NCBI GenBank assembly: GCA_031274765.1
Contig: JAISPR010000153.1
Span: 1 to 64,000 of the forward strand
DNA from: Nitrososphaerota archaeon
GTDB lineage: Archaea > Thermoproteota > Bathyarchaeia > Bathyarchaeales > Bathycorpusculaceae
Direction of reading: 5' to 3'
Length of the DNA: 64,000 bases
Under the pieces are notes generated by a model. That model searched no databases. It had not been told where the DNA came from and was given only the letters and a program-made list of their open reading frames with translations. Each line of letters begins with the position of its first letter. The first letter of the stretch is position 1. The translations under genes were made by a program, and so were the position numbers. Below, one piece after another: positions 1 through 64,000 of this stretch.

Positions 1-649
1 GCCTTTCCCAATATGAATGCGACGAAATCTGGACCTTTATTAAAAAAAAGAAAAGAAACTTGACAAATCAGGCAAAGATAAACCTGAATACGGTGACGCA
101 TACATCTATACCGCCGTAAAACGCCGCTCCTATTTGTTTTCTGCTTTTTCAGTGGGCAAATGGACCCAACAAACCTGCTTAAGTATGATTAAAAAATTTG
201 CCAAAGCTCTCAATTTGCCTTCTTTGCAGTGCCCTTTAGAATTATTTACGGATGGAAATGATGATTATACATATGTTTTGCCGCAATGTTTTGCCATAAA
301 TATGATTGATTATGGACAGTTGATTAAACTTAAGCAGAATGGGAGAATGGTGGGGAAGGAGAAGAGAATTATCTATGGAACACCGGCGTTAAAAGATATT
401 GAGACGACAGATGTGGAGAATTTTAATAGTATTTTGCGTGAGCGGTTGGGTCGGTTGGTTAGGAAGAGTAAGTGTTTTTCTAAGGTGAAGCGGCGTTTGG
501 TTTGTGCGGTTGAGTTGTTTCAGTTTTATTGGAATTTTATTAATGATTTTAAGGGTGGTTTTTCTCCGGGTCGGCTTGAGGGGTTGGTTGATCATTTGTG
601 GTCTTGGCATGAGTTCTTTTATTGTAGGGTGTTATCAAATCTAAATTAG
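1..649 (+). mobile_element. IS1-family-like transposase, 5' truncated by the window edge, coding split by a -1 frameshift
   Basis: Frame 3 gives LSQYECDEIWTFIKKK; after the A-run, frame 2 continues KKLDKSGKDKPEYGDAYIYTAVKRRSYLFSAFSVGKW...DVENFNSILRERLGRLVRKSKCFSK, resembling the IS1 InsB catalytic region. Confidence 0.75.
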
Positions 650-985
650 GACACTGCCTATGCTTCTTTTAGCCACATTTTTCGCCTCTAGAGGTATCAA
701 GGGGCAATTACCTGACATATAAAACCTACATAATTGTAGTTATTTAAACCCGAAAACGTTTTTTCATACTGATTTGATGTTTGCAGTAATTGAATTTTAT
801 AAAGTATTAACATACAACTATTAATATTGATATTAATGATGCTGTTTAACAAGTCAACCTAGTTTAGTCTCTTAAAAATTCAGACAGGGTTTATTTATGG
901 TGAACTGGTTTGACTGAGTATGTTCAAGTTGATAAAGAGATTTTAAAAGAGTTTTTAAAAGAAATAGGGGAATTGAAGAGACTTG

Positions 986-2203
986 TTAATGAACGATCTG
1001 TGGTTGGCCTTGAGATGCCATCAGAGACGAAATAGCCTCTTCAAGCTTGTTTAGTCTGGTCTGTAATTCGACATTATTTTTTTCAAGCACTTTTTCTTTA
1101 TGTGTCTCTGCATTTTCCAAGTTTAATGCGGTTTCTTTGTCTATGATCAGGTTGCAGGTGGCGCATCTTATTTTGCCTATGGGGTTTTTGTTACCGCATC
1201 GGGGGCAGTCGATTAGTTTTGCTATGCCCGCGTTTTTTGTTGTGGTTTTTAGTCCGTGGAGTTCTAGTATGGCGTCTTCTAGGTCTCGTGCGGAGAAGTG
1301 TACATATCGGCTGGTCATTTTGCTGCCGTGGGTCCAGCCTGCGAATTGTTCGAGGCGGGATTCGGTGAAGACTTTGGCCATGGATGTTAGGCTGGTGTGG
1401 CGGTAGAGGTAGGGCCAGATGTCTTTTTTTATGTCTGCTTTTTGGGCTACTCTTTTGATTATCGCACGGAAGTGCCGGTAGCTTAAACGGTTTCCTAGGT
1501 GGTTGTTGTCTAGGGCGCACCATAGTGGTGCGTCTGGTTCGTTTTTGTTTGGGTGGTCTTCTATCCAGTCTAGGAGGGTTTTACAGGACATGACTAGAGG
1601 TATGCGTTTTATGCCTGTTTTTCCGTTTGCGGCTATGAGGCAGTATTCTTCTTTGAATATCACGCTGCTGATGGTCATGGTTAAGAGTTCGCCGGGTCGC
1701 AGGGCCGCTTCAAATAGTACATAGATCATTGCTCTATCTCGCTTGTTGGTGGTGGCTTTTATGATTTCGATGAATTCTTCGGGTGTGAGTAGGCTTTCGG
1801 GTGTTACTCGTGAGTCTTTTTCTTTTACGGCTAGGCTGATCCAGTTTATTTCTGGGGGTAGGGGGGTGCCTTTGGCGCAGCTTCCTGTTTTGGCGTATTG
1901 TATGAGTTTGCGCAGGACTAGTTTTTTGTCGCGTTTGGTCCAGGCTTTTTGTTTGTTGGTGTTTATGGCGGCGATGGCTGTTTCTACGTCTTGTTTGGTC
2001 ATTGTTTTGAGATCAACGTTTATCATGCGTAGTAGTACGGGCATGTGGGCGGAGTATTTGGTTACGCGGGCTATGGAGAGGCCTATGGCGCTTAGGTGGT
2101 CTATGAAACGTAGGGCAATTTCGCCGTTACGCATTGGTTTGATGTTGCGGCGGTGTCTTACAAGGCGTTGGTCGTAGTCATGGATTGGCTCATTGGTTTT
2201 CAT
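986..2203 (-). CDS. Tyrosine recombinase/integrase with C-terminal zinc ribbon
   Basis: 405 aa; EAALRPGELL, YRHTSLT, GWTHGSKMTSRYVH catalytic motifs; CPRCGNKNPIGKIRCATC zinc ribbon; next to a tRNA 3' end. Confidence 0.88.
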   Translation of the reverse strand: MKTNEPIHDYDQRLVRHRRNIKPMRNGEIALRFIDHLSAIGLSIARVTKYSAHMPVLLRMINVDLKTMTKQDVETAIAAINTNKQKAWTKRDKKLVLRKLIQYAKTGSCAKGTPLPPEINWISLAVKEKDSRVTPESLLTPEEFIEIIKATTNKRDRAMIYVLFEAALRPGELLTMTISSVIFKEEYCLIAANGKTGIKRIPLVMSCKTLLDWIEDHPNKNEPDAPLWCALDNNHLGNRLSYRHFRAIIKRVAQKADIKKDIWPYLYRHTSLTSMAKVFTESRLEQFAGWTHGSKMTSRYVHFSARDLEDAILELHGLKTTTKNAGIAKLIDCPRCGNKNPIGKIRCATCNLIIDKETALNLENAETHKEKVLEKNNVELQTRLNKLEEAISSLMASQGQPQIVH

Positions 2204-2264
2204 GTTCTTAATAGTTTTTGGGAATTTTAAAACTTGAGGAAGAGCACCGGAAACAGAAGGATAG

Positions 2265-2339
2265 TGCTCTGGCCGGGATTCGAACCCGGGTCGCCGACTC
2301 GAGAGGCCGGCATACTTGACCGGACTATACTACCAGAGC
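2265..2339 (-). tRNA. tRNA-Glu (CTC)
   Basis: Reverse complement folds as a cloverleaf: GCTCTGG...CCAGAGC acceptor, anticodon loop CTCTCGA (CTC), T arm GGGTTCGAATCCC. Confidence 0.93.
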
Positions 2340-2482
2340 GCAGAGTTTAGGGTACATACACATTTCTCCTCTATTAATTTACCGTCCCCTTGTCAAGTAT
2401 CGAATGGGGATTATGTCGTTAAAATTGGGGCTAACAAAAAATAGAGTTAAAAATAATTAAAATTGGGGGGGATGAATTTGGG

Positions 2483-4120
2483 TTAGTCTTCGCCCATGCC
2501 GCCGGGTCCGCCTGCGGGTGCTTTGGGTGCTTTGGCTGTAATAACGTCATCAATGCGCAGTATGAGAGCGGCTGATTCGGAGGCTGATTTGATGGCTTGT
2601 TCTTTAACAAGAATTGGTTCGATGACACCGTTTTCTATACTGTCTTGGAGTTTGCCAGTGTAGACATTGAGACCTTTGAATTTACCTTCGTTTTTATCAT
2701 GTGTGCTACGAAGTTCGACAAGTATATCGATGGGTTCTAAGCCTGCATTTTCAGCTAGAGTCCGGGGGATAACTTCGACTGCATCTGCAAATGCTTCGAC
2801 TGCAAGTTGTTCGCGGCCGCCGACTTTGGTTGCGTATTTGCGGAGTTCTTTGGCGATTTCGATTTCGATTGCACCACCGCCTGGGACGATCTGATTGTCC
2901 TCTATTACGTCGGATACTACTGAGAGTGAATCAGTCATGGCACGTTCGGCTTCGTCAACTAATCGTTCAAGACCTGCGCGGATAAGGATTGCGACTGCAT
3001 GAGGATCTTTGCATTTTTCGACAAATATTAGTTTGTCATCGCCGATTTTGCGTTCTTCAACTATGCCTGCAAAGCCAAGGTCGTCTACTGCGAGGTCATC
3101 TAGATCGCTCACTATTCTGCCACTGGTTGCTCGGGCGAGTTTTTCCATGTCGGATTCTTTTACTCGTCGTGCAGCGATGATACCTTCTTTTGCGAGGAAA
3201 TGTTGGACCATGTCGTCGATGCCTTTTTGGCAGAAAATTACGGTTGCGCCTGAAGTTTTGAGTTTGGTGACCATGTCTTGTAGCATGGAGGTTTCTTGGT
3301 CAAGGAAGGCTTTCATTTGTGTTGGGTCTTTGATTCTAATTTCGGCTGAAATTTCGGTTTTTTCGATTTCTAGTGCTGAATCAAGGAGTGCGATTTTAGC
3401 GTTTTCTTTGCTTTTTGGCATGCCGGGGTTGACGATTTCTTTGTCTATGATTATTCCTTTGATAAGTTGAGTTTCAAGGAGACTTTTTCCGGTTTTTTTG
3501 ATGAGTTGGATATTGTCTATGTCAGCAATTGTTTTGTCTCCGCGTTGTTCAGTGATTTGTTTTACTGCGTCAATTGAGATTTCTGCTAGGTGATCGCGTG
3601 CTGAGCCAAGTGATTTGCTGCTCATGGCTGTTAGTGCGACTTTGAGGAGGACTTTTTTGTCGTTAATGTCTAGGGGTTGTGCTGTTTTGTTGATGACTTC
3701 GATGGCTTTTTGGCTTGCTTTGCGGAAACCGCTTACAAGAGTTGTGGGGTGGATGTTTTGTTCGAGAAGTTCTTCGGCTTTTTTGAGGAGTTCGCTTGAG
3801 AGCACGACTGCACTGGTGGTTCCGTCGCCGACCATGTCATCTTGGGTTTTGGCGATTTCGACCATCATTTTTGCTGCGGGGTGTTCTACGTCGATTTCTT
3901 TTAGGATTGCAGCACCATCGTTTGTGATGGTGATGTCGCCGAGGCTGTCGATAAGCATTTTGTCCATGCCCCGGGGTCCCAGAGTGGTTTTAAGCACTTC
4001 GCCGATGACTCGGGCAGCCATAATATTATTTCGTTGGGCTTCTTTGCCTCTGCTTCGGGTGGTTCCTTCTTTGAGGATGAGGACGGGTTGTCCTGAGCCT
4101 GTTGTTGTTAAATACGCCAT
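2483..4120 (-). CDS. ths: Thermosome subunit (group II chaperonin)
   Basis: 545 aa; LGPRGMDKMLIDSLGDITITNDGAAIL, GDGTTSAVVL, C-terminal GGPGGMGED. Confidence 0.98.
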   Translation of the reverse strand: MAYLTTTGSGQPVLILKEGTTRSRGKEAQRNNIMAARVIGEVLKTTLGPRGMDKMLIDSLGDITITNDGAAILKEIDVEHPAAKMMVEIAKTQDDMVGDGTTSAVVLSSELLKKAEELLEQNIHPTTLVSGFRKASQKAIEVINKTAQPLDINDKKVLLKVALTAMSSKSLGSARDHLAEISIDAVKQITEQRGDKTIADIDNIQLIKKTGKSLLETQLIKGIIIDKEIVNPGMPKSKENAKIALLDSALEIEKTEISAEIRIKDPTQMKAFLDQETSMLQDMVTKLKTSGATVIFCQKGIDDMVQHFLAKEGIIAARRVKESDMEKLARATSGRIVSDLDDLAVDDLGFAGIVEERKIGDDKLIFVEKCKDPHAVAILIRAGLERLVDEAERAMTDSLSVVSDVIEDNQIVPGGGAIEIEIAKELRKYATKVGGREQLAVEAFADAVEVIPRTLAENAGLEPIDILVELRSTHDKNEGKFKGLNVYTGKLQDSIENGVIEPILVKEQAIKSASESAALILRIDDVITAKAPKAPAGGPGGMGED

Positions 4121-4467
4121 ATTGTTATCCCTACTTTAGTAGAATAGTCTATTTCAGAAATATGCAGAAAGTAAACGAAAATATAAACGTTAAGGCTTCG
4201 CAGTGAGTCTTGCAGGTTTGATTAGGGTGTAGACTAAAATTTTTTGTTAAAATTGGGGTAAATTATTTGTTGGCCGCGAGCGGTGAGCGTGATTTTAGGG
4301 TGCATAGTTTTTTTCAAGTTATCATGAAAAGTTCTATTGCTATAACAGGAGGGTAGTGCAACAGCATTAACGGGTAATGTGGTGAGTGTATTGGAATGTG
4401 AGTGGTTTAGTCCATTGATAGTGCTCGGAATTTGGAGGTTATTTGGGTTATTTAGGTCTGTGTGGGA

Positions 4468-4570
4468 GACTGTCTGAAAACTAGAATTTTTTGTATTTTT
4501 GGTGTAAACGGACGGAGAAAAACAGTTCTTTTTTTGTTTTTCTGGGATTTTTGTTAGTTTTCGGACAGTC
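4468..4570 (+). repeat. 103-bp dispersed repeat family 1, copy A
   Basis: GACTGTCTGAAAACTAG...TTAGTTTTCGGACAGTC; ends are inverted repeats; internal AGAAAAACA/TGTTTTTCT stem. Confidence 0.9.
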
Positions 4571-5191
4571 GGGGGGTTTGTGTGGTTATATTTGTGGTTA
4601 ATGTTAGGGGTTGTTTTTGTGGGGGATTTCTGTGTGGTTAAGTGTTTTGATAGAGAATTTAATTATATGGGTATATATTTTCATATTTTTGTTTATCAGT
4701 AAACAAAACTGTGAGGTTGTATTAGTATTTGTGGAATTTGTCGGTAATGATGAAGTAAATAATATTTTGGAGTGGTTGGGGGAGTTGGGGGTGTTGAAAA
4801 TGTTTGAACTCTAGTCGGAGATGGGTATGGAAATGATGGTGTATGGTTTAATTTTTGAACTCGGGTGTATGAACGTTTGTCATTTTTTGAGGTTATTTGT
4901 CGGGTATGTAAAAGTTGTAGGAGGTGGTTGTGTCTGGGCTGACTATAATTATTTGGTGTTATTAGTTCAGACTGCGATTATTCAACATAGCTGACAGCAT
5001 ACGCGTTTCATGATAAAAATATATGTGTATTAGGTGATTGTTTTTTGGTTAATAAATATATTTTTACAAATAAATCATTAATATAGATTGTAAAAAATTA
5101 ATTTTAATAATTTATTTGAGTTATATTTAACCAGTAAAGCTTTAATTTAAAGTTAACCTATGAATATCGGCACGAATTAGGTGAAAGGGGA

Positions 5192-6658
5192 ATGCTTGAA
5201 AGACTGATAGAGAATCCGACATTAGGCAAATTTATTCTCGAGCGATTAAAAACAAACGCATTTGATTCTTTTGAAATTCCACTATCAAAAGCAATTGAAA
5301 ATCAAACAGGAGCCTTAACCCATAAATTTGAACATTTAGAAAAAACAACCATAGGCAAAAAACTGGGAATTCACAAAAAAACAGACCTCAAAGACCTGCC
5401 CTACACTGACTATGCTTTTTATGAACCCTTCTACGAAAACCCCACACAGGATGCTTTCATCTATCCACTTGAAGAATACGCAACACTCAAAACAAGCGGA
5501 ACCACAGGCAGAAACAAAACAATCCTAGTTCCACGCAGAGCCATGCAAAAAGCACTCAGAGAAACAGCACTCCCAGTAGTTTTCGCTCTATTCCACGACG
5601 ACAAAAAAATAACCCTACAATATGGAGATACATTCTATCTCAATATGGGACCAGCACCCTACATATCAGGCTCCATGTTCAACATGGGATCCAAAAATAA
5701 ACGAGCACCATTCCTAAAGCTAGTCCCAAATATCAACATCACATACAAAGAAAAAGTAGATTACTTCATTTTAAACCACAGAAAAATCGATGCCGCCTGG
5801 ATCATGGCCTCAACATTAATCACCCAAATAATGCCCAAATTAAAAGAACCTATAAATCTCAAAGGCATAATTGTAATGGATGACCTAATAGCCAAAACCC
5901 ACAAAGACGACATAGCAAAATTCACAGGAACCTCGCCCAAAACATGTTTTTCATCAACTGAAACTATCTCACCCACAATACCCTCAGTTCAACACTCCAT
6001 GGGTTTCATATTTGACCCACGACGGGGAATTTTTGAATTTACAACATGTGAAAATGAACAAATAGATAAAACAATTGGACTAGAACAAGTAGAAGTAGGA
6101 AAAGTATACCGCCTAATTTATACCGACCTGATAGGCGAAATAACAAGGTATGATACAGCCAATGCCTTTAAGTGCATAGCTAAGGGCGATAATATTATTA
6201 ACACTGATTATCCAGTGTTTGAATACAACTCAAGACTTGACTCCACCATCTCAATAATGAATTTCACCAGAATGGGGGAGGCAGAATTATTTGAGGCATT
6301 TCATATTCTTGGTCTGAATTTTGTTGATTTCACCACAAAACTCAACATGGAACAAGGCCGGGAATATCTATACATCTATGCAGAGGTAATTGATCAAAAT
6401 CAAAATCGGATAACAGAAGAAAATATTCACCGATATTTCTATGCAAAAAATCCGGATTATAAATTGCTTTCTGATTCGTTTACATATCGGCCGATTAGGC
6501 TAAGGTTTTTGCCACAAGGCACTTTTGTTAATTATCTTGAAAACAGAAAGGGTGCGTTTCCGAAAATATGTCGAATTGGTATAAGCGACTACGAATTAGA
6601 ACAATTATGTAGTTCCGCTGAAAACAATACGAATATTGGGAGTAAAACGCACACTTGA
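5192..6658 (+). CDS. Adenylate-forming enzyme, GH3/PaaK-like
   Basis: 488 aa; TLKTSGTTGRNKTILVPR nucleotide-binding loop, CFSSTETISPTIP, KVYRLIYTDLIGEITRYDTAN. Confidence 0.75.
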   Translation: MLERLIENPTLGKFILERLKTNAFDSFEIPLSKAIENQTGALTHKFEHLEKTTIGKKLGIHKKTDLKDLPYTDYAFYEPFYENPTQDAFIYPLEEYATLKTSGTTGRNKTILVPRRAMQKALRETALPVVFALFHDDKKITLQYGDTFYLNMGPAPYISGSMFNMGSKNKRAPFLKLVPNINITYKEKVDYFILNHRKIDAAWIMASTLITQIMPKLKEPINLKGIIVMDDLIAKTHKDDIAKFTGTSPKTCFSSTETISPTIPSVQHSMGFIFDPRRGIFEFTTCENEQIDKTIGLEQVEVGKVYRLIYTDLIGEITRYDTANAFKCIAKGDNIINTDYPVFEYNSRLDSTISIMNFTRMGEAELFEAFHILGLNFVDFTTKLNMEQGREYLYIYAEVIDQNQNRITEENIHRYFYAKNPDYKLLSDSFTYRPIRLRFLPQGTFVNYLENRKGAFPKICRIGISDYELEQLCSSAENNTNIGSKTHT

Positions 6659-7806
6659 TAGATATAAATTTGATTTTTTTAATATTAAACGGTATTTTTA
6701 CAACCGTTTGCGGTTTGATAATTTCATATTATGTTATAAAAAAACGTGTTAGTGAAAGTGTTTTTCACTATACATGGGCAACAGGTTTTTTACTTTATGG
6801 GGTCGAAATATTTCTAAGAGCATCAAACTTGCATCTCAACATCATTTATTTGATATTTTTTAGCGCATTTATGCTATTTGTATACGGTGTTTGGAAACTA
6901 TGTAAAATTAAACAACTGATAATCGCGTTTAGCGTTGCACTACTATCACTTTCCATTATAGGGGTTATATCGTTTTCGGAATTGATTCCATGGTATCTTT
7001 TGCAATTTGTCAGCTACACTGTTTTGTTTTTGTTTGTAGCAATCCCCATATTTCTACATCGAATATTGTTTGGAAAAAGTGCGGACCGACTACTAATAGG
7101 CTGGATTTTACTCTACACCACAAACACGGCGCATCTTGTTTTGAACACTGGCTCAAGCTGGATTATTGATGCCTTTGCAGTTGTAGCAAAAATAATCATT
7201 CTATTTGGCGTTTTAGACTACGACTTTGTAGTCATAGCCGATAAAGCTCTGGTAAAAAGATTCCCTGCACCTGAGGCCGGCTATGAACCGGAAGGCAGGT
7301 TAATTTTACTAGTTTCATCAGAGAGTGCTAATGCCACAGTGAAAGAAACCAATTGGTTAAAGAAAAAAACCGCTGAAAACGTTAATGAAAAAGTTGAAAC
7401 TACCGTTTTTGTTTTTCAAGACGTGTTTCCATACAAAGAATTACGAGCCATTAAATGGATTAATCCAGAAAAAGTTTCAGTATATTTGTTTTCCTCAAGC
7501 GCTCAAAAAACAAAAGCAGAATTCATCGTGCTTCCCATGGGTTTAACCCAAATTGGAGCGGCTCTCTCGCAGGCAACATTACGGCACCAAAGAACAGAAA
7601 AATACTGTGATGTGATATTTTTGCATTTTTCATTGTTAATTCAGGTTTTTGGTTCAGATGCAGTTTATAATATGTTACTCAACAAGATGGGATACATAAG
7701 AGAAAATGGCATAAAGCTATATGCAGTCTTTTATCCAACAATGCACTCTGATCCAGCTACTGTTGCACTTTTTACTCGATTAGCAGATGAGATAATTAAG
7801 CTGTAA
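6655..7806 (+). CDS. Multi-TM sensor-like protein with C-terminal DUF835-like domain
   Basis: TTG start overlaps the upstream TGA stop; about seven N-terminal hydrophobic helices, soluble C-terminal domain (CDVIFLHFSLLIQVFGSDAVYNMLLNKMGYIRENGIKLYAVFYPTMHSD). Confidence 0.7.
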   Translation: MIDINLIFLILNGIFTTVCGLIISYYVIKKRVSESVFHYTWATGFLLYGVEIFLRASNLHLNIIYLIFFSAFMLFVYGVWKLCKIKQLIIAFSVALLSLSIIGVISFSELIPWYLLQFVSYTVLFLFVAIPIFLHRILFGKSADRLLIGWILLYTTNTAHLVLNTGSSWIIDAFAVVAKIIILFGVLDYDFVVIADKALVKRFPAPEAGYEPEGRLILLVSSESANATVKETNWLKKKTAENVNEKVETTVFVFQDVFPYKELRAIKWINPEKVSVYLFSSSAQKTKAEFIVLPMGLTQIGAALSQATLRHQRTEKYCDVIFLHFSLLIQVFGSDAVYNMLLNKMGYIRENGIKLYAVFYPTMHSDPATVALFTRLADEIIKL

Positions 7807-8521
7807 CAGGCTCGGTTGCATAGACAACAAAACCGTTATCAGAGATTTCGTATTTTCGCGGCTGATCATCATGTTTTATGCCGCGCATTTTTTCGATCCA
7901 TGCAGTTTTAGTTATGGTAAAATTATGCTGAGAATTGGAAAGGATAATTACTCCATCGGCAAGGTATTCTTCTACAAAGAAGCCTTCTTCTGCAGGGGAT
8001 GATGATTCAGAAGTTATCAAGGCAGTGCAGTTCATTTTGCGTAGGCCTTGCATTAATTCGAGTACTTCTAAGCGTTTGTCAGTGGGGAATCGTTGGTGGA
8101 TTATCGCGCTAGTGATTGAGTCTATGACTATTCGGTTAGCGCCTGAACTTGTGACTAGAATTTGTAGCTGGTCAACGGTATTGGAGATTAGAGGTTTTTG
8201 AATGTTTGAGGTTTTTATTTCTTCACCGAATTTGTATACCATTCTACTGCCGTCAAATAAGCCGATTAATTTTTCTTTTTCGTATTTTTCTAAATCAAAG
8301 CCCAGGTTAGCAGCTGTTCGGCGTATTGAGGCTACAGGTTCTTCGAGTGTGACATAAAGGCCTATTTCGCCTTTTTTTGCGCCGTCAAGAAGGTATTGTA
8401 GTGAAAAAATTGTTTTGCCGGCACCAGGTCCGCCTCGTAACAATATTACTCTGTTGGGGAGAAAACCCCCTTTTAACATTTCGTCGATACCCTTGACGCC
8501 TGTGGAGACTCTCGAGAACAT
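7796..8521 (-). CDS. KaiC-like RecA-superfamily ATPase
   Basis: 241 aa; TGVKGIDEMLKGGF, Walker A GGPGAGKT, Walker B RIVIDSITS, C-terminal KMRGIKHDDQPRKYEISDNGFVVY. Confidence 0.92.
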   Translation of the reverse strand: MFSRVSTGVKGIDEMLKGGFLPNRVILLRGGPGAGKTIFSLQYLLDGAKKGEIGLYVTLEEPVASIRRTAANLGFDLEKYEKEKLIGLFDGSRMVYKFGEEIKTSNIQKPLISNTVDQLQILVTSSGANRIVIDSITSAIIHQRFPTDKRLEVLELMQGLRKMNCTALITSESSSPAEEGFFVEEYLADGVIILSNSQHNFTITKTAWIEKMRGIKHDDQPRKYEISDNGFVVYATEPVTA

Positions 8522-8749
8522 AACTATAGTAAGCTAGATGTTGGTTATAAATTGATTGTGTTTCAGTCGAATATGCATACAGAATCAACCGCATACAACA
8601 ATATAGTGTATGACAATTTATGCATCATAAACTACAAAACAAAATAGTTTTTTATGCATAAACAACTGAAAATAAAGTTTAACGCCACGTTTTTAAAGCA
8701 AGCAAGCATTGTACAAGAAACTCGAAAATTAACCCACCCCCAATATCCA

Positions 8750-8859
8750 GGTTTTCATTTTTTCCAAGTATACAGTTTGAACTACCAAAACACAAGACAT
8801 CCAGATTTTTCAAATCATATAAAACGCCTAAACTAGAAAAAGCATTCAAACTAAAAACT
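8750..8859 (+). repeat. Dispersed repeat family 4, copy 1
   Basis: Shares TTTTCATTTTTT..., GTTTGAACTAYCAAAA, TTTTTCAAATCATAYAAAAYGCCTAAAC and ATTCAAACTAAAAA with 15661-15775. Confidence 0.75.
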
Positions 8860-8957
8860 CACAACAATCAACCCACCAAAAACACCCCACCACACCACAT
8901 TAAACCCAACAAACCAAACACCCACCAAACCACCCAAAAAATAGCAAAACCCCAACA

Positions 8958-9060
8958 GACTATCCAAAAACTAACACAAATCCCAGAAAAACAAAAAAAG
9001 AACCACTTTTCTCCGCCCATTTACACCAAAAACACAAAAAATTCTAGTTTTCAGACAGTC
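8958..9060 (-). repeat. 103-bp dispersed repeat family 1, copy B
   Basis: Reverse complement GACTGTCTGAAAACTAGAATTTTTTGTGTTTTTGGTGTAAATGGGCGGAG...GTTAGTTTTTGGATAGTC; exactly 103 bp. Confidence 0.9.
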
Positions 9061-9134
9061 TCACCCAGTTACACCAAAAACACAAAAACTATTTTTTAAA
9101 CAACCACCCAACCTCAAACATCAACATAACAAAC

Positions 9135-9791
9135 TCAACACACATTCTTTAACCGTTCACAAAGCAACCTCTCAGCCAACAACAACTCTGGCACCGTATT
9201 AATATTAACTGCTAATTCGTCGTAATCTAAAACGTATATATCTTGATCAAGCCATTCATCACCATAACGTTTCCCACCATCAATCACATTTATCCCAACC
9301 GGCACTAACTCCTGCCCCGCCTCCACAAAAGAATAATCAACACCCATCCCCAACCGAACCTTAATCGCCAACGGAACCGCAACAGTCAACGCAGGCTTAC
9401 CACAACACACATAACGCTCCACAACATCATCAAACATCGCCGATGTTACCAACGGCAAATCAGCAGCAACCGCCAAAAAAACACCCAACCGCAACAGCTG
9501 TACAACATAACCCATATCAGACACATAATCTTTACCAGGCGTCTCAACAACCTCCACATCATACTGCCCCATCAACGCCATGGTTTTAGGCGTAACAACA
9601 GACGTAGCAACAATAACACGATCAATTTGTTTTGCATCACTAAGCGCAGAAAGCACATAATCAATAACAGGTTTACCACAAACATCAATAAGCGGCTTCT
9701 CCACAGGCAACCCTAACCGCGTACCTCGCCCCCCCGCCATAACCAACGCAGTTACACCCATGACCCCACCCCCAACAATACAACCACACAA
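9135..9791 (-). CDS. cobY: CobY-type adenosylcobinamide-phosphate guanylyltransferase, copy 1
   Basis: VTALVMAGGRGTRLGLPVEKPLIDVCGKPVIDYVL nucleotidyltransferase motif; adjacent to cobS. Likely start near 9761. Confidence 0.85.
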   Translation of the reverse strand: MCGCIVGGGVMGVTALVMAGGRGTRLGLPVEKPLIDVCGKPVIDYVLSALSDAKQIDRVIVATSVVTPKTMALMGQYDVEVVETPGKDYVSDMGYVVQLLRLGVFLAVAADLPLVTSAMFDDVVERYVCCGKPALTVAVPLAIKVRLGMGVDYSFVEAGQELVPVGINVIDGGKRYGDEWLDQDIYVLDYDELAVNINTVPELLLAERLLCERLKNVC

Positions 9792-10543
9792 ACCATCCGC
9801 ACTAACTCGTTTGTAGCACCAAATACATCACCAGTAACACCATTAAAATTTCGATGAGCCACCCCAACCATAACTAACCCTGTAACCAAAGCAGCCACCA
9901 CAACAAAAAAACCAATCCAACCAAGCAAAAACAAGCCAACCGTAAACGAGATCACCAACGCGACAACCAAACGCCAATTACCACCCACCCCATGCATAGC
10001 TTCTATAAACGACGAATTCATACCCTGATGCACCGATTTACCAGCCCAAGCACCCACAACCATCGAAAGCTTTGCACATAATTCAACAACAATTAAACCC
10101 GGAACAATTAGCGGCACATAAAAACCAAAAACAGATACATCCTGCCCTAACTCTGCAAAAGCAAAAGCCGTAACAATATAGGTCATCAAAGCTAACCCGA
10201 TAGCTCCAGCACCCGTAAATTGATCATGCATAACAGCTATTTTTTTTTCTGCATCCCCATGAACCATAATCCCGTCACCAAAATCTATTAACCCATCAGT
10301 ATGGTGAAGCCCCGTCAACCATAACAACAACGCCAAAGTCAATGCACCAACAATAAGACTGGGTAAAAATTGCAGGGTAACCCAGCCAAAACAACCTGCT
10401 AAAAGACCCAACAAAACACCAATTAGAGGAAAAGCCCACATATTTTTAGCACAATCAGTAAACAGGTTCGCATCCATTTTAACTGGGAAAACTGTTAAGA
10501 AAGACAAGAGATTCTTGAACTGTTTAACTACCAAGGGATTCAC
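9752..10543 (-). CDS. cobS: Adenosylcobinamide-GDP ribazoletransferase, copy 1
   Basis: 263 aa membrane protein; LTGLHHTDGLIDFGDGIM and GVTGDVFGATNELVR. Confidence 0.93.
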   Translation of the reverse strand: MNPLVVKQFKNLLSFLTVFPVKMDANLFTDCAKNMWAFPLIGVLLGLLAGCFGWVTLQFLPSLIVGALTLALLLWLTGLHHTDGLIDFGDGIMVHGDAEKKIAVMHDQFTGAGAIGLALMTYIVTAFAFAELGQDVSVFGFYVPLIVPGLIVVELCAKLSMVVGAWAGKSVHQGMNSSFIEAMHGVGGNWRLVVALVISFTVGLFLLGWIGFFVVVAALVTGLVMVGVAHRNFNGVTGDVFGATNELVRMVCVVVLLGVGSWV

Positions 10544-11628
10544 TTTATCTGCATCAATGATGCATAGTTATGCTCTATCTCCTTAAGAAGAATTTGCTTA
10601 TTAACTCCCCCATCAGTCTTAGCTATAGCCGCTATGGTTGCACCACCTGCACCCACACCTTCTTTGACTAATCCGGTTTCATAAATTTTTAAACCAGGAT
10701 ATTTAGAGGACTCAAAATCTAGATTAGCCGCTATGATAGGAACTTGACAGAATTGATTAACAATACCGCAAATGTCACTGGATTTATCGTTAATGACCCA
10801 GCGTGTAGTGCCAATGGCAACATTACATAGGGCATTGGGTTCCAGGGCGTTGATTACGGCTAAGACTGCAGTCATTTGGGTTCCACCTGCCATCATCACA
10901 GGTGCTTGACGTGAACCGCCGATGACTAAGCCTGCAACTGCGGCCATCATGGGGTCGCCGACTGCTGAAATCGCTTTTATGGGGTCACCTCTAAAGTTGC
11001 CAAATTTTTGTGCTGCTGCATTCAAGCCGGCGGCTACGACGTCTGCTTTCAATTTATGAGGGTTATCGGGTAGTGTGCTGCTAACTTTGCCATGGGCATT
11101 AATGTTTAACGCTAAGAGTACACCCAATGCGGTGGTAGTTCCGCCAGGTATGCTTTCGCCGATAACAAGGTAATTTGATGTTTTTGCCAAGTGTTCGCCC
11201 ACAATTTTGGCTCGCTCTATCACTTCTTTGACATTATCAACAGAATCACCTGTGCGAATATCACGTCCGGGACTGCCGTTGACGTCTATGTAGGGGATTT
11301 GGGGTTTAACTTTGACACCCCCATTTACGATTAGTACGGGTATATCGGCTAAGCGTAGTGCAGAGGCGGTTATGAGAGCGGGTGTGGGAATGCCATCAGG
11401 AGTTATAGGGACGCCCTGTATGGATCTACATTTGCCCAACAGGAGTAATTCGGCGTCTGCAGGAGGAGTGAAGTCGGTGAAATCAGGGTTTGCCCCGGCA
11501 GCCGATAATCCGGGAATTTTACCGGTTTCAGTGGTTGCTATTGTTGCTATGAAGGTGGGGGTTTTGCCTTGGATTTTTTGGAGAAAAGTTTTCGCGTTTG
11601 GTTTGTTATTTGCGATTATAATATCCAT
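10540..11628 (-). CDS. Archaeal CobT-like nicotinate-nucleotide phosphoribosyltransferase family protein
   Basis: 362 aa; GESIPGGTTTALGVLLALN, GDPMMAAVAGLVIGGSRQAPVMMAGGTQM; cob gene context. Confidence 0.85.
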   Translation of the reverse strand: MDIIIANNKPNAKTFLQKIQGKTPTFIATIATTETGKIPGLSAAGANPDFTDFTPPADAELLLLGKCRSIQGVPITPDGIPTPALITASALRLADIPVLIVNGGVKVKPQIPYIDVNGSPGRDIRTGDSVDNVKEVIERAKIVGEHLAKTSNYLVIGESIPGGTTTALGVLLALNINAHGKVSSTLPDNPHKLKADVVAAGLNAAAQKFGNFRGDPIKAISAVGDPMMAAVAGLVIGGSRQAPVMMAGGTQMTAVLAVINALEPNALCNVAIGTTRWVINDKSSDICGIVNQFCQVPIIAANLDFESSKYPGLKIYETGLVKEGVGAGGATIAAIAKTDGGVNKQILLKEIEHNYASLMQIK

Positions 11629-11637
11629 GACTTTAGC

Positions 11638-12306
11638 CTACTTTTGTGTTACTTTCCATTTTTTGATTTCTAAGTATCCCGAGCCATTATCTAAGCGTTT
11701 CTTTTCGGTTTCTATTAGTTGGATTTTTTGTTTAAAGTCTGGACCGTCAGTGATGAGGGTGTGGTATTCGCCGCCTTCGCCGCACGGATCTATTTCGGGA
11801 TGTTTTTGGATGTCGGTGTAGAAGGAGTGGTCCAAAGTGCGTCCAAGCCAGTCTATGCTGAGATTTTTGTTGGTGCGTACTACGGTGGCTTTTAAGCCCG
11901 TTTTTAGATAGTTAAGATAGATTTGGTTTGTATTGCCTAACCATAGTGGTTTGATAGGGGTTAGGCCGACTTCTTTGCAGATGCGGTCCAGCCAGCCGGA
12001 TTCGTGCCCTATGGCTTCACAGATGTCGCCAGTAATTAAGCCTTGGGCACCTTTGGTTTTTAGGTCTGTGAGGGCTGTTTTGAAATCTATTTCGTATGTT
12101 TGGGGGGTGGTGATTTTTTTAAAAATGGCAACGCCGGTAGCTTTTGCTTGTGCGTCAATGAGGTCTGAGTGTATCAGGTGGAAGTTTGATTTTTCTTTAT
12201 TTAACATCAGGGTTAGTAAGGATAGAACTTTGTGGCTTTGCTGTTTTGCAAGTAGATAAGCATATGCACTGTCTTTGCCCCCGCTCCATAGAGCAACAAC
12301 GTTCAT
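11638..12306 (-). CDS. Diphthine--ammonia ligase (DPH6-like)
   Basis: SGGKDSAYAYLLA PP-loop; ITGDICEAIGHESGWLDRICKEVGLTPIKPLW; GEGGEYHTLITDGP. Confidence 0.93.
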   Translation of the reverse strand: MNVVALWSGGKDSAYAYLLAKQQSHKVLSLLTLMLNKEKSNFHLIHSDLIDAQAKATGVAIFKKITTPQTYEIDFKTALTDLKTKGAQGLITGDICEAIGHESGWLDRICKEVGLTPIKPLWLGNTNQIYLNYLKTGLKATVVRTNKNLSIDWLGRTLDHSFYTDIQKHPEIDPCGEGGEYHTLITDGPDFKQKIQLIETEKKRLDNGSGYLEIKKWKVTQK

Positions 12307-12563
12307 GAGGTGTTTTCTCCAGGTTTATTTTGATTTTTACAGTTTTTTACTGCATAAATATTCAGCCATAAAAAAGCATTTTTATCACATAAACAAGTCA
12401 ATAATTTATTTATACCTAAAAACATATACTGTAGCGTCATTGTTTTTCACATATTTAGTAAATTGCTGCAAAGACCAATTGGTTGGATCAACCAAACTCA
12501 TCATATAAGGCTTACGGAAAATCCTCAACAAACCTTAAAACACACAACAACCACTAAAAACAG

Positions 12564-13049
12564 ATGACCCCCATGAAAAATCAAACCCCACCCCTATTAA
12601 CCTACCTCGAAACCAAAGGCATCACCCTCCAAAACCTAATCGACAGTGCCCTTGAAATGTATGTACCCCACCCAGGAATAGAAACCCAAAAAAAAGCCAC
12701 AGAACTCCTCACAGAAGAACTCATTGACGTTCTCCAAGACGTCAACATCTCCACACTCATCGTCGCAGCCTTTCACGCACAAGAAGAGGCACAAAACGGC
12801 CGAATTCCAGGCTTAACCATAGAACACTTCATGGGCAAACCAGGCCTGGTAGCAGATGAACTCATCGGCATAGCCATTGCCACCTACATCAGTGGTTCAC
12901 GGGGCATGTTTGAATTCGTACGTTTCGACCAGGCTAAACCAGGCATCTTAAAAGACCTCCCCCCGCTAACTAATGACGCCATCGGCGCACTAATAGCCGG
13001 AGCATCCTCAAACGCCTACACTAAAGCACTCAAAACCACAAACATCTAG
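12564..13049 (+). CDS. cobZ: PgpA-like phosphatase, probable CobZ-type alpha-ribazole phosphatase
   Basis: 161 aa; DELIGIAIATYISG, FEFVRFDQAKPGILKDLPPLTNDAIGALIAG resembles PgpA/CobZ; next to cobYS-cobT. Confidence 0.65.
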   Translation: MTPMKNQTPPLLTYLETKGITLQNLIDSALEMYVPHPGIETQKKATELLTEELIDVLQDVNISTLIVAAFHAQEEAQNGRIPGLTIEHFMGKPGLVADELIGIAIATYISGSRGMFEFVRFDQAKPGILKDLPPLTNDAIGALIAGASSNAYTKALKTTNI

Positions 13050-14260
13050 TGAATTCCACAAATTTTAATACTACGCCAACAGAGGTTACTCGTTGGCTCT
13101 TCATGGTTAAAACACAACTCTGCATCGTAACACACACCTTTCTGCCTCATGTCGGCGGTATCGAAAAAGTAGTAAACGAACAAAGCAAACGACTATTACA
13201 CAAAAACTATGCACCAATCATAGTAACTAATCGCATCGAAACACCCAAACATTACATAATAGATAAAGTACCGGTAGAATGTTATGAATCTTTCAACCTC
13301 GGCTTTCGCTTAGGCATTCCTTACTCGATTCCAACCATTCCCACCCTACCCACATTTATCAAACCCATAAAAAACGCCAACATCGTCCACGCCCATGGCC
13401 ATCCCTACCTCACCTCACTTCTCGCAGGTAAACTCGCTAAATTCTATGCTAAACCTTTCGTACTCACTCAACATAACACCTACATCGAATACAACAATAT
13501 CTTTGACCAAATTGAACTGGTCAATGACCTGTCGGTAGGAAAACAAAACCTAAATGCCGCCGATAAAATCATTGCTATAAGCAATGCTACTAAAAACTAT
13601 GTACTCCGATTAGGGGCAAAACCAAACAAGGTTGAAGTCATCTACAATGGCGTTGACTTAGTCAGATTTTGTCCCCGAACTGACAAAAAATTAGCAATGC
13701 GCCAAAAACTAGACCTCCCAAAACATGCGGTGATAATTTTAACAGTTAGACGTCTAGTGTACAAAAATGGTATCGACACGTTGCTTGACTGTGCCGATAT
13801 AGTCGTTAAAAAGAATCCAAACATTGTATTTTTGATAGCGGGTAAAGGTCCGGACTTGGAGAATGTGAGAATACAAGTGGTACAGCGGCGATTGGCGGTT
13901 AATTTTAGATTGGCAGGGTTTGTTAGCGATGCTGATTTACCAGATTATTATAATTTAGCAGACATATTTGTGTTGCCATCAAAATCTGGGGAGGGCTTGC
14001 CGTTGGTGGCTCTGGAAGCGATGGCATGTGGATTGCCAGTTATAGCTACTGATGTGGGGGGTATTGGGGAGATTCCTGTTGTGGAATTTGGTAAATTGGT
14101 ACCGCCGGATGATCCGGCGCTGTTAGCAGAGGCAATTTTAGAGTTTGCCGTGTCTGAGTGTGGCGCTCAAAAAGTAGAGTTACGTGCAAGAGTTGAGGAG
14201 CGGTTCAGCTGGGATACAAACATTGAACATCTGACCAAAATATACGAAGAACTTATTTAA
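13049..14260 (+). CDS. Glycosyltransferase family 4
   Basis: HTFLPHVGGIEKVV...PNKVEVIYNGVD...EGLPLVALEAMACGLPVIATDVGGIGEI. Likely start at 13103. Confidence 0.93.
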   Translation: MNSTNFNTTPTEVTRWLFMVKTQLCIVTHTFLPHVGGIEKVVNEQSKRLLHKNYAPIIVTNRIETPKHYIIDKVPVECYESFNLGFRLGIPYSIPTIPTLPTFIKPIKNANIVHAHGHPYLTSLLAGKLAKFYAKPFVLTQHNTYIEYNNIFDQIELVNDLSVGKQNLNAADKIIAISNATKNYVLRLGAKPNKVEVIYNGVDLVRFCPRTDKKLAMRQKLDLPKHAVIILTVRRLVYKNGIDTLLDCADIVVKKNPNIVFLIAGKGPDLENVRIQVVQRRLAVNFRLAGFVSDADLPDYYNLADIFVLPSKSGEGLPLVALEAMACGLPVIATDVGGIGEIPVVEFGKLVPPDDPALLAEAILEFAVSECGAQKVELRARVEERFSWDTNIEHLTKIYEELI

Positions 14261-14304
14261 CATGTAACAGAATCAATATAGCCCGCTAATGTGGATGGTG
14301 CCAA

Positions 14305-15024
14305 ATGACGACTAAAGTTGAACTAGTCTCGGTTGTTATTCCAACTCTCAACGAGGCCGGAAATATTTTGGAAGCCGTGGAAACTATTCAAAAGAATTTG
14401 ATTTATCCCAAAGAGATCATTATTGTTGATGGGAATTCCACTGACGGTACCAGAGAAATTGTAGAGAGCCTCAAGTATTGTCGTTTAATTGTGGAGCCCC
14501 GTCGCGGATACGGCTTAGCGCTTCTAACAGGTATGAAAAATGCCAAAGGCAACATCATCATCATGGTAGACGGGGACGGAACCTACGAAGTCCGCCACAT
14601 TAACCACATGATAGCCAAAATGATTGAGACAAACGCCGATATGGTTTTAGCAACTCGCATGTATGACCCAAACAAAGCCATGGGTTTGATGAATTTCATT
14701 GGCAACAAAGTCATCACCTTTGTCTACGATTTTGTTTACAGCCAATTCTTAAGCGATACCCAATCAGGGTTCCGCGCCATCTCCCATGAAGCGCTCGATA
14801 AAGTGGAGCTCAAAGAAGACGATATGGCATTTGCCACAGAGATGCTTATCCAGTTTGCTAAAGAGGGCTTTAGCATGGTAGAGGTTCCCACAACATATAA
14901 AACACGGAAGTATGGCAAACCGAAACTGAGAAGATTTAAGTCAGGGATTGAAATATTTAGCACAATATTCAAAGGGATTTTAGATGCCGAAACTATTCGA
15001 AGTCATAAAAACCGGTTTGGATGA
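14305..15024 (+). CDS. Glycosyltransferase family 2, dolichyl-phosphate sugar synthase-like
   Basis: SVVIPTLNEAGNI, IIVDGNSTDGT, MVDGDGTYEV, SDTQSGFRA. Confidence 0.93.
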   Translation: MTTKVELVSVVIPTLNEAGNILEAVETIQKNLIYPKEIIIVDGNSTDGTREIVESLKYCRLIVEPRRGYGLALLTGMKNAKGNIIIMVDGDGTYEVRHINHMIAKMIETNADMVLATRMYDPNKAMGLMNFIGNKVITFVYDFVYSQFLSDTQSGFRAISHEALDKVELKEDDMAFATEMLIQFAKEGFSMVEVPTTYKTRKYGKPKLRRFKSGIEIFSTIFKGILDAETIRSHKNRFG

Positions 15025-15490
15025 AGAAAAAGGCTATGTCATAGCGGTTTCCTTGGCATTAATTATTGTTGCCGCTGTGGTTGCCGGCTACTATCTCCTT
15101 GGCAACCATACGCCTGAAGAATACAACACCATTAGTCTGCTAGATCAACAAAAACAAGCAGTAAATTATCCTGAACTTATTTCAGTTAAGCAAAACAGTA
15201 GCTTTAGCGTTTATGTTACTGTTGAAAACCACATGAATACCGTTCAAAAATACATGGTACAAACTAAAATCACAAAAACCTTGCCGGCCAACTTTCCAAA
15301 CGGTCTCCAAATTGAACCCGCCAACACCTATATGTTTAGTTTACCACCAAGTGAAACAAACCAAAAACTAGTAACAGTTACCCAAAATACACCCGGCAAC
15401 TATGCAGTTATTTTTGAACTATGGCGCGATTTGGGAACAAGTTACGAATTTACTCAGAACTATTGCGTCTTAAACATACAAATCAAATAG
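14984..15490 (+). CDS. DUF1616-like membrane-anchored protein
   Basis: One N-terminal TM helix then beta-rich domain; overlaps the GT2 gene by 41 bp. Confidence 0.6.
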   Translation: MPKLFEVIKTGLDEEKGYVIAVSLALIIVAAVVAGYYLLGNHTPEEYNTISLLDQQKQAVNYPELISVKQNSSFSVYVTVENHMNTVQKYMVQTKITKTLPANFPNGLQIEPANTYMFSLPPSETNQKLVTVTQNTPGNYAVIFELWRDLGTSYEFTQNYCVLNIQIK

Positions 15491-15553
15491 ATGGACAAAC
15501 AAAATAACGCCCAACACCAAACTGCTCAAAGACTAGCACCCCTTGAAGGACAA

Positions 15554-15616
15554 GAACGGTCCCGTTTCTTCGTCTTTTTACACCAAACCATAAAAGTCTA
15601 GTTTTCAGACAGTCTC
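15554..15616 (-). repeat. Dispersed repeat family 1, truncated copy C
   Basis: TTTTTACACCAAACCATAAAAGTCTAGTTTTCAGACAGTC matches one end of the family; other end not detectable. Confidence 0.7.
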
Positions 15617-15660
15617 ACCCTCATAAAACAAAAAAATAAACTACCGCAACAGGTTATTCT

Positions 15661-15775
15661 GAGTTTTTCATTTTTTTCTACTAAGTGCTCAAGTTGAACT
15701 ATCAAAATTCAAGCCATATATATTTTTCAAATCATACAAAATGCCTAAACCAAAAAAGTATTCAAACTAAAAAAC
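15661..15775 (+). repeat. Dispersed repeat family 4, copy 2
   Basis: Same order of conserved blocks as 8750-8859. Confidence 0.75.
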
Positions 15776-15914
15776 TCTAAAAAAATCACCCGCGTAAAAA
15801 ACAATTATTTTTAGTAAAATACTACTGAGAATAACTGTTTTTCACGAAAAAATCCATCAAAAATAGGTTATAGAAGAAAAATTGAAAAACTCACAATGTT
15901 ATAGAGCAGACCTT

Positions 15915-17492
15915 TTATATGGCAGATATTTGTTTTCGACGTTTTACTCTCTGAGGCGGAAAAACTCTGAGCTCAGGTGCTTTGGGCTCGCTAATTGATG
16001 ATTCTTGGGAAACAGATGGCTTTTGCCGGTCAACATATTCGTTTTCGATAGCAACTCGATGGACATTATTGTAGGCACAGAAAGGTATAATTTTTTTATC
16101 AGGAGTAATATAGTGAACAACACAACGACGAACACGATTAACATCAAAATTGTAATTATCCATAAATGCCATACAACCCAGCAGAAAGATACGCCGACGG
16201 ATTTTACCCAACGACTTATATGATGGTGCAATATGTGTTTGCAAAATACTCTTGATAAGTGTAAAGGTTCCAACTTCTTTGGTGACTAGTAACATATCCA
16301 TTGAAACCATAGCACCCATGAACAATGCAGAAAGTAATTGGAACTTATTTTTGGACTCGGCGTTTTCAGCGGTTTTGCGTATGGTATTAAAGAAGCGATC
16401 AAAGTTAACAAAACGGTTAATGGGATACATTTTTCCCGTGTGAGGCGAAACATAAATCCAGTTGACAATACCACATTGAGGGCTACAACTAAACAACGGC
16501 CAAGGTTTTTGCATGAACTTACGCATTATTTTGATAGGCGAAGTCATCACCGACATGGGAAATAAATCAGTGGATTTAATTTCGCCATCCGTCTGATTTT
16601 CTACATCTTCAGCAAAACTCCATTCTCGAAAGTTTTCGCGAAAAGGATTCTGTGTGGCTCTACCGGTGAATGCTATGGGTTGAAAAATTAATCCGCGAAT
16701 GATGTCAGTATGTTTGGCAGCAAAACGGATCATAGCACCGACTTCTTTGTCATTGAGGCTTTTCATAAGCGTATTAACTAAAATGATTTCCATGTCATAT
16801 TTACGGCAGACCGCAATAGCTTTGAGTTTCATATCCACAAGCGGAAGCCCACGGATTTTCTTGTTAAAGTCTTCACGGAAACTATCAAAAGACAAATAAA
16901 TTATATTCAAACCGCTATCTTTGAGTCTTTTAGCCAATCCTTCATCGGTAACAAGGTGAGTACCATTAGTTGCCAAAATTGTCATGAACTTCAAGTGATG
17001 CGCTGCGGCGATGATTTCAGGCATATCTTCGCGTTCAAGCGGTTCACCGCCACTAAATAATATTGCAGGAGGCTTGGGATTAGTTTTAGCGGCAAATTCT
17101 AACATGCTAATGAGCGCTTCTTTGGTGGGTTCATAATCTGTTGTTTCCTGACCTGGAAACGTTGAGAAACAAACCGCACAACGGAAATTACAACGTTTTG
17201 TTACATCAATAACACCTATGACTGTTCCAGAAGCATGATTTTTACAGGTTTCACAGACATAAGGACAACCCGCAGGATCTTTGGGCGCACTCAAGTCACC
17301 TAGGTACTGGAATTGGTCATATTTTTTCATATGATCAAATATGGGTTGGCTTTGCCAGTGCGTAGCTTCAAAGTTGCCATGATGCGGACAGTGTTTTGCA
17401 ATTTGAATTTTACCGTTTTTGTTACTGAGTTGGGCGTCAATTTTTTTTTGACATTCGGGGCAGATACTTTTTGTTTTGCTCATATTAACCAT
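15915..17492 (-). CDS. tes: Radical SAM protein, tetraether lipid synthase (Tes/MJ0619)-like
   Basis: 525 aa; N-terminal CPECQKKIDA, CNFRCAVCFS radical SAM motif, FSGGEPLEREDMPEI, C-terminal GCMAFMDNYNFDVNRVRRCVVHYITPDKKIIPFCAYN; next to UbiA. Confidence 0.8.
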   Translation of the reverse strand: MVNMSKTKSICPECQKKIDAQLSNKNGKIQIAKHCPHHGNFEATHWQSQPIFDHMKKYDQFQYLGDLSAPKDPAGCPYVCETCKNHASGTVIGVIDVTKRCNFRCAVCFSTFPGQETTDYEPTKEALISMLEFAAKTNPKPPAILFSGGEPLEREDMPEIIAAAHHLKFMTILATNGTHLVTDEGLAKRLKDSGLNIIYLSFDSFREDFNKKIRGLPLVDMKLKAIAVCRKYDMEIILVNTLMKSLNDKEVGAMIRFAAKHTDIIRGLIFQPIAFTGRATQNPFRENFREWSFAEDVENQTDGEIKSTDLFPMSVMTSPIKIMRKFMQKPWPLFSCSPQCGIVNWIYVSPHTGKMYPINRFVNFDRFFNTIRKTAENAESKNKFQLLSALFMGAMVSMDMLLVTKEVGTFTLIKSILQTHIAPSYKSLGKIRRRIFLLGCMAFMDNYNFDVNRVRRCVVHYITPDKKIIPFCAYNNVHRVAIENEYVDRQKPSVSQESSISEPKAPELRVFPPQRVKRRKQISAI

Positions 17493-18364
17493 CCTGCTAT
17501 GGCTTCAACTATGAGTGCAAGGGGCAGTAACATCATCGACATGGTGACGATACGTTCGTATTTACGGACGTTTTGCACTGTGGAACCAGTTATAAACAGA
17601 CGAATAGATGAATAGATTAACAGGGCACTCCAGACAAGAATAAACGGCAGATAATAAAAGGTAAAATGATCTTGGAATAAGGGTAGCGCCGGCAGAGGAG
17701 CAAGCAAACCAGTCAGTAAGAAAAAAACCGCCCCGACTTTTGTTGCATTATAGTTACCGACTTTTTGGGGCAATGTAGGGTATCCGACTTTTGCGTCGCC
17801 CTCAAAGCTTAACACATCACGCAACACATTACCACCGATAGTACCAAATGCTATCGGGTATAAACATAACGAAATCAGGGTTACAGTGCCCGAAATTGCA
17901 GCTTGACCATACATAAAAGCCGTGCCAGTCAAAATTCCCACAACTATATTGGCGGCAAACCCAGATTTTTTCTTAACCAGATAAGAATAAAAAATCAACA
18001 CAACAGAATCTATGGCAAGAATAACAAAACTAAGCGGAGGCAACCAATAAGTGAGACCTAAACCTATGGCAAAGAGAAAACTTGAAATTGCCACAACCTG
18101 CTTTAACGTCAATACTCCTGAAGGTATGGGACGTTTAGGTTTTATAACGGCATCACTTTCACGATCAAAATAATCGTTTATAGCAAACCCAGCAGACGTG
18201 ATAAATGCCATGGAGAAGAAAATTAAAAGGATTGTCTGTAGACTCATACTTAGGGGATCTTTTATGATAGCAAACGCAGTCAAAAGTGAGAGCCCCCCCG
18301 TCATGAGCCAATAGGGCAAACGTAGAAGCGCGACTAACCCCTTAACCGGCGAAGAGCTAGTCAT
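17480..18364 (-). CDS. UbiA-family prenyltransferase (digeranylgeranylglyceryl phosphate synthase-like)
   Basis: NDYFDRESDAVIKPKRPIPSG and DVLSFEGDAKVGYPTLPQKVG motifs; multi-TM. Confidence 0.88.
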   Translation of the reverse strand: MTSSSPVKGLVALLRLPYWLMTGGLSLLTAFAIIKDPLSMSLQTILLIFFSMAFITSAGFAINDYFDRESDAVIKPKRPIPSGVLTLKQVVAISSFLFAIGLGLTYWLPPLSFVILAIDSVVLIFYSYLVKKKSGFAANIVVGILTGTAFMYGQAAISGTVTLISLCLYPIAFGTIGGNVLRDVLSFEGDAKVGYPTLPQKVGNYNATKVGAVFFLLTGLLAPLPALPLFQDHFTFYYLPFILVWSALLIYSSIRLFITGSTVQNVRKYERIVTMSMMLLPLALIVEAIAGWLI

Positions 18365-19287
18365 ATACTGATTTTCCTGTCAGCAATGACTTCTTTTATA
18401 CTGTCCTCTAAGGTGACCTGAGGAATCCAGTTGAGTTCTTTTTTAGCCTTGCTGTTGTCGAACCAAATTTTAGTTACATCACCTTGCCAAGACTGATTTG
18501 TGGTTGTAACAACGGTTCTGTTTTGGAGCCCAAGAATAGTTAAGATGAGTTGAGAGAGTTCAATTATATTAATAGTTTTACCAATACCCAAATTGTAGGT
18601 TTCACCATTAAATTTATCGGCATCACCAACCGTCAATAGAGCTTCAACCACATCTGAGACATGCACAAAATCTCGTGATTGTTTACCAGTACCAATTATT
18701 TCTAACTTGTCAGGATTTTTAGCGAGTTTATCAAGGAAGTCATGAATAACACCATGGCAACGTAAACCATACACATTGGCAAAACGCGTAATAACAACAT
18801 CAAGCCCGTATTGTTCACGATACATCTGACAGTATTCTTCACCCACCACTTTGGATAGACCATAACATGAGAATGGATGAAACCCATAGGTTTCAGGTGT
18901 TGGAAATACACTTGGGTTACCATATACCGCAGCGCTTGAAGCAAATACCACTTTAGCATCGTCTTTTCGGGCTTTCTCTAGTACACAAACAGTGCCCTTG
19001 GCATTGGTTTCAAAATCAATCAGAGGATTCTCCATGGAGTAGGGCACAACAACTTGTGCAGCTAAGTGATAAATCAGATCCTGTTTGGGTAAACTATAAA
19101 GAGTTTTCAGATCTAAAATGTCGCCCTTTACAAAGTTAGCTGATGAAACATCAGTAACGTTTTCTAGTTTCCCACTAGATAGGTCATCATATATGGTTAA
19201 ATTATTAGTTATTGTTGAGAGTTTTTTGCATAGGTGGTAACCTATGAAACCTGCTCCACCGGTAACTAGGACCTTTTGCTCTTCCAC
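18361..19287 (-). CDS. NAD-dependent sugar epimerase/dehydratase (GalE-like)
   Basis: VTGGAGFIGYHL, ASSAAVYGNP, YGLSKVVGEEY. Confidence 0.93.
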   Translation of the reverse strand: MEEQKVLVTGGAGFIGYHLCKKLSTITNNLTIYDDLSSGKLENVTDVSSANFVKGDILDLKTLYSLPKQDLIYHLAAQVVVPYSMENPLIDFETNAKGTVCVLEKARKDDAKVVFASSAAVYGNPSVFPTPETYGFHPFSCYGLSKVVGEEYCQMYREQYGLDVVITRFANVYGLRCHGVIHDFLDKLAKNPDKLEIIGTGKQSRDFVHVSDVVEALLTVGDADKFNGETYNLGIGKTINIIELSQLILTILGLQNRTVVTTTNQSWQGDVTKIWFDNSKAKKELNWIPQVTLEDSIKEVIADRKISI

Positions 19288-19329
19288 ATTAACCCCTTAA
19301 ACCTACGATAAAGTCTATATTCTATTTAA

Positions 19330-20178
19330 ATGAGTTGTATGTATATGCCGCTGGTGAGAACTGTAAAAGTTTTCAGGGATTTGCTATCTTTCCTTACCAT
19401 TATTCCATTGGGTGGAAAAGAGGATTTTATTTTCACCACCGCCTCTTATATGTGGCTTTTCCCGGTAATTGGCAGTTTTATTGGTCTTTTAGGGGGCGTA
19501 TATTTCATGTTTTCACGGGGGGTTACTGTTTTTCTGCTAAATTTAGTTAACACTTATGTGACTCTGCCCACAGCATATTTAGGCGCCGCTATTCCGGCAG
19601 CCATGACCATAGCTTTTCTGCTGGTCCTCACGGGGTTACAGCACTTTGATGGTTTAATTGACTTAGGTAATGCGTTGGGGCTACGTAACCTTCATGATCG
19701 TAAGATGAAAGCCCACGCTTGGACAGTAACATATGCGGGGGCAATTTTGGCTTTAACAGTAGAATTTGGCGCGGTTGTAGGTTTGTTTTTAATTAATCCG
19801 GTCTTTGCTTTCTTGGCTATTATTCTCGCAGAGGTTTCAGCTAAACTTTCTATGGTAACACTTGTCTGGGTAGGCAAACCCTCGCATAAAGGGTTAGGTT
19901 CGATTTTTCTGGCAAAAGCTAAAAAGAACCTCAACGCCGCAGCATACCTGCTCTCAGCAGTTATCGTTTATGCAGTTTTCTATTTCACCGGCTTTGCCCT
20001 GTTAGGATTGGCAGCCGTGGGATTAATGTTTATCAGTGTTCCCATAGCATTTGCTATGAGCAGAGTATCGAATTATGTGTTTGGCGGAGTCAGCGGAGAC
20101 ATGATTGGGGCAACTAATGAAACCACAAGAGCAGTAATGCTGATTTTGTTTGCACTTCTACTGGCGGTGGCGGTTTGA
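19330..20178 (+). CDS. cobS: CobS-like adenosylcobinamide-GDP ribazoletransferase, copy 2 (variant motif)
   Basis: 282 aa; LTGLQHFDGLIDLGNALGL, GGVSGDMIGATNETTR; followed by cobY with overlapping stop/start. Confidence 0.88.
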   Translation: MSCMYMPLVRTVKVFRDLLSFLTIIPLGGKEDFIFTTASYMWLFPVIGSFIGLLGGVYFMFSRGVTVFLLNLVNTYVTLPTAYLGAAIPAAMTIAFLLVLTGLQHFDGLIDLGNALGLRNLHDRKMKAHAWTVTYAGAILALTVEFGAVVGLFLINPVFAFLAIILAEVSAKLSMVTLVWVGKPSHKGLGSIFLAKAKKNLNAAAYLLSAVIVYAVFYFTGFALLGLAAVGLMFISVPIAFAMSRVSNYVFGGVSGDMIGATNETTRAVMLILFALLLAVAV

Positions 20179-20798
20179 TGGTTCCGGCGTTGATTATGGC
20201 AGGGGGTAGAGGAAGCCGCATGGGGTTGGCTACTGAGAAACCAATGTTACCATTTCTGGGTAAACCTCTAATTGACTGGGTTGTCCGTGCTATTTTATCT
20301 GCTCAAAAGATTTCTGAGTTTTGTGTTATCACCAGTGTTAACACACCCAAAACGGAAAAATATTGCATAGATAAGGGCTGGAAAGTTCTACATACCGACG
20401 CAAAAGGCTACCATGATGATTTGAAACAAGCCGTGGACTGTTTGGGTTGGCTGGGTCCGGTGTTGACTATGCCCTCAGATGTTCCGGCGATAACAGGAGC
20501 GATACTAGATAGGGTGATTTGGGAGTTTGATTTGTGTAATAGAGATTTTTTGGCGGTGTTTGTGCCCATTGAGAAACGGCAGAGTTTGGAGCTCTCGATT
20601 TCATCGACTGATGAATATCGGGGGGTTTGGTATGCTGTTTCGGGTATTAACATTGTGAATGGCGCTAAAATTTTAGGTGCGGGTAAAACTGAAACTGCGG
20701 CCATAATCACTGAAGAAATTGAGGTTGTTCTAAACATCAACACTCCAAAGGATTTAGAGATTGCAACACAAATAGTGAGTACATTCAAAAAGTTATGA
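20175..20798 (+). CDS. cobY: CobY-type guanylyltransferase, copy 2
   Basis: VPALIMAGGRGSRMGLATEKPMLPFLGKPLIDWVV; overlaps cobS copy 2. Confidence 0.85.
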   Translation: MMVPALIMAGGRGSRMGLATEKPMLPFLGKPLIDWVVRAILSAQKISEFCVITSVNTPKTEKYCIDKGWKVLHTDAKGYHDDLKQAVDCLGWLGPVLTMPSDVPAITGAILDRVIWEFDLCNRDFLAVFVPIEKRQSLELSISSTDEYRGVWYAVSGINIVNGAKILGAGKTETAAIITEEIEVVLNINTPKDLEIATQIVSTFKKL

Positions 20799-20850
20799 TT
20801 TAGTTTCGGTTTAAAAATAGAATCGTGCAGGAGTTAATCTGTTGCGGGTA

Positions 20851-21530
20851 CTATGGTTCGTGGCTGATGGGAGTTGGGTTATGTGTATTTGGTTCTTGGG
20901 GCTTAATTTGGAATGATGTAATTATTAAAAGCAAAACAGCAATCCAGATTATGATGAAACCTACTATGATAATACATAGAAGCGCCCCGATGAGCAAAAG
21001 CATACCAGCAATACTAAATAAAGTGATATTTGATTTTTCGCGGAGTATATTTAAGGATTGGCGAATGGAAAGAGATGCCCCAATAAGGATAACAAGTGAT
21101 TAAAAAAGTGATAAGTAACGAGATTATAAGTAAAACAGATGGTACAAAACCATCGATTGTAACAAGGTTTGTGTCAGATGTTATGTTTGGAAGGGAGGCC
21201 CAATTACCATCCCAGCCGGGCGCCATTGAATGTATCAACGTAGCAAAATTGGGCAATAAAACGAATTGCCCGATGATAGAGATTAAAACTGTGCTCATTA
21301 TTATAGCAACTCCGCCGATGAGTGCAAATTTAAAAATACGTGGCTCTTGATAGTAAACACTTAATCCATATAAACTTGTCATTATTAAAATGGCACTTGT
21401 GAATAGGGCAATATCGGGCATTATTAGGATACCTTTGATATAAAAAGTGGGCTAAGTGCCATTGTTATTAGGGGACTTGTAAGAAATAGAATTGCACCTA
21501 TGCGACCTATTGTTTTACTTGTGCCTAATT
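20851..21530 (-). pseudogene. DUF996-like membrane protein, frameshifted
   Basis: Three frames concatenate: LGTSKTIGRIGAILFLTSPLITMALSPLFI / IKGILIMPDIALFTSAILIMTSLYGLSVYYQEPRIFKFALI... / SLVILIGASLSIRQSLNILREKSNITLFSIAGMLLLIGALLCIIIVGFIIIWIAVLLLII; breaks near T-runs. Confidence 0.65.
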
Positions 21531-21540
21531 ACATGCCTAT

Positions 21541-21667
21541 GTTCTTCACCAAAACAGGTGGGTAAAATTAGCAAGTTTTGTACGGTGTGATGGTTATATT
21601 GGATATATGGAGACATAAACGAGTTTAGAGAAAGAATAATAAGCGCACCCGCCTAAAATAGCGAAAA
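21541..21667 (+). repeat. Dispersed repeat family 2, copy 1 (AGGTGGGT...ACCCGCCT)
   Basis: CAGGTGGGT to GCACCCGCCT spans 100 bp, same spacing as 44048-44147; shared AATAAGCGCACCC(G/A)CCTAAAATAGCGAAAA. Confidence 0.8.
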
Positions 21668-21693
21668 GTCATAAAACTGCTTGGAGACATCCT

Positions 21694-23160
21694 ATGAGCA
21701 TCCTATCTCACGACACATTTTGGAATGCAATCATTTCTATGCCCATGACCAAATGGATGCTTCAGCTCTCACTTAAAAAATGTGCCAAATGCGGCAGAAC
21801 TGTACTAGAAGCAGCTCTGGATGATTATGCGGGCAAAAACGATAAAAAATGCAGGGAATGCCGCGGGTTCTATTCGCAGGTAATTGGTTTTTGGGTTGAA
21901 TTTCTCCGTAGAGCTTTGGGTTTTAAACGGGAAAAAGTAGCACAACTCTTAACGGATCGGTATGCTCGAAATGCAGTTCTTAATTTGGTAGAATCGTTTG
22001 TGTATTTTGGCATAAAAAAACCCATATCGCTTTGTGCGCCGTTTCTTGTTGTTTGGGATTTCACACATAAATGTAATCTGCGGTGCAAACACTGCTACAG
22101 TAATAGCGGGGTGGCGGAAACAGAGGAATTAACTACTAAACAAGCGCTTAAGGTTGTGGATCAGTTGGCTGATGCTCATGTTACAGCGCTTGCGTTTAGT
22201 GGAGGAGAACCCCTCACTCGTGAAGACTTTTTTAAAGTTGCCAAGCATGCCTCAGATCGGGGGCTCTATGTTTCATTAGCAACTAATGGTACCCTTCTCA
22301 CCAAAGAGAATGTAGCAAAAATTAAACAGGCACAGATCAACTATATTGACATAAGCATTGATGGGGCAACGGCCAAAACACATGATGATTTTCGAGGAGT
22401 TTTGGGTTCCTTTGAAAAAGCTGTAGAGGGACTTAAGAACTGTATAGAGGCAGACATATGTGTTTGCATTGCCACTACTGTGGGTAAGAACAATCTATCA
22501 GAGTTGCCAGCGATTATCGATTTGGCGGAACAACTAGGTGTTGAGCGATTTACCTATTTTAATTTCATACCTACGGGTCGGGGTACAAATCATCGTGCAC
22601 AAGATCTCTCACCGCAGGAACGGGAAAATGTAATGCGCTATCTACTCAATCGCATGTCTGCGGGGTGCAAGACCACGATTTTGGCAACAGCGCCACAGCT
22701 TGCACGTGTGGCGCAGCAATGTCAGGGTTCAAGCGGTACAGGTGAAGTTACTATGGCGCTGGCGCATATGCAGACGGTCAAAGTTACTAAAAAGGCGGTA
22801 CCGTTGGGGGAATTCATCGGCGGGTGTGGTGCGGGTCGGCTTTACTGTTCGATTTCGCCTCAGGGGGATGTGCATCCTTGTGTGTTTTTAGCTCTAAACG
22901 TGGGAAACCTCAAGGTGCAACAGTTTAACGATATTTGGCTTAATGCACCGCTATTTAGTGCTTTTCGTAATCGGGTTAATCTTAAGGGCAGTTGTGGACG
23001 TTGTCAGTACAAGTTTGTCTGTGGTGGATGTAGGGCACGGTCAGCGGCATACCATAATGGTGACACTTTAGATGGTGATCCAGGATGTTTGATGGGTGTA
23101 GAGAGTCACAACAATCTCCAAAGTACAAAAGATGATTGTGAGAACCGTTTTATTAAATAA
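21694..23160 (+). CDS. Radical SAM/SPASM protein with N-terminal zinc-binding extension
   Basis: CNLRCKHCYSNSG, AFSGGEPLTREDFF, C-terminal CGRCQYKFVCGGCRARS; N-terminal CAKCGR...CRECRG. Confidence 0.9.
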   Translation: MSILSHDTFWNAIISMPMTKWMLQLSLKKCAKCGRTVLEAALDDYAGKNDKKCRECRGFYSQVIGFWVEFLRRALGFKREKVAQLLTDRYARNAVLNLVESFVYFGIKKPISLCAPFLVVWDFTHKCNLRCKHCYSNSGVAETEELTTKQALKVVDQLADAHVTALAFSGGEPLTREDFFKVAKHASDRGLYVSLATNGTLLTKENVAKIKQAQINYIDISIDGATAKTHDDFRGVLGSFEKAVEGLKNCIEADICVCIATTVGKNNLSELPAIIDLAEQLGVERFTYFNFIPTGRGTNHRAQDLSPQERENVMRYLLNRMSAGCKTTILATAPQLARVAQQCQGSSGTGEVTMALAHMQTVKVTKKAVPLGEFIGGCGAGRLYCSISPQGDVHPCVFLALNVGNLKVQQFNDIWLNAPLFSAFRNRVNLKGSCGRCQYKFVCGGCRARSAAYHNGDTLDGDPGCLMGVESHNNLQSTKDDCENRFIK

Positions 23161-23293
23161 TACGCAGGGTTTTATGGCTTCATCAGCATTAAATATTTTT
23201 ATCAGGAGTGGTTGCTTAGAAAAGTTTTAAAATAAGAACGCTTGAAAAATTATACGAAAGACATCGTATAGATGAATGTATAGAGGGAAAGCT

Positions 23294-24178
23294 ATGTTTG
23301 ATTCATTAGACAAAAAAATTAAGCAAATAGAAGAATGTTATAATAATCTTAATTATACTCAGGTAATTGAAGTATATGAACAAATTTCAAAAGAATTTGA
23401 CCATGATAAAATACAGCAGTCATTTTTAAAAGTTGAAGGTTATTATCCAGATCATATGTTAGGTCAATGTTATTGCTTGGCTGAAGTTAGAAATAAAGAC
23501 AAAGCAGTAGAATTTTTCACCAAAGCCATCGATTCAGGCCATTGTTATGCAAAGTCATGGCTAGCTTTTTGTTACATATTTGGCGATGGTGTTCCCGAAG
23601 ATCTGCAAAAGGCACTGACCTTATTCAAAGAAGCCAATAAAGAAACCACAGAGAACGCCCCCAAAGATCATCTATCAAAATTTATGTTATGCCACCTAAT
23701 AGATAATCGCATTTTACTTGAATTATGGCGACAAAGAAAAAATGATGATATCAGATATGCATTAGCCGACCCTATAGGGAGAAGAAATTTTACCACCATA
23801 ACCAGTACATGGACAAATCCTCTTTTGAGTCAATCGTCTAATCGCATAAAAATAGCAGAAACCAAGTTAAAGGAAGCCAATGATTTAAAACGAAACCTGG
23901 GAGAACTATCAAAAGATAATAAATATTTTTACGATTCAGAACGCTTAAAAACATTATCAGAGGCTTGGGAGAGGGTATTTGGTTCACTTGATGACGATAA
24001 ATATTATAATGCCAAATTATTTGAGTGGATCAAAATGCAACATTACAAAAAAGGCTGGTCAAAAGAAAGAATTATCAACACAATTGATGTTGCCGCAGTA
24101 AATCGTCACAATGTTGCAAAACAAATATACGACACAGCGTTTAATTGTCTCACAGAATATTTAGGAGAATGGTTTTAA
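23294..24178 (+). CDS. Sel1-like/TPR repeat protein
   Basis: AKSWLAFCYIFGDGVPEDLQKALTLFKEANKE Sel1-type repeat. Confidence 0.65.
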   Translation: MFDSLDKKIKQIEECYNNLNYTQVIEVYEQISKEFDHDKIQQSFLKVEGYYPDHMLGQCYCLAEVRNKDKAVEFFTKAIDSGHCYAKSWLAFCYIFGDGVPEDLQKALTLFKEANKETTENAPKDHLSKFMLCHLIDNRILLELWRQRKNDDIRYALADPIGRRNFTTITSTWTNPLLSQSSNRIKIAETKLKEANDLKRNLGELSKDNKYFYDSERLKTLSEAWERVFGSLDDDKYYNAKLFEWIKMQHYKKGWSKERIINTIDVAAVNRHNVAKQIYDTAFNCLTEYLGEWF

Positions 24179-24670
24179 AATATCACAAAACTTCGCATCA
24201 AACAGACACCAAGAACACAACAGCCCAGTTCATGAAGAGACTACAACGTAGCACCAGCGCCAAAAAATTTAAACGCGGATTTATGCGTAGATCCAAGCAC
24301 ATAAGATATTACCGATTCCCAAGTCACTCTTGGAGGCATCGGGATACCTTATGATATAGTCACAATAATTTTCACCGGTACCTTAACCAGTTTCCAGCAA
24401 ACAACACAATTTAATCCAAAAAAGTTTGAGAAACAACGCGAACATAAATCATAGAGTGTACTCATGAAATTATTCAAATAAAAAAATAACCAACACAAAA
24501 AGATCAATAAACAATATTTTCCATTACCAGCCCTTGGTGTATGCCAGTTTAACACTTGCGCAAGGGCAATAAACTAAAAGCACATACACAAAAACTAACC
24601 TCTACACAATAACCCGCCTACAACAGCTACATAAAATTCAAACAATAATAACAAACGAATCAAAAAATAA

Positions 24671-25867
24671 TCATTGAAGAGCCACATCATATATTTTAAT
24701 AGCCTCTCTAACAACTATACGCCAATCAAGTTGCTCCACCACAGTTTGCCGTGCTTTTACACCCATTTCAGCAGCCTCTGCAGGATGTTCTATCATGTAA
24801 AGAATTGCCTCGGAGAGCCGCACAGAATTAAACGGTTTAACCAATAACCCATTTTTACCGGTTTGAATAGTCTCTGAGATACCCCCCACCGTGGTTGTAA
24901 CAACAGGCAAACCTGTTGCAAGGGCTTCTAAAACAGCAAACGGATGATGTTCATAAAATGTACTGAGCACAAAAATATCTGCCGCTTGATAGAGTTTTGG
25001 CAACTCTTGATCAGGGGTATAGCCAGTGAATATTATGTGATTTTTTACACCTATTTGCTCAGCATAGGCCATAAGCTTGACCATTTCACTGCTTTGACCT
25101 TTACCAGATATGATGAATTTAGCGTTTGGAACCCGTTTCACTACATCAGACATACACTCAATAAGGGTGAAAAGCCCCTTGCGTGCATAGAGACGCCCCA
25201 CTGAAACAATAGCGATATCATTGGGGTTTAAACCTAATTCTACTTTAACACGTGATTTGTTTTTTACAGGTTTAAATTTTTTAATATCGACACCATTATG
25301 AATGACTTCGATTTTGTGTGCAGGAATATTGTAATAATTGGTGAGTTCCCATTTAGTAAAGTTACTAACAGCAATTATTTTTCGGGCACGATGTAACATT
25401 CCTTCTTCAAAGAACCGCAGGAACCGGTTGGCAAAAACGAGAAATTTTTCATTAGCGTTGAGCCGCATATAGGGTTCGCCACGTATGGCTTCTGCTTCAC
25501 CCTTCCAGGTGGAATGAACAGTGCAAACCAATGTTTTTCCAAAATTTGGGGGAACTGCAAAGCTTGGAGTGAGAGGTAATTGAGGATGAATTATGTCTAC
25601 TCTAGCGGTTTTGTGGACATTTTGAAGTTTACTGTTGCTTTTGGCAGCTAGCATAAATGATTTGATGATGGGAGCTTTTGGAATGTTTAAAAATGAAATA
25701 TCCAATTGCGGGTTGACATGGACATCTTTGGTTTGGTTTGCACCTGTAACAACATATATGGGGTAGCCGTTTTTTTGGAGCTCCCTGCTTAGATAGTAGA
25801 TGTAACTACCTGTGCCGCCTGTAAGGGGCCAAAATTCGGGGGAAATAAAACAGACTTTGGGCGGCAT
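24671..25867 (-). CDS. Glycosyltransferase family 4
   Basis: PEFWPLTGGTGSYIYYLSREL, IEVIHNGVDIKKF, EHHPFAVLEALATGLPVVTTTVGGI. Confidence 0.95.
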   Translation of the reverse strand: MPPKVCFISPEFWPLTGGTGSYIYYLSRELQKNGYPIYVVTGANQTKDVHVNPQLDISFLNIPKAPIIKSFMLAAKSNSKLQNVHKTARVDIIHPQLPLTPSFAVPPNFGKTLVCTVHSTWKGEAEAIRGEPYMRLNANEKFLVFANRFLRFFEEGMLHRARKIIAVSNFTKWELTNYYNIPAHKIEVIHNGVDIKKFKPVKNKSRVKVELGLNPNDIAIVSVGRLYARKGLFTLIECMSDVVKRVPNAKFIISGKGQSSEMVKLMAYAEQIGVKNHIIFTGYTPDQELPKLYQAADIFVLSTFYEHHPFAVLEALATGLPVVTTTVGGISETIQTGKNGLLVKPFNSVRLSEAILYMIEHPAEAAEMGVKARQTVVEQLDWRIVVREAIKIYDVALQ

Positions 25868-26856
25868 CAGCGTTTTCTCTCCAATAGGTAGGATAGGGTG
25901 GTTGTGACAGCCCCGTTAAACCATGCACCTGCACGGACAAAGTAGAGCACCACTAGACGCATAGCTGACCAATCGTGGAATTTGGAGGAGATTTTGGCGG
26001 CTGAGTAGGTAAAATAGAGAAGCATACTAAGCAAAATTACAGGTGGACCAATCCAAAGTATTCTAAGTAATGGAATAAGTCCCAAGAAAAACAGTAACAC
26101 GACGACTAACAGTAATATGGGTTGGATGTTCATACCAGCGTCTGTGATTTCGTCGCCTCTTGCCAGTTTGTCATGTTTGAAGTAGAGTTTGAGTGTATTT
26201 TTGCCATACTGAAGTTGTTGACGGTAGAACGTTTTAAGAGTGGTTCGGTTATAGTGATAGCATAGTGCGGATGGTTCATAGGCGATTTTGTAGCCTTTTT
26301 TGGTGATTCGAAAGCCGAAATCAGTGTCATATTGACTGGGCAAATTCTCGTCCCAGCCATCAACTTCCTCAAGGGCAGATTTTTTGAGCAACAAATTCAT
26401 AGTAGCTATGCGACGGGTGTATCTGCCGATGCGCTGGTAACGATTCTTGATTTCATATCCAATGCTACGGGCCCAAGGGTTGCTTTGGTTCCATGTTTCT
26501 ATACTACCGCTGACTCCTGCCACTTGCGGCTCACTTAGATGGGGGACTAGTTTTTTTAGCCATTGCGGTTCGACTTTGGCATCAGAGTCTATAAATCCCA
26601 AGATGGGATAAATAGCTGTTTTTTGGGCATAATTATAGGCTGCGGGTGCGTTGAGGGGTAGGGAGATAACTTTGACAGGGAATTGCTGTGCAATTTTCAC
26701 CGTGGTGTCTTTGCTGAAGCCATCCATGACGATAATTTCTACATGATCGGGGGGATAATCTAGTGTCAGAATTGATTCGAGACATTCCTTGATGGTATCA
26801 GCGCTGTTATAAGAGGCCACTATGATTGAAACTTTGGGGTAAGTGTCCGGTATCAT
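25867..26856 (-). CDS. Glycosyltransferase family 2 with C-terminal TM segments
   Basis: VSIIVASYNSADTIKECLESI, GFIDSDAKVEP, DTDFGFRITKKGYKI. Confidence 0.93.
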   Translation of the reverse strand: MIPDTYPKVSIIVASYNSADTIKECLESILTLDYPPDHVEIIVMDGFSKDTTVKIAQQFPVKVISLPLNAPAAYNYAQKTAIYPILGFIDSDAKVEPQWLKKLVPHLSEPQVAGVSGSIETWNQSNPWARSIGYEIKNRYQRIGRYTRRIATMNLLLKKSALEEVDGWDENLPSQYDTDFGFRITKKGYKIAYEPSALCYHYNRTTLKTFYRQQLQYGKNTLKLYFKHDKLARGDEITDAGMNIQPILLLVVVLLFFLGLIPLLRILWIGPPVILLSMLLYFTYSAAKISSKFHDWSAMRLVVLYFVRAGAWFNGAVTTTLSYLLERKR

Positions 26857-26859
26857 TTA

Positions 26860-27546
26860 CTAGTTACCCTTCAGATAGGCCATTATAATCGAAAACAGAA
26901 TTTTAGAACCATCTATCATTGGATCCACACCTGAGCGTCCATACGTACGTTGTTCAAAAGTAATTGGCACCTCAGCGATACGGTAGCCCGCTTTGGCAGC
27001 TTTGACAAGCATCTCAGATTCAATTTCATATTCGCCTGATTTGAGTTGCTGCATCATTAGAACTTCGCGTTTCATAGCTCTATACCCTGATTGGCTGTCA
27101 GTTATAGCAATACCTGTGAATAATTGAATAAGGGAATTAAAGATCTGGACGCCAAATTTGTTGAGTTTTCTGGCTTCAACTCTTTTGCGATTCATGTATC
27201 GAGAACCGATAACCAAATCGGCTTGGTCACAAAATACAGGTGCCAACACCTCGTGAAGTTCCTCGGGCCAGTGAGAGCCATCAGAGTCAATGGTTACTAT
27301 CAGGTCGCCTTTAGCTTTGGCAAATCCTGCTCGTAGGGCATATCCTTTTCCAAGGTGTTCTTTTAGGGTGTAGACCTTAACATCATGTTTGCAGGCAACT
27401 AAGAGGGATTTATCGTGTGAACGATCATCGACAACGATAATTTCTGTTTCTAAGCCAAGCTGTTGTGTAGCCTCTTTAGTGCGGTTAATAATGTTGCCTA
27501 TCGTTAACTCCTCGTTGTACACGGGAATTATGATGGAGAGCAACAT
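26860..27546 (-). CDS. Glycosyltransferase family 2, polyprenyl-phosphate sugar transferase-like
   Basis: LLSIIIPVYNEELTI, VVDDRSHDKS, TIDSDGSHWPEEL, TDSQSGYRAMKREVL. Confidence 0.94.
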   Translation of the reverse strand: MLLSIIIPVYNEELTIGNIINRTKEATQQLGLETEIIVVDDRSHDKSLLVACKHDVKVYTLKEHLGKGYALRAGFAKAKGDLIVTIDSDGSHWPEELHEVLAPVFCDQADLVIGSRYMNRKRVEARKLNKFGVQIFNSLIQLFTGIAITDSQSGYRAMKREVLMMQQLKSGEYEIESEMLVKAAKAGYRIAEVPITFEQRTYGRSGVDPMIDGSKILFSIIMAYLKGN

Positions 27547-27586
27547 TTGGCATTAGCTCGTTACGTGTTAACCTCAATGGAAGCCC

Positions 27587-27615
27587 TTATAAAGTTTGGC
27601 TACCCAACTTTATAA
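27587..27615. promoter_or_regulatory. Palindrome with two divergent TATA-like boxes
   Basis: TTATAAAGTTTGG-CTAC-CCAACTTTATAA between divergent genes 26860-27546(-) and 27643-28197(+). Confidence 0.6.
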
Positions 27616-27642
27616 ACAACCTGACTGTAAAGTTGAAGAAAA

Positions 27643-28197
27643 ATGCAAGTTACCTCCAATACCAGTATTTGTGCAGATCAGAAAATGTGGTTTTCTATGT
27701 GGTTTTTGAGTGCAGTCGTAACTTTTGGCGTTGCTTTTTTCCCTATGTTCTATCGTTTAATAGAAAATAGAAACAAACATTTTAAAAATGAAACACAATT
27801 TGAGCAAAGCATTGTCAACTACCTCAAAAACAATGGTAAAGAATCCCCCATGCCGATTGAGCCTATGAAGCAACGAAATGCAAAACTGTGGACTGCAAGC
27901 ATCATCTTCATCGTCCCCGCCTTTGTCATTGTTTATCTGCTGTCCAAGGACTTAGCTGTTCATGAACATAAGCAAGATACATACCTCTCCGCGACGCTTC
28001 CCGAACGGGTTTTCATGCCTCAGACAGTACCGTTAACCACATATGCATTGCTTACAATAGCTACACTAGGGGTCGGGGTTGTGTACTGGCTGTATAAAAC
28101 CGTAAACTTGTATAACGCTCACTACAAGGCGCACTTGGCAGTTGAGAAAGAGCTAAATCGGTTAATGGAGGAACAAAACAGTGTCGGGCACATGTAA
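27643..28197 (+). CDS. Membrane protein of unknown function
   Basis: 184 aa with three hydrophobic segments; overlaps next ORF. Confidence 0.55.
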   Translation: MQVTSNTSICADQKMWFSMWFLSAVVTFGVAFFPMFYRLIENRNKHFKNETQFEQSIVNYLKNNGKESPMPIEPMKQRNAKLWTASIIFIVPAFVIVYLLSKDLAVHEHKQDTYLSATLPERVFMPQTVPLTTYALLTIATLGVGVVYWLYKTVNLYNAHYKAHLAVEKELNRLMEEQNSVGHM

Positions 28198-28210
28198 AAA
28201 ACGTCGTTTT

Positions 28211-29299
28211 ATGAGCCACGGTGGCGATATATGGGGATTTAGCCGAAAATACAACATCCCCGTCGAAGAAGTACTAGAATTCAGCGGACCCATCAATTTT
28301 ATGGGACCCCCGCCCAAAGCAGTAGAAGCCGTCAAAGAACATGCCCGCTTAATAAAGTTCTATCCTGATCCAAACCCCGTTAAATTTAAAGAAACCATTG
28401 CTGATTATGCGGGACATGGAGTTAGAGCAGAAAATGTTTTGTTGGGTAACGGCTCAATTGAGCTTATCTACATGATAACTGAGGTGTTGCCACAAAGTTT
28501 TAAGGCGGTGATTCCAATACCGTCTTTTTCAGAATACGAAAAAGCTGCGTTACGCGTCGGTGGCAAGGTTACCTTTGTTCAGTTACCAGCAGATTTTTCA
28601 ATAGAGAACACCAAAATCAAAGCGGTAACTACCGATGACACAAAAATTATGTACCTTTGCAATCCACATAGCCCCTCAGGTAAACTCTACAGCAAAGAAA
28701 GTGTTATGGATTTAGTGGATTTTTGCCACAAAAAAAACATAATTTTTAGTATTGATGAAAACTATATCGAATTTGCCAAAGAGGGCGAACAAAACACTGT
28801 TGCAGGCATGGTACAAGAATACGAGAATCTCTTTGTTATTCGTTCAGTCACTAAGTTCTATGGCATGGCTGGATTGCGCTTTGGCTATGCACTTGCGGCA
28901 AGTACACTCATTGATAAACTCGAAACGAGACGTCAGCCTTGGAGCATCAATGGCTTAGCATGCCAGGTCACTATGGCAGCATTTAGCGACAAGAAATTCA
29001 TAGATGATACCAAAAAAATCATCAGCAAAAACAGAGAACAAGTTGTTGAAGAACTAAGTCAAATCGATGGCTTACAGGTCTACCCATCAACAACTAATTT
29101 TCTTCTCATAAAAATAACTAATCGTAAACTCACCTCTACCGCACTCAAAGAACAACTAGCAAAAGAACAGATCTTAATCCGAGACTGTTGTACTTTTATG
29201 GGAATGGACGACAGCTATATTCGCATTACGATCCGTTCAGTCAAAGATAACAAAATACTTGTCGAAAAAATAAAACAAATACTAAACAAAAATAGTTAA
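28211..29299 (+). CDS. cobD: Aminotransferase class I/II, CobD-like L-threonine-O-3-phosphate decarboxylase
   Basis: MSHGGDIWGFSRKYNIPVEEVLEFSGPINFMGPP N-terminus, LCNPHSPSGKLYS, SVTKFYGMAGLRFGY. Confidence 0.72.
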   Translation: MSHGGDIWGFSRKYNIPVEEVLEFSGPINFMGPPPKAVEAVKEHARLIKFYPDPNPVKFKETIADYAGHGVRAENVLLGNGSIELIYMITEVLPQSFKAVIPIPSFSEYEKAALRVGGKVTFVQLPADFSIENTKIKAVTTDDTKIMYLCNPHSPSGKLYSKESVMDLVDFCHKKNIIFSIDENYIEFAKEGEQNTVAGMVQEYENLFVIRSVTKFYGMAGLRFGYALAASTLIDKLETRRQPWSINGLACQVTMAAFSDKKFIDDTKKIISKNREQVVEELSQIDGLQVYPSTTNFLLIKITNRKLTSTALKEQLAKEQILIRDCCTFMGMDDSYIRITIRSVKDNKILVEKIKQILNKNS

Positions 29300-29310
29300 C
29301 ATAGAATATC

Positions 29311-29418
29311 AGACTACGCAAGAACGCCGATAAAATTCACAAGGCCACTACTACAACAACAGATAAGAGATACACTATCGGTAGTGCCCATTGTTTTTTG
29401 ACTTTTTGCGCAACCTGA
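29311..29418 (+). repeat. Dispersed repeat family 3, copy 1
   Basis: AGACTACGCAAGAACGCCGATAAAATTCAC...GTTTTTTGACTTTTT; similar to 53036-53151. Confidence 0.7.
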
Positions 29419-29532
29419 TTTTATACCCATAATTTTCCAGCAGTTTGCATACACAAATATTACGATATACAAAAATAGAAGATACTTTTTTGAGCTAACG
29501 CGCAATAAAAATACTATGCAGATGAGGATAAA

Positions 29533-29976
29533 ATGAGTCAAAAAGAAATCAAAGAAATCCTCCACAGAAGCCATAGTGTCGCCATCATTGGTTTATCAGA
29601 TAAAGTAGGTAAACCCAGTCATCGAGTTGCGGCTTACCTCAAAAAACACAGCTTTCACATAATCCCCGTGAATCCCCTCATTGACAATGTTTTAGGCGAA
29701 AAAAGCTACAGCAGCCTCACAGACATTCCAATAAACATACAAAAAACCATAGATATCATAGATATCTTCCGAAAAAGCGAAAATGTTCCCCCGATTATAG
29801 AACAAGCAATCGAACTCAAAAACCAACTTGGCAGACCCTGCGTAATTTGGATGCAACGAGGCATCATTAATCTAGATGCCGCTCAAGCAGCACATCAAGC
29901 AGGCTTTGAGGTGATTATGGACAAATGTATAATGGATGAGCATATACATTTACGTCAAGAGTCAAGCAATACCTAA
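29533..29976 (+). CDS. CoA-binding (Rossmann) domain protein, YccU-like
   Basis: SVAIIGLSDKVGKPSHRVAAYLKKHSFHIIPVNP...CVIWMQRGI. Confidence 0.9.
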   Translation: MSQKEIKEILHRSHSVAIIGLSDKVGKPSHRVAAYLKKHSFHIIPVNPLIDNVLGEKSYSSLTDIPINIQKTIDIIDIFRKSENVPPIIEQAIELKNQLGRPCVIWMQRGIINLDAAQAAHQAGFEVIMDKCIMDEHIHLRQESSNT

Positions 29977-30822
29977 TAGAAGCGAAACTATAGTTGCAAT
30001 TATAACAATACCCAAGGTTTCAACAAGAGTTATTTTCCAGCTGACACGGGTTTTTTTGGAGCGATATCGAACCAAAAATATACCAACTATAACACTGATT
30101 AACCCAAGCGAAAACACAATATTGTAGTACAAGGGCAAAAAAATGTATGTTGCTATGGGAATTATACCAGCGATAAAAGTTGTAACTCCACAAATGATAG
30201 CGGCATAGAGGTTAGAACGTTGGAGTTGCCTGCTCAGTATTATGAAAAGCTTCTGTACTAGTAGAAGAGATTTGTCGCGTTCTTTTTTGTCAGGAATATC
30301 ACTTAAACTATAGTTTATTATGTTTTGCAGGGTCAAAATATCGTTTAGGTCTTCTGTGATACCGCCCAGTAGAAAACTAGAAAAGTTAGTGATGGCAACC
30401 GCACTCAGGGTCAGAAGAGCAGAGAATATAACCAGCTCAGGGTTGCTAAATATAGAATTTGCAGTGAGAGTTCCTATGAATGCTGAGAGGATAACAACAA
30501 GACTTGTAATGGAACCATCGACTAACCCGGCGACAACTTCCATAATGGGTTCTTTTTTGAGCAGAAGACTTTCCCATTCTTTACCCAGACGCTGACCCTG
30601 CGACGTCAATCTGACATACCCATTTTTTTCTTCTATGAGATTTTCTGCCGCCATCTCTTCGAGGGCCTTGTCAAATTCGCTAATGTTGATATAAACATAA
30701 CCCACACAAACACGATCAATACGGCGTTTGAGCGTAGACCGTTTTAGTTTAGCCCCCTTGGTGAGGTTTAAGAACACAATAACTCTTATAACATCAGGTA
30801 ATTCTTGGATTTCAAATGACAC
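29962..30822 (-). CDS. VIT1/CCC1-like transporter with N-terminal winged-helix-like domain
   Basis: VVAGLVDGSITSLVVILSAFIG...NFSSFLLGGITED; N-terminal about 85 aa lacks TMs. Confidence 0.65.
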   Translation of the reverse strand: MSFEIQELPDVIRVIVFLNLTKGAKLKRSTLKRRIDRVCVGYVYINISEFDKALEEMAAENLIEEKNGYVRLTSQGQRLGKEWESLLLKKEPIMEVVAGLVDGSITSLVVILSAFIGTLTANSIFSNPELVIFSALLTLSAVAITNFSSFLLGGITEDLNDILTLQNIINYSLSDIPDKKERDKSLLLVQKLFIILSRQLQRSNLYAAIICGVTTFIAGIIPIATYIFLPLYYNIVFSLGLISVIVGIFLVRYRSKKTRVSWKITLVETLGIVIIATIVSLLLGIA

Positions 30823-31539
30823 TTAACGGGTCACCAAAACAACAATAACGTTCACACGCTACCGATAAGAAACTGTGGATCATTCTTAAACGTTCTTATA
30901 TACTGCAGGACTAAAATTTCAACAAAAAATAAGGGTTCACATAGACAGATAGGACATTTTCATAACTTTGGTGTCCAATCAGTCTCTCTGATGGACAGTC
31001 ACAGTTTACCGGGATTTTTATCCTTCTCCGTTGATTTGTGAAAACCAACACCATATTCTATCGATAGATAAAAACTCCATAAGAACATAGTACGCAAATA
31101 CATGTACCAAAGAGAAAACACGACAAACACAAAGCGGAGCCAAAAATTTCACCACATAACATAATAGACGACCTATTTTAGGACAAAACGAGCACAGGTG
31201 TACTATTGAGCACTCAACCCAGAATCATTTTGAACGGGATTTGAGATAGAGTTTTATCTCGAGTTCCCTGGAACGGTTGTGTTTAGATAATTGTGCGGTT
31301 TCATCGTGCAAATATTGTTTACTTTGGGTCGATTGGAAAATTCTAAAGACAAACTCTACAAAACCCCATCTCAGAAAACTAAACAACATAGTTACACCGT
31401 TTTCAGCAAACGATTTTTAAAAAAATACAGGTTTTCAGAGGTCACCCAACTATTTCACCACATTTTGTCCACAACCCAAACAGGTAATTAAATAAGTTAC
31501 TGCTTACACTGTAAGAGGTAACTTTAGTGGTGATGATTT

Positions 31540-31905
31540 ATGAGCAATGAAGTCGCCGTATCTTATGAACCTTTCAAAGAAATTGTGATTATGGAAAAAA
31601 CCCGTTTCAATAACCCTGAAGAAATCGCGCGGTTCATCAGTGTAATTGCAGGCGGCAAACTAGCTGGACTGTACTGGGTTAACGGTATAGTATTTCTCTA
31701 TTTCCCACTCTCTGCATCTAATGTTGCAGTCGCCAGAGAACTACTCGAAAAACGACGAGTTTATTGGACCTATGTCGGTTACGCGCCTATGCCCAGGTAT
31801 ATGCAGACAATTGAGACCAAAGAAAAAATGATTGTCCCTGTCGTAGACATATCCTGCGACCCTATCCTCAAAGCAGTTGCACAGTGGCTAAGCCAGCAAC
31901 CTTAG
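31540..31905 (+). CDS. Conserved archaeal hypothetical protein
   Basis: 121 aa ORF overlapping the ribK start. Confidence 0.6.
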   Translation: MSNEVAVSYEPFKEIVIMEKTRFNNPEEIARFISVIAGGKLAGLYWVNGIVFLYFPLSASNVAVARELLEKRRVYWTYVGYAPMPRYMQTIETKEKMIVPVVDISCDPILKAVAQWLSQQP

Positions 31906-32303
31906 CTGAAGGCAAAGGTTTGGGACAACTGGTTTTTAGGGGCAAGATTTTTTCAGGTAGTGGTACGGGTAAACACTTCATCGAGTTGCCTTGGGTTAAG
32001 AGTCAAATAGAGCAAAAAATAGGGTTTACACCTTATCTGGGAACCCTGAATTTGCAACTAACAAAAAAAGAAGAAGAAAAAAGAAAACTACTTGAACCCG
32101 CTAAGGGCATACAGATTAAACCCCAAGAGGGTTATTTTTCGGGTGTGCTCTTTAGAGCAAATGTTGAGGGAGTGGAAGCAGCGATTGTGATTCCGCTTAA
32201 ACCAATTTACCCCAAGGATGTTTTAGAAGTGATTGCACCACTTTATCTACGTGAAAAACTAGGGGAAAAAAAGGACAGAGTTATTGTGACGGTTACAGTT
32301 TGA
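31884..32303 (+). CDS. ribK: CTP-dependent riboflavin kinase (DUF120)
   Basis: GKIFSGSGTGKHFIEL...KIGFTPYLGTLNLQL...YPKDVLEVIAPLYLREKL. Confidence 0.9.
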   Translation: MAKPATLAEGKGLGQLVFRGKIFSGSGTGKHFIELPWVKSQIEQKIGFTPYLGTLNLQLTKKEEEKRKLLEPAKGIQIKPQEGYFSGVLFRANVEGVEAAIVIPLKPIYPKDVLEVIAPLYLREKLGEKKDRVIVTVTV

Positions 32304-33825
32304 CCTCTGCATTTTTCTTATAGTTATCGAGGTAGGCATCTATGCCGTCGTTTTTCGTGAGGTATTCACCATACCAGACCAGAGCCTTCATTGCGCGGGC
32401 GGCAGCTTCGGGACTACCAAAACTTGGAACGCCCAATCGATCAAAGCGGCTTCGGGTATAGAGAGCCATTTCGGTTTCGCCAATATCTACCACAACGATG
32501 GGTTTGTCATATTTGCGGGCAACTGTAACGGTACCTTCAATGTATTTTTCCTGTAGGCCAGGCATGTGGTGGAGTCCAAGCAAGATAATACCGTCAATGT
32601 TTTTGTCTTCAAACATAATGTCAACAGATACGATAAACTGGTCATCGGTAACTGAACCGGTTAAGTCAACAGGGTTATGGGTAGCAGCTATGGCTAAGAT
32701 TTTACCTTCTTTTTTGAGTTGTTCAAATTTCTCAGCGGTTTCGGGTTTAAAGTGTTCTGCAGTTAAGCCCTGTGTTTCAAGTTCATCAACAGTCATGACA
32801 CCAGGTCCACCTGCATCAGTTAAAACACCCATGTTCCGGCCAATAGCAGGCGGCTGCATTGCAAGAGCTTTTCCAAAGTCGAAGAATTCATCCATACTGC
32901 GGGCACGGATAACACCGCACTGTGTAAAAGCCGCATCGTATACTTTGTCACTACCAGCTATGGCGCCTGTGTGAGATGCAGCGGCTAGTGCACCAGCAGA
33001 ACTACGACCGGATTTGATAACAACAACAGGTTTTTTGAGCGTAACTTTTTTAGCGATTTCAATGAAATCGCGCCCACCTTTAACGTCTTCTAGGTACACG
33101 AGAATAACTTTGGTTTCATCATCATGGAAAAGATAGTTGAGAATATCAGATTCAGAGACATCACTTTTGTTACCGAAGCTGACAAATTTAGAAACACCCA
33201 TCTCTCTGCCGGTGAGGTAGTCAAGCGCGGCTGAACCAAAAGCACCGCTTTGGGTGATCATGGCAATGTTTCCAGAAAGAGGACGCGGAGTAGCAATAAC
33301 TGTTTTACCGGTACTAAGCGTCTTCATTTCGGGCAAAAACAAAGTGTCAATACCGCTTTTGCGATAAAATATCCCCAAACAGTTGGGGCCTAAAACACGA
33401 ATATTGCCTTTTTTCGCTATATTTATAACTTGGTCTTCAAGGTCTTTATTTCCAACCTCTTTGAAACCTGCTGTGATTATAACTGCCGCTTTGACTTTTT
33501 TAGCGACTGCCTCCTCCATAACAGCAGCAACCGCCTTAGAAGGAACGATAATTACAACTAGATCAATTTCATCTACGGGAATTTTACTCAACGCCTCATA
33601 ACATTTAAAGCCCAACAACGAGTCTTCACTAGGGTTCACTGGGTAGAGCTCACCTGTGTAAACACCCTCGCGTTTGTTAACCGCAAGATTCTCAAAAATA
33701 ACGCAACCAGCTTTGCCAGCTTTTTTGGTGGCCCCGATGACTGCGACTGATTTTGGATTAAAGAATGCATCCAGCCTTTGTACTGATTCGTCCATTAGCA
33801 ATCCCATCATATTTGCATAGTGCAT
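32293..33825 (-). CDS. Acetate/acyl-CoA ligase (ADP-forming) alpha subunit
   Basis: LDAFFNPKSVAVIGATKKAGKAG, LGPNCLGI, ITQSGAFGSAALDY, TDAGGPGVMTVDELE. Confidence 0.94.
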   Translation of the reverse strand: MHYANMMGLLMDESVQRLDAFFNPKSVAVIGATKKAGKAGCVIFENLAVNKREGVYTGELYPVNPSEDSLLGFKCYEALSKIPVDEIDLVVIIVPSKAVAAVMEEAVAKKVKAAVIITAGFKEVGNKDLEDQVINIAKKGNIRVLGPNCLGIFYRKSGIDTLFLPEMKTLSTGKTVIATPRPLSGNIAMITQSGAFGSAALDYLTGREMGVSKFVSFGNKSDVSESDILNYLFHDDETKVILVYLEDVKGGRDFIEIAKKVTLKKPVVVIKSGRSSAGALAAASHTGAIAGSDKVYDAAFTQCGVIRARSMDEFFDFGKALAMQPPAIGRNMGVLTDAGGPGVMTVDELETQGLTAEHFKPETAEKFEQLKKEGKILAIAATHNPVDLTGSVTDDQFIVSVDIMFEDKNIDGIILLGLHHMPGLQEKYIEGTVTVARKYDKPIVVVDIGETEMALYTRSRFDRLGVPSFGSPEAAARAMKALVWYGEYLTKNDGIDAYLDNYKKNAEVKL

Positions 33826-33898
33826 ACAGCCGATTTTTATGTGTTACTCTTCAAAAATAGTTTTTTATTTATACTTCATTTATTTTTACAATCAGTAT

Positions 33899-34744
33899 TC
33901 AACATTGCTTCTTTCTCACGATAACTAGAGGTTTATGAGAAATTAAATCAAGCATCCCCCAACTAACCATATCCACCTCAACATGAAATCGCGAAGCCAT
34001 ATCCCACACCGTTGCACCTGAACCCGGCCCCCGCGTCCGATCGGCAATATTAGTAACCATTAAAGCCTGCTCAGCCAAAAGCAGACAACCAGCAGACGCC
34101 AACGGCGTAGAACTACGCTTCAACCCCAAAAACCGACCCAGAACATAACTAACTACACCACCCCCAGAATGAATCCCCTGTATGGGATTAGGACGCGGCG
34201 TAAAATAAAAATTACGAAAACAAAAAGTTTTATCCGTATCAGCAATAATGATACAAACATTTTTTCCCAACACCTCTTGGATGTAACTATGAATCTTTTG
34301 AGCAACCCCAGCAATATTGCTTAACGGCAAACTGACATAAGAATAAGCCAAATTAGACCCATCAATACCACCCTCTGAACCAAACATTAACGCCCCAAAA
34401 AGCCCTGCATACTCAAGAGCAATCTGTTTATGCCGACTCCCAGATTCCAAAGGATACTCACGAAGCCGCCTAAGCAACCGCATCCCAAACCCGCACATAA
34501 AACCAAGGCAGTAACCCCACACCACGCGCATCCAAAAACCAGCAATAAATCTAGCATTACAACTAGGCCTAACACCAGCTTCATCCACTATACAACCCAT
34601 AGCAATCGCCAATGCCTTCTCAGAAACAATCACAAAGTCACCATCTTGGAGTTTACCCCCTAGAGCCGCAACAATTTGGCCAAGATAGTTTTCATTTGGT
34701 TTCCAATAACGGGTCACAACCGCCAACGCCAAATACTTAGTCAT
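33899..34744 (-). CDS. CofE-like F420-0:gamma-glutamyl ligase family protein
   Basis: LQDGDFVIVSEKALAIAMG, GIDGSNLAYSYVSLP, ADTDKTF. Confidence 0.75.
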   Translation of the reverse strand: MTKYLALAVVTRYWKPNENYLGQIVAALGGKLQDGDFVIVSEKALAIAMGCIVDEAGVRPSCNARFIAGFWMRVVWGYCLGFMCGFGMRLLRRLREYPLESGSRHKQIALEYAGLFGALMFGSEGGIDGSNLAYSYVSLPLSNIAGVAQKIHSYIQEVLGKNVCIIIADTDKTFCFRNFYFTPRPNPIQGIHSGGGVVSYVLGRFLGLKRSSTPLASAGCLLLAEQALMVTNIADRTRGPGSGATVWDMASRFHVEVDMVSWGMLDLISHKPLVIVRKKQC

Positions 34745-34880
34745 ATCAAACGCTTTATAGAACAGTACAGTTGCACTAATAAGATTTAATCTGAGTTTTT
34801 TAATTCTTTCAATTTTTGTCAGAATTAATATGATAGGACATTACATTAACAGCTACACAATAATTTTAGCAACACACCAA

Positions 34881-35936
34881 TTAGAAGAGTGCATATGGAA
34901 ACCGCTGGTTATTTTGCCATAGTTTACCCTTTATAGGAATAGAATACCCACAGACAGAACAACACATGGCTTGGGTGAGATTCCATTGGGTAACTTCGAA
35001 ACCATAGCGTTTGATAACGGGCGTGTCGCAATTGGGACATATGGTGTTCTCTGCGGGATGATCGGTTATGTTACCAATGTAGACAAAATTGAGATCTTGG
35101 TTTTTAGCGGTAAGGTAGGCATGCTCCATTTCTTGAACACTGGTAGCAGGTGTGTTAATCATTTTATATTCGGGGTAGAACCGTAGCATATGAAGAGGCG
35201 TGTTGGGTCCTAGATAATCTTTTATCCATTTAGCTAAAGTTTGGATGCGTTCAGAAGAATCACCAGTTTTAGGAATGACAAGGTTGGTGAGTTCGATGTG
35301 GATATTGTGCAGTTTAAATTCTTTTAATGTTTCATAGATGGGGTTGACATTTGGAACATCCATAAACGTACGGTAGAAATCGGGATCGGCACTGCCCTTA
35401 AAATCGACGGTAACTGCGTCAAGGTAGGGTGCGATTATTTGGACGGCTTCGGGAGTCATATATCCATTGGTTACAAAGGTGTTAAATAGTCCGGCCTGTT
35501 TTGCTAATTTGGCAGTATCGTAGACGTATTCCATAAAAATGGTGGGTTCAGTATAGGTGTAGCTTAAGCCTTGGCAACCAGCGTTTTGGGCGGCTTTAAT
35601 TGCTTCTTTTGGAGAAAAAAGGCTACTTGGAGCTTTGGGTTCTTGGCTTATGGTCCAGTTGTCGCAGAATTGGCAGTGGAAGTTACAACCAGCGATTGCG
35701 ATTGATAAAACCAAGGCACCGGGATTGAAGTGGTATAGGGGTTTTTTGCTGATAGGATCGATGCCTACAGAAACGGTTTTACTGTAGTTTAAGCTGTAGA
35801 GGGTGCCATTTTTGTTTTCGCGAACAGAACAAAATCCAGATGTTCCAGCATTAATGAGACATCGGCGTGCGCAAAGATTGCATTTGACTTTACCGTCGTC
35901 TTGGCGGGTATAGAGCATGGCTTCATGTAGAGACAT
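34881..35936 (-). CDS. amrS: AmmeMemoRadiSam-system radical SAM protein AmrS
   Basis: CNLCARRCLINAGTSGFCSVREN, KPLYHFNPG, GCNFHCQFCDNW. Confidence 0.94.
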   Translation of the reverse strand: MSLHEAMLYTRQDDGKVKCNLCARRCLINAGTSGFCSVRENKNGTLYSLNYSKTVSVGIDPISKKPLYHFNPGALVLSIAIAGCNFHCQFCDNWTISQEPKAPSSLFSPKEAIKAAQNAGCQGLSYTYTEPTIFMEYVYDTAKLAKQAGLFNTFVTNGYMTPEAVQIIAPYLDAVTVDFKGSADPDFYRTFMDVPNVNPIYETLKEFKLHNIHIELTNLVIPKTGDSSERIQTLAKWIKDYLGPNTPLHMLRFYPEYKMINTPATSVQEMEHAYLTAKNQDLNFVYIGNITDHPAENTICPNCDTPVIKRYGFEVTQWNLTQAMCCSVCGYSIPIKGKLWQNNQRFPYALF

Positions 35937-36228
35937 AACATTCCCAGAAAAAAAGAGAAAAGGTGTTTAAATATATCTCTATAACAACTGCCATAGTTCA
36001 GGTACCCATTTGAATAATTTGCGGTGTAATTTACAAACAATATTAAAAAATAATCTTCAGTCTTTGAGTAATAGATATGTGTTTAGCAGCAGGAAACGGG
36101 CGTGCATTTCTGTAAACGTTAAAGAATTGGGGGGACTAAAAATCCGCTAGTTAGGGTCAGAAGACGTTCTGTAACTATGTTTGTTAGCGGGGTTGTGGTG
36201 TTTCGGGTAGAGGGTGTGGTTTGTTTTG

Positions 36229-36561
36229 GATTTTTTGATGTTGTTTGATAAGGATTTGACTGAACGTGATATTCGATTGGTTAAGGTTAAGCAGAAGGTA
36301 TCGGGGGAGACTGTCTAAAAACTAGAAATTTTCGTGTTTTTGGCGGAAACAAACAGAGAAAAACAGTTCTTTTCTTATTTCTCAAGGATTTTTGCTATTT
36401 TTCGGACAGTCTGGGGGGTTCGTTTTGTTGGAGGTGTGTGGAATTTTGGTCGGATTGCTTCATTGTTGGGACGGCTATTGTGCAGGGCTTTGCTTATGTA
36501 CTATTTTGGGGATTTTGCTGGGTCGGTAACATCTTTGTTTAGTGGTTCTCCACACGACTAA
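36229..36561 (+). pseudogene. Remnant of IS66-family-like transposase C-terminus, interrupted by repeat family 1 copy D
   Basis: Left part DFLMLFDKDLTERDIRLVKVKQKVSG resembles IS66 PFDNNLAERDxRMVKVKQKxSG; right part FVGGVWNFGRIASLLGRL...LFSG resembles the downstream tail. Confidence 0.7.
36309..36411 (+). repeat. 103-bp dispersed repeat family 1, copy D
   Basis: GACTGTCTAAAAACTAG...CTATTTTTCGGACAGTC, exactly 103 bp. Confidence 0.9.
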
Positions 36562-36616
36562 ATAGTTACAAAAACTTAGCAACTTCGACAGTTTTCCAAA
36601 GTGCATAAGTTGTTAC

Positions 36617-36934
36617 TTAGAGTAGCTTATTGTAGAAACAGCTGTATTCGCCTGTATGACATGCAGGACCAATCTGTTCAACTATGTATAACAATGAATC
36701 AAAATCGCAATCAGTACTCACAGAAATTATTTTTTGTGTGTTACCACTGGTTTCACCTTTTACCCAGATTTCATTTCGACTACGGCTCCAGTAGGTAGCT
36801 TTTTTGGTTTTAAGAGTCAACTCTACCGCTTCTCTGTTGGCATAAGCCTGCATCAGAACCACTTTGGTTTTGGCGTCTTGGGTTATAACAGGAATTAGCC
36901 CCCCACTCTTATTGAAGTCCAACTTGGAGAACAA
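36617..36934 (-). CDS. hisI: Phosphoribosyl-AMP cyclohydrolase
   Basis: [40 protein letters not shown]...DCDFDSLLY. Confidence 0.96.
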
Positions 36935-36948
36935 ATCAGCTTCAGATA

Positions 36949-37752
36949 TTATGAACGTATAGTCACCCCCATCTTATACAAATACTCTTTCACAAGAGGA
37001 ATGGGATAGTTATTGTAGTGAAAAATTGAGGCGGCCAACGCAGCATCGGCACTACCTTGCGTGAACACCTCGTAGAGGTGTTTGGGTTCTCCAGCTCCAC
37101 CACTTGCAATGATAGGAACATTAACACGTTCGCTGATACTACGGGTTAACTCGAGGTCATAGCCATCTTTGGTTCCGTCTCTATCCATAGAAGTTACCAA
37201 AAACTCACCGGCTCCAAGGGTCTCTGCATCCATGGCCCACGCCAATGCATCTATACCAGTGGGTTTTCTGCCGCCATAAGTAACAACTTCAAACCAAACA
37301 GAACCCCCGGCAGTTTGCACCATAATTTTTCCGTCAGCTGGGGTAGGGTTGCGTTTAGCATCAATTGCACAAACAATACATTGACGTCCAAAAACGTCAG
37401 CTAACTCGGTAATTAGATTAGGGTTTTCGACTGCGGCAGTGTTAACTGACACTTTATCAGCACCGCTACAAAGAACCAGCCGTGCATCCGAAACGTTACG
37501 TATACCCCCTCCGACAGTAAACGGTATACTAATAGCTCTAGCAACCCCTGTGACATATTTACACATAAGGTCACGTTTTTCACTTGACGCAGTAATGTCA
37601 AGGAAAACAAGTTCATCAGCACCATCGGCACTATACCGCTGAGCCAGCTCAATGGGGTCACCAGCGCATTTGGGATTGAGAAAGTTTATGCATTTAACAA
37701 CTTTACCGTGATCGACATCAAGACAGGGTATGATTCTTTTTGATAGTGTCAT
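36949..37752 (-). CDS. hisF: Imidazole glycerol phosphate synthase cyclase subunit
   Basis: [38 protein letters not shown]. Confidence 0.98.
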
Positions 37753-37756
37753 AGAT

Positions 37757-38491
37757 TTAGGTTCCTATCTGAGTTAATGCTTCTCTTAGAGTAAAACGCC
37801 CCTCATATAGAGCTTTACCGATAACTGCCCCGGTACATTTGATTTCTTTGAGTGCCGCCAAGTCGCCAATGGCACCTATACCACCGGCTGCGATGATCTT
37901 AGCATTTGAAGAATTAACAGCATCAGAAAGGGTTACAAGGTCTGGGCCATTTAGCATGCCATCCTGTGCAATAGAAGTTATAAGAAATGTGCGAATACCA
38001 AGTTGGGTATATTTATTGAGGGCTTCATCAACACTCATAGGAGTTTCAGTCTGCCAACCATCAACCATAATATGCCCATTACAGTTGTCTAGGGCAACTA
38101 TGACTGTATCAGAACCGAAATGGGTTTGGATTTTTCCTATGGCCGAGGGGTCACTAAACGCTAAAGAACCCAATATAACTTGGGTAACACCGACTTTGAG
38201 GAGCTCCTCGGCGACTTCATAGCTACGTATGCCGCCGCCGACTTGGAGGGGTAATGAGCTGTTTTTTGCGATTTCAGCAATAACGGTTCGGTTGTCACCT
38301 ATACTAAATGCCGCATCAAGATCAATTATGTGAAGTTTGCCAGCGCCCTCGCTCTCCCAGCGTTGTGCCGCTTGGAGGGGAGTACCGAATTTGGCTTCGT
38401 AGATTTTGGCGGTTTCAGCTACACCGCGGGTTAAACGGACGATTTTACCGCCCATGAGGTCTATTGCGGGAATCAACTGCATATTTATCAC
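37757..38491 (-). CDS. hisA: ProFAR isomerase
   Basis: LIPAIDLMGGKIVRLTRG, LQVGGGIRS, IAAGGIG. Confidence 0.98.
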   Translation of the reverse strand: MINMQLIPAIDLMGGKIVRLTRGVAETAKIYEAKFGTPLQAAQRWESEGAGKLHIIDLDAAFSIGDNRTVIAEIAKNSSLPLQVGGGIRSYEVAEELLKVGVTQVILGSLAFSDPSAIGKIQTHFGSDTVIVALDNCNGHIMVDGWQTETPMSVDEALNKYTQLGIRTFLITSIAQDGMLNGPDLVTLSDAVNSSNAKIIAAGGIGAIGDLAALKEIKCTGAVIGKALYEGRFTLREALTQIGT

Positions 38492-39093
38492 CGTGTGATT
38501 ATTTTGGCAAAGTTTTTAAGTATTTTAAGTCCCACATCGCCTGATTTTTCGGGGTGGAACTGGGTTCCATAGATGTTTTTTTGAGCAACTGTGGAAGTAA
38601 ATGTTGTGCCATAAGTGGTTTTTGTGATCACTATATTTGAGTCTTGGGGAGCAGGATAGAGGGAATGTACGAAGTACACATAGGTGCCCTCGGCAATGCC
38701 ATCGAGAAGCTCATTGGATTTAACGATGTTTAGGGTATTCCATCCCATATGAGGTACCTTTAGCACATTGGGTAGTTGTTTAACGGTGCCTTTAAAGAAG
38801 GTTAAGCCGTCTCCGGGGCCTTCCTGACTGGATTCAAAAAACAATTGCAGTCCTAAACAAATGCCCAATAGTGGAGTACCCTCAGACACTTTAGTTCGTA
38901 GAGTTTCTTTAATTGGATTAAGTTTTTTAAGGGATGTAGCAAAGTTTCCAACACCGGGTAGTGCAATGGCGTCAGCTTGGATTAAGTCTTTTGCAGTGGT
39001 ACCAATAGATGTAGTTAAACCTGTTTTTTCCAATGCGGTTTTGAGGCTAAGGAGGTTCCCAGCGCCGTAGTCAAATATGACTGTGTGGGTCAC
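38488..39093 (-). CDS. hisH: Imidazole glycerol phosphate synthase glutaminase subunit
   Basis: IFDYGAGNL, LLGICLGLQLFFESSQEG, GTQFHPEKSG. Confidence 0.98.
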   Translation of the reverse strand: MTHTVIFDYGAGNLLSLKTALEKTGLTTSIGTTAKDLIQADAIALPGVGNFATSLKKLNPIKETLRTKVSEGTPLLGICLGLQLFFESSQEGPGDGLTFFKGTVKQLPNVLKVPHMGWNTLNIVKSNELLDGIAEGTYVYFVHSLYPAPQDSNIVITKTTYGTTFTSTVAQKNIYGTQFHPEKSGDVGLKILKNFAKIITR

Positions 39094-39678
39094 TTAGATG
39101 ACTCCTTTGCTACTGGGTACGCCTTTGCGTCGAGAGTCAAGGGAGACCGCATGGCGAAGTGAGAGTGCGAGGGCTTTAACTGCGGCTTCGGCTTTGTGAT
39201 GGTCATTACTGCCGTACATGACAAGAATGTGGATGTTGGCTTGTAGGGTTTGGGTTAGGGATTCAAAGAAGTGTACGATATCTTCGGTTGGCATTTCTTC
39301 TATTTTTTTGCCTCTGAGTTTGAGGTCAATTTTGGAGTAGGGTCGTTTGATGAGATCAATGGCGACAATTGCAAGTGAGCAGTCCATTGGTGCCGCGGCA
39401 TTTCCAAAGCGGGTGATGCCTTCGCGTGTGCCTAAGGCTTTGTTTAGTGCTTCGCCTAAGCCCAGCGCGAGGTCTTCTACACAATGGTGTACCAAATCGC
39501 CTTGAACAGAGGCGGATATATCAATTAAGCTATGTGTCGCCAATGAAGTCAGCATATGATCAAGAAAGGGCACACCAGTAGTGATTGTGGCTTTGCCTTC
39601 ACCGTCTATGTTGACTTTGACTCTAACTTCGGTTTCTTTGGTTTTACGGTAAACTTCTTCGGTTCTCATTTTAATCAC
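39094..39678 (-). CDS. hisB: Imidazoleglycerol-phosphate dehydratase
   Basis: TGVPFLDHMLTSLATH, HHCVEDLALGLGEAL, DHHKAEAAVKAL. Confidence 0.97.
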   Translation of the reverse strand: MIKMRTEEVYRKTKETEVRVKVNIDGEGKATITTGVPFLDHMLTSLATHSLIDISASVQGDLVHHCVEDLALGLGEALNKALGTREGITRFGNAAAPMDCSLAIVAIDLIKRPYSKIDLKLRGKKIEEMPTEDIVHFFESLTQTLQANIHILVMYGSNDHHKAEAAVKALALSLRHAVSLDSRRKGVPSSKGVI

Positions 39679-40789
39679 CTTGAATTTGCTTTAGCGCCTC
39701 AATCAGTTTAACATTCATTTCAGGCAATCCCACGGTCACCCGGAAACAGTTTTCATATTGCAAAAGTCGGCCCCATTTCTTTAGCATAATTCCTCGCTTT
39801 AACAGTTTCGCATATATTTCATCGGCAGGGGTTTTTGTGTTTATGAGCACGAAATCTGCATGTGAAGTGAATGCCTCTACACCCTTTATTTGGTTGAGTT
39901 GCTTTATGAGGTTTTCCCGTTCTGCCACCAGTGCCGCCACAGCAGTCTGTTCTATATCGATGTTGTCAAGCATTTTAATACCCATACGTATGGTAAAACC
40001 GCTCACGGGATAAGGTAATGGAGCTCTATCACGTAGAACACCCGCTAACTCGGGGTTGGCAACAACATAACCTAAACGTAACATCGCTAGACCAAAGGCT
40101 TTGGAAAATGTACGTAAAATAATCATATTGGGAAATTCTTGTATGCGAGAAACAAAACTATAATTAGCAAATTCACCATATGCTTCGTCGAGAATAACAA
40201 TTCCGGGAAATGCCTTTGTTAATTTCTCGATGTCTTGGGGTTTCATCTGGTTTGAGGTGGGATTGTTTGGCGAACACAAATATAGTAAACAAGTTTTATC
40301 GGAGAATGTGTTTAGCAGGGCATCTGTGTCGAGTTGAAAATCGTCTCGGAGAGGCACTGTGATGTATTCTCCGCCCTGTCGCTTCACACAGAGTCGTGGA
40401 ATAGCAAAGGAGGGTGTAAATGACACTGCTACATCGTTTGGCTCGATGAAAAGACGTATTATGCGATCTATTAGTTCATCACCTGCGTTTCCCACAGCTA
40501 TAGAATCTTTGGGAACACACAAATAACTAGACAGTTTTTCGCGTAATTTTGCTTCTTCGTCTTCAGGGTATAGACGTAAATCGATTTCATCGGCTAACTG
40601 CTTCATGAGTGTTGTTTGTTTGGCACGGTCAACAAAGAGGTTTTCATTAAAATTGAGTTTGATGATTTTTGACTGGTCAACAACTAAGTGTGTTGCTAAG
40701 GCCTCAGGTGTGACATCTACACGGTAGCAATCAAGGTTTTGGAGTTTTGCTAATTTTTGTTTGAACCATGCTTGGTAGGATGTATTCAT
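39671..40789 (-). CDS. hisC: Histidinol-phosphate aminotransferase
   Basis: KLNFNENLF, LCSPNNPTSNQ, RTFSKAFGLAMLRLGY; operon context. Confidence 0.95.
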   Translation of the reverse strand: MNTSYQAWFKQKLAKLQNLDCYRVDVTPEALATHLVVDQSKIIKLNFNENLFVDRAKQTTLMKQLADEIDLRLYPEDEEAKLREKLSSYLCVPKDSIAVGNAGDELIDRIIRLFIEPNDVAVSFTPSFAIPRLCVKRQGGEYITVPLRDDFQLDTDALLNTFSDKTCLLYLCSPNNPTSNQMKPQDIEKLTKAFPGIVILDEAYGEFANYSFVSRIQEFPNMIILRTFSKAFGLAMLRLGYVVANPELAGVLRDRAPLPYPVSGFTIRMGIKMLDNIDIEQTAVAALVAERENLIKQLNQIKGVEAFTSHADFVLINTKTPADEIYAKLLKRGIMLKKWGRLLQYENCFRVTVGLPEMNVKLIEALKQIQGD

Positions 40790-42105
40790 TACTGGAACCT
40801 TGCCTCGATAGCTTTGGAGTGATTGGGAAGGTCCTCAGTATCAGTTAAAACTTTGATTTGGGTACAGACTTTTTCTAAGCCTTCACGAGAACACTCTACA
40901 GTACTGACCCGCCGCATGAAGTCAAGAACAGAAAGACCTGAGAAGGACTGAGCAAACCCGCCTGTGGGTAACACATGATTGGTGCCACTAGCATAGTCGC
41001 TTAGCGCCACAGGGCTGTAGGGACCAATTAGAATTAAGCCTGCAATGAGGCGTTCAGAGAGTTTTTTAGCATCATTTGTCATGACTTCTAAATGTTCGGC
41101 GGCAAATTGGTTAGTTAGCTTAACGGCTTCTTCGATATCGGTGCAGGTGATAATGAAACCGTAGTTGGATAGTGATGCGCTGACTTTTTCTGCGCGGGGG
41201 GTAGTGGAAACCAGTTGGGTAAGCCAAGCCTGTACAGTTTGCGCTAATTTTTGTGAAGGGGTTATAAGTGCGCAAACGCTGTCGGTTCCATGTTCAGCCT
41301 GTGAGATCATATCATAGGCGATTAGGCGGGCGTCTGCGTACTGGTCAGCTAAGATGAGGACTTCGCTTGGTCCAGCGGGCATGTCTATGGCGGTGTCTTG
41401 TGAAACTAAAACTTTAGCGGTTGTAACGTATTTGCTACCGGGTCCAACGATTTTGCGTACAGGAGCAATGGTTTCTGTTCCATAAGCCAATGCAGCAATG
41501 GCTTGGGCACCACCGATTTTGTAGATTTCAGTTATTCCACAGATATCAGCAGCAATGAGCACCAGTGGATTCATATGGCCTTCTGAGTCTGAGGGGGAGC
41601 ATAACACAATTCTGGGTACGTTGGCAATTTTGGCGACTAGTGCAGTCATAACAACAGTACTTGGGTAAGCGGCTTGTCCACCGGGAACATAGCAGCCAAC
41701 GCTTTCAAGGGGTTGTAGCAGGGTTTGAATCATAATGCCTTCGTTGAAGACTCTGAGGTTGGTTTGATTGAGTAATTGTTTTTGGAAAATGCTGACGCGC
41801 CGCTTTATGAACTCGATGGCGATTATTTGTTCTTTGGTGACTTTAAGGTAGGCTTCTTTGATTTCTTGGGGGTTAACTTTAAGAGTGCTTGCAGTGAGGT
41901 GGACTTTGTCAAATTTTTGTGCATAATCAAGTAGTGCTTTGTCGCCTTCAACTCGAATATTGTTTATGATAGCTTTTACGTTGAATTCAAGTTCTGCTTG
42001 TGCTTTTTGGTCTACTTGCTGTCGACAAAACCAATCCTTGGGCAACTGATCTGAGTTCCACAGTTTTATGGGTGAGCCTTTTTGCATTGAGTTTCGTTTC
42101 TCCAA
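40789..42105 (-). CDS. hisD: Histidinol dehydrogenase
   Basis: VGCYVPGGQAAYPSTVVM, VGPGSKYVTTAK, DMPAGPSEVLILAD. Likely start near 42087. Confidence 0.98.
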   Translation of the reverse strand: MEKRNSMQKGSPIKLWNSDQLPKDWFCRQQVDQKAQAELEFNVKAIINNIRVEGDKALLDYAQKFDKVHLTASTLKVNPQEIKEAYLKVTKEQIIAIEFIKRRVSIFQKQLLNQTNLRVFNEGIMIQTLLQPLESVGCYVPGGQAAYPSTVVMTALVAKIANVPRIVLCSPSDSEGHMNPLVLIAADICGITEIYKIGGAQAIAALAYGTETIAPVRKIVGPGSKYVTTAKVLVSQDTAIDMPAGPSEVLILADQYADARLIAYDMISQAEHGTDSVCALITPSQKLAQTVQAWLTQLVSTTPRAEKVSASLSNYGFIITCTDIEEAVKLTNQFAAEHLEVMTNDAKKLSERLIAGLILIGPYSPVALSDYASGTNHVLPTGGFAQSFSGLSVLDFMRRVSTVECSREGLEKVCTQIKVLTDTEDLPNHSKAIEARFQ

Positions 42106-43067
42106 GATATTTCATCTAGAGCCAATACTTGGCGTGGTTCAAATACTACTAAGCCTTGTGCAAGCCGACGGATTTTTGGAAGCAGTCCTATAAAGTTGTC
42201 TTTTTCGATGACGGTGTTGACTCCTACCCAGCTGTCGTCTGCGAGGGGTGAAATCGTGGGGTTCTTGAGTGCAGGTAACTCGGTTAGCAGGGTTTGGAGA
42301 TTTTCTTTTTTAACATTAACAAATATGTGTATACGTTTAGAACCGTCTACGACACCTTTGAGCAACGCAACGATATCATAGATTTTTTCACGTTTTTCAG
42401 GGTCGGCGAGTGCTTTTTTGTTAGCGATAAGTATGGCAGCGGATTTTAGAACGGTGTCAATTATCCGCAGACCGTTAGCTTCTATGGTTGTTCCGGTTTC
42501 AGTTACATCCATGATACAGTCGCTGTTTTCCGGTGGCTTAGCTTCAGTTGCGCCAAAGGAGAGAAAAATTTTGGCCTTGGGGTTATCGCCCTTTCGCCAC
42601 CAAGGAGTAACCATCAAAGGATCAGCATCACCAAAACGGGCTTTGTATTCCGGTGTATTTTTGAGGTATTCAGATGCGATGTTGAGGTATTCGGTGCTGA
42701 CTCGGAAGTTTCGGCCCTGACTCCAGATGGACTCCATAAATTGACCAAGTGTGGTGCCTTCAGGGACACTTTTTGGGACAGCAATGACTAAACGGATTTT
42801 ACCATATTCGAGATTTTGAAGAACCTCCACATCAGCACGATTTTCTTTTACCCAGTCTTCACCGGTGATGCCTATGTCCTGTAAGCCTTCACTGACAAAC
42901 ACAGGGATTTCCTGGGGACGCAGAACTTTCATTTCGATTTGGGGATCGTTTATGCTTGGACGGTATGTACGGTCAGTTCCGCCGATTTTAAAACCTGATT
43001 TGGAAAAAAAATCTGCGGTTGCTTTTTCTAGGGAGCCTTTGGGGATAGCAAATTTCAGTTTATCCAT
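42066..43067 (-). CDS. hisG: ATP phosphoribosyltransferase (long form)
   Basis: KFAIPKGSLEKATADFFSKSGF; DIGITGEDWV; C-terminal regulatory-like domain. Confidence 0.94.
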   Translation of the reverse strand: MDKLKFAIPKGSLEKATADFFSKSGFKIGGTDRTYRPSINDPQIEMKVLRPQEIPVFVSEGLQDIGITGEDWVKENRADVEVLQNLEYGKIRLVIAVPKSVPEGTTLGQFMESIWSQGRNFRVSTEYLNIASEYLKNTPEYKARFGDADPLMVTPWWRKGDNPKAKIFLSFGATEAKPPENSDCIMDVTETGTTIEANGLRIIDTVLKSAAILIANKKALADPEKREKIYDIVALLKGVVDGSKRIHIFVNVKKENLQTLLTELPALKNPTISPLADDSWVGVNTVIEKDNFIGLLPKIRRLAQGLVVFEPRQVLALDEISWRNETQCKKAHP

Positions 43068-44033
43068 AAATTTTCACCTAAATATTTAGAGTTATACCTA
43101 AGGGGTTTTTGTTTTGCGAGAACGTCTTGTTTTGGGACTGCAATTATTTTACAATAACAAATCGTTAAGTTTTCAATGAAGGCAATCGCCTTGTATGAAT
43201 ACAATCCCTCATCATACGTCACTAAGTGGCACCTCAACAACTGACCCACTAATAAAGTATTTCATTAATATTTAACTGTTGAAACAACGCAGAATTGTTA
43301 TGTGGTGTTTTTTATCTTGAAACATTAAAATAGAGAGCTTTCTTGTGTTAGAAACACTCACGTTAACCCGCAGATAAATACACTATTTCAGTTACACATA
43401 TTTCAATATATTAGAATGAATCAAGGATTATGTGTTGAGATTCATTGGACATTTATAGGTTTGTTGCAATTGCTCAACTAATTGTTCATAGTCTAATTTT
43501 ACATTTTGAACATAACCAATATAAAAACTCAACAAATATCAAATATCTAAAAACTGACCATTATATTGATTGGAATAGGGAAAAAAGTACTTAAAAATCC
43601 ATAAAAAGCCCCAATAACCCCAACGTCATCAGGCTTCGCTAACTGAAAAAAAGGCCACAACTTCACCCCACAAAACATAGTTATTCGTCAAATCAGGTGA
43701 GCACGCACCAAAGTTTCCCAACAACACAACATATGGGACAAAAAGAAAACAAACAAATTCCAAGAAACCATCCAAAAATTCTCCAACCCCGGGCAAATAG
43801 CAAACATAACCAAACAAACCAAAAAATAACCACCCCAAACGTCCCAAAGGAACAAAATTCACCTGCCAAAATACAACAAAGAATGCTTTAATTTATGACC
43901 ACCGATGGAAAACCTTTTGCCACCTCAACTGACGACAATACAAAACAAACAAACCATAAAAACCCCACAAATAAAATGCTGCACAAAAATCCCATAGCCC
44001 AAAAATAACCCGACTCAACAAAGACAAAAAAGG

Positions 44034-44160
44034 GTTCTTTGTCAAATCAGGTGGGTAGAGCCAATAAGTTTCGTTGCAGCATATAGTTGTATGAGCCATA
44101 ATGGAAACATAACCAGTTTAAAGAAGAAACAATAAGCGCACCCACCTAAAATAGCGAAAA
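44034..44160 (+). repeat. Dispersed repeat family 2, copy 2 (AGGTGGGT...ACCCACCT)
   Basis: AGGTGGGT and ACCCACCT are perfect inverted repeats with the same 100-bp spacing as the 21.5 kb copy. Confidence 0.8.
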
Positions 44161-44194
44161 TGCTACTCTTTTTCGCTAATCACCGCCCACTAAT

Positions 44195-44660
44195 CAGGAT
44201 GGCTGATAGCTTGATACCATGTCTTTAAGTGTTTCAATAGTTCTTTTGAGAAAAAACGCGGTCACTATTTTCTTCAATAAATTTCCTGACCAATCTTGAT
44301 TTACTCTTACCACCAAGACCACCGCCACCACGTTTATTGAAATACTCTTCACTAAAGAGTACATATTGTTACCCTTCAAAAATCACTGGATCTGTGATAC
44401 CTTCTGAGTGTAGTAGATATGTGTAGTATTGACGTTGGTTGGTGATTATTTCCAGTCGGTTTCTGGAGGTTTTCTTACTACAAATCATTGGTTTATTGCT
44501 TTTGTGAATTTTGTGATTTCGCCACATGCGACCCAAGCAGCTTTCTACACAACTTTGACTCAAGCTGAGTTTTATGCGATATCTTTTGTAGTCCATAGTC
44601 TGCCGTCTTTCAAAATGTCTGCAATTTTGGCTTGAGTTGTTGTAGCACCCAACGATTAAC
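44195..44660 (-). pseudogene. Decayed winged-helix DNA-binding protein
   Basis: Fragments in different frames: KIADILKDGRLWTTKDIA / KLSLSQSCVESCLGRMWRNHKIHKSNKP...YYTYLLHSEGI / KRGGGGLGGKSKSRLVRKFIEENSDRVFSQK / KRTIETLKDMVSS. Confidence 0.5.
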
Positions 44661-44817
44661 ACCATTCATATACTATACAGTTCAACATTTAAGCGATAGT
44701 GTGAACGAAAATGTGAACATAAACTAGAAACCTTCAGAGGCACAAACCACAAACGACGCAAATTTAGTCTTAATTGCCAAAAAGTCAGAAATGATCTCGC
44801 TGAAAAATAGTGTTCAG

Positions 44818-44891
44818 TGGACCGGGGGGGATTTGAACCCCCGACCTCTTGAGTGCAAGTCAAGCGTTCATACCAGCTGAACTACCGGCCC
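44818..44891 (-). tRNA. tRNA-Ala (TGC)
   Basis: Reverse complement GGGCCGGTAGTTCAGCTGGT...CTTGACTTGCACTCAAG...GGGGGTTCAAATCCCCCCCGGTCCA; anticodon TGC; G3:U70 pair. Confidence 0.95.
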
Positions 44892-45311
44892 ATACATGTC
44901 AAAATGATACTCCTTTGATATTTAGGTTTTGCCAGCCCGTCACTAATGCTGACAACCAACATAAAAATAGCAAGGACCAAACTTGGTTCAGTTCGGTTTA
45001 TGCTATTAGCGGTTTTTAGTCTGGGTAACTGCTTTTTATTATCATTTTTGGATAATGGGAATGAATAAAATGTTAATGAGTGTAAAAATAAAGCAGAGAA
45101 GCACGATAGTTATATTTCAGTTTGGCATAATTCGATGATATTGTTCTTAGTCAGTTCTATGAGGGTGTGATTATTCGCGTTATACCATTAGTTATCAGAG
45201 TTTATCACATTATTTAATATAGTGTTTTGATGTTCTTGAGGGATTGTTTTTGTTTTGTGATCAATTGTAAAGAAAGACAAATAACTAAAAACATGAATTA
45301 TCATCTGTCAG

Positions 45312-46133
45312 ATGAGAGGATGTACACTGTTTCAACCATGGTTAGAAATAACAACAGTAAGCAACTGTAACATTGATTGCAGTTATTGTCCACAACATAT
45401 TTTTCAAGAAAACTATCATGGTTGCAAAACATTAACGTTCAATAGCTTCAAAATAGCATTATCCAATGTGCCTAAACATGTGGCGCTTCATTTTTCGGGT
45501 TTTGCAGAACCCTTTCTAAATCCGCAGTGCATAGATATGATCGAGTATGCCTACGCACAAGGTTACAAGATTATTTTGTTTTCAACCCTTGTCGGTCTCA
45601 AAAGCAAAGATGTCAAAAGACTGAGTCACTGTAATCCTGAAGTGACACTACATCTGCCCGATAATTTGGGGAACGCAAAAATTCCACTAACACAGGCATA
45701 TAGAGATACATTAACAGCAGCTATAAAACAGCTACGTATCAGCACATTTTATATTATGAATGAACGGTTTATAACAAATGAGCGCGCAGGATCGTGTGCC
45801 AATACACAAGAGAGGCACTTGCGCGGTTGGCTTTTTTGTGAAAAGCTCTATGTACCTCAGTTTGTGATGTTGCCCAACTGTGATGTTGTCTTATGTTGTA
45901 TGGATTTTGGGCTAAAACATCCGCTGGGTAATTTAGCGTCTCAGTCATGGCTAGATATTACCCGATCAGCAGAGTATCAAAGAGTGTGCACAAACCGGTT
46001 CAAAACAAAGGGCGATATTTTATGTAGAAGATGTGCGTGGGCTTCAGCAAATTTTAGGACCAGATATTACATTAAACGCGTAGTGCAACGATATCAGGCT
46101 AAGCAATGTATAGAGCAGTACCGCAAAAAGTAA
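45312..46133 (+). CDS. Radical SAM/SPASM-like protein
   Basis: ITTVSNCNIDCSYCPQ cluster motif, HFSGFAEPFLNP, C-terminal LPNCDVVLCCMDF...CRRCAWA. Confidence 0.85.
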   Translation: MRGCTLFQPWLEITTVSNCNIDCSYCPQHIFQENYHGCKTLTFNSFKIALSNVPKHVALHFSGFAEPFLNPQCIDMIEYAYAQGYKIILFSTLVGLKSKDVKRLSHCNPEVTLHLPDNLGNAKIPLTQAYRDTLTAAIKQLRISTFYIMNERFITNERAGSCANTQERHLRGWLFCEKLYVPQFVMLPNCDVVLCCMDFGLKHPLGNLASQSWLDITRSAEYQRVCTNRFKTKGDILCRRCAWASANFRTRYYIKRVVQRYQAKQCIEQYRKK

Positions 46134-46879
46134 AGCTGGAATTCTCATTGTTTTGTACTATACGCGCATATGGGTTGGTTTTAACTTGATTTTGTGAATA
46201 ATATTTCAACTAAAATATTGACTGTGACTGATGTTATTTTTTATAACCGATATTTTTGTTATAAGACATAATTGCACCATACGCCCATATTCCCGTCATA
46301 CGTAACTATGTTTCATATAATGATGTAAACTTTTAAAACATGTGATTTAAAAAATTATTAAGCGTAAGGTTTATTAAAATTATTTTCAAATAGTTGAAAA
46401 TTAAACGCATAGCCACGTATTACAATACAACACCGTGAAATCCTACACATGTTTTTTATGAATACAATTTAAAAGCAATAACTTTTAAAATCAACAAAAA
46501 TAACAATAAATTAACACACATATATCAAATAATTTTGATTACTGCACCTAACACGCAGTGGTGTGTTTGGGAATACAGGATACATTAGAAATAAAAAATT
46601 ACGACACGAACAACATATAAAAAATAAGAGTTAACACATAAAAACAAACACAATAAACAACATGTAACAAAAAACGATAAATAATTTTTAGCTCCACATA
46701 TTACAATTTTGACGAGAACACAAGTCATAAATTCCAAGGAAACCTAATGAACCCCACACCCAGGTAACAAAACGTTTGAGGTATATAGAAACCAAGGAGA
46801 TACTCTATGCACCGCTAAAAGAAAACCTCAGTTACACTAAAGTAAACACATACGAACAGCTTAACGGGGAAATAACAAT

Positions 46880-47060
46880 TTATCGGATAGCTTCATCTAT
46901 CCTTTGATCGCGCTTGGTCTTAGTAACTTCTTTGAATAGTTCAAGGCATTCTTCTTTGGTTGGCGCTTCTATGCCTATACTACCATAGGCTCCAATATCG
47001 ATACGATATTTTTTTCTATCGTCGCCCCGCTCTTCTATTTGGCTTATTTTTACCCTCTCC
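46880..47060 (-). pseudogene. Short basic ORF fragment without a canonical start
   Basis: Open frame VRERVKISQIEERGDDRKKYRIDIGAYGSIGIEAPTKEECLELFKEVTKTKRDQRIDEAIR*; no ATG/GTG/TTG in frame. Confidence 0.3.
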
Positions 47061-47113
47061 CTTACACTTTACAATTTTTATTGTACTGAAATGGATAACT
47101 AATTATACTCCAC

Positions 47114-47887
47114 TTATAAGGTTAATCCCGACCCACACCCAAAAACACGCGACTTTTTGGCATCAAAAACTACAAACACCGCATTTCGCATATACCGCCC
47201 CAACCGGGGAACCAAACCCATAGCATCGGTTCCCAATTTACAAACCAAAACAAACTCAAAAAACCCCAACGATTCCACAGCAATAACATCACGATTTAAC
47301 CGCGTCCGTTCAAGCACCTCAGAAACCAACTCCGCAGAGGTCCGCAACACAATAAGCCTATCAAGAAGTGACAAAGACCAACCCTGCAGTTTCACCACCT
47401 GTTCAACTGACAACTCAGCCTCCAAAACATCCGCACTTTTTGAAATAATCTTAACACCAAGAGGCACCCCCTCAGTTATAGCATACGCTTCGGCAATTTG
47501 CTTGAGACCAACATTTTCATCACCCGCAAGCTGTGACTGCAAATTTAACAATGACACCCCCACTTGTACAACTCTAGGTTCAAAAACCCCAATATCCACC
47601 ATCAACCGCTGGTGTTCCACATCAAGTTTAGAAACATACCCCTTGAGCACCATACCATCTTCCACTAGATTAAAACCAACAGGACAGACACCAAGTTCTC
47701 TACGCATATAGGCAGCAGCAACAGCTTCATCTTCACCTTCAACAGAAACCTTCACCCAGCGATTAACAGGATTACCCAAAACTTTTACGTCTATATCCAG
47801 GTCAGCAAATTGATTATGCAAAAGGTCATCTATTTGTCGTAATTGACCACCGTTCCAAGCCTTTGTGAGCAATGTTAAATTAATCAT
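47114..47887 (-). CDS. DUF2110 family archaeal protein
   Basis: 257 aa; gene order next to HD protein and TFE; ITEGVPLGVKIISKS...RSRLNRDVI-like region. Confidence 0.75.
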   Translation of the reverse strand: MINLTLLTKAWNGGQLRQIDDLLHNQFADLDIDVKVLGNPVNRWVKVSVEGEDEAVAAAYMRRELGVCPVGFNLVEDGMVLKGYVSKLDVEHQRLMVDIGVFEPRVVQVGVSLLNLQSQLAGDENVGLKQIAEAYAITEGVPLGVKIISKSADVLEAELSVEQVVKLQGWSLSLLDRLIVLRTSAELVSEVLERTRLNRDVIAVESLGFFEFVLVCKLGTDAMGLVPRLGRYMRNAVFVVFDAKKSRVFGCGSGLTL

Positions 47888-48413
47888 GAGATTCGCCTAG
47901 CAAACTTGATATTTCTACATGGAGCCTTCTAACTCTTTCTGCCGCCGCTCCAAAACCCGCCCTTTGCAACCGCTCAATTTCAACATCTATGGGGATAACA
48001 TCAACATTATCAATGCGTTTATCAGCATAACAAACAATTTTTTCCTCCAGGGTCTGAGGAGTATAGTCATCTTTGGGCCAGCCTAACCGGTTGGCTTCGG
48101 CGGCGGTTATACCCGCACCTACATGCCGCTTAACAATGTTTACTATGGATTTTGATAGCCCGAGTTTTTGGATAATTTGTGCACCTATTAAGGAATGATC
48201 AACACCGTGAGTTTTTGAGCGCCCAATATCATGTAACAAAGCGCCTGCTTCAATAAGGGTCAAATCAATTGCGAGTCCTTTGCTTTGAAGTCTGTGAGCT
48301 GTTTCTAAGGCATAATTTGCAACAGCGATGCAGTGACTGATAACTGGGGGGGAACAATTGTTTTCTCTGAGAAATGCAATTGCTTGCTCCCGGCTTGGAA
48401 GCTCTGAGTTCAC
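47880..48413 (-). CDS. HD (HDIG) domain phosphohydrolase
   Basis: VISHCIAVANYALETA...EAGALLHDIGRSKTHGVDHSLIGAQII. Confidence 0.93.
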   Translation of the reverse strand: MNSELPSREQAIAFLRENNCSPPVISHCIAVANYALETAHRLQSKGLAIDLTLIEAGALLHDIGRSKTHGVDHSLIGAQIIQKLGLSKSIVNIVKRHVGAGITAAEANRLGWPKDDYTPQTLEEKIVCYADKRIDNVDVIPIDVEIERLQRAGFGAAAERVRRLHVEISSLLGESHD

Positions 48414-48414
48414 T

Positions 48415-48927
48415 TTACTCGCCTAGTTCTCTGCGCAAGATTTCTACTTTTACAGAGAGTCTATTGATCATATCTTCGTTGGCAAAATGTGAGAGAGATT
48501 TACCACAGCCAGAACAGTGAAAAACTAGTTCTACGGCTTCTTCGAAGGGGATACGTTTGCACTCTTGGCTACCGCAGTAGTAGAAATCGTGATTTTTCTC
48601 GTATTCTAAGCGTACGTTGAGTTTTTCAAGAACCCGTCTTTTTTGGCTCAGAATAAAACCTTCAAGTTGGTCAGGTTGGAGTTTCCAGTGGAAAATGAAC
48701 CAACCGGTTTTAGGGTCGCGGGTGCGTCTGAGACTGACCAGTGAGTGGTCGTAGAGTTTGTAGAGGATTTTGCGCACACTGTTTAGGCGTATGCCAGTTT
48801 TATTGGCGATTTCATCATCTGTGATTTCTTCTACGCCTTTTAGGTGGTCGATAAGTTTTACGGCATCTTCGTCTCCAAGCGCCAAGGCCACTTTATTTAA
48901 GGTTGTATCATCAATAGTTGATAACAT
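48415..48927 (-). CDS. tfe: Transcription factor E (TFIIE-alpha homolog)
   Basis: Winged helix EITDDEIANKTGIRLNSVRKILYKLYDHSLVS; zinc ribbon YYCGSQECKR...FHCSGCGKSL. Confidence 0.93.
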   Translation of the reverse strand: MLSTIDDTTLNKVALALGDEDAVKLIDHLKGVEEITDDEIANKTGIRLNSVRKILYKLYDHSLVSLRRTRDPKTGWFIFHWKLQPDQLEGFILSQKRRVLEKLNVRLEYEKNHDFYYCGSQECKRIPFEEAVELVFHCSGCGKSLSHFANEDMINRLSVKVEILRRELGE

Positions 48928-48983
48928 GCTCGAAGTTCCTTTTGACACTTGCAATACTACATCATGCCACAATAAAACTCTTC

Positions 48984-49577
48984 TTACACGGTCTCATGAA
49001 ATTCAAGGTTTGTTTTAATTTCCTTACCGCGTTCTTTGGGGACGATGCTGATTTTGGCTTTTTCAAAGGGTTTATTTAGCTCTTGGCCGCCAAAGTAGCG
49101 ATCCAAAAAAATGGCAAGAGCAGAACATTCTGAGTGGGGTTGATTTCCAACAGCAACATTGAAATCAGAAATTTCTTCGGAGTAGAATTCTCCCGGGACT
49201 TTTTGACTGCCCATCAAGAGCAGGATGTCTTTATTTTGTGCTTTAATACGGCTCATGACATTACTGGCTTGGATGTTTTCGCCATAAGCGGTTAGATGCA
49301 CAATTATACCCCCCTCGTTTTTCCACTTTCGGATCATACTTTTCCAGGGAAGAGCCATTTCAAATTTGAAACTACCGCCCCATGCCTGGGTGATTTTGGA
49401 TACCGTTTCTTTAATATGATTGTCAGCTACGTCGGCTAAAATAAAACCGGAAGCACCCAAGGCCCTTGCTGTCAAAGCCACATGCGTGGTTAATCTTACG
49501 TCACGTTGGACACGGTGACCCCATCGTAGAATTGTGATTTTTACAGGAACAAAATCAGGTGAGCTGGAAGGTTCCAT
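48984..49577 (-). CDS. tRNA (cytidine-56-2'-O)-methyltransferase
   Basis: ITILRWGHRVQRDVRLTTHVALTARALGASGF; MGSQKVPGEFY; NVAVGNQPHSECSALAIFLD. Confidence 0.94.
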   Translation of the reverse strand: MEPSSSPDFVPVKITILRWGHRVQRDVRLTTHVALTARALGASGFILADVADNHIKETVSKITQAWGGSFKFEMALPWKSMIRKWKNEGGIIVHLTAYGENIQASNVMSRIKAQNKDILLLMGSQKVPGEFYSEEISDFNVAVGNQPHSECSALAIFLDRYFGGQELNKPFEKAKISIVPKERGKEIKTNLEFHETV

Positions 49578-50787
49578 GTAAATCCTGCACTTTTCTTTTT
49601 ATCTGCTCTATCACTGACGGTTCAGCCTCAAGGGTAATACAAACGAACTCATTTGTAAATTCTTCTGCATGGATATCGGCTTTTTGGTGTACCCAGGAAA
49701 TAAAAGGCATAACATTGTTGCTAAGGGGCACACTAAACTCTGCAGATATATAGTTTTCAAGCACATGAAGAATGTGTTTTTTGAGTACGTCAAGGTTTGT
49801 TTTGCATTTTGCTGAGAGCAAAAGAGGGTTTTTGATGTTATCTTTGAGCATAGCAAGTTTTTCTGCTTGCTCAAGGGGTTTGAGACAGTCAATTTTGTTG
49901 AGCACCGTTACAATTGGGATTTCAGAGGCTCCGAGACGTTCGATGGTTTCAAGACAGATATTGTTTTTTTTCTCGATAACATTTAGGGGTTCATTTAAGT
50001 CTACGACAAGAACAATAAGATTAGCAAATATGGTTTCCTCAAGCGTTGAGTGAAACGCCTCAATAAGTGATATGGGAAGACGGTCAATAAAACCTACAGT
50101 GTCAGTTAAAAGAAAACGGCGGTCGCTAAATTCAAACATACGCGTCTGTGTAGAGAGCGTTGTAAAGAGACTTTTATCAACCAGAGCCGTTTCATCTGTG
50201 AGAGTGTTAAAAAGAGTGCTTTTCCCTGCACTAGTATAGCCTGCTAGCGAGATGGTCAAAAAACCTAACTCCGTCCGTCTGTCTCTTTGCAAAACCCGTT
50301 TTTCACGTATACGACCAAGTTTTTTACGTATAGTTTGCATTTGCAATTTGATGGCATCACGGTAGATGTCAGCTTCGTAAACACCCACACCCATAAATCC
50401 AGGTTGCTCACTCCCCCTAGAGAGACGCACTTTTTCTCGGGCATGCTTGAGCTCGTTTTGAAGGGTAGCAAGCTGGATTTGCAACTGGGCCTCAGTTGTA
50501 GTTGCACGTCTGCGAAACAGTTCAAGAATAAGCTGAAAGCGATCGATAACTTCAACATGAGTAGCTTTCGCCAAATTATAGTTTTGCAGTGTCCGAAGAG
50601 AGTTATCAAAAATTACTTTTTGTGCACCAGTTTCTTCAACCAGTTTGACAAGTTCTTCAACTTTACCGGCACCAATTTGATATCGCGAATCGGGTCTACG
50701 GGTCTGCTCCATTGTACCAACAACAATGTAGCCAGCCGTCTGGGCTAAACTTTTGAGTTCCTCCAAACTGGATTCTTCACGATTCAA
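49555..50787 (-). CDS. hflX: GTPase HflX
   Basis: RYQIGAGKVEEL, SLAGYTSAGKSTLFNTLT, LTDTVGFIDRLP. Confidence 0.97.
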   Translation of the reverse strand: MNREESSLEELKSLAQTAGYIVVGTMEQTRRPDSRYQIGAGKVEELVKLVEETGAQKVIFDNSLRTLQNYNLAKATHVEVIDRFQLILELFRRRATTTEAQLQIQLATLQNELKHAREKVRLSRGSEQPGFMGVGVYEADIYRDAIKLQMQTIRKKLGRIREKRVLQRDRRTELGFLTISLAGYTSAGKSTLFNTLTDETALVDKSLFTTLSTQTRMFEFSDRRFLLTDTVGFIDRLPISLIEAFHSTLEETIFANLIVLVVDLNEPLNVIEKKNNICLETIERLGASEIPIVTVLNKIDCLKPLEQAEKLAMLKDNIKNPLLLSAKCKTNLDVLKKHILHVLENYISAEFSVPLSNNVMPFISWVHQKADIHAEEFTNEFVCITLEAEPSVIEQIKRKVQDLHGTFQLT

Positions 50788-50798
50788 CCTACGCTGAA

Positions 50799-51329
50799 CT
50801 AAGACAGCTTTCGTCTACGGGAAACCTCCCCACGGGGTTTATTCATATCAATGAGATCCCCAAAAGTCAAGCCTTCACCACCTTTTTTGGGTACAGCATC
50901 GGTAACTTTTTCGTCTGCAATTGGAATCATCAAAGTGATTTTTAGGGCGTGTTCTAGTTTATTTGCAAGTTGATTATTGGGTGCTACTTTACCAGTTTCG
51001 ATATGACGAAGCACCGAAGTTTTTTCATTAATCTTTTTGCCTAAATCTTCGTGGGATAAACCCAATTTTTCTCTTGCCAAACGAATCTTAGAAGCATAAT
51101 CATCAACAACTTCAGTGGTTATCTGCACCTGCGCGACCGAAGGTTTCCTCATGATACTTGGGATATGAGCATATGATTTAGTTGGACTGGACGATGAAAC
51201 GGCAGTTTCCTCATACACCACGACTTTGCCGTGTTTGGAACATTCAACACACACAGTCAACTTGGCACCTTCGATTACTGCACGTACAGGGTCAGTGTGG
51301 ATTTTGCGTCCGCAAACTTCACATCGCAT
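50799..51329 (-). CDS. mbf1: Multiprotein-bridging factor 1 homolog
   Basis: N-terminal CEVCGRKI...CVECSKHG; HTH IRLAREKLGLSHEDLGKKINEKTSVLRHIETGKVAP. Confidence 0.95.
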   Translation of the reverse strand: MRCEVCGRKIHTDPVRAVIEGAKLTVCVECSKHGKVVVYEETAVSSSSPTKSYAHIPSIMRKPSVAQVQITTEVVDDYASKIRLAREKLGLSHEDLGKKINEKTSVLRHIETGKVAPNNQLANKLEHALKITLMIPIADEKVTDAVPKKGGEGLTFGDLIDMNKPRGEVSRRRKLS

Positions 51330-51414
51330 CTAAAATAGTCACCTTTCAATGAGTTTATTATGTTGTTATGTTTATACTTGTCGAATTAACATCACCCCAC
51401 GGTATGATAAACTC

Positions 51415-51882
51415 ATGGAAAGAACAAAACAAAAAATCCGATGCATCGCAGACTATCAATTCGGCAAAGGAACGGGGGCTAAACTATTCCCTGAAAATAT
51501 AGAAATCCAGTATTCCCCTCGAACCGGTAAAATACGCTACATCAATTTAGACGGTGAACGTCTAGCGACCCTGCGCCCCACCGATGGCAGACTATCTTTG
51601 AGCATACAAGCAGCTCAAACTATGACAAACCATATCCCAGAAGCAAAATGTTTTGTAACTGTACAAAACACCGTAGCACCCTATATCGCCAAAGGCGGAG
51701 ACGTGTTTGCCATACATGTTGTAGCAGTTGATGAAGAAGTGGGTGCTAAAGATGAAGTTATCGTCATAGATGAAAACCGCCAAGTCCTCGCAGTTGGCCG
51801 CACCCTACTCTCTAGCAGTGAGATTTATGCATTCAAAACAGGAGCCGCCGTCAAAACCCGCCATGGCATAAACAAGAGCTAA
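51415..51882 (+). CDS. PUA-domain protein (archaeosine/TGT-associated type)
   Basis: GARLFPENI-like GAKLFPENIEIQYS; YIAKGGDVFAIHVVAVDEEVGAKDEVIVIDENRQVLAVGRTLLSS. Track ORF begins at 51349, M at 51415 preferred. Confidence 0.85.
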   Translation: MERTKQKIRCIADYQFGKGTGAKLFPENIEIQYSPRTGKIRYINLDGERLATLRPTDGRLSLSIQAAQTMTNHIPEAKCFVTVQNTVAPYIAKGGDVFAIHVVAVDEEVGAKDEVIVIDENRQVLAVGRTLLSSSEIYAFKTGAAVKTRHGINKS

Positions 51883-52007
51883 ACTGTTTTTGACCAAAAA
51901 ATGCAAACATAGAGTGGTTACAACCAAAAGTCTTGACCAAAAAAACCAAATGGTAGTTAAATTTATCAAGTTCTAGTGCAGATATCTGTGTAAGTAAGTG
52001 AGTAATT

Positions 52008-52370
52008 ATGCATAGACGTATAAATCCTCGGGAACAAAAACGTATGATGCAACGCATGGGTATGAATATGGATAGCGTACCCAATGTGGAGCAGGTTATC
52101 ATCCGGACAGCTGACAAAGACATAGTTATCGATGAACCAGAAGTGGCGATTCTACAGGTTCAGGGACAAAAAATGTATCAAGTTATTGGTGGGCAAGTAA
52201 GTGAGCAAGCACCTTCAGCCCGAGGTACCATGACGCCAACAAAGCCCATATTCAGTGAAGAAGATGTACAGCTCATCGCAGACCAAACCGGCAAAAGTCT
52301 CGATAAAGCACGTGAAGCACTCAAAGAAGCTGACGGTGATTTAGCCAAAGCCATTCTACTGCTCACCTAA
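52008..52370 (+). CDS. nac: Nascent polypeptide-associated complex protein
   Basis: NPREQKRMMQRMGMNMDSVPNVEQVIIRTADKDIVIDEPEV; C-terminal UBA EEDVQLIADQTGKSLDKAREALKEADGDLAKAILLL. Confidence 0.96.
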   Translation: MHRRINPREQKRMMQRMGMNMDSVPNVEQVIIRTADKDIVIDEPEVAILQVQGQKMYQVIGGQVSEQAPSARGTMTPTKPIFSEEDVQLIADQTGKSLDKAREALKEADGDLAKAILLLT

Positions 52371-53035
52371 TCTCCCTCTTATATCATAGATTCCCGTTAA
52401 TACATTATGTTGGCGGGTTCATTTTTAGATCTTTGTAGAACTGCTTTTGCTTTTCAGTCACTTCACCCACCTCAAATACCAATTATGATACAAAAAACAC
52501 TCAATAACATCCACTGATCAATCGAACCCGGCGACGTGTAAGCCTTAAACAACCCCGCTGCGGCATATACCACTTAATATAGGACAAATAAATCAACCCA
52601 CATAACAAACAACCCCACCAACCCTGCTCAGACGACACAACACCCGCCGCAAACTCGAATGAACACATTCCCAAACGCTTCCTCAACCAAATCCCTATCA
52701 ATACAACTCCAAAACCCCAACAGAGCCCAACTCCCCAATAGACAAAAGTGCAAAAAACCCAAAATAACGCTTAGTCCTACGCAGTAAATACCTGATTTCC
52801 CGGATTTATTATACACCGGTTGATGGAAATCCACGAAAAGAATTGGAATTATAAAAATACCTGTAAAATACGCCTTAAACAATACGACCTATACATAATT
52901 AAATTTGAATTATACACATGTTTTGTTTAATCATTAAACGTTGTTTTGAAGCGTTTTTTAAAAACCAAACGCATTTATCAAATAGTTCCCACATTTGTGT
53001 ATAAATTTTGTGGGAATTTAGGTAAATAGAAATGC

Positions 53036-53151
53036 AGACTACGCAAAAACTCCGATAAAATTCATCAAAACCACTACATACAGCAATAGGAAAGGGTTGT
53101 ACGCTATCTACAGTGCTTAGTATGTTGTTTTTTGACTTTTGTACAGTCTGA
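53036..53151 (+). repeat. Dispersed repeat family 3, copy 2
   Basis: AGACTACGCAAAAACTCCGATAAAATTCAT...GTTTTTTGACTTTTG; matches 29311-29418. Confidence 0.7.
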
Positions 53152-53180
53152 AATGTGATCGACTCTCTAAACACCCCCCA

Positions 53181-53283
53181 GACTGCCCGAAAACTAACAC
53201 AAATCCCAGAAAAACAAAAAAAGAACTGCTTTTCTCCGTCCGTTTACACCAAAAACACAAAAAATTCTAGTTTTCAGACAGTC
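53181..53283 (-). repeat. 103-bp dispersed repeat family 1, copy E
   Basis: Reverse complement GACTGTCTGAAAACTAGAATTTTTTGTG...GTTAGTTTTCGGGCAGTC; exactly 103 bp, differs from copy A at only a few positions by eye. Confidence 0.92.
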
Positions 53284-53514
53284 TCCCCGCGAAGCTATCC
53301 CCTACCCAACAAGCAGTAACTGGTCTGTTCTTCGAATTTCGGTTCAGAAACCAACTAAACAAAAAGAAAAATCCGGGCCTTTTAAAATTCCATAAAAAGG
53401 ACACAAACTCAGTTATATAAATTCGTTAACCATAAAAAAGAATGTTGATGAATATTATTCTTTGTTCCAAAGCGCTTCAAATAAATAGAAATAAAAATAT
53501 GTTGATAAATACGG

Positions 53515-56500
53515 CTACCATTGTTTCCAAGGTAGATCGTCCATATATTCGTTTAGACTACGAATGCTATTGCCGTTTTTGTCCTTTTGTTTGAGTACCT
53601 CAACTAGTGCTTCAGCTAATTGTAAATTTGTGATAACCGGCACGTTAAATTCTACTGCTTGTCGGCGAATGGTATAGCCATCGGTTATGATATCAGTTAT
53701 GCTCGAGCGTTGGTTTGCGATGGGTACGTTTATAACGAGATCTATTTTGCGTTCTTGGAGATAATCAAGAATGTTGGGTGTAACTTCGGGATCTTTGACC
53801 TTATGCAGGACCGTAGTGTTTACATCGTTTTTATTGAGAACTTTGGCAGTGTTAGCAGTCGCATAGATCTTAAAGCCCATATCAAGAAGGGATTTTGCAA
53901 TAGGAACCACCCGTTTTTTGTGGTCTTCATCACCACCCACACTAATAAGTACCGAGCCGCCTTTTGGGGGAACCGTGAATTCTGCAGATTGAAGAGCTTT
54001 AAAGAATGCATCTGAAAAGTTTTCACCCAGACATGCCACTTCGCCGGTGCTTAACATTTCAACACCAAGCACGGGGTCAGCACCGCTTAGCCGCATGAAA
54101 CTAAACTGGGGCACTTTGACGCCAACATGGGGTGTGATTTTCATAGGAGAAAGTTCAAGGTCTATTTTTTTGCCCATCATCGCTAAAGTGGCAAACTCGA
54201 TGAGGTTTATGCCGCGAGTTTTGCTTACAAAAGGCATAGAACGACTGGCTCTTAGGTTACATTCGATAACGTTGACAACATCATCTTTAACAAGATATTG
54301 TATATTATAGGGGCCATGGATTTTGAGTGCTTTAACAATGCTTATGGTTGCGGTTTCGATGTCTCTTTGCACTTCGGGCTTTAGTGCCTGAGGCGGTATG
54401 GTCATAGTAGCATCGCCGCTGTGGACACCTGCGTTTTCGACGTGTTCCATGATAGCGCCGATGAAAACATTTTCGCCATCTGAGACACCGTCAACTTCGA
54501 CTTCTTTGGCGCCGTTAATAAATTTACTGATGACCACTGGATGGTCACGAGAAACTTTGGCGGCCAAATTAAGAAAGTTTTCCAAAACCTCTTCGTTGTA
54601 GGCAACGCGCATAGCTGAACCAGATAGTACATAGCTTGGACGTACCAACACAGGATAGCCAATTTTTGCTGCAAACCGCTTAGCTTCTTCGATGCTTTGA
54701 AGTTTACTCCAGCTAGGCTGGTGGATACCAAGCTGGTCAAGTAGAGCGCTAAATTTGCTTCGGTCTTCTGCTAAATCAACGTTCTGTGCAGAGGTTCCCA
54801 GCAACTTAACACCTGCTTCTGAGAGGGACATAGAGAGGTTATTTGGGATTTGTCCACCAACACTTGTGATGATACCCAAAGGGTTTTCTTTTTCGTAGAT
54901 ATCAAGAATACGTTCAGTTGTGAGTTCTTCAAAATAGAGTTTATCAGATACATCATAGTCAGTACTGACGGTTTCAGGGTTATAATTAACCATGATAGCT
55001 TCTTTAATACCGTTTTTCTTGAGCGCCCAAATTGTGTTAACACCGCACCAGTCGAATTCAACGCTACTACCAATGCGAAAAACACCTGCACCCAAAACGA
55101 TGACTTTATTTGGAGTTTTAGTAAATTCAATGTCGTCCTCGTCACCGCCATAGGTAAGGTAGAGGTAGTTAGTTTTTGCAGGCCACTCTGCAGCTAAGGT
55201 ATCGATCTGTTTTACAACGGGAATAATACCTGCGTTTTTACGGTAAGTACGGATTGTTGTTTCATTGGTTTTCTGGCACACTGCAATCTGTGCGTCACTA
55301 AAGCCAAGACGTTTAGCTTCGCGGATGATTTCGACAGCGGTGATTTCTGCGAGGTTGAGGTTTCTGAGCTGAGTTTCCATATTGATAATGTTTTGGATTT
55401 TGTAAAGGAAAAAGGGGTCTAATCCGCTTAAGCGATAGATTTCCATAACGGGAATGCCGACCTTGAGAGCCTTGACTAGTTTGTAGAGCCGCTCATCAGT
55501 GGGGTTAGCAACTGCGTCGCGCAGATGTTCTTCTGATTCTGGTTCTTCGTCTTCAGGATTGCAGACGATACCAATTTTTCCGGTATCAAGCATGCGTACG
55601 GCTTTTTGGAGGACCTCTTCAAAGCATCTACCGATGGCCATGACTTCTCCGACACTACGCATCTGAGGTCCGATGTGACGGTCGGCGTTTCTGAATTTTT
55701 GTAGGTCCCATCGAGGGAGTTTAATGGTTATGTAGTCAAGAGTCGGCTCAAAGCAGGCCGTTGTGACTTCAGTGATTTTGTTAATCAATTCAGGAAGGTT
55801 GTAGCCTAAGGTTAGTTTGGTTGCGATGTATGCAAGGGGATATCCAGTGACTTTGCTAGCAAGTGCGCTACTGCGGGACATACGGCTGTTAACTTCGATG
55901 ACTCGGCATTCCTCAGATTTTGTGTTGAGGGCCCATTGTATGTTGCATTCGCCCACTATGCCTAACGCGCGGATAGCGTTTATTGATATGGAGCGGATTT
56001 TGTGACATTCACGATTAGTCATGGTTTGTGAGGGTGCCACTACAATACTGTCGCCTGTGTGGATGCCCATGGGATCAAAGTTTTCCATGTTACATACCGC
56101 TAAACAGTTGTCAGCATAATCACGCATGACTTCGTATTCAATTTCTTTCCAGTGGCCCACGTATTCCTCGACAAGGACTTGGTTGATACGGCTTTGTGCA
56201 ATACCTATAGTAGCGATTTCTTTGAGTTCTTTTTGGTTGTGGGCAACACCGGCACCTTTACCGCCTAGTGTGTATGCAACACGGACCATAATGGGGTAGC
56301 CGATTTCGTCGGCGATCTCAAGCGCTTGCTTTACGCTAGTGGCAGCTCTGCTTTTGAGGTAGGGTATGCCAGCTTTTTCCATGGCACGACGGAATCTTTC
56401 TCTGTCGCCTGTGTCCTCAATTGCTTGAACGGGAGTACCTAAAACTTTTACGTTATATTTTTGTAAAATACCCGTTTTTTCAAGTTCTAAGCCGCAGTTA

Positions 56501-56787
56501 AGCGCGGTTTGTCCGCCAAATCCTAAGAGGATACCGTCAGGGCGTTCTTTTGCAATGACTTTTTCAACATAGTAGGGAGTAACAGGGAGCAAATAGACTT
56601 TCCCGCTGAGCCGGGGATCGGTTTGGATGGTGGCTATGTTGGGATTTATGAGAATAGTTTGAATGCCCTCTTCATGTAGTGCTTTTATGCATTGACTACC
56701 ACTGTAGTCGAATTCGGCAGCTTCTCCGATTTTAATGGCACCACTACCTAGCACCATAACTTTTTTTATCCAATCAAATTTTGGCAT
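53515..56787 (-). CDS. carB: Carbamoyl-phosphate synthase large subunit
   Basis: 1090 aa; VMVLGSGAIKIGEAAEFDYSGSQCIKAL, two ATP-grasp halves. Confidence 0.99.
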   Translation of the reverse strand: MPKFDWIKKVMVLGSGAIKIGEAAEFDYSGSQCIKALHEEGIQTILINPNIATIQTDPRLSGKVYLLPVTPYYVEKVIAKERPDGILLGFGGQTALNCGLELEKTGILQKYNVKVLGTPVQAIEDTGDRERFRRAMEKAGIPYLKSRAATSVKQALEIADEIGYPIMVRVAYTLGGKGAGVAHNQKELKEIATIGIAQSRINQVLVEEYVGHWKEIEYEVMRDYADNCLAVCNMENFDPMGIHTGDSIVVAPSQTMTNRECHKIRSISINAIRALGIVGECNIQWALNTKSEECRVIEVNSRMSRSSALASKVTGYPLAYIATKLTLGYNLPELINKITEVTTACFEPTLDYITIKLPRWDLQKFRNADRHIGPQMRSVGEVMAIGRCFEEVLQKAVRMLDTGKIGIVCNPEDEEPESEEHLRDAVANPTDERLYKLVKALKVGIPVMEIYRLSGLDPFFLYKIQNIINMETQLRNLNLAEITAVEIIREAKRLGFSDAQIAVCQKTNETTIRTYRKNAGIIPVVKQIDTLAAEWPAKTNYLYLTYGGDEDDIEFTKTPNKVIVLGAGVFRIGSSVEFDWCGVNTIWALKKNGIKEAIMVNYNPETVSTDYDVSDKLYFEELTTERILDIYEKENPLGIITSVGGQIPNNLSMSLSEAGVKLLGTSAQNVDLAEDRSKFSALLDQLGIHQPSWSKLQSIEEAKRFAAKIGYPVLVRPSYVLSGSAMRVAYNEEVLENFLNLAAKVSRDHPVVISKFINGAKEVEVDGVSDGENVFIGAIMEHVENAGVHSGDATMTIPPQALKPEVQRDIETATISIVKALKIHGPYNIQYLVKDDVVNVIECNLRASRSMPFVSKTRGINLIEFATLAMMGKKIDLELSPMKITPHVGVKVPQFSFMRLSGADPVLGVEMLSTGEVACLGENFSDAFFKALQSAEFTVPPKGGSVLISVGGDEDHKKRVVPIAKSLLDMGFKIYATANTAKVLNKNDVNTTVLHKVKDPEVTPNILDYLQERKIDLVINVPIANQRSSITDIITDGYTIRRQAVEFNVPVITNLQLAEALVEVLKQKDKNGNSIRSLNEYMDDLPWKQW

Positions 56788-57939
56788 TTATGGTGCCTCC
56801 ATAGTTTTTGCGAATTTATCAAACCAAAAATCAGTATCATAGGGTCCAGGTGAAGCCTCAGGATGCCATTGTACAGCAAAAACGGGTTTAGTTTTATGAC
56901 GTATACCCTCAAGGGTTTTGTCATTAGGATTAACAAACCAGGGTTCCAGCGGGGTCTTTTTGAGCGATTCGGGGTTTATAGCGTACCCATGATTTTGTGT
57001 GGTGATATAGCAACAATTGTTATCTAAGTCTTGGACGGGCTGATTTTGTGCACGGTGTCCGAATTTGAGTTTATAGGTGTCTCCGCCCAGAGCTAATGCT
57101 AGGATTTGTGCGCCAAGACAGACCCCCATGATAGGTATTTTTTCGCTGAGTTCTCGAATAGTGTCAATTGTCTTTGTATATAGTTTGGGATCTCCTGGAC
57201 CATTACTGATGAACACACCGTCGGGATGATAGTTGAGGATTTGTGTAGCAGAGGTATCATAGGGAACTCGTACGACAGTTATACCTCGTTTGAGAAGGCT
57301 ACGTATGATACTGTATTTGACGCCACAGTCGATAAGTACCACTGTTTTTTTGCCTTCTATATTGTAGGTAAGGGCATTTTTGATTGATACTTCTTTGACG
57401 AGGTCGATTTGGTTAGGATTGGCTATGTTTTTGCTGTTCTTTTTGAGGGCATCTATGTCTGGTTCTTCGTTTTCCTCAAACACTTGAAGAATTCCCAGCA
57501 TGGTGCCATGTGTTCGTAATTTTTTAGTGAGGCGTCGTGTGTCTATGCCATAGATACCGGGTACACCTTCATCGGTGAGCCATTTGTCAAGGGTGCGTGT
57601 AGATGCCCAGTGGAAGGGTTCGTGACAAAGTTCATGAATAATTACGCCCTGAGGTTGAATGTGGTCGGATTCGAAATGGAGGGGAAAACCCAGATGTGTT
57701 TGTTTGTCTGGAACGCCATAGTTACCAACCAAGGGGTAAGTGAAAGTTAAAATCTGCCCCTTATATGATGGATCAGTTAAGGCTTCGAGGTATCCGACCA
57801 TCTGTGTAGAGAAGACCACTTCGCCGGAGACTTTTGCGGTCGTACCGAAACCTTTTCCGGTGAATAACGTACCGTCTTCAAGCAACAAAACTGCTTTTTT
57901 GTTTTTTATATTATTGAATGCGCTATATTGTTGAGCCAA
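56788..57939 (-). CDS. carA: Carbamoyl-phosphate synthase small subunit
   Basis: LEDGTLFTGKGFG, SNGPGDPKLY, PIMGVCLGAQILALALGGDTYKLKFGHR, QWHPEASPGP. Confidence 0.99.
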   Translation of the reverse strand: MAQQYSAFNNIKNKKAVLLLEDGTLFTGKGFGTTAKVSGEVVFSTQMVGYLEALTDPSYKGQILTFTYPLVGNYGVPDKQTHLGFPLHFESDHIQPQGVIIHELCHEPFHWASTRTLDKWLTDEGVPGIYGIDTRRLTKKLRTHGTMLGILQVFEENEEPDIDALKKNSKNIANPNQIDLVKEVSIKNALTYNIEGKKTVVLIDCGVKYSIIRSLLKRGITVVRVPYDTSATQILNYHPDGVFISNGPGDPKLYTKTIDTIRELSEKIPIMGVCLGAQILALALGGDTYKLKFGHRAQNQPVQDLDNNCCYITTQNHGYAINPESLKKTPLEPWFVNPNDKTLEGIRHKTKPVFAVQWHPEASPGPYDTDFWFDKFAKTMEAP

Positions 57940-58505
57940 GGCCCTATTTCACCATTCAGTTTAAATTTTCAAGTTCTATAGTTTATTGAGAGTTCATAGA
58001 GTATTTCTTGATAGAGCATCTAAGTGTGTTCCCAACATCATTTGGGCATCTGAGTTTTCGATGGCTTTTGGGTTTAGCGGCGGTTTGTTTTGTATGTTGA
58101 GAGCTCTTTTAACTTCCGCGGGGGAAGTTCACATTATACTTTATACGTTTCGATTAGTTTGTATAGATTTATGCATGAAACGCTGCATACACTTTTAACC
58201 GCTAATCTGGTTTCTACCACAATTAGGCAGATATCCAAGTAACTGAGATACACAGCAACGTTTAACGTTTGCGTTCCTCAATCAACAACTTCAACACCCC
58301 ATAATCTTGCGTGAAAAAAGAAAAACAACACAGTATTTGTTAACGCCATATTGACAACATAGCAAACGTGCAAGAGTTAATACGAATTTCGGGTCATCTA
58401 ATTTTAAAGTTTATTTGAAACAAACATATATGGACACTATATTTTTAGAAGCGACAACTTACCTAACAAGCTTTAAATGTCCCAGCCGATACAGCAAAGA
58501 ACACC

Positions 58506-59084
58506 ATGACAACCGCCCAAGAAGTCCGAAATCATCTGCGAAACAAACCATACTTACTTGAAGCCCTCGAAAAAGGCATTGTTAACCTCAGCGAACTTGC
58601 CCGCCAACTACAAACAGAACTCAAAACCAGCGACAATAGTGCCATAAAAGCCGCCCTTCGCCGCTACAGTGAAGACCTCCAAAAACACAGACAAAAAAGA
58701 GAAGAAAAAGTTCTCCAACTCCTCAAACGCAGCAGTATAGCAGTATATGACCGCAAATCCGTCATAATAACCGCAAAAGAACTCAGCTCCGAACAGGGCA
58801 TGAAAGTAGACCTGCTTGACAAATTCGTCTACCTCCTTGACCGAAATAACCTGCCCGAACGTATAACCGCCTTGGTTAAACACGAAAACTGCACAATGAT
58901 CGTTGTACATTCACCCGAAGAACTAGAAGCAACACCGGGAGTCATCGCGTTTTTAGCAACTTTGCTAGCAGAACAAAACGTTAACATAGTAGAGTTCATT
59001 TCTTGTTGGACAGAAACCATTTTGGTGATTGATAAAAAAGACAGCCTCAAAACCTATGAAGTTTTATCAAATTTAGTGGGCTAA
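58506..59084 (+). CDS. ACT-domain-like regulatory protein
   Basis: C-terminal CTMIVVHSPEELEATPGVIAFLATLLAEQNVNIVEFISCWTETILVI is ACT-like; N-terminal HTH-like; upstream of thrC-hom-lysC. Confidence 0.7.
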   Translation: MTTAQEVRNHLRNKPYLLEALEKGIVNLSELARQLQTELKTSDNSAIKAALRRYSEDLQKHRQKREEKVLQLLKRSSIAVYDRKSVIITAKELSSEQGMKVDLLDKFVYLLDRNNLPERITALVKHENCTMIVVHSPEELEATPGVIAFLATLLAEQNVNIVEFISCWTETILVIDKKDSLKTYEVLSNLVG

Positions 59085-59157
59085 TAAGCTTGTGTCAACA
59101 CCAAAATTTTTAATATACTAGCCGACTAATTTTTCATTACAAAGAAGATAGAAAAAT

Positions 59158-60402
59158 ATGGTCCGTCAAGAATGTATAAACTGCAAAGCAACCTACGGCA
59201 TAGATGACATTGTCTATTTTTGCAAAAAATGCGGAGACATACTTGAAATCAAATTCGACATAAACGAATTAACCGAAAACATAGATATATATGACTGGAA
59301 AACTAAGCCCATTTCTGTGTGGCGTTATCGCCCCTTTATGCCCATCCATGAATCCGCTAAACTAATAACACTTGGCGAAGGCGGCACAGGCCTGCACCAC
59401 TCCGAACACTTAGGTACGGAGCTATGTATCAACAACCTCTACATCAAAAATGAGGGAGAAAACCCTACAGGCAGCTTCAAAGACCGGGGCATGACCGTTG
59501 GCGTAACTAAAGCCATCGAACTGGGTGCACGTCACGTAATCTGCGCTTCTACAGGCAACACCTCAGCAAGTCTTGCCGCATACGCTGCCCGTGCAGGTAT
59601 CCGGTGCACGGTACTTATCCCCTCAGGCAAAATTGCCTACGGTAAACTCAGCCAGGCCATGATACACGGCGCTAAGGTTCTCCAAGTTAAAGGAAACTTT
59701 GATGAAGCATTAGAATTTGTGTTCAAACTTGGCGAAAAACACAAAGAAATCTATCTACTCAATTCTATTAACCCCTTTCGTATTGAAGGCCAAAAATCAC
59801 TGGGGTATGAAATTTGTGACCAATTAAACTATGAAACACCAGATGCCATAGTTATCCCAGTGGGCAATGCAGGCAACATCAGTGCCGTTTGGAAAGGACT
59901 CACAGAATTCTATCAACTCGGCTTAATCAAAAAACTACCCAAGATGATAGGAATTCAGGCTCAAGGCTCCGCACCCATCGCACATGCCATCAAAACAGGC
60001 AATGATAAAATCATCCCAGTTGAAAACCCCGAAACCATAGCCACCGCTATCCGCATCGGTGCACCCGTAAGCTGGAAAAAAGCCATCAATGCCATCCAAG
60101 AATCCCACGGCACCGCTGAAACCGTCACTGATGAAGAAATCCTTGACGCACAAAAAACATTGGCACGCATTGAGGGCATCTTTGTAGAACCGGCATCAGC
60201 TTCCTCCATCGCTGGCCTCAAAAAACTGATAAAAAAAGGCATAGTGTTAGAAAACGAAAAAATAGTTTGCATTACTACAGGACACGGCTTAAAAGATCCT
60301 GATACCGCCATCAAACAAAGCGAAAAACCCATAGAAGTTGACGCAAACATAGAAGCCATAGAAACAACATTAGACTTAAGGAAAGCAATACTTGCAAGGT
60401 GA
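59158..60402 (+). CDS. thrC: Threonine synthase
   Basis: N-terminal zinc-ribbon-like CINCKA...CKKCGD; NEGENPTGSFKDRGMTVGV; STGNTSASLAAYAARAG. Confidence 0.97.
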   Translation: MVRQECINCKATYGIDDIVYFCKKCGDILEIKFDINELTENIDIYDWKTKPISVWRYRPFMPIHESAKLITLGEGGTGLHHSEHLGTELCINNLYIKNEGENPTGSFKDRGMTVGVTKAIELGARHVICASTGNTSASLAAYAARAGIRCTVLIPSGKIAYGKLSQAMIHGAKVLQVKGNFDEALEFVFKLGEKHKEIYLLNSINPFRIEGQKSLGYEICDQLNYETPDAIVIPVGNAGNISAVWKGLTEFYQLGLIKKLPKMIGIQAQGSAPIAHAIKTGNDKIIPVENPETIATAIRIGAPVSWKKAINAIQESHGTAETVTDEEILDAQKTLARIEGIFVEPASASSIAGLKKLIKKGIVLENEKIVCITTGHGLKDPDTAIKQSEKPIEVDANIEAIETTLDLRKAILAR

Positions 60403-60407
60403 TTTGA

Positions 60408-61457
60408 ATGAGAATTATTTTAATTGGTTATGGCGTCGTCGGCAAAGGCGTAACGACAATTCTTTCGCAAAAATACGTTGAAAAAGTAAGAGATTGCGGA
60501 TTTAACCCCAAAATCGTAGCTATCTCAGACATTGATGGCGCAGTCATAAATTCCCAAGGCCTAAGCCCCGAAAAACTCGAAACAATAAAACACCGAGGCT
60601 ATCCAATATCAGCAGACCCAGAATTTGGCAATCCAGGCCTAAAAGCAATAGAAGTCATTGAATCAGTTGAAGCCGAAGTTGTCGTCGAAGTCACCCCGGT
60701 AAACATCCAAACCGCAGAACCAGCAATCTCTCACATAATCAAAGCCTTCAAAACAGGTAAACACGTTGTCACCACCAATAAAGGACCACTAGCCCTAGCA
60801 ATGCCAGCACTCACCGAACTGGCCGACTATAACAACGTATACCTACGGTTCAGTGGCACAGTTGGCGGCGGCACCCCCATGTTAGAATTTGCCAAGCAAT
60901 GCCTTGCTGGCGATCGAATAAGAGCCATACGAGGCATCTTCAACGGTACAACTAACTATATACTCACTGAAATGGGTCAAAACCAGGTATCTTTCCAAGA
61001 AGCATTAACAAACGCCCAAAAACTAGGCTATGCCGAACGCGAACCATCCATGGATATCGATGGGTTTGACACCGCGTGCAAAGTGGTTATCCTCTCAAAC
61101 TGGATCATGGGTAGAAAAATCACGCTCAAAGATGTGGACCGTATAGGCATCCGCGACATAACATTACAGACACTAGAGGAAGCCGCCAAACGGGGTAACA
61201 CTATCAAACTCATCGGGTCCATCGACAACAATAAACCCAGCGTGAAACCCATAGAAATCGCCAAAACCCATCCCCTCTGCGTCAGTGGTGTTCTCAACGC
61301 CGTAACTTTTACTACTGAATATGCCGGCGAGCAAACATTAGTTGGCAGGGGTGCAGGAAGCATTGAAACTGCAGGAGCAGTTTTAAGAGATCTCCTAGAC
61401 ATAAGACATAAGTTAGCTAATCGGATGCTAAATATCAATTCGGAGTCCTACAAATGA
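60408..61457 (+). CDS. hom: Homoserine dehydrogenase
   Basis: LIGYGVVGKGV, TNKGPLALAMP, FSGTVGGGTPMLEFAK, GIFNGTTNYILTEM. Confidence 0.97.
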   Translation: MRIILIGYGVVGKGVTTILSQKYVEKVRDCGFNPKIVAISDIDGAVINSQGLSPEKLETIKHRGYPISADPEFGNPGLKAIEVIESVEAEVVVEVTPVNIQTAEPAISHIIKAFKTGKHVVTTNKGPLALAMPALTELADYNNVYLRFSGTVGGGTPMLEFAKQCLAGDRIRAIRGIFNGTTNYILTEMGQNQVSFQEALTNAQKLGYAEREPSMDIDGFDTACKVVILSNWIMGRKITLKDVDRIGIRDITLQTLEEAAKRGNTIKLIGSIDNNKPSVKPIEIAKTHPLCVSGVLNAVTFTTEYAGEQTLVGRGAGSIETAGAVLRDLLDIRHKLANRMLNINSESYK

Positions 61458-62860
61458 AGTTAGTTATGAAGTTCGGAGGCACCAGTGTCGGCTCAGGCAT
61501 AAATATCCGCCGTGTAGCTGGCTTAGTCACAGAGTATGCTAAAGATAATAAAATAGTCGTTGTTGTTTCGGCATTAGCAGGTGTCACTAACAGCCTTATT
61601 GAAACAAGCTACCACGCACAAAAAAGTGATGAAAAACACATTCAGACATTCACCGCAAATTTGCTAACAAAACATACAGATGCCATCAAAGAGGCTATTA
61701 CCAGTAAAGCAATTCAAAAAGAAGTTATAGATATTACCGTGAAAAGTATAGCTGAACTAGAAAAGATTCTAACAGGTATCTGCTATATCAGTGAGTTGAC
61801 ACCAAAATCTAAAGACTACGTTATGTCCTTTGGAGAACGGTTGTCTGCACCGATTGTTTGGGGAGCCATAAAAGACCATAACGTCCAAGCCCAATGGTTT
61901 ACAGGCAAAGATGCAGGTATAGTCACTGATAGTAACTTTGGTGATGCGGATCCCTTGATGAACTATACGTCTCATCTCGTCCGAGAACGTCTCAGCCCTT
62001 TGCTTGAAAAAGGTATAATTCCAATCGTCACCGGCTTCATCGCGGCCAATCAGGATGGCATTGTCACCACAGTTGGACGAGGCGGTTCAGACTATACCTC
62101 AACCATACTGGGCGTTGCACTTCAAGCTGACGAGGTCTGGATATGGACAGATGTCGACGGTATAATGACTACAGACCCAAAAATTGTACCTTCGGCCAAG
62201 ATGTTACCACAGCTTAGTTATCAAGAAGCCACCGAGATGGCGATTTTTGGTGCCAAAGCCATGCATCCCCGCGCACTGGGTCCAGTGAGCAAAGCAAACA
62301 TTCCGGTAAGAATTCGCAATACCGCCAATCCCAAAAACCACGGCACTCTCATCACCAAAGAACCCCAATCAGGTGTAACAGAGGCTGCCAAAGCAGTTGC
62401 CATAATAAAAGACGTTGCCATGCTAAATGTGTATGGAGCCGCGATGGTTGGAGCGCCAGGTAGCTATGCTAAAGTCTTTGAGGTACTGGGTAGAAATGGC
62501 ATAAATGTCATGATGATATCAGCCGCAGCCTCAGAAGCAAATATATCCCTAATAATCAAACGGGACTTGCTGGGCAGAGCCATTAGTAGCCTTGAAATTG
62601 CTCTACAAGAACATGGCGGCATAATCAGTGAAGTCACCACAGAAGATGACGTTGCGGTTATAGCAATCATAGGTGCCAACATGAAAGGCACTCTTGGTGT
62701 TGCCTCAAAGATTTTTAGCACTGTTGCCAAGAAAGGCATAAACATCCACATGATAGCACAAGGAAGCTCAGAACTTAACATCAGCTTTGTTGTTAAAGAA
62801 AAAGATGGAGTTGCAGTTGTACAAACAATACATGAAGAATTCAATCTCGACAAAATATAA
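61454..62860 (+). CDS. lysC: Aspartate kinase
   Basis: LVMKFGGTSVGSG, VGRGGSDYTSTILG, C-terminal ACT repeats. Confidence 0.97.
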   Translation: MKLVMKFGGTSVGSGINIRRVAGLVTEYAKDNKIVVVVSALAGVTNSLIETSYHAQKSDEKHIQTFTANLLTKHTDAIKEAITSKAIQKEVIDITVKSIAELEKILTGICYISELTPKSKDYVMSFGERLSAPIVWGAIKDHNVQAQWFTGKDAGIVTDSNFGDADPLMNYTSHLVRERLSPLLEKGIIPIVTGFIAANQDGIVTTVGRGGSDYTSTILGVALQADEVWIWTDVDGIMTTDPKIVPSAKMLPQLSYQEATEMAIFGAKAMHPRALGPVSKANIPVRIRNTANPKNHGTLITKEPQSGVTEAAKAVAIIKDVAMLNVYGAAMVGAPGSYAKVFEVLGRNGINVMMISAAASEANISLIIKRDLLGRAISSLEIALQEHGGIISEVTTEDDVAVIAIIGANMKGTLGVASKIFSTVAKKGINIHMIAQGSSELNISFVVKEKDGVAVVQTIHEEFNLDKI

Positions 62861-63064
62861 TACCCTCATATTTTTCCTTCTGCACCGTCTTGTCTGTACA
62901 CATTAAAACCACGGTAGCCTAAGAGCACTTTTAACACCAGCACACTATACCTGCTACAAAAATCGGCAACTATACCAACAACCATACCAATGCACACCAA
63001 ACCAAGAAGAGGGGTAAACAAAGTTTATGTGCAGTAAATACATTTGACTATTGAGCGTACAATA

Positions 63065-64000
63065 TTGACGACCCCTGAAACCGAAAACACAAAAGCCCAA
63101 CCCCCCAAAACAGAAAAAGAAAAAACTATAGAAATAGGGTTTCCTCTGATTATCATCCGAACCAAACGTTTCGCAAAATTTTTCGATAAATTAGGAGCCT
63201 TTCGAACATCACATTACATTTCATGGATTTTTGTAGCACTTGTGCCCTTCATAGCCGGAATAGCACTCTATCTTGTAGTAAACAGCCTTATTGCTCTGCT
63301 AAGCAATCCCGCAGTTGGCGAAATTACACGCGACTTAGGACCCCAAGGAATACTAATGATACCAGGACTAAATCCCATGTTGCCCATTGTTTATGGCTGG
63401 ATTGCTTTAGTGGCGGCTATAGCAATTCATGAGGGCGCTCACGGTATCATTGCTCGTAACGTAGGCTTTAACGTTAAATCAAGCGGGTTACTGTTCTTTT
63501 TGATTATCCCCATTGGCGCATTTGTCGATGTTGATGAAGAGCAAATAAAAAAGGCTAAGGCCCGCCCCTCACTCAAAGTGATGGCTGCTGGAGTTGGAGG
63601 AAACATCGTTATTGGCGCAATTTGTTTAATGTTGCTTATGGTTTTGGTAGGCGGGTTGAGTCCGGCTGTCAATGGTGTATATATTAACAGTGTTATGGAA
63701 GGAATGCCTGCACAGGAAGCAGGGCTTATGCCTCGAGATGTTTTTATCTCAATTGATAATGTTCCAATCAATAACAATACAGATATTCAAACGATAATAG
63801 GTAATAAAACCGCAGGCGATACGGTACTAGTTGAGGTAATGAGAGGGGACAATTGGCAACAGCAGTATTCAACCAATGTTACGCTCACAATTTCAGACAA
63901 TCGCACCATTATGGGAATAACCACCCAAAACCTACAAACCGAAGCCCGTCTGGAAAACTATCAAACAATGTCCATAGAAAGAATTACAATGTATATAGTT
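63065..64000 (+). CDS. Site-2 protease (M50) family membrane metalloprotease with PDZ domain, 3' truncated by window
   Basis: Frame from TTG 63065: ...VAAIAIHEGAHGIIARNVGF (HExxH), then GVYINSVMEGMPAQEAGLMPRDVFISIDNVPI PDZ; not in the ORF track because it starts with TTG and runs off the end. Confidence 0.85.
   Translation, partial: MTTPETENTKAQPPKTEKEKTIEIGFPLIIIRTKRFAKFFDKLGAFRTSHYISWIFVALVPFIAGIALYLVVNSLIALLSNPAVGEITRDLGPQGILMIPGLNPMLPIVYGWIALVAAIAIHEGAHGIIARNVGFNVKSSGLLFFLIIPIGAFVDVDEEQIKKAKARPSLKVMAAGVGGNIVIGAICLMLLMVLVGGLSPAVNGVYINSVMEGMPAQEAGLMPRDVFISIDNVPINNNTDIQTIIGNKTAGDTVLVEVMRGDNWQQQYSTNVTLTISDNRTIMGITTQNLQTEARLENYQTMSIERITMYIV

Follow-up and report, generated by a model that had tools for sequence, protein, structure and literature searches.

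Among the closest described systems are the MITEs derived from ISMac2, of the IS1182 family, in Methanosarcina acetivorans, which are 160 bp long, occur in 14 copies and have inverted repeats (IR) of 26 and direct repeats (DR) of 4 (PMC3852290 Table 4). For some members of the IS1182 family the targeting of palindromes has been reported, and IS1272, which belongs to this family, replaces a target stem-loop without producing a duplication (PMC5678879). The locus considered here lies in a stretch of 64,000 nucleotides, referred to as the window, from an archaeal genome of 2.5 Mb in 170 contigs. It is very probable that a 107 bp MITE has inserted at a G-rich 4 bp target in the relic of an IS66 element, a DDE transposase of IS1182 type having probably acted on it in trans. 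The features of the locus, in window positions, are as follows.

34881-35936, minus strand: amrS-like gene, the start of which faces the insertion
36132-36306 (left limit approximate), plus strand: left part of the IS66 relic, C-terminal coding, ...FDKDLTERDIRLVKVKQKVSG, recognised from relics C17, C48, C102 and C73
36303-36306, plus strand: left target duplication GGGG (family consensus GKGG), recognised from the family-wide duplication
36307-36413, plus strand: MITE copy of 107 bp, GAGACTGTCTAAAAACTAGA...GCTATTTTTCGGACAGTCTG, multicopy genome-wide, with inverted-repeat ends and a 4 bp duplication
36414-36417, plus strand: right target duplication GGGG, recognised from the family-wide duplication
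36418-36569, plus strand: right part of the IS66 relic with the right end of the IS, ...TAGTTAC, recognised from identity to C73, the shared boundary and the translation
36617-36934, minus strand: hisI, the end of which faces the insertion

The nested insertion is thus flanked by the amrS-like gene, at its start, and by hisI, at its end, gene names that we presume from inspecting the proteins ourselves. The neighbouring AmrS-like radical SAM protein is 84% identical to that of Candidatus Bathycorpusculum termitum, the remaining matches being at 56-66%, and by this closest protein match the host is assigned to the Bathycorpusculum lineage (Bathyarchaeia of the arthropod gut, here the termite gut).

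The repeat is a MITE: it is short, free of a transposase and multicopy, it has inverted ends and a duplication, and filled and empty sites can be contrasted at paralogous and orthologous loci. The initial annotation had recognised a repeat of 103 bp at 36308-36412, which was correct as to place and incorrect as to size and limits, the element being 107 bp long and extending from 36307 to 36413. At full length it reads GAGACTGTCTRAAAACTAGA...TTAGTTTTCGGACAGTCTG, with most copies measuring 105 bp between the anchors used, and its MITE-type ends, GAGACTGTCYRAAAAC...CAGTCTG, form terminal inverted repeats of about 19 bp (GAGACTGTCTRAAAACTAG / CTAGTTTTCGGACAGTCTG) that are common to the aligned copies. 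There were at least 43 BLAST matches to the repeat in the genome (40 of 196 candidates being scored), and the inverted-repeat end AGACTGTCTGAAAA, with at most one mismatch, occurred 136 times as against 0 for the reversed control. From the stretches around the end matches 94 copies were read and 88 could be aligned with both ends; the family statistics rest on these 88 near-complete copies from the one genome, a figure that is a lower bound. Median identity of the copies to their consensus is 90% and pairwise identities range from 66 to 97%. Other copies in the window, each identified by its sequence match to the family of 36307-36413, are listed below.

4466-4572, plus strand: MITE copy
8956-9062, minus strand: MITE copy
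15518-15616, minus strand: degenerate MITE copy
53179-53285, minus strand: further MITE copy

MITE copies are also nested in one another, C81:6373 lying within C81:6432 and C164:8967 in the G run that follows C164:8856. Another family of short repeats, GGTTATTCGTCAAATCAGGTGGGTG...AAAATAGCGAAAAGCC, is present in the window at 21541-21667 and 44034-44160, and elsewhere has inserted inside MITE copies (L065, C70:11558-11803, and C17:64591). At L021 (C127:13898-14138) a MITE has an IS66 relic as its neighbour on one side only, an arrangement for which recombination or insertion followed by deletion are both possible. Beyond this genome, DNA-level matches to the MITE were found, one in each, in 3 of 31 other genomes of the genus, and the end motif GAGACTGTCYRAAAA is present in seven, bounding short or contig-end elements with different interiors in G001, G002, G004, G014, G025 and G031; the genus-mate elements so bounded lie mostly at G-rich sites. 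When the interior of the multicopy elements with these ends was sought in G014, contig ends alone were recovered. The match to the end motif in G006 (L179, G006:C94:10141, GAGACTGTCCAAAAA) lies within a CRISPR-like array, whose repeat is GTCCAAAAAGGAAATCCAACACAACAAGGATTGAAAC, and is unrelated to the MITE.

Taken singly, the duplication at 36303-36306 and 36414-36417 is uninformative, G runs being present on both flanks. Over the family, flank-linked variation is strongest for the pairs -4/+3, with z 7.8, and -2/+5, with z 6.8, which corresponds to a single 4 bp register, and under this 4 bp model the flanking tetramers are identical in 51 of the 88 copies, compared with a mean of 29.7 after shuffling (maximum 41). 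Among copies without GGGG on either side 11 of 29 have identical tetramers as against 3.0 when shuffled (maximum 9 in 5000 shuffles), and such informative pairs include GTGG/GTGG (five times), AGGG/AGGG (twice) and ATGT/ATGT. A duplication of 5 bp was considered and 4 bp preferred, since -1 is unlinked to +6 while -5, -4 and -2 are linked to +2, +3 and +5. The mobility that had been proposed for the family is thus borne out by inverted repeats and a 4 bp target duplication across 88 copies. The target consensus is GKGG(G) and has a fixed orientation with respect to the element: at least three G are found in the left five bases of 82 of 88 copies and at least three C in 0 of 88, and the flanks are G+T-rich on the same strand (median 0.76). 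Palindromic targeting by the MITE was rejected, flank complementarity being 131 vs 134.7 expected, and target replacement of the IS1272 kind is ruled out by the presence of a direct duplication. That the MITE enters GKGG(G) strictly one way round, and on G+T-rich strands, is somewhat unusual, and it is mainly in this strict orientation and G-rich target that the interest of the family lies.

Strand-asymmetric patches of 120-500 bp were observed in the window at 8761-9200, 9661-10160, 36141-36540 and 43641-44060, and such patches (G+T above 0.72 or below 0.28) are about three times commoner outside genes. Relative to C73, the IS66 relic C102 shows C>T at 18 positions and A>G at 6, compared with no T>C and a single G>A, and on the plus strand in minus-strand genes of the window, compared with Ca. 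B. termitum, G>A exceeds C>T; no strand bias of substitutions was seen in the MITE copies.

The DNA on both sides of the repeat had been described as an IS66-like remnant, and similarity to IS66 is indeed found on either side. In the left half of the window reading, 26 aa align at 73% identity with a 481-aa IS66 transposase of a genus-mate (E 9.7e-15). This transposase is encoded by an uninterrupted ORF (L250, G014) matching PF03050 with E 1.1e-36. The right half aligns with an uninterrupted 74-codon reading of relic C73 (E 5.6e-15). Both of the readings originally noticed, DFLMLFDKDLTERDIRLVKVKQKVSG (codons from 36229) to the left and VRFVGGVWNFGRIASLLGRL...SLFSGSPHD to the right, are present. 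On the window fragment itself PF03050 is weak (E 0.21), and the joined window reading gave E 0.21 in one Pfam search and no match in another, so that the IS66 identity of the interrupted gene rests on its relatives, by comparison with which it can be regarded as secure. Five relics elsewhere in the genome (C73, C102, C162, C48 and C17) align with that in the window, the right part of which has 88-89% DNA identity to the MITE-free C73:77-233; those that reach far enough share a right boundary, ...GAATAGTTAC, equivalent to window position 36569 and reading ...GA(A)TAGTTAC over the five aligned, beyond which the paralogs diverge. The interrupted gene is an incomplete relic of an IS66 element. What remains in the window is the C-terminal approximately 430 bp with the right end, rather than a complete IS66 element with both ends and an 8 bp duplication; the left end of the IS is missing and no IS66 accessory genes were seen in the window remnant.

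A C73 DNA query splits at the MITE, positions 8-71 aligning with 36243-36305 and 77-232 with 36419-36568 (query ends 71/232). Relatives read TCGGGTGGTTTTCG (KVSGGFRS) unbroken at the junction, and relics or genes uninterrupted at the same KVSG-(G/C)FR position occur at at least 10 other loci. Removal of 111 bp, made up of the 107 bp MITE and one tetramer, leaves TATCGGGGGTTCG and gives one open reading, DFLMLFDKDLTERDIRLVKVKQKVSGVRFVGGVWNFGRIASLLGRLLCRALLMYYFGDFAGSVTSLFSGSPHD (also DFLMLFDKDLTERDIRLVKVKQKVSGVRFVGGVWNFGRIASLLGRL...SGSPHD), the expected MITE-free reading of the relic at hisI-amrS being ...GTATCGGGGGTTCG.... As 111 bp amounts to 37 codons and is divisible by three, both sides lie in one frame, which excision restores. 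The continuous frame and the split query agree with the initial annotation in making the two halves consecutive parts of an IS66 C-terminus that are rejoined when the repeat is removed. Its view that they lie in different frames was mistaken: 36229 and 36334 share phase, the left frame just stops within the repeat, and removal of the 111 bp yields a single reading. Compared with the corresponding sites in the paralogs, TGTCGGGTGGTTTTCG, the empty site so reconstructed, TATCGGGGGTTCG, lacks 3 bp, and it must therefore be assumed that the relic had lost one codon beforehand or lost it upon insertion, by a small in-frame deletion.

That the repeat had inserted into the IS66 gene is supported by paralogous relics that are empty at the site, and no uninterrupted homologue bears the 107 bp as coding sequence. 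The search for an empty site extended to the orthologous hisI-amrS gap of Ca. B. termitum, which is about 335 bp long vs about 640 bp here and matches neither the relic nor the MITE. Since this gap is without either layer, relic and MITE were both added in the lineage of the window or else lost from Ca. B. termitum.

Contig C57 carries a decayed transposase gene that is preceded on its 5' side, at a distance of about 210 bp, by a MITE right end, AGACTGTCCGAAAACTAGCAAAAA. The gene contains DGSKFKANNSKDNNFT, can be aligned with the transposase of an IS1182-type element in a genus-mate and is truncated by the end of the contig. C50 and C22 have the same right end as C57 and are nearly identical to it over the next 100 bp or so, and C59 shares the 5' region of C57 and codes for the start of DUF772 (PF05598, E 8e-6). 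In complete elements of genus-mates that encode a PF05598 transposase the ends are (C/G)AGACTGTGTNAAAA, and the MITE ends, AGACTGTCYRAAAAC, resemble those of IS1182 elements of the same genus, AGACTGTGTNAAAAC. Among the genus-mate IS1182 elements 4 bp duplications are seen at L154 (AAAC), L165 (TTTT) and L167 (CAAT), and L148, L154 and L165 are complete IS1182-type elements in perfect or near-perfect palindromes (the flanks of L148 being GCGCGCTGGCTTGTC/GACAAGCCAGCGCGC). On this comparative evidence an IS1182-family (DUF772) enzyme probably supplied the transposition activity for the MITE family. No autonomous partner was found that is complete and has MITE-type ends on both sides, C57 being a single decayed locus at a contig end, and no match to PF13751 exceeded the cut-off in the genome; because no complete MITE-ended partner was recovered, the IS1182 step is likely and unproven. 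As side observations, in L154 and L165 the loop of the palindrome is the 4 bp duplication, and another IS1182-like repeat, with ends CAGACTGCGCAAAAA, is found at C91, C95, L153, L159 and L161, and a stretch resembling it at about 53040-53151 adjoins the window MITE at 53179-53285.

It might be argued that the partner was some other DDE transposase with similar ends and that in C57 a MITE end simply landed beside a dying IS1182 gene. This would suit the fact that C57 is one decayed, truncated locus, and that the MITEs enter GKGG without palindromes (131 vs 134.7) whereas the genus-mate elements L148, L154 and L165 enter palindromes. However, the near-identity of C50 and C22 to the C57 right-end segment for about 100 bp indicates a longer repeated element and disfavours a chance MITE end, C59 has the same 5' region, and the TIR core AGACTGT, the A run after it and the 4 bp duplication match both the IS1182 relatives and the ISMac2-derived MITEs (PMC3852290), so that another enzyme is rather unlikely. 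If an IS1182-type enzyme is accepted, it is possible, though somewhat doubtful, that the system switched from palindromic stem-loop targets to GKGG with fixed MITE orientation, in which case MITE copies would accumulate where the genome is strand-asymmetric and G+T-rich.

That the IS66 halves came to adjoin the MITE because copies of it in different relics had recombined is suggested by C127:14034-14138, which has an IS66 relic to the right, apparently unrelated DNA to the left and non-matching flanks (GGGGA / ATATG), as would follow from exchange. At 36303-36417, in contrast, the flanks are adjacent parts of one relic type with 3-5 bp missing and in the same frame, and recombination is most improbable here. 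The notion that the repeat is an immobile, conserved structural or regulatory DNA or RNA element draws on the folding of its single strand with paired ends (z -2.7) and on the location of the window copies outside recognised genes, but it has very little probability given the target duplications, the insertions into a transposase relic and into the family's own copies (C81, C164), the free decay of copies at 66-97% pairwise identity, the lack of any Rfam family matching the 107 bp repeat and the restriction of matches to 3 of 31 other genomes of the genus.

For insertion of a MITE, the boundaries and ends of the element, the family-wide duplication, the IS66 homology, the restored frame, the empty paralogs and the ortholog without either layer can all be read in the DNA itself. 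The steps by which it came about would be that an IS1182-family transposase, acting in trans, recognised the AGACTGTCYRAAAACTAG ends, that the MITE was cut out or copied, and that it was joined to 4 bp staggered cuts at GKGG on the G+T-rich strand; the IS66 gene may have been decaying before the insertion or have decayed later. As no complete partner was found, the window copy is probably now immobile, unless a partner at another place in the genome mobilises it. The family is a new one of a known kind, and the nesting of MITEs in IS relics is already well known. It allows about 100 mostly intergenic spots in the genome to be reannotated as copies of a mobile MITE whose ends, target and duplication are defined, it provides an ordered nested insertion at this locus, it extends IS1182-like MITEs to the Bathyarchaeia, and related systems seeking palindromes and G runs form a pair in which target choice can be studied.

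The window relic has the C-terminal motif (A/T)ERDIR-VKVKQKVSG-FR of the IS66 family (PF03050). Elements of this family have GTAA at their ends, and the right end of the relic, ...GTTAC (reverse complement GTAAC), is alike; unlike intact IS66 the relic is decayed and keeps only the last 430 bp or so. With the IS1182 genus-mates the MITE shares the TIR core (C/G)AGACTGTGTNAAAA and a 4 bp duplication, as in L154, L165 and L167, but it has no transposase and does not target palindromes, and its duplication sets it apart from IS1272. Like the ISMac2 MITEs it is short, geneless and multicopy, with terminal inverted repeats, an archaeal host and a 4 bp duplication, and it differs from them in its length of 107 bp, its copy number of at least 88, its inverted repeats of about 19 bp, its different host group and its fixed-orientation GKGG target.
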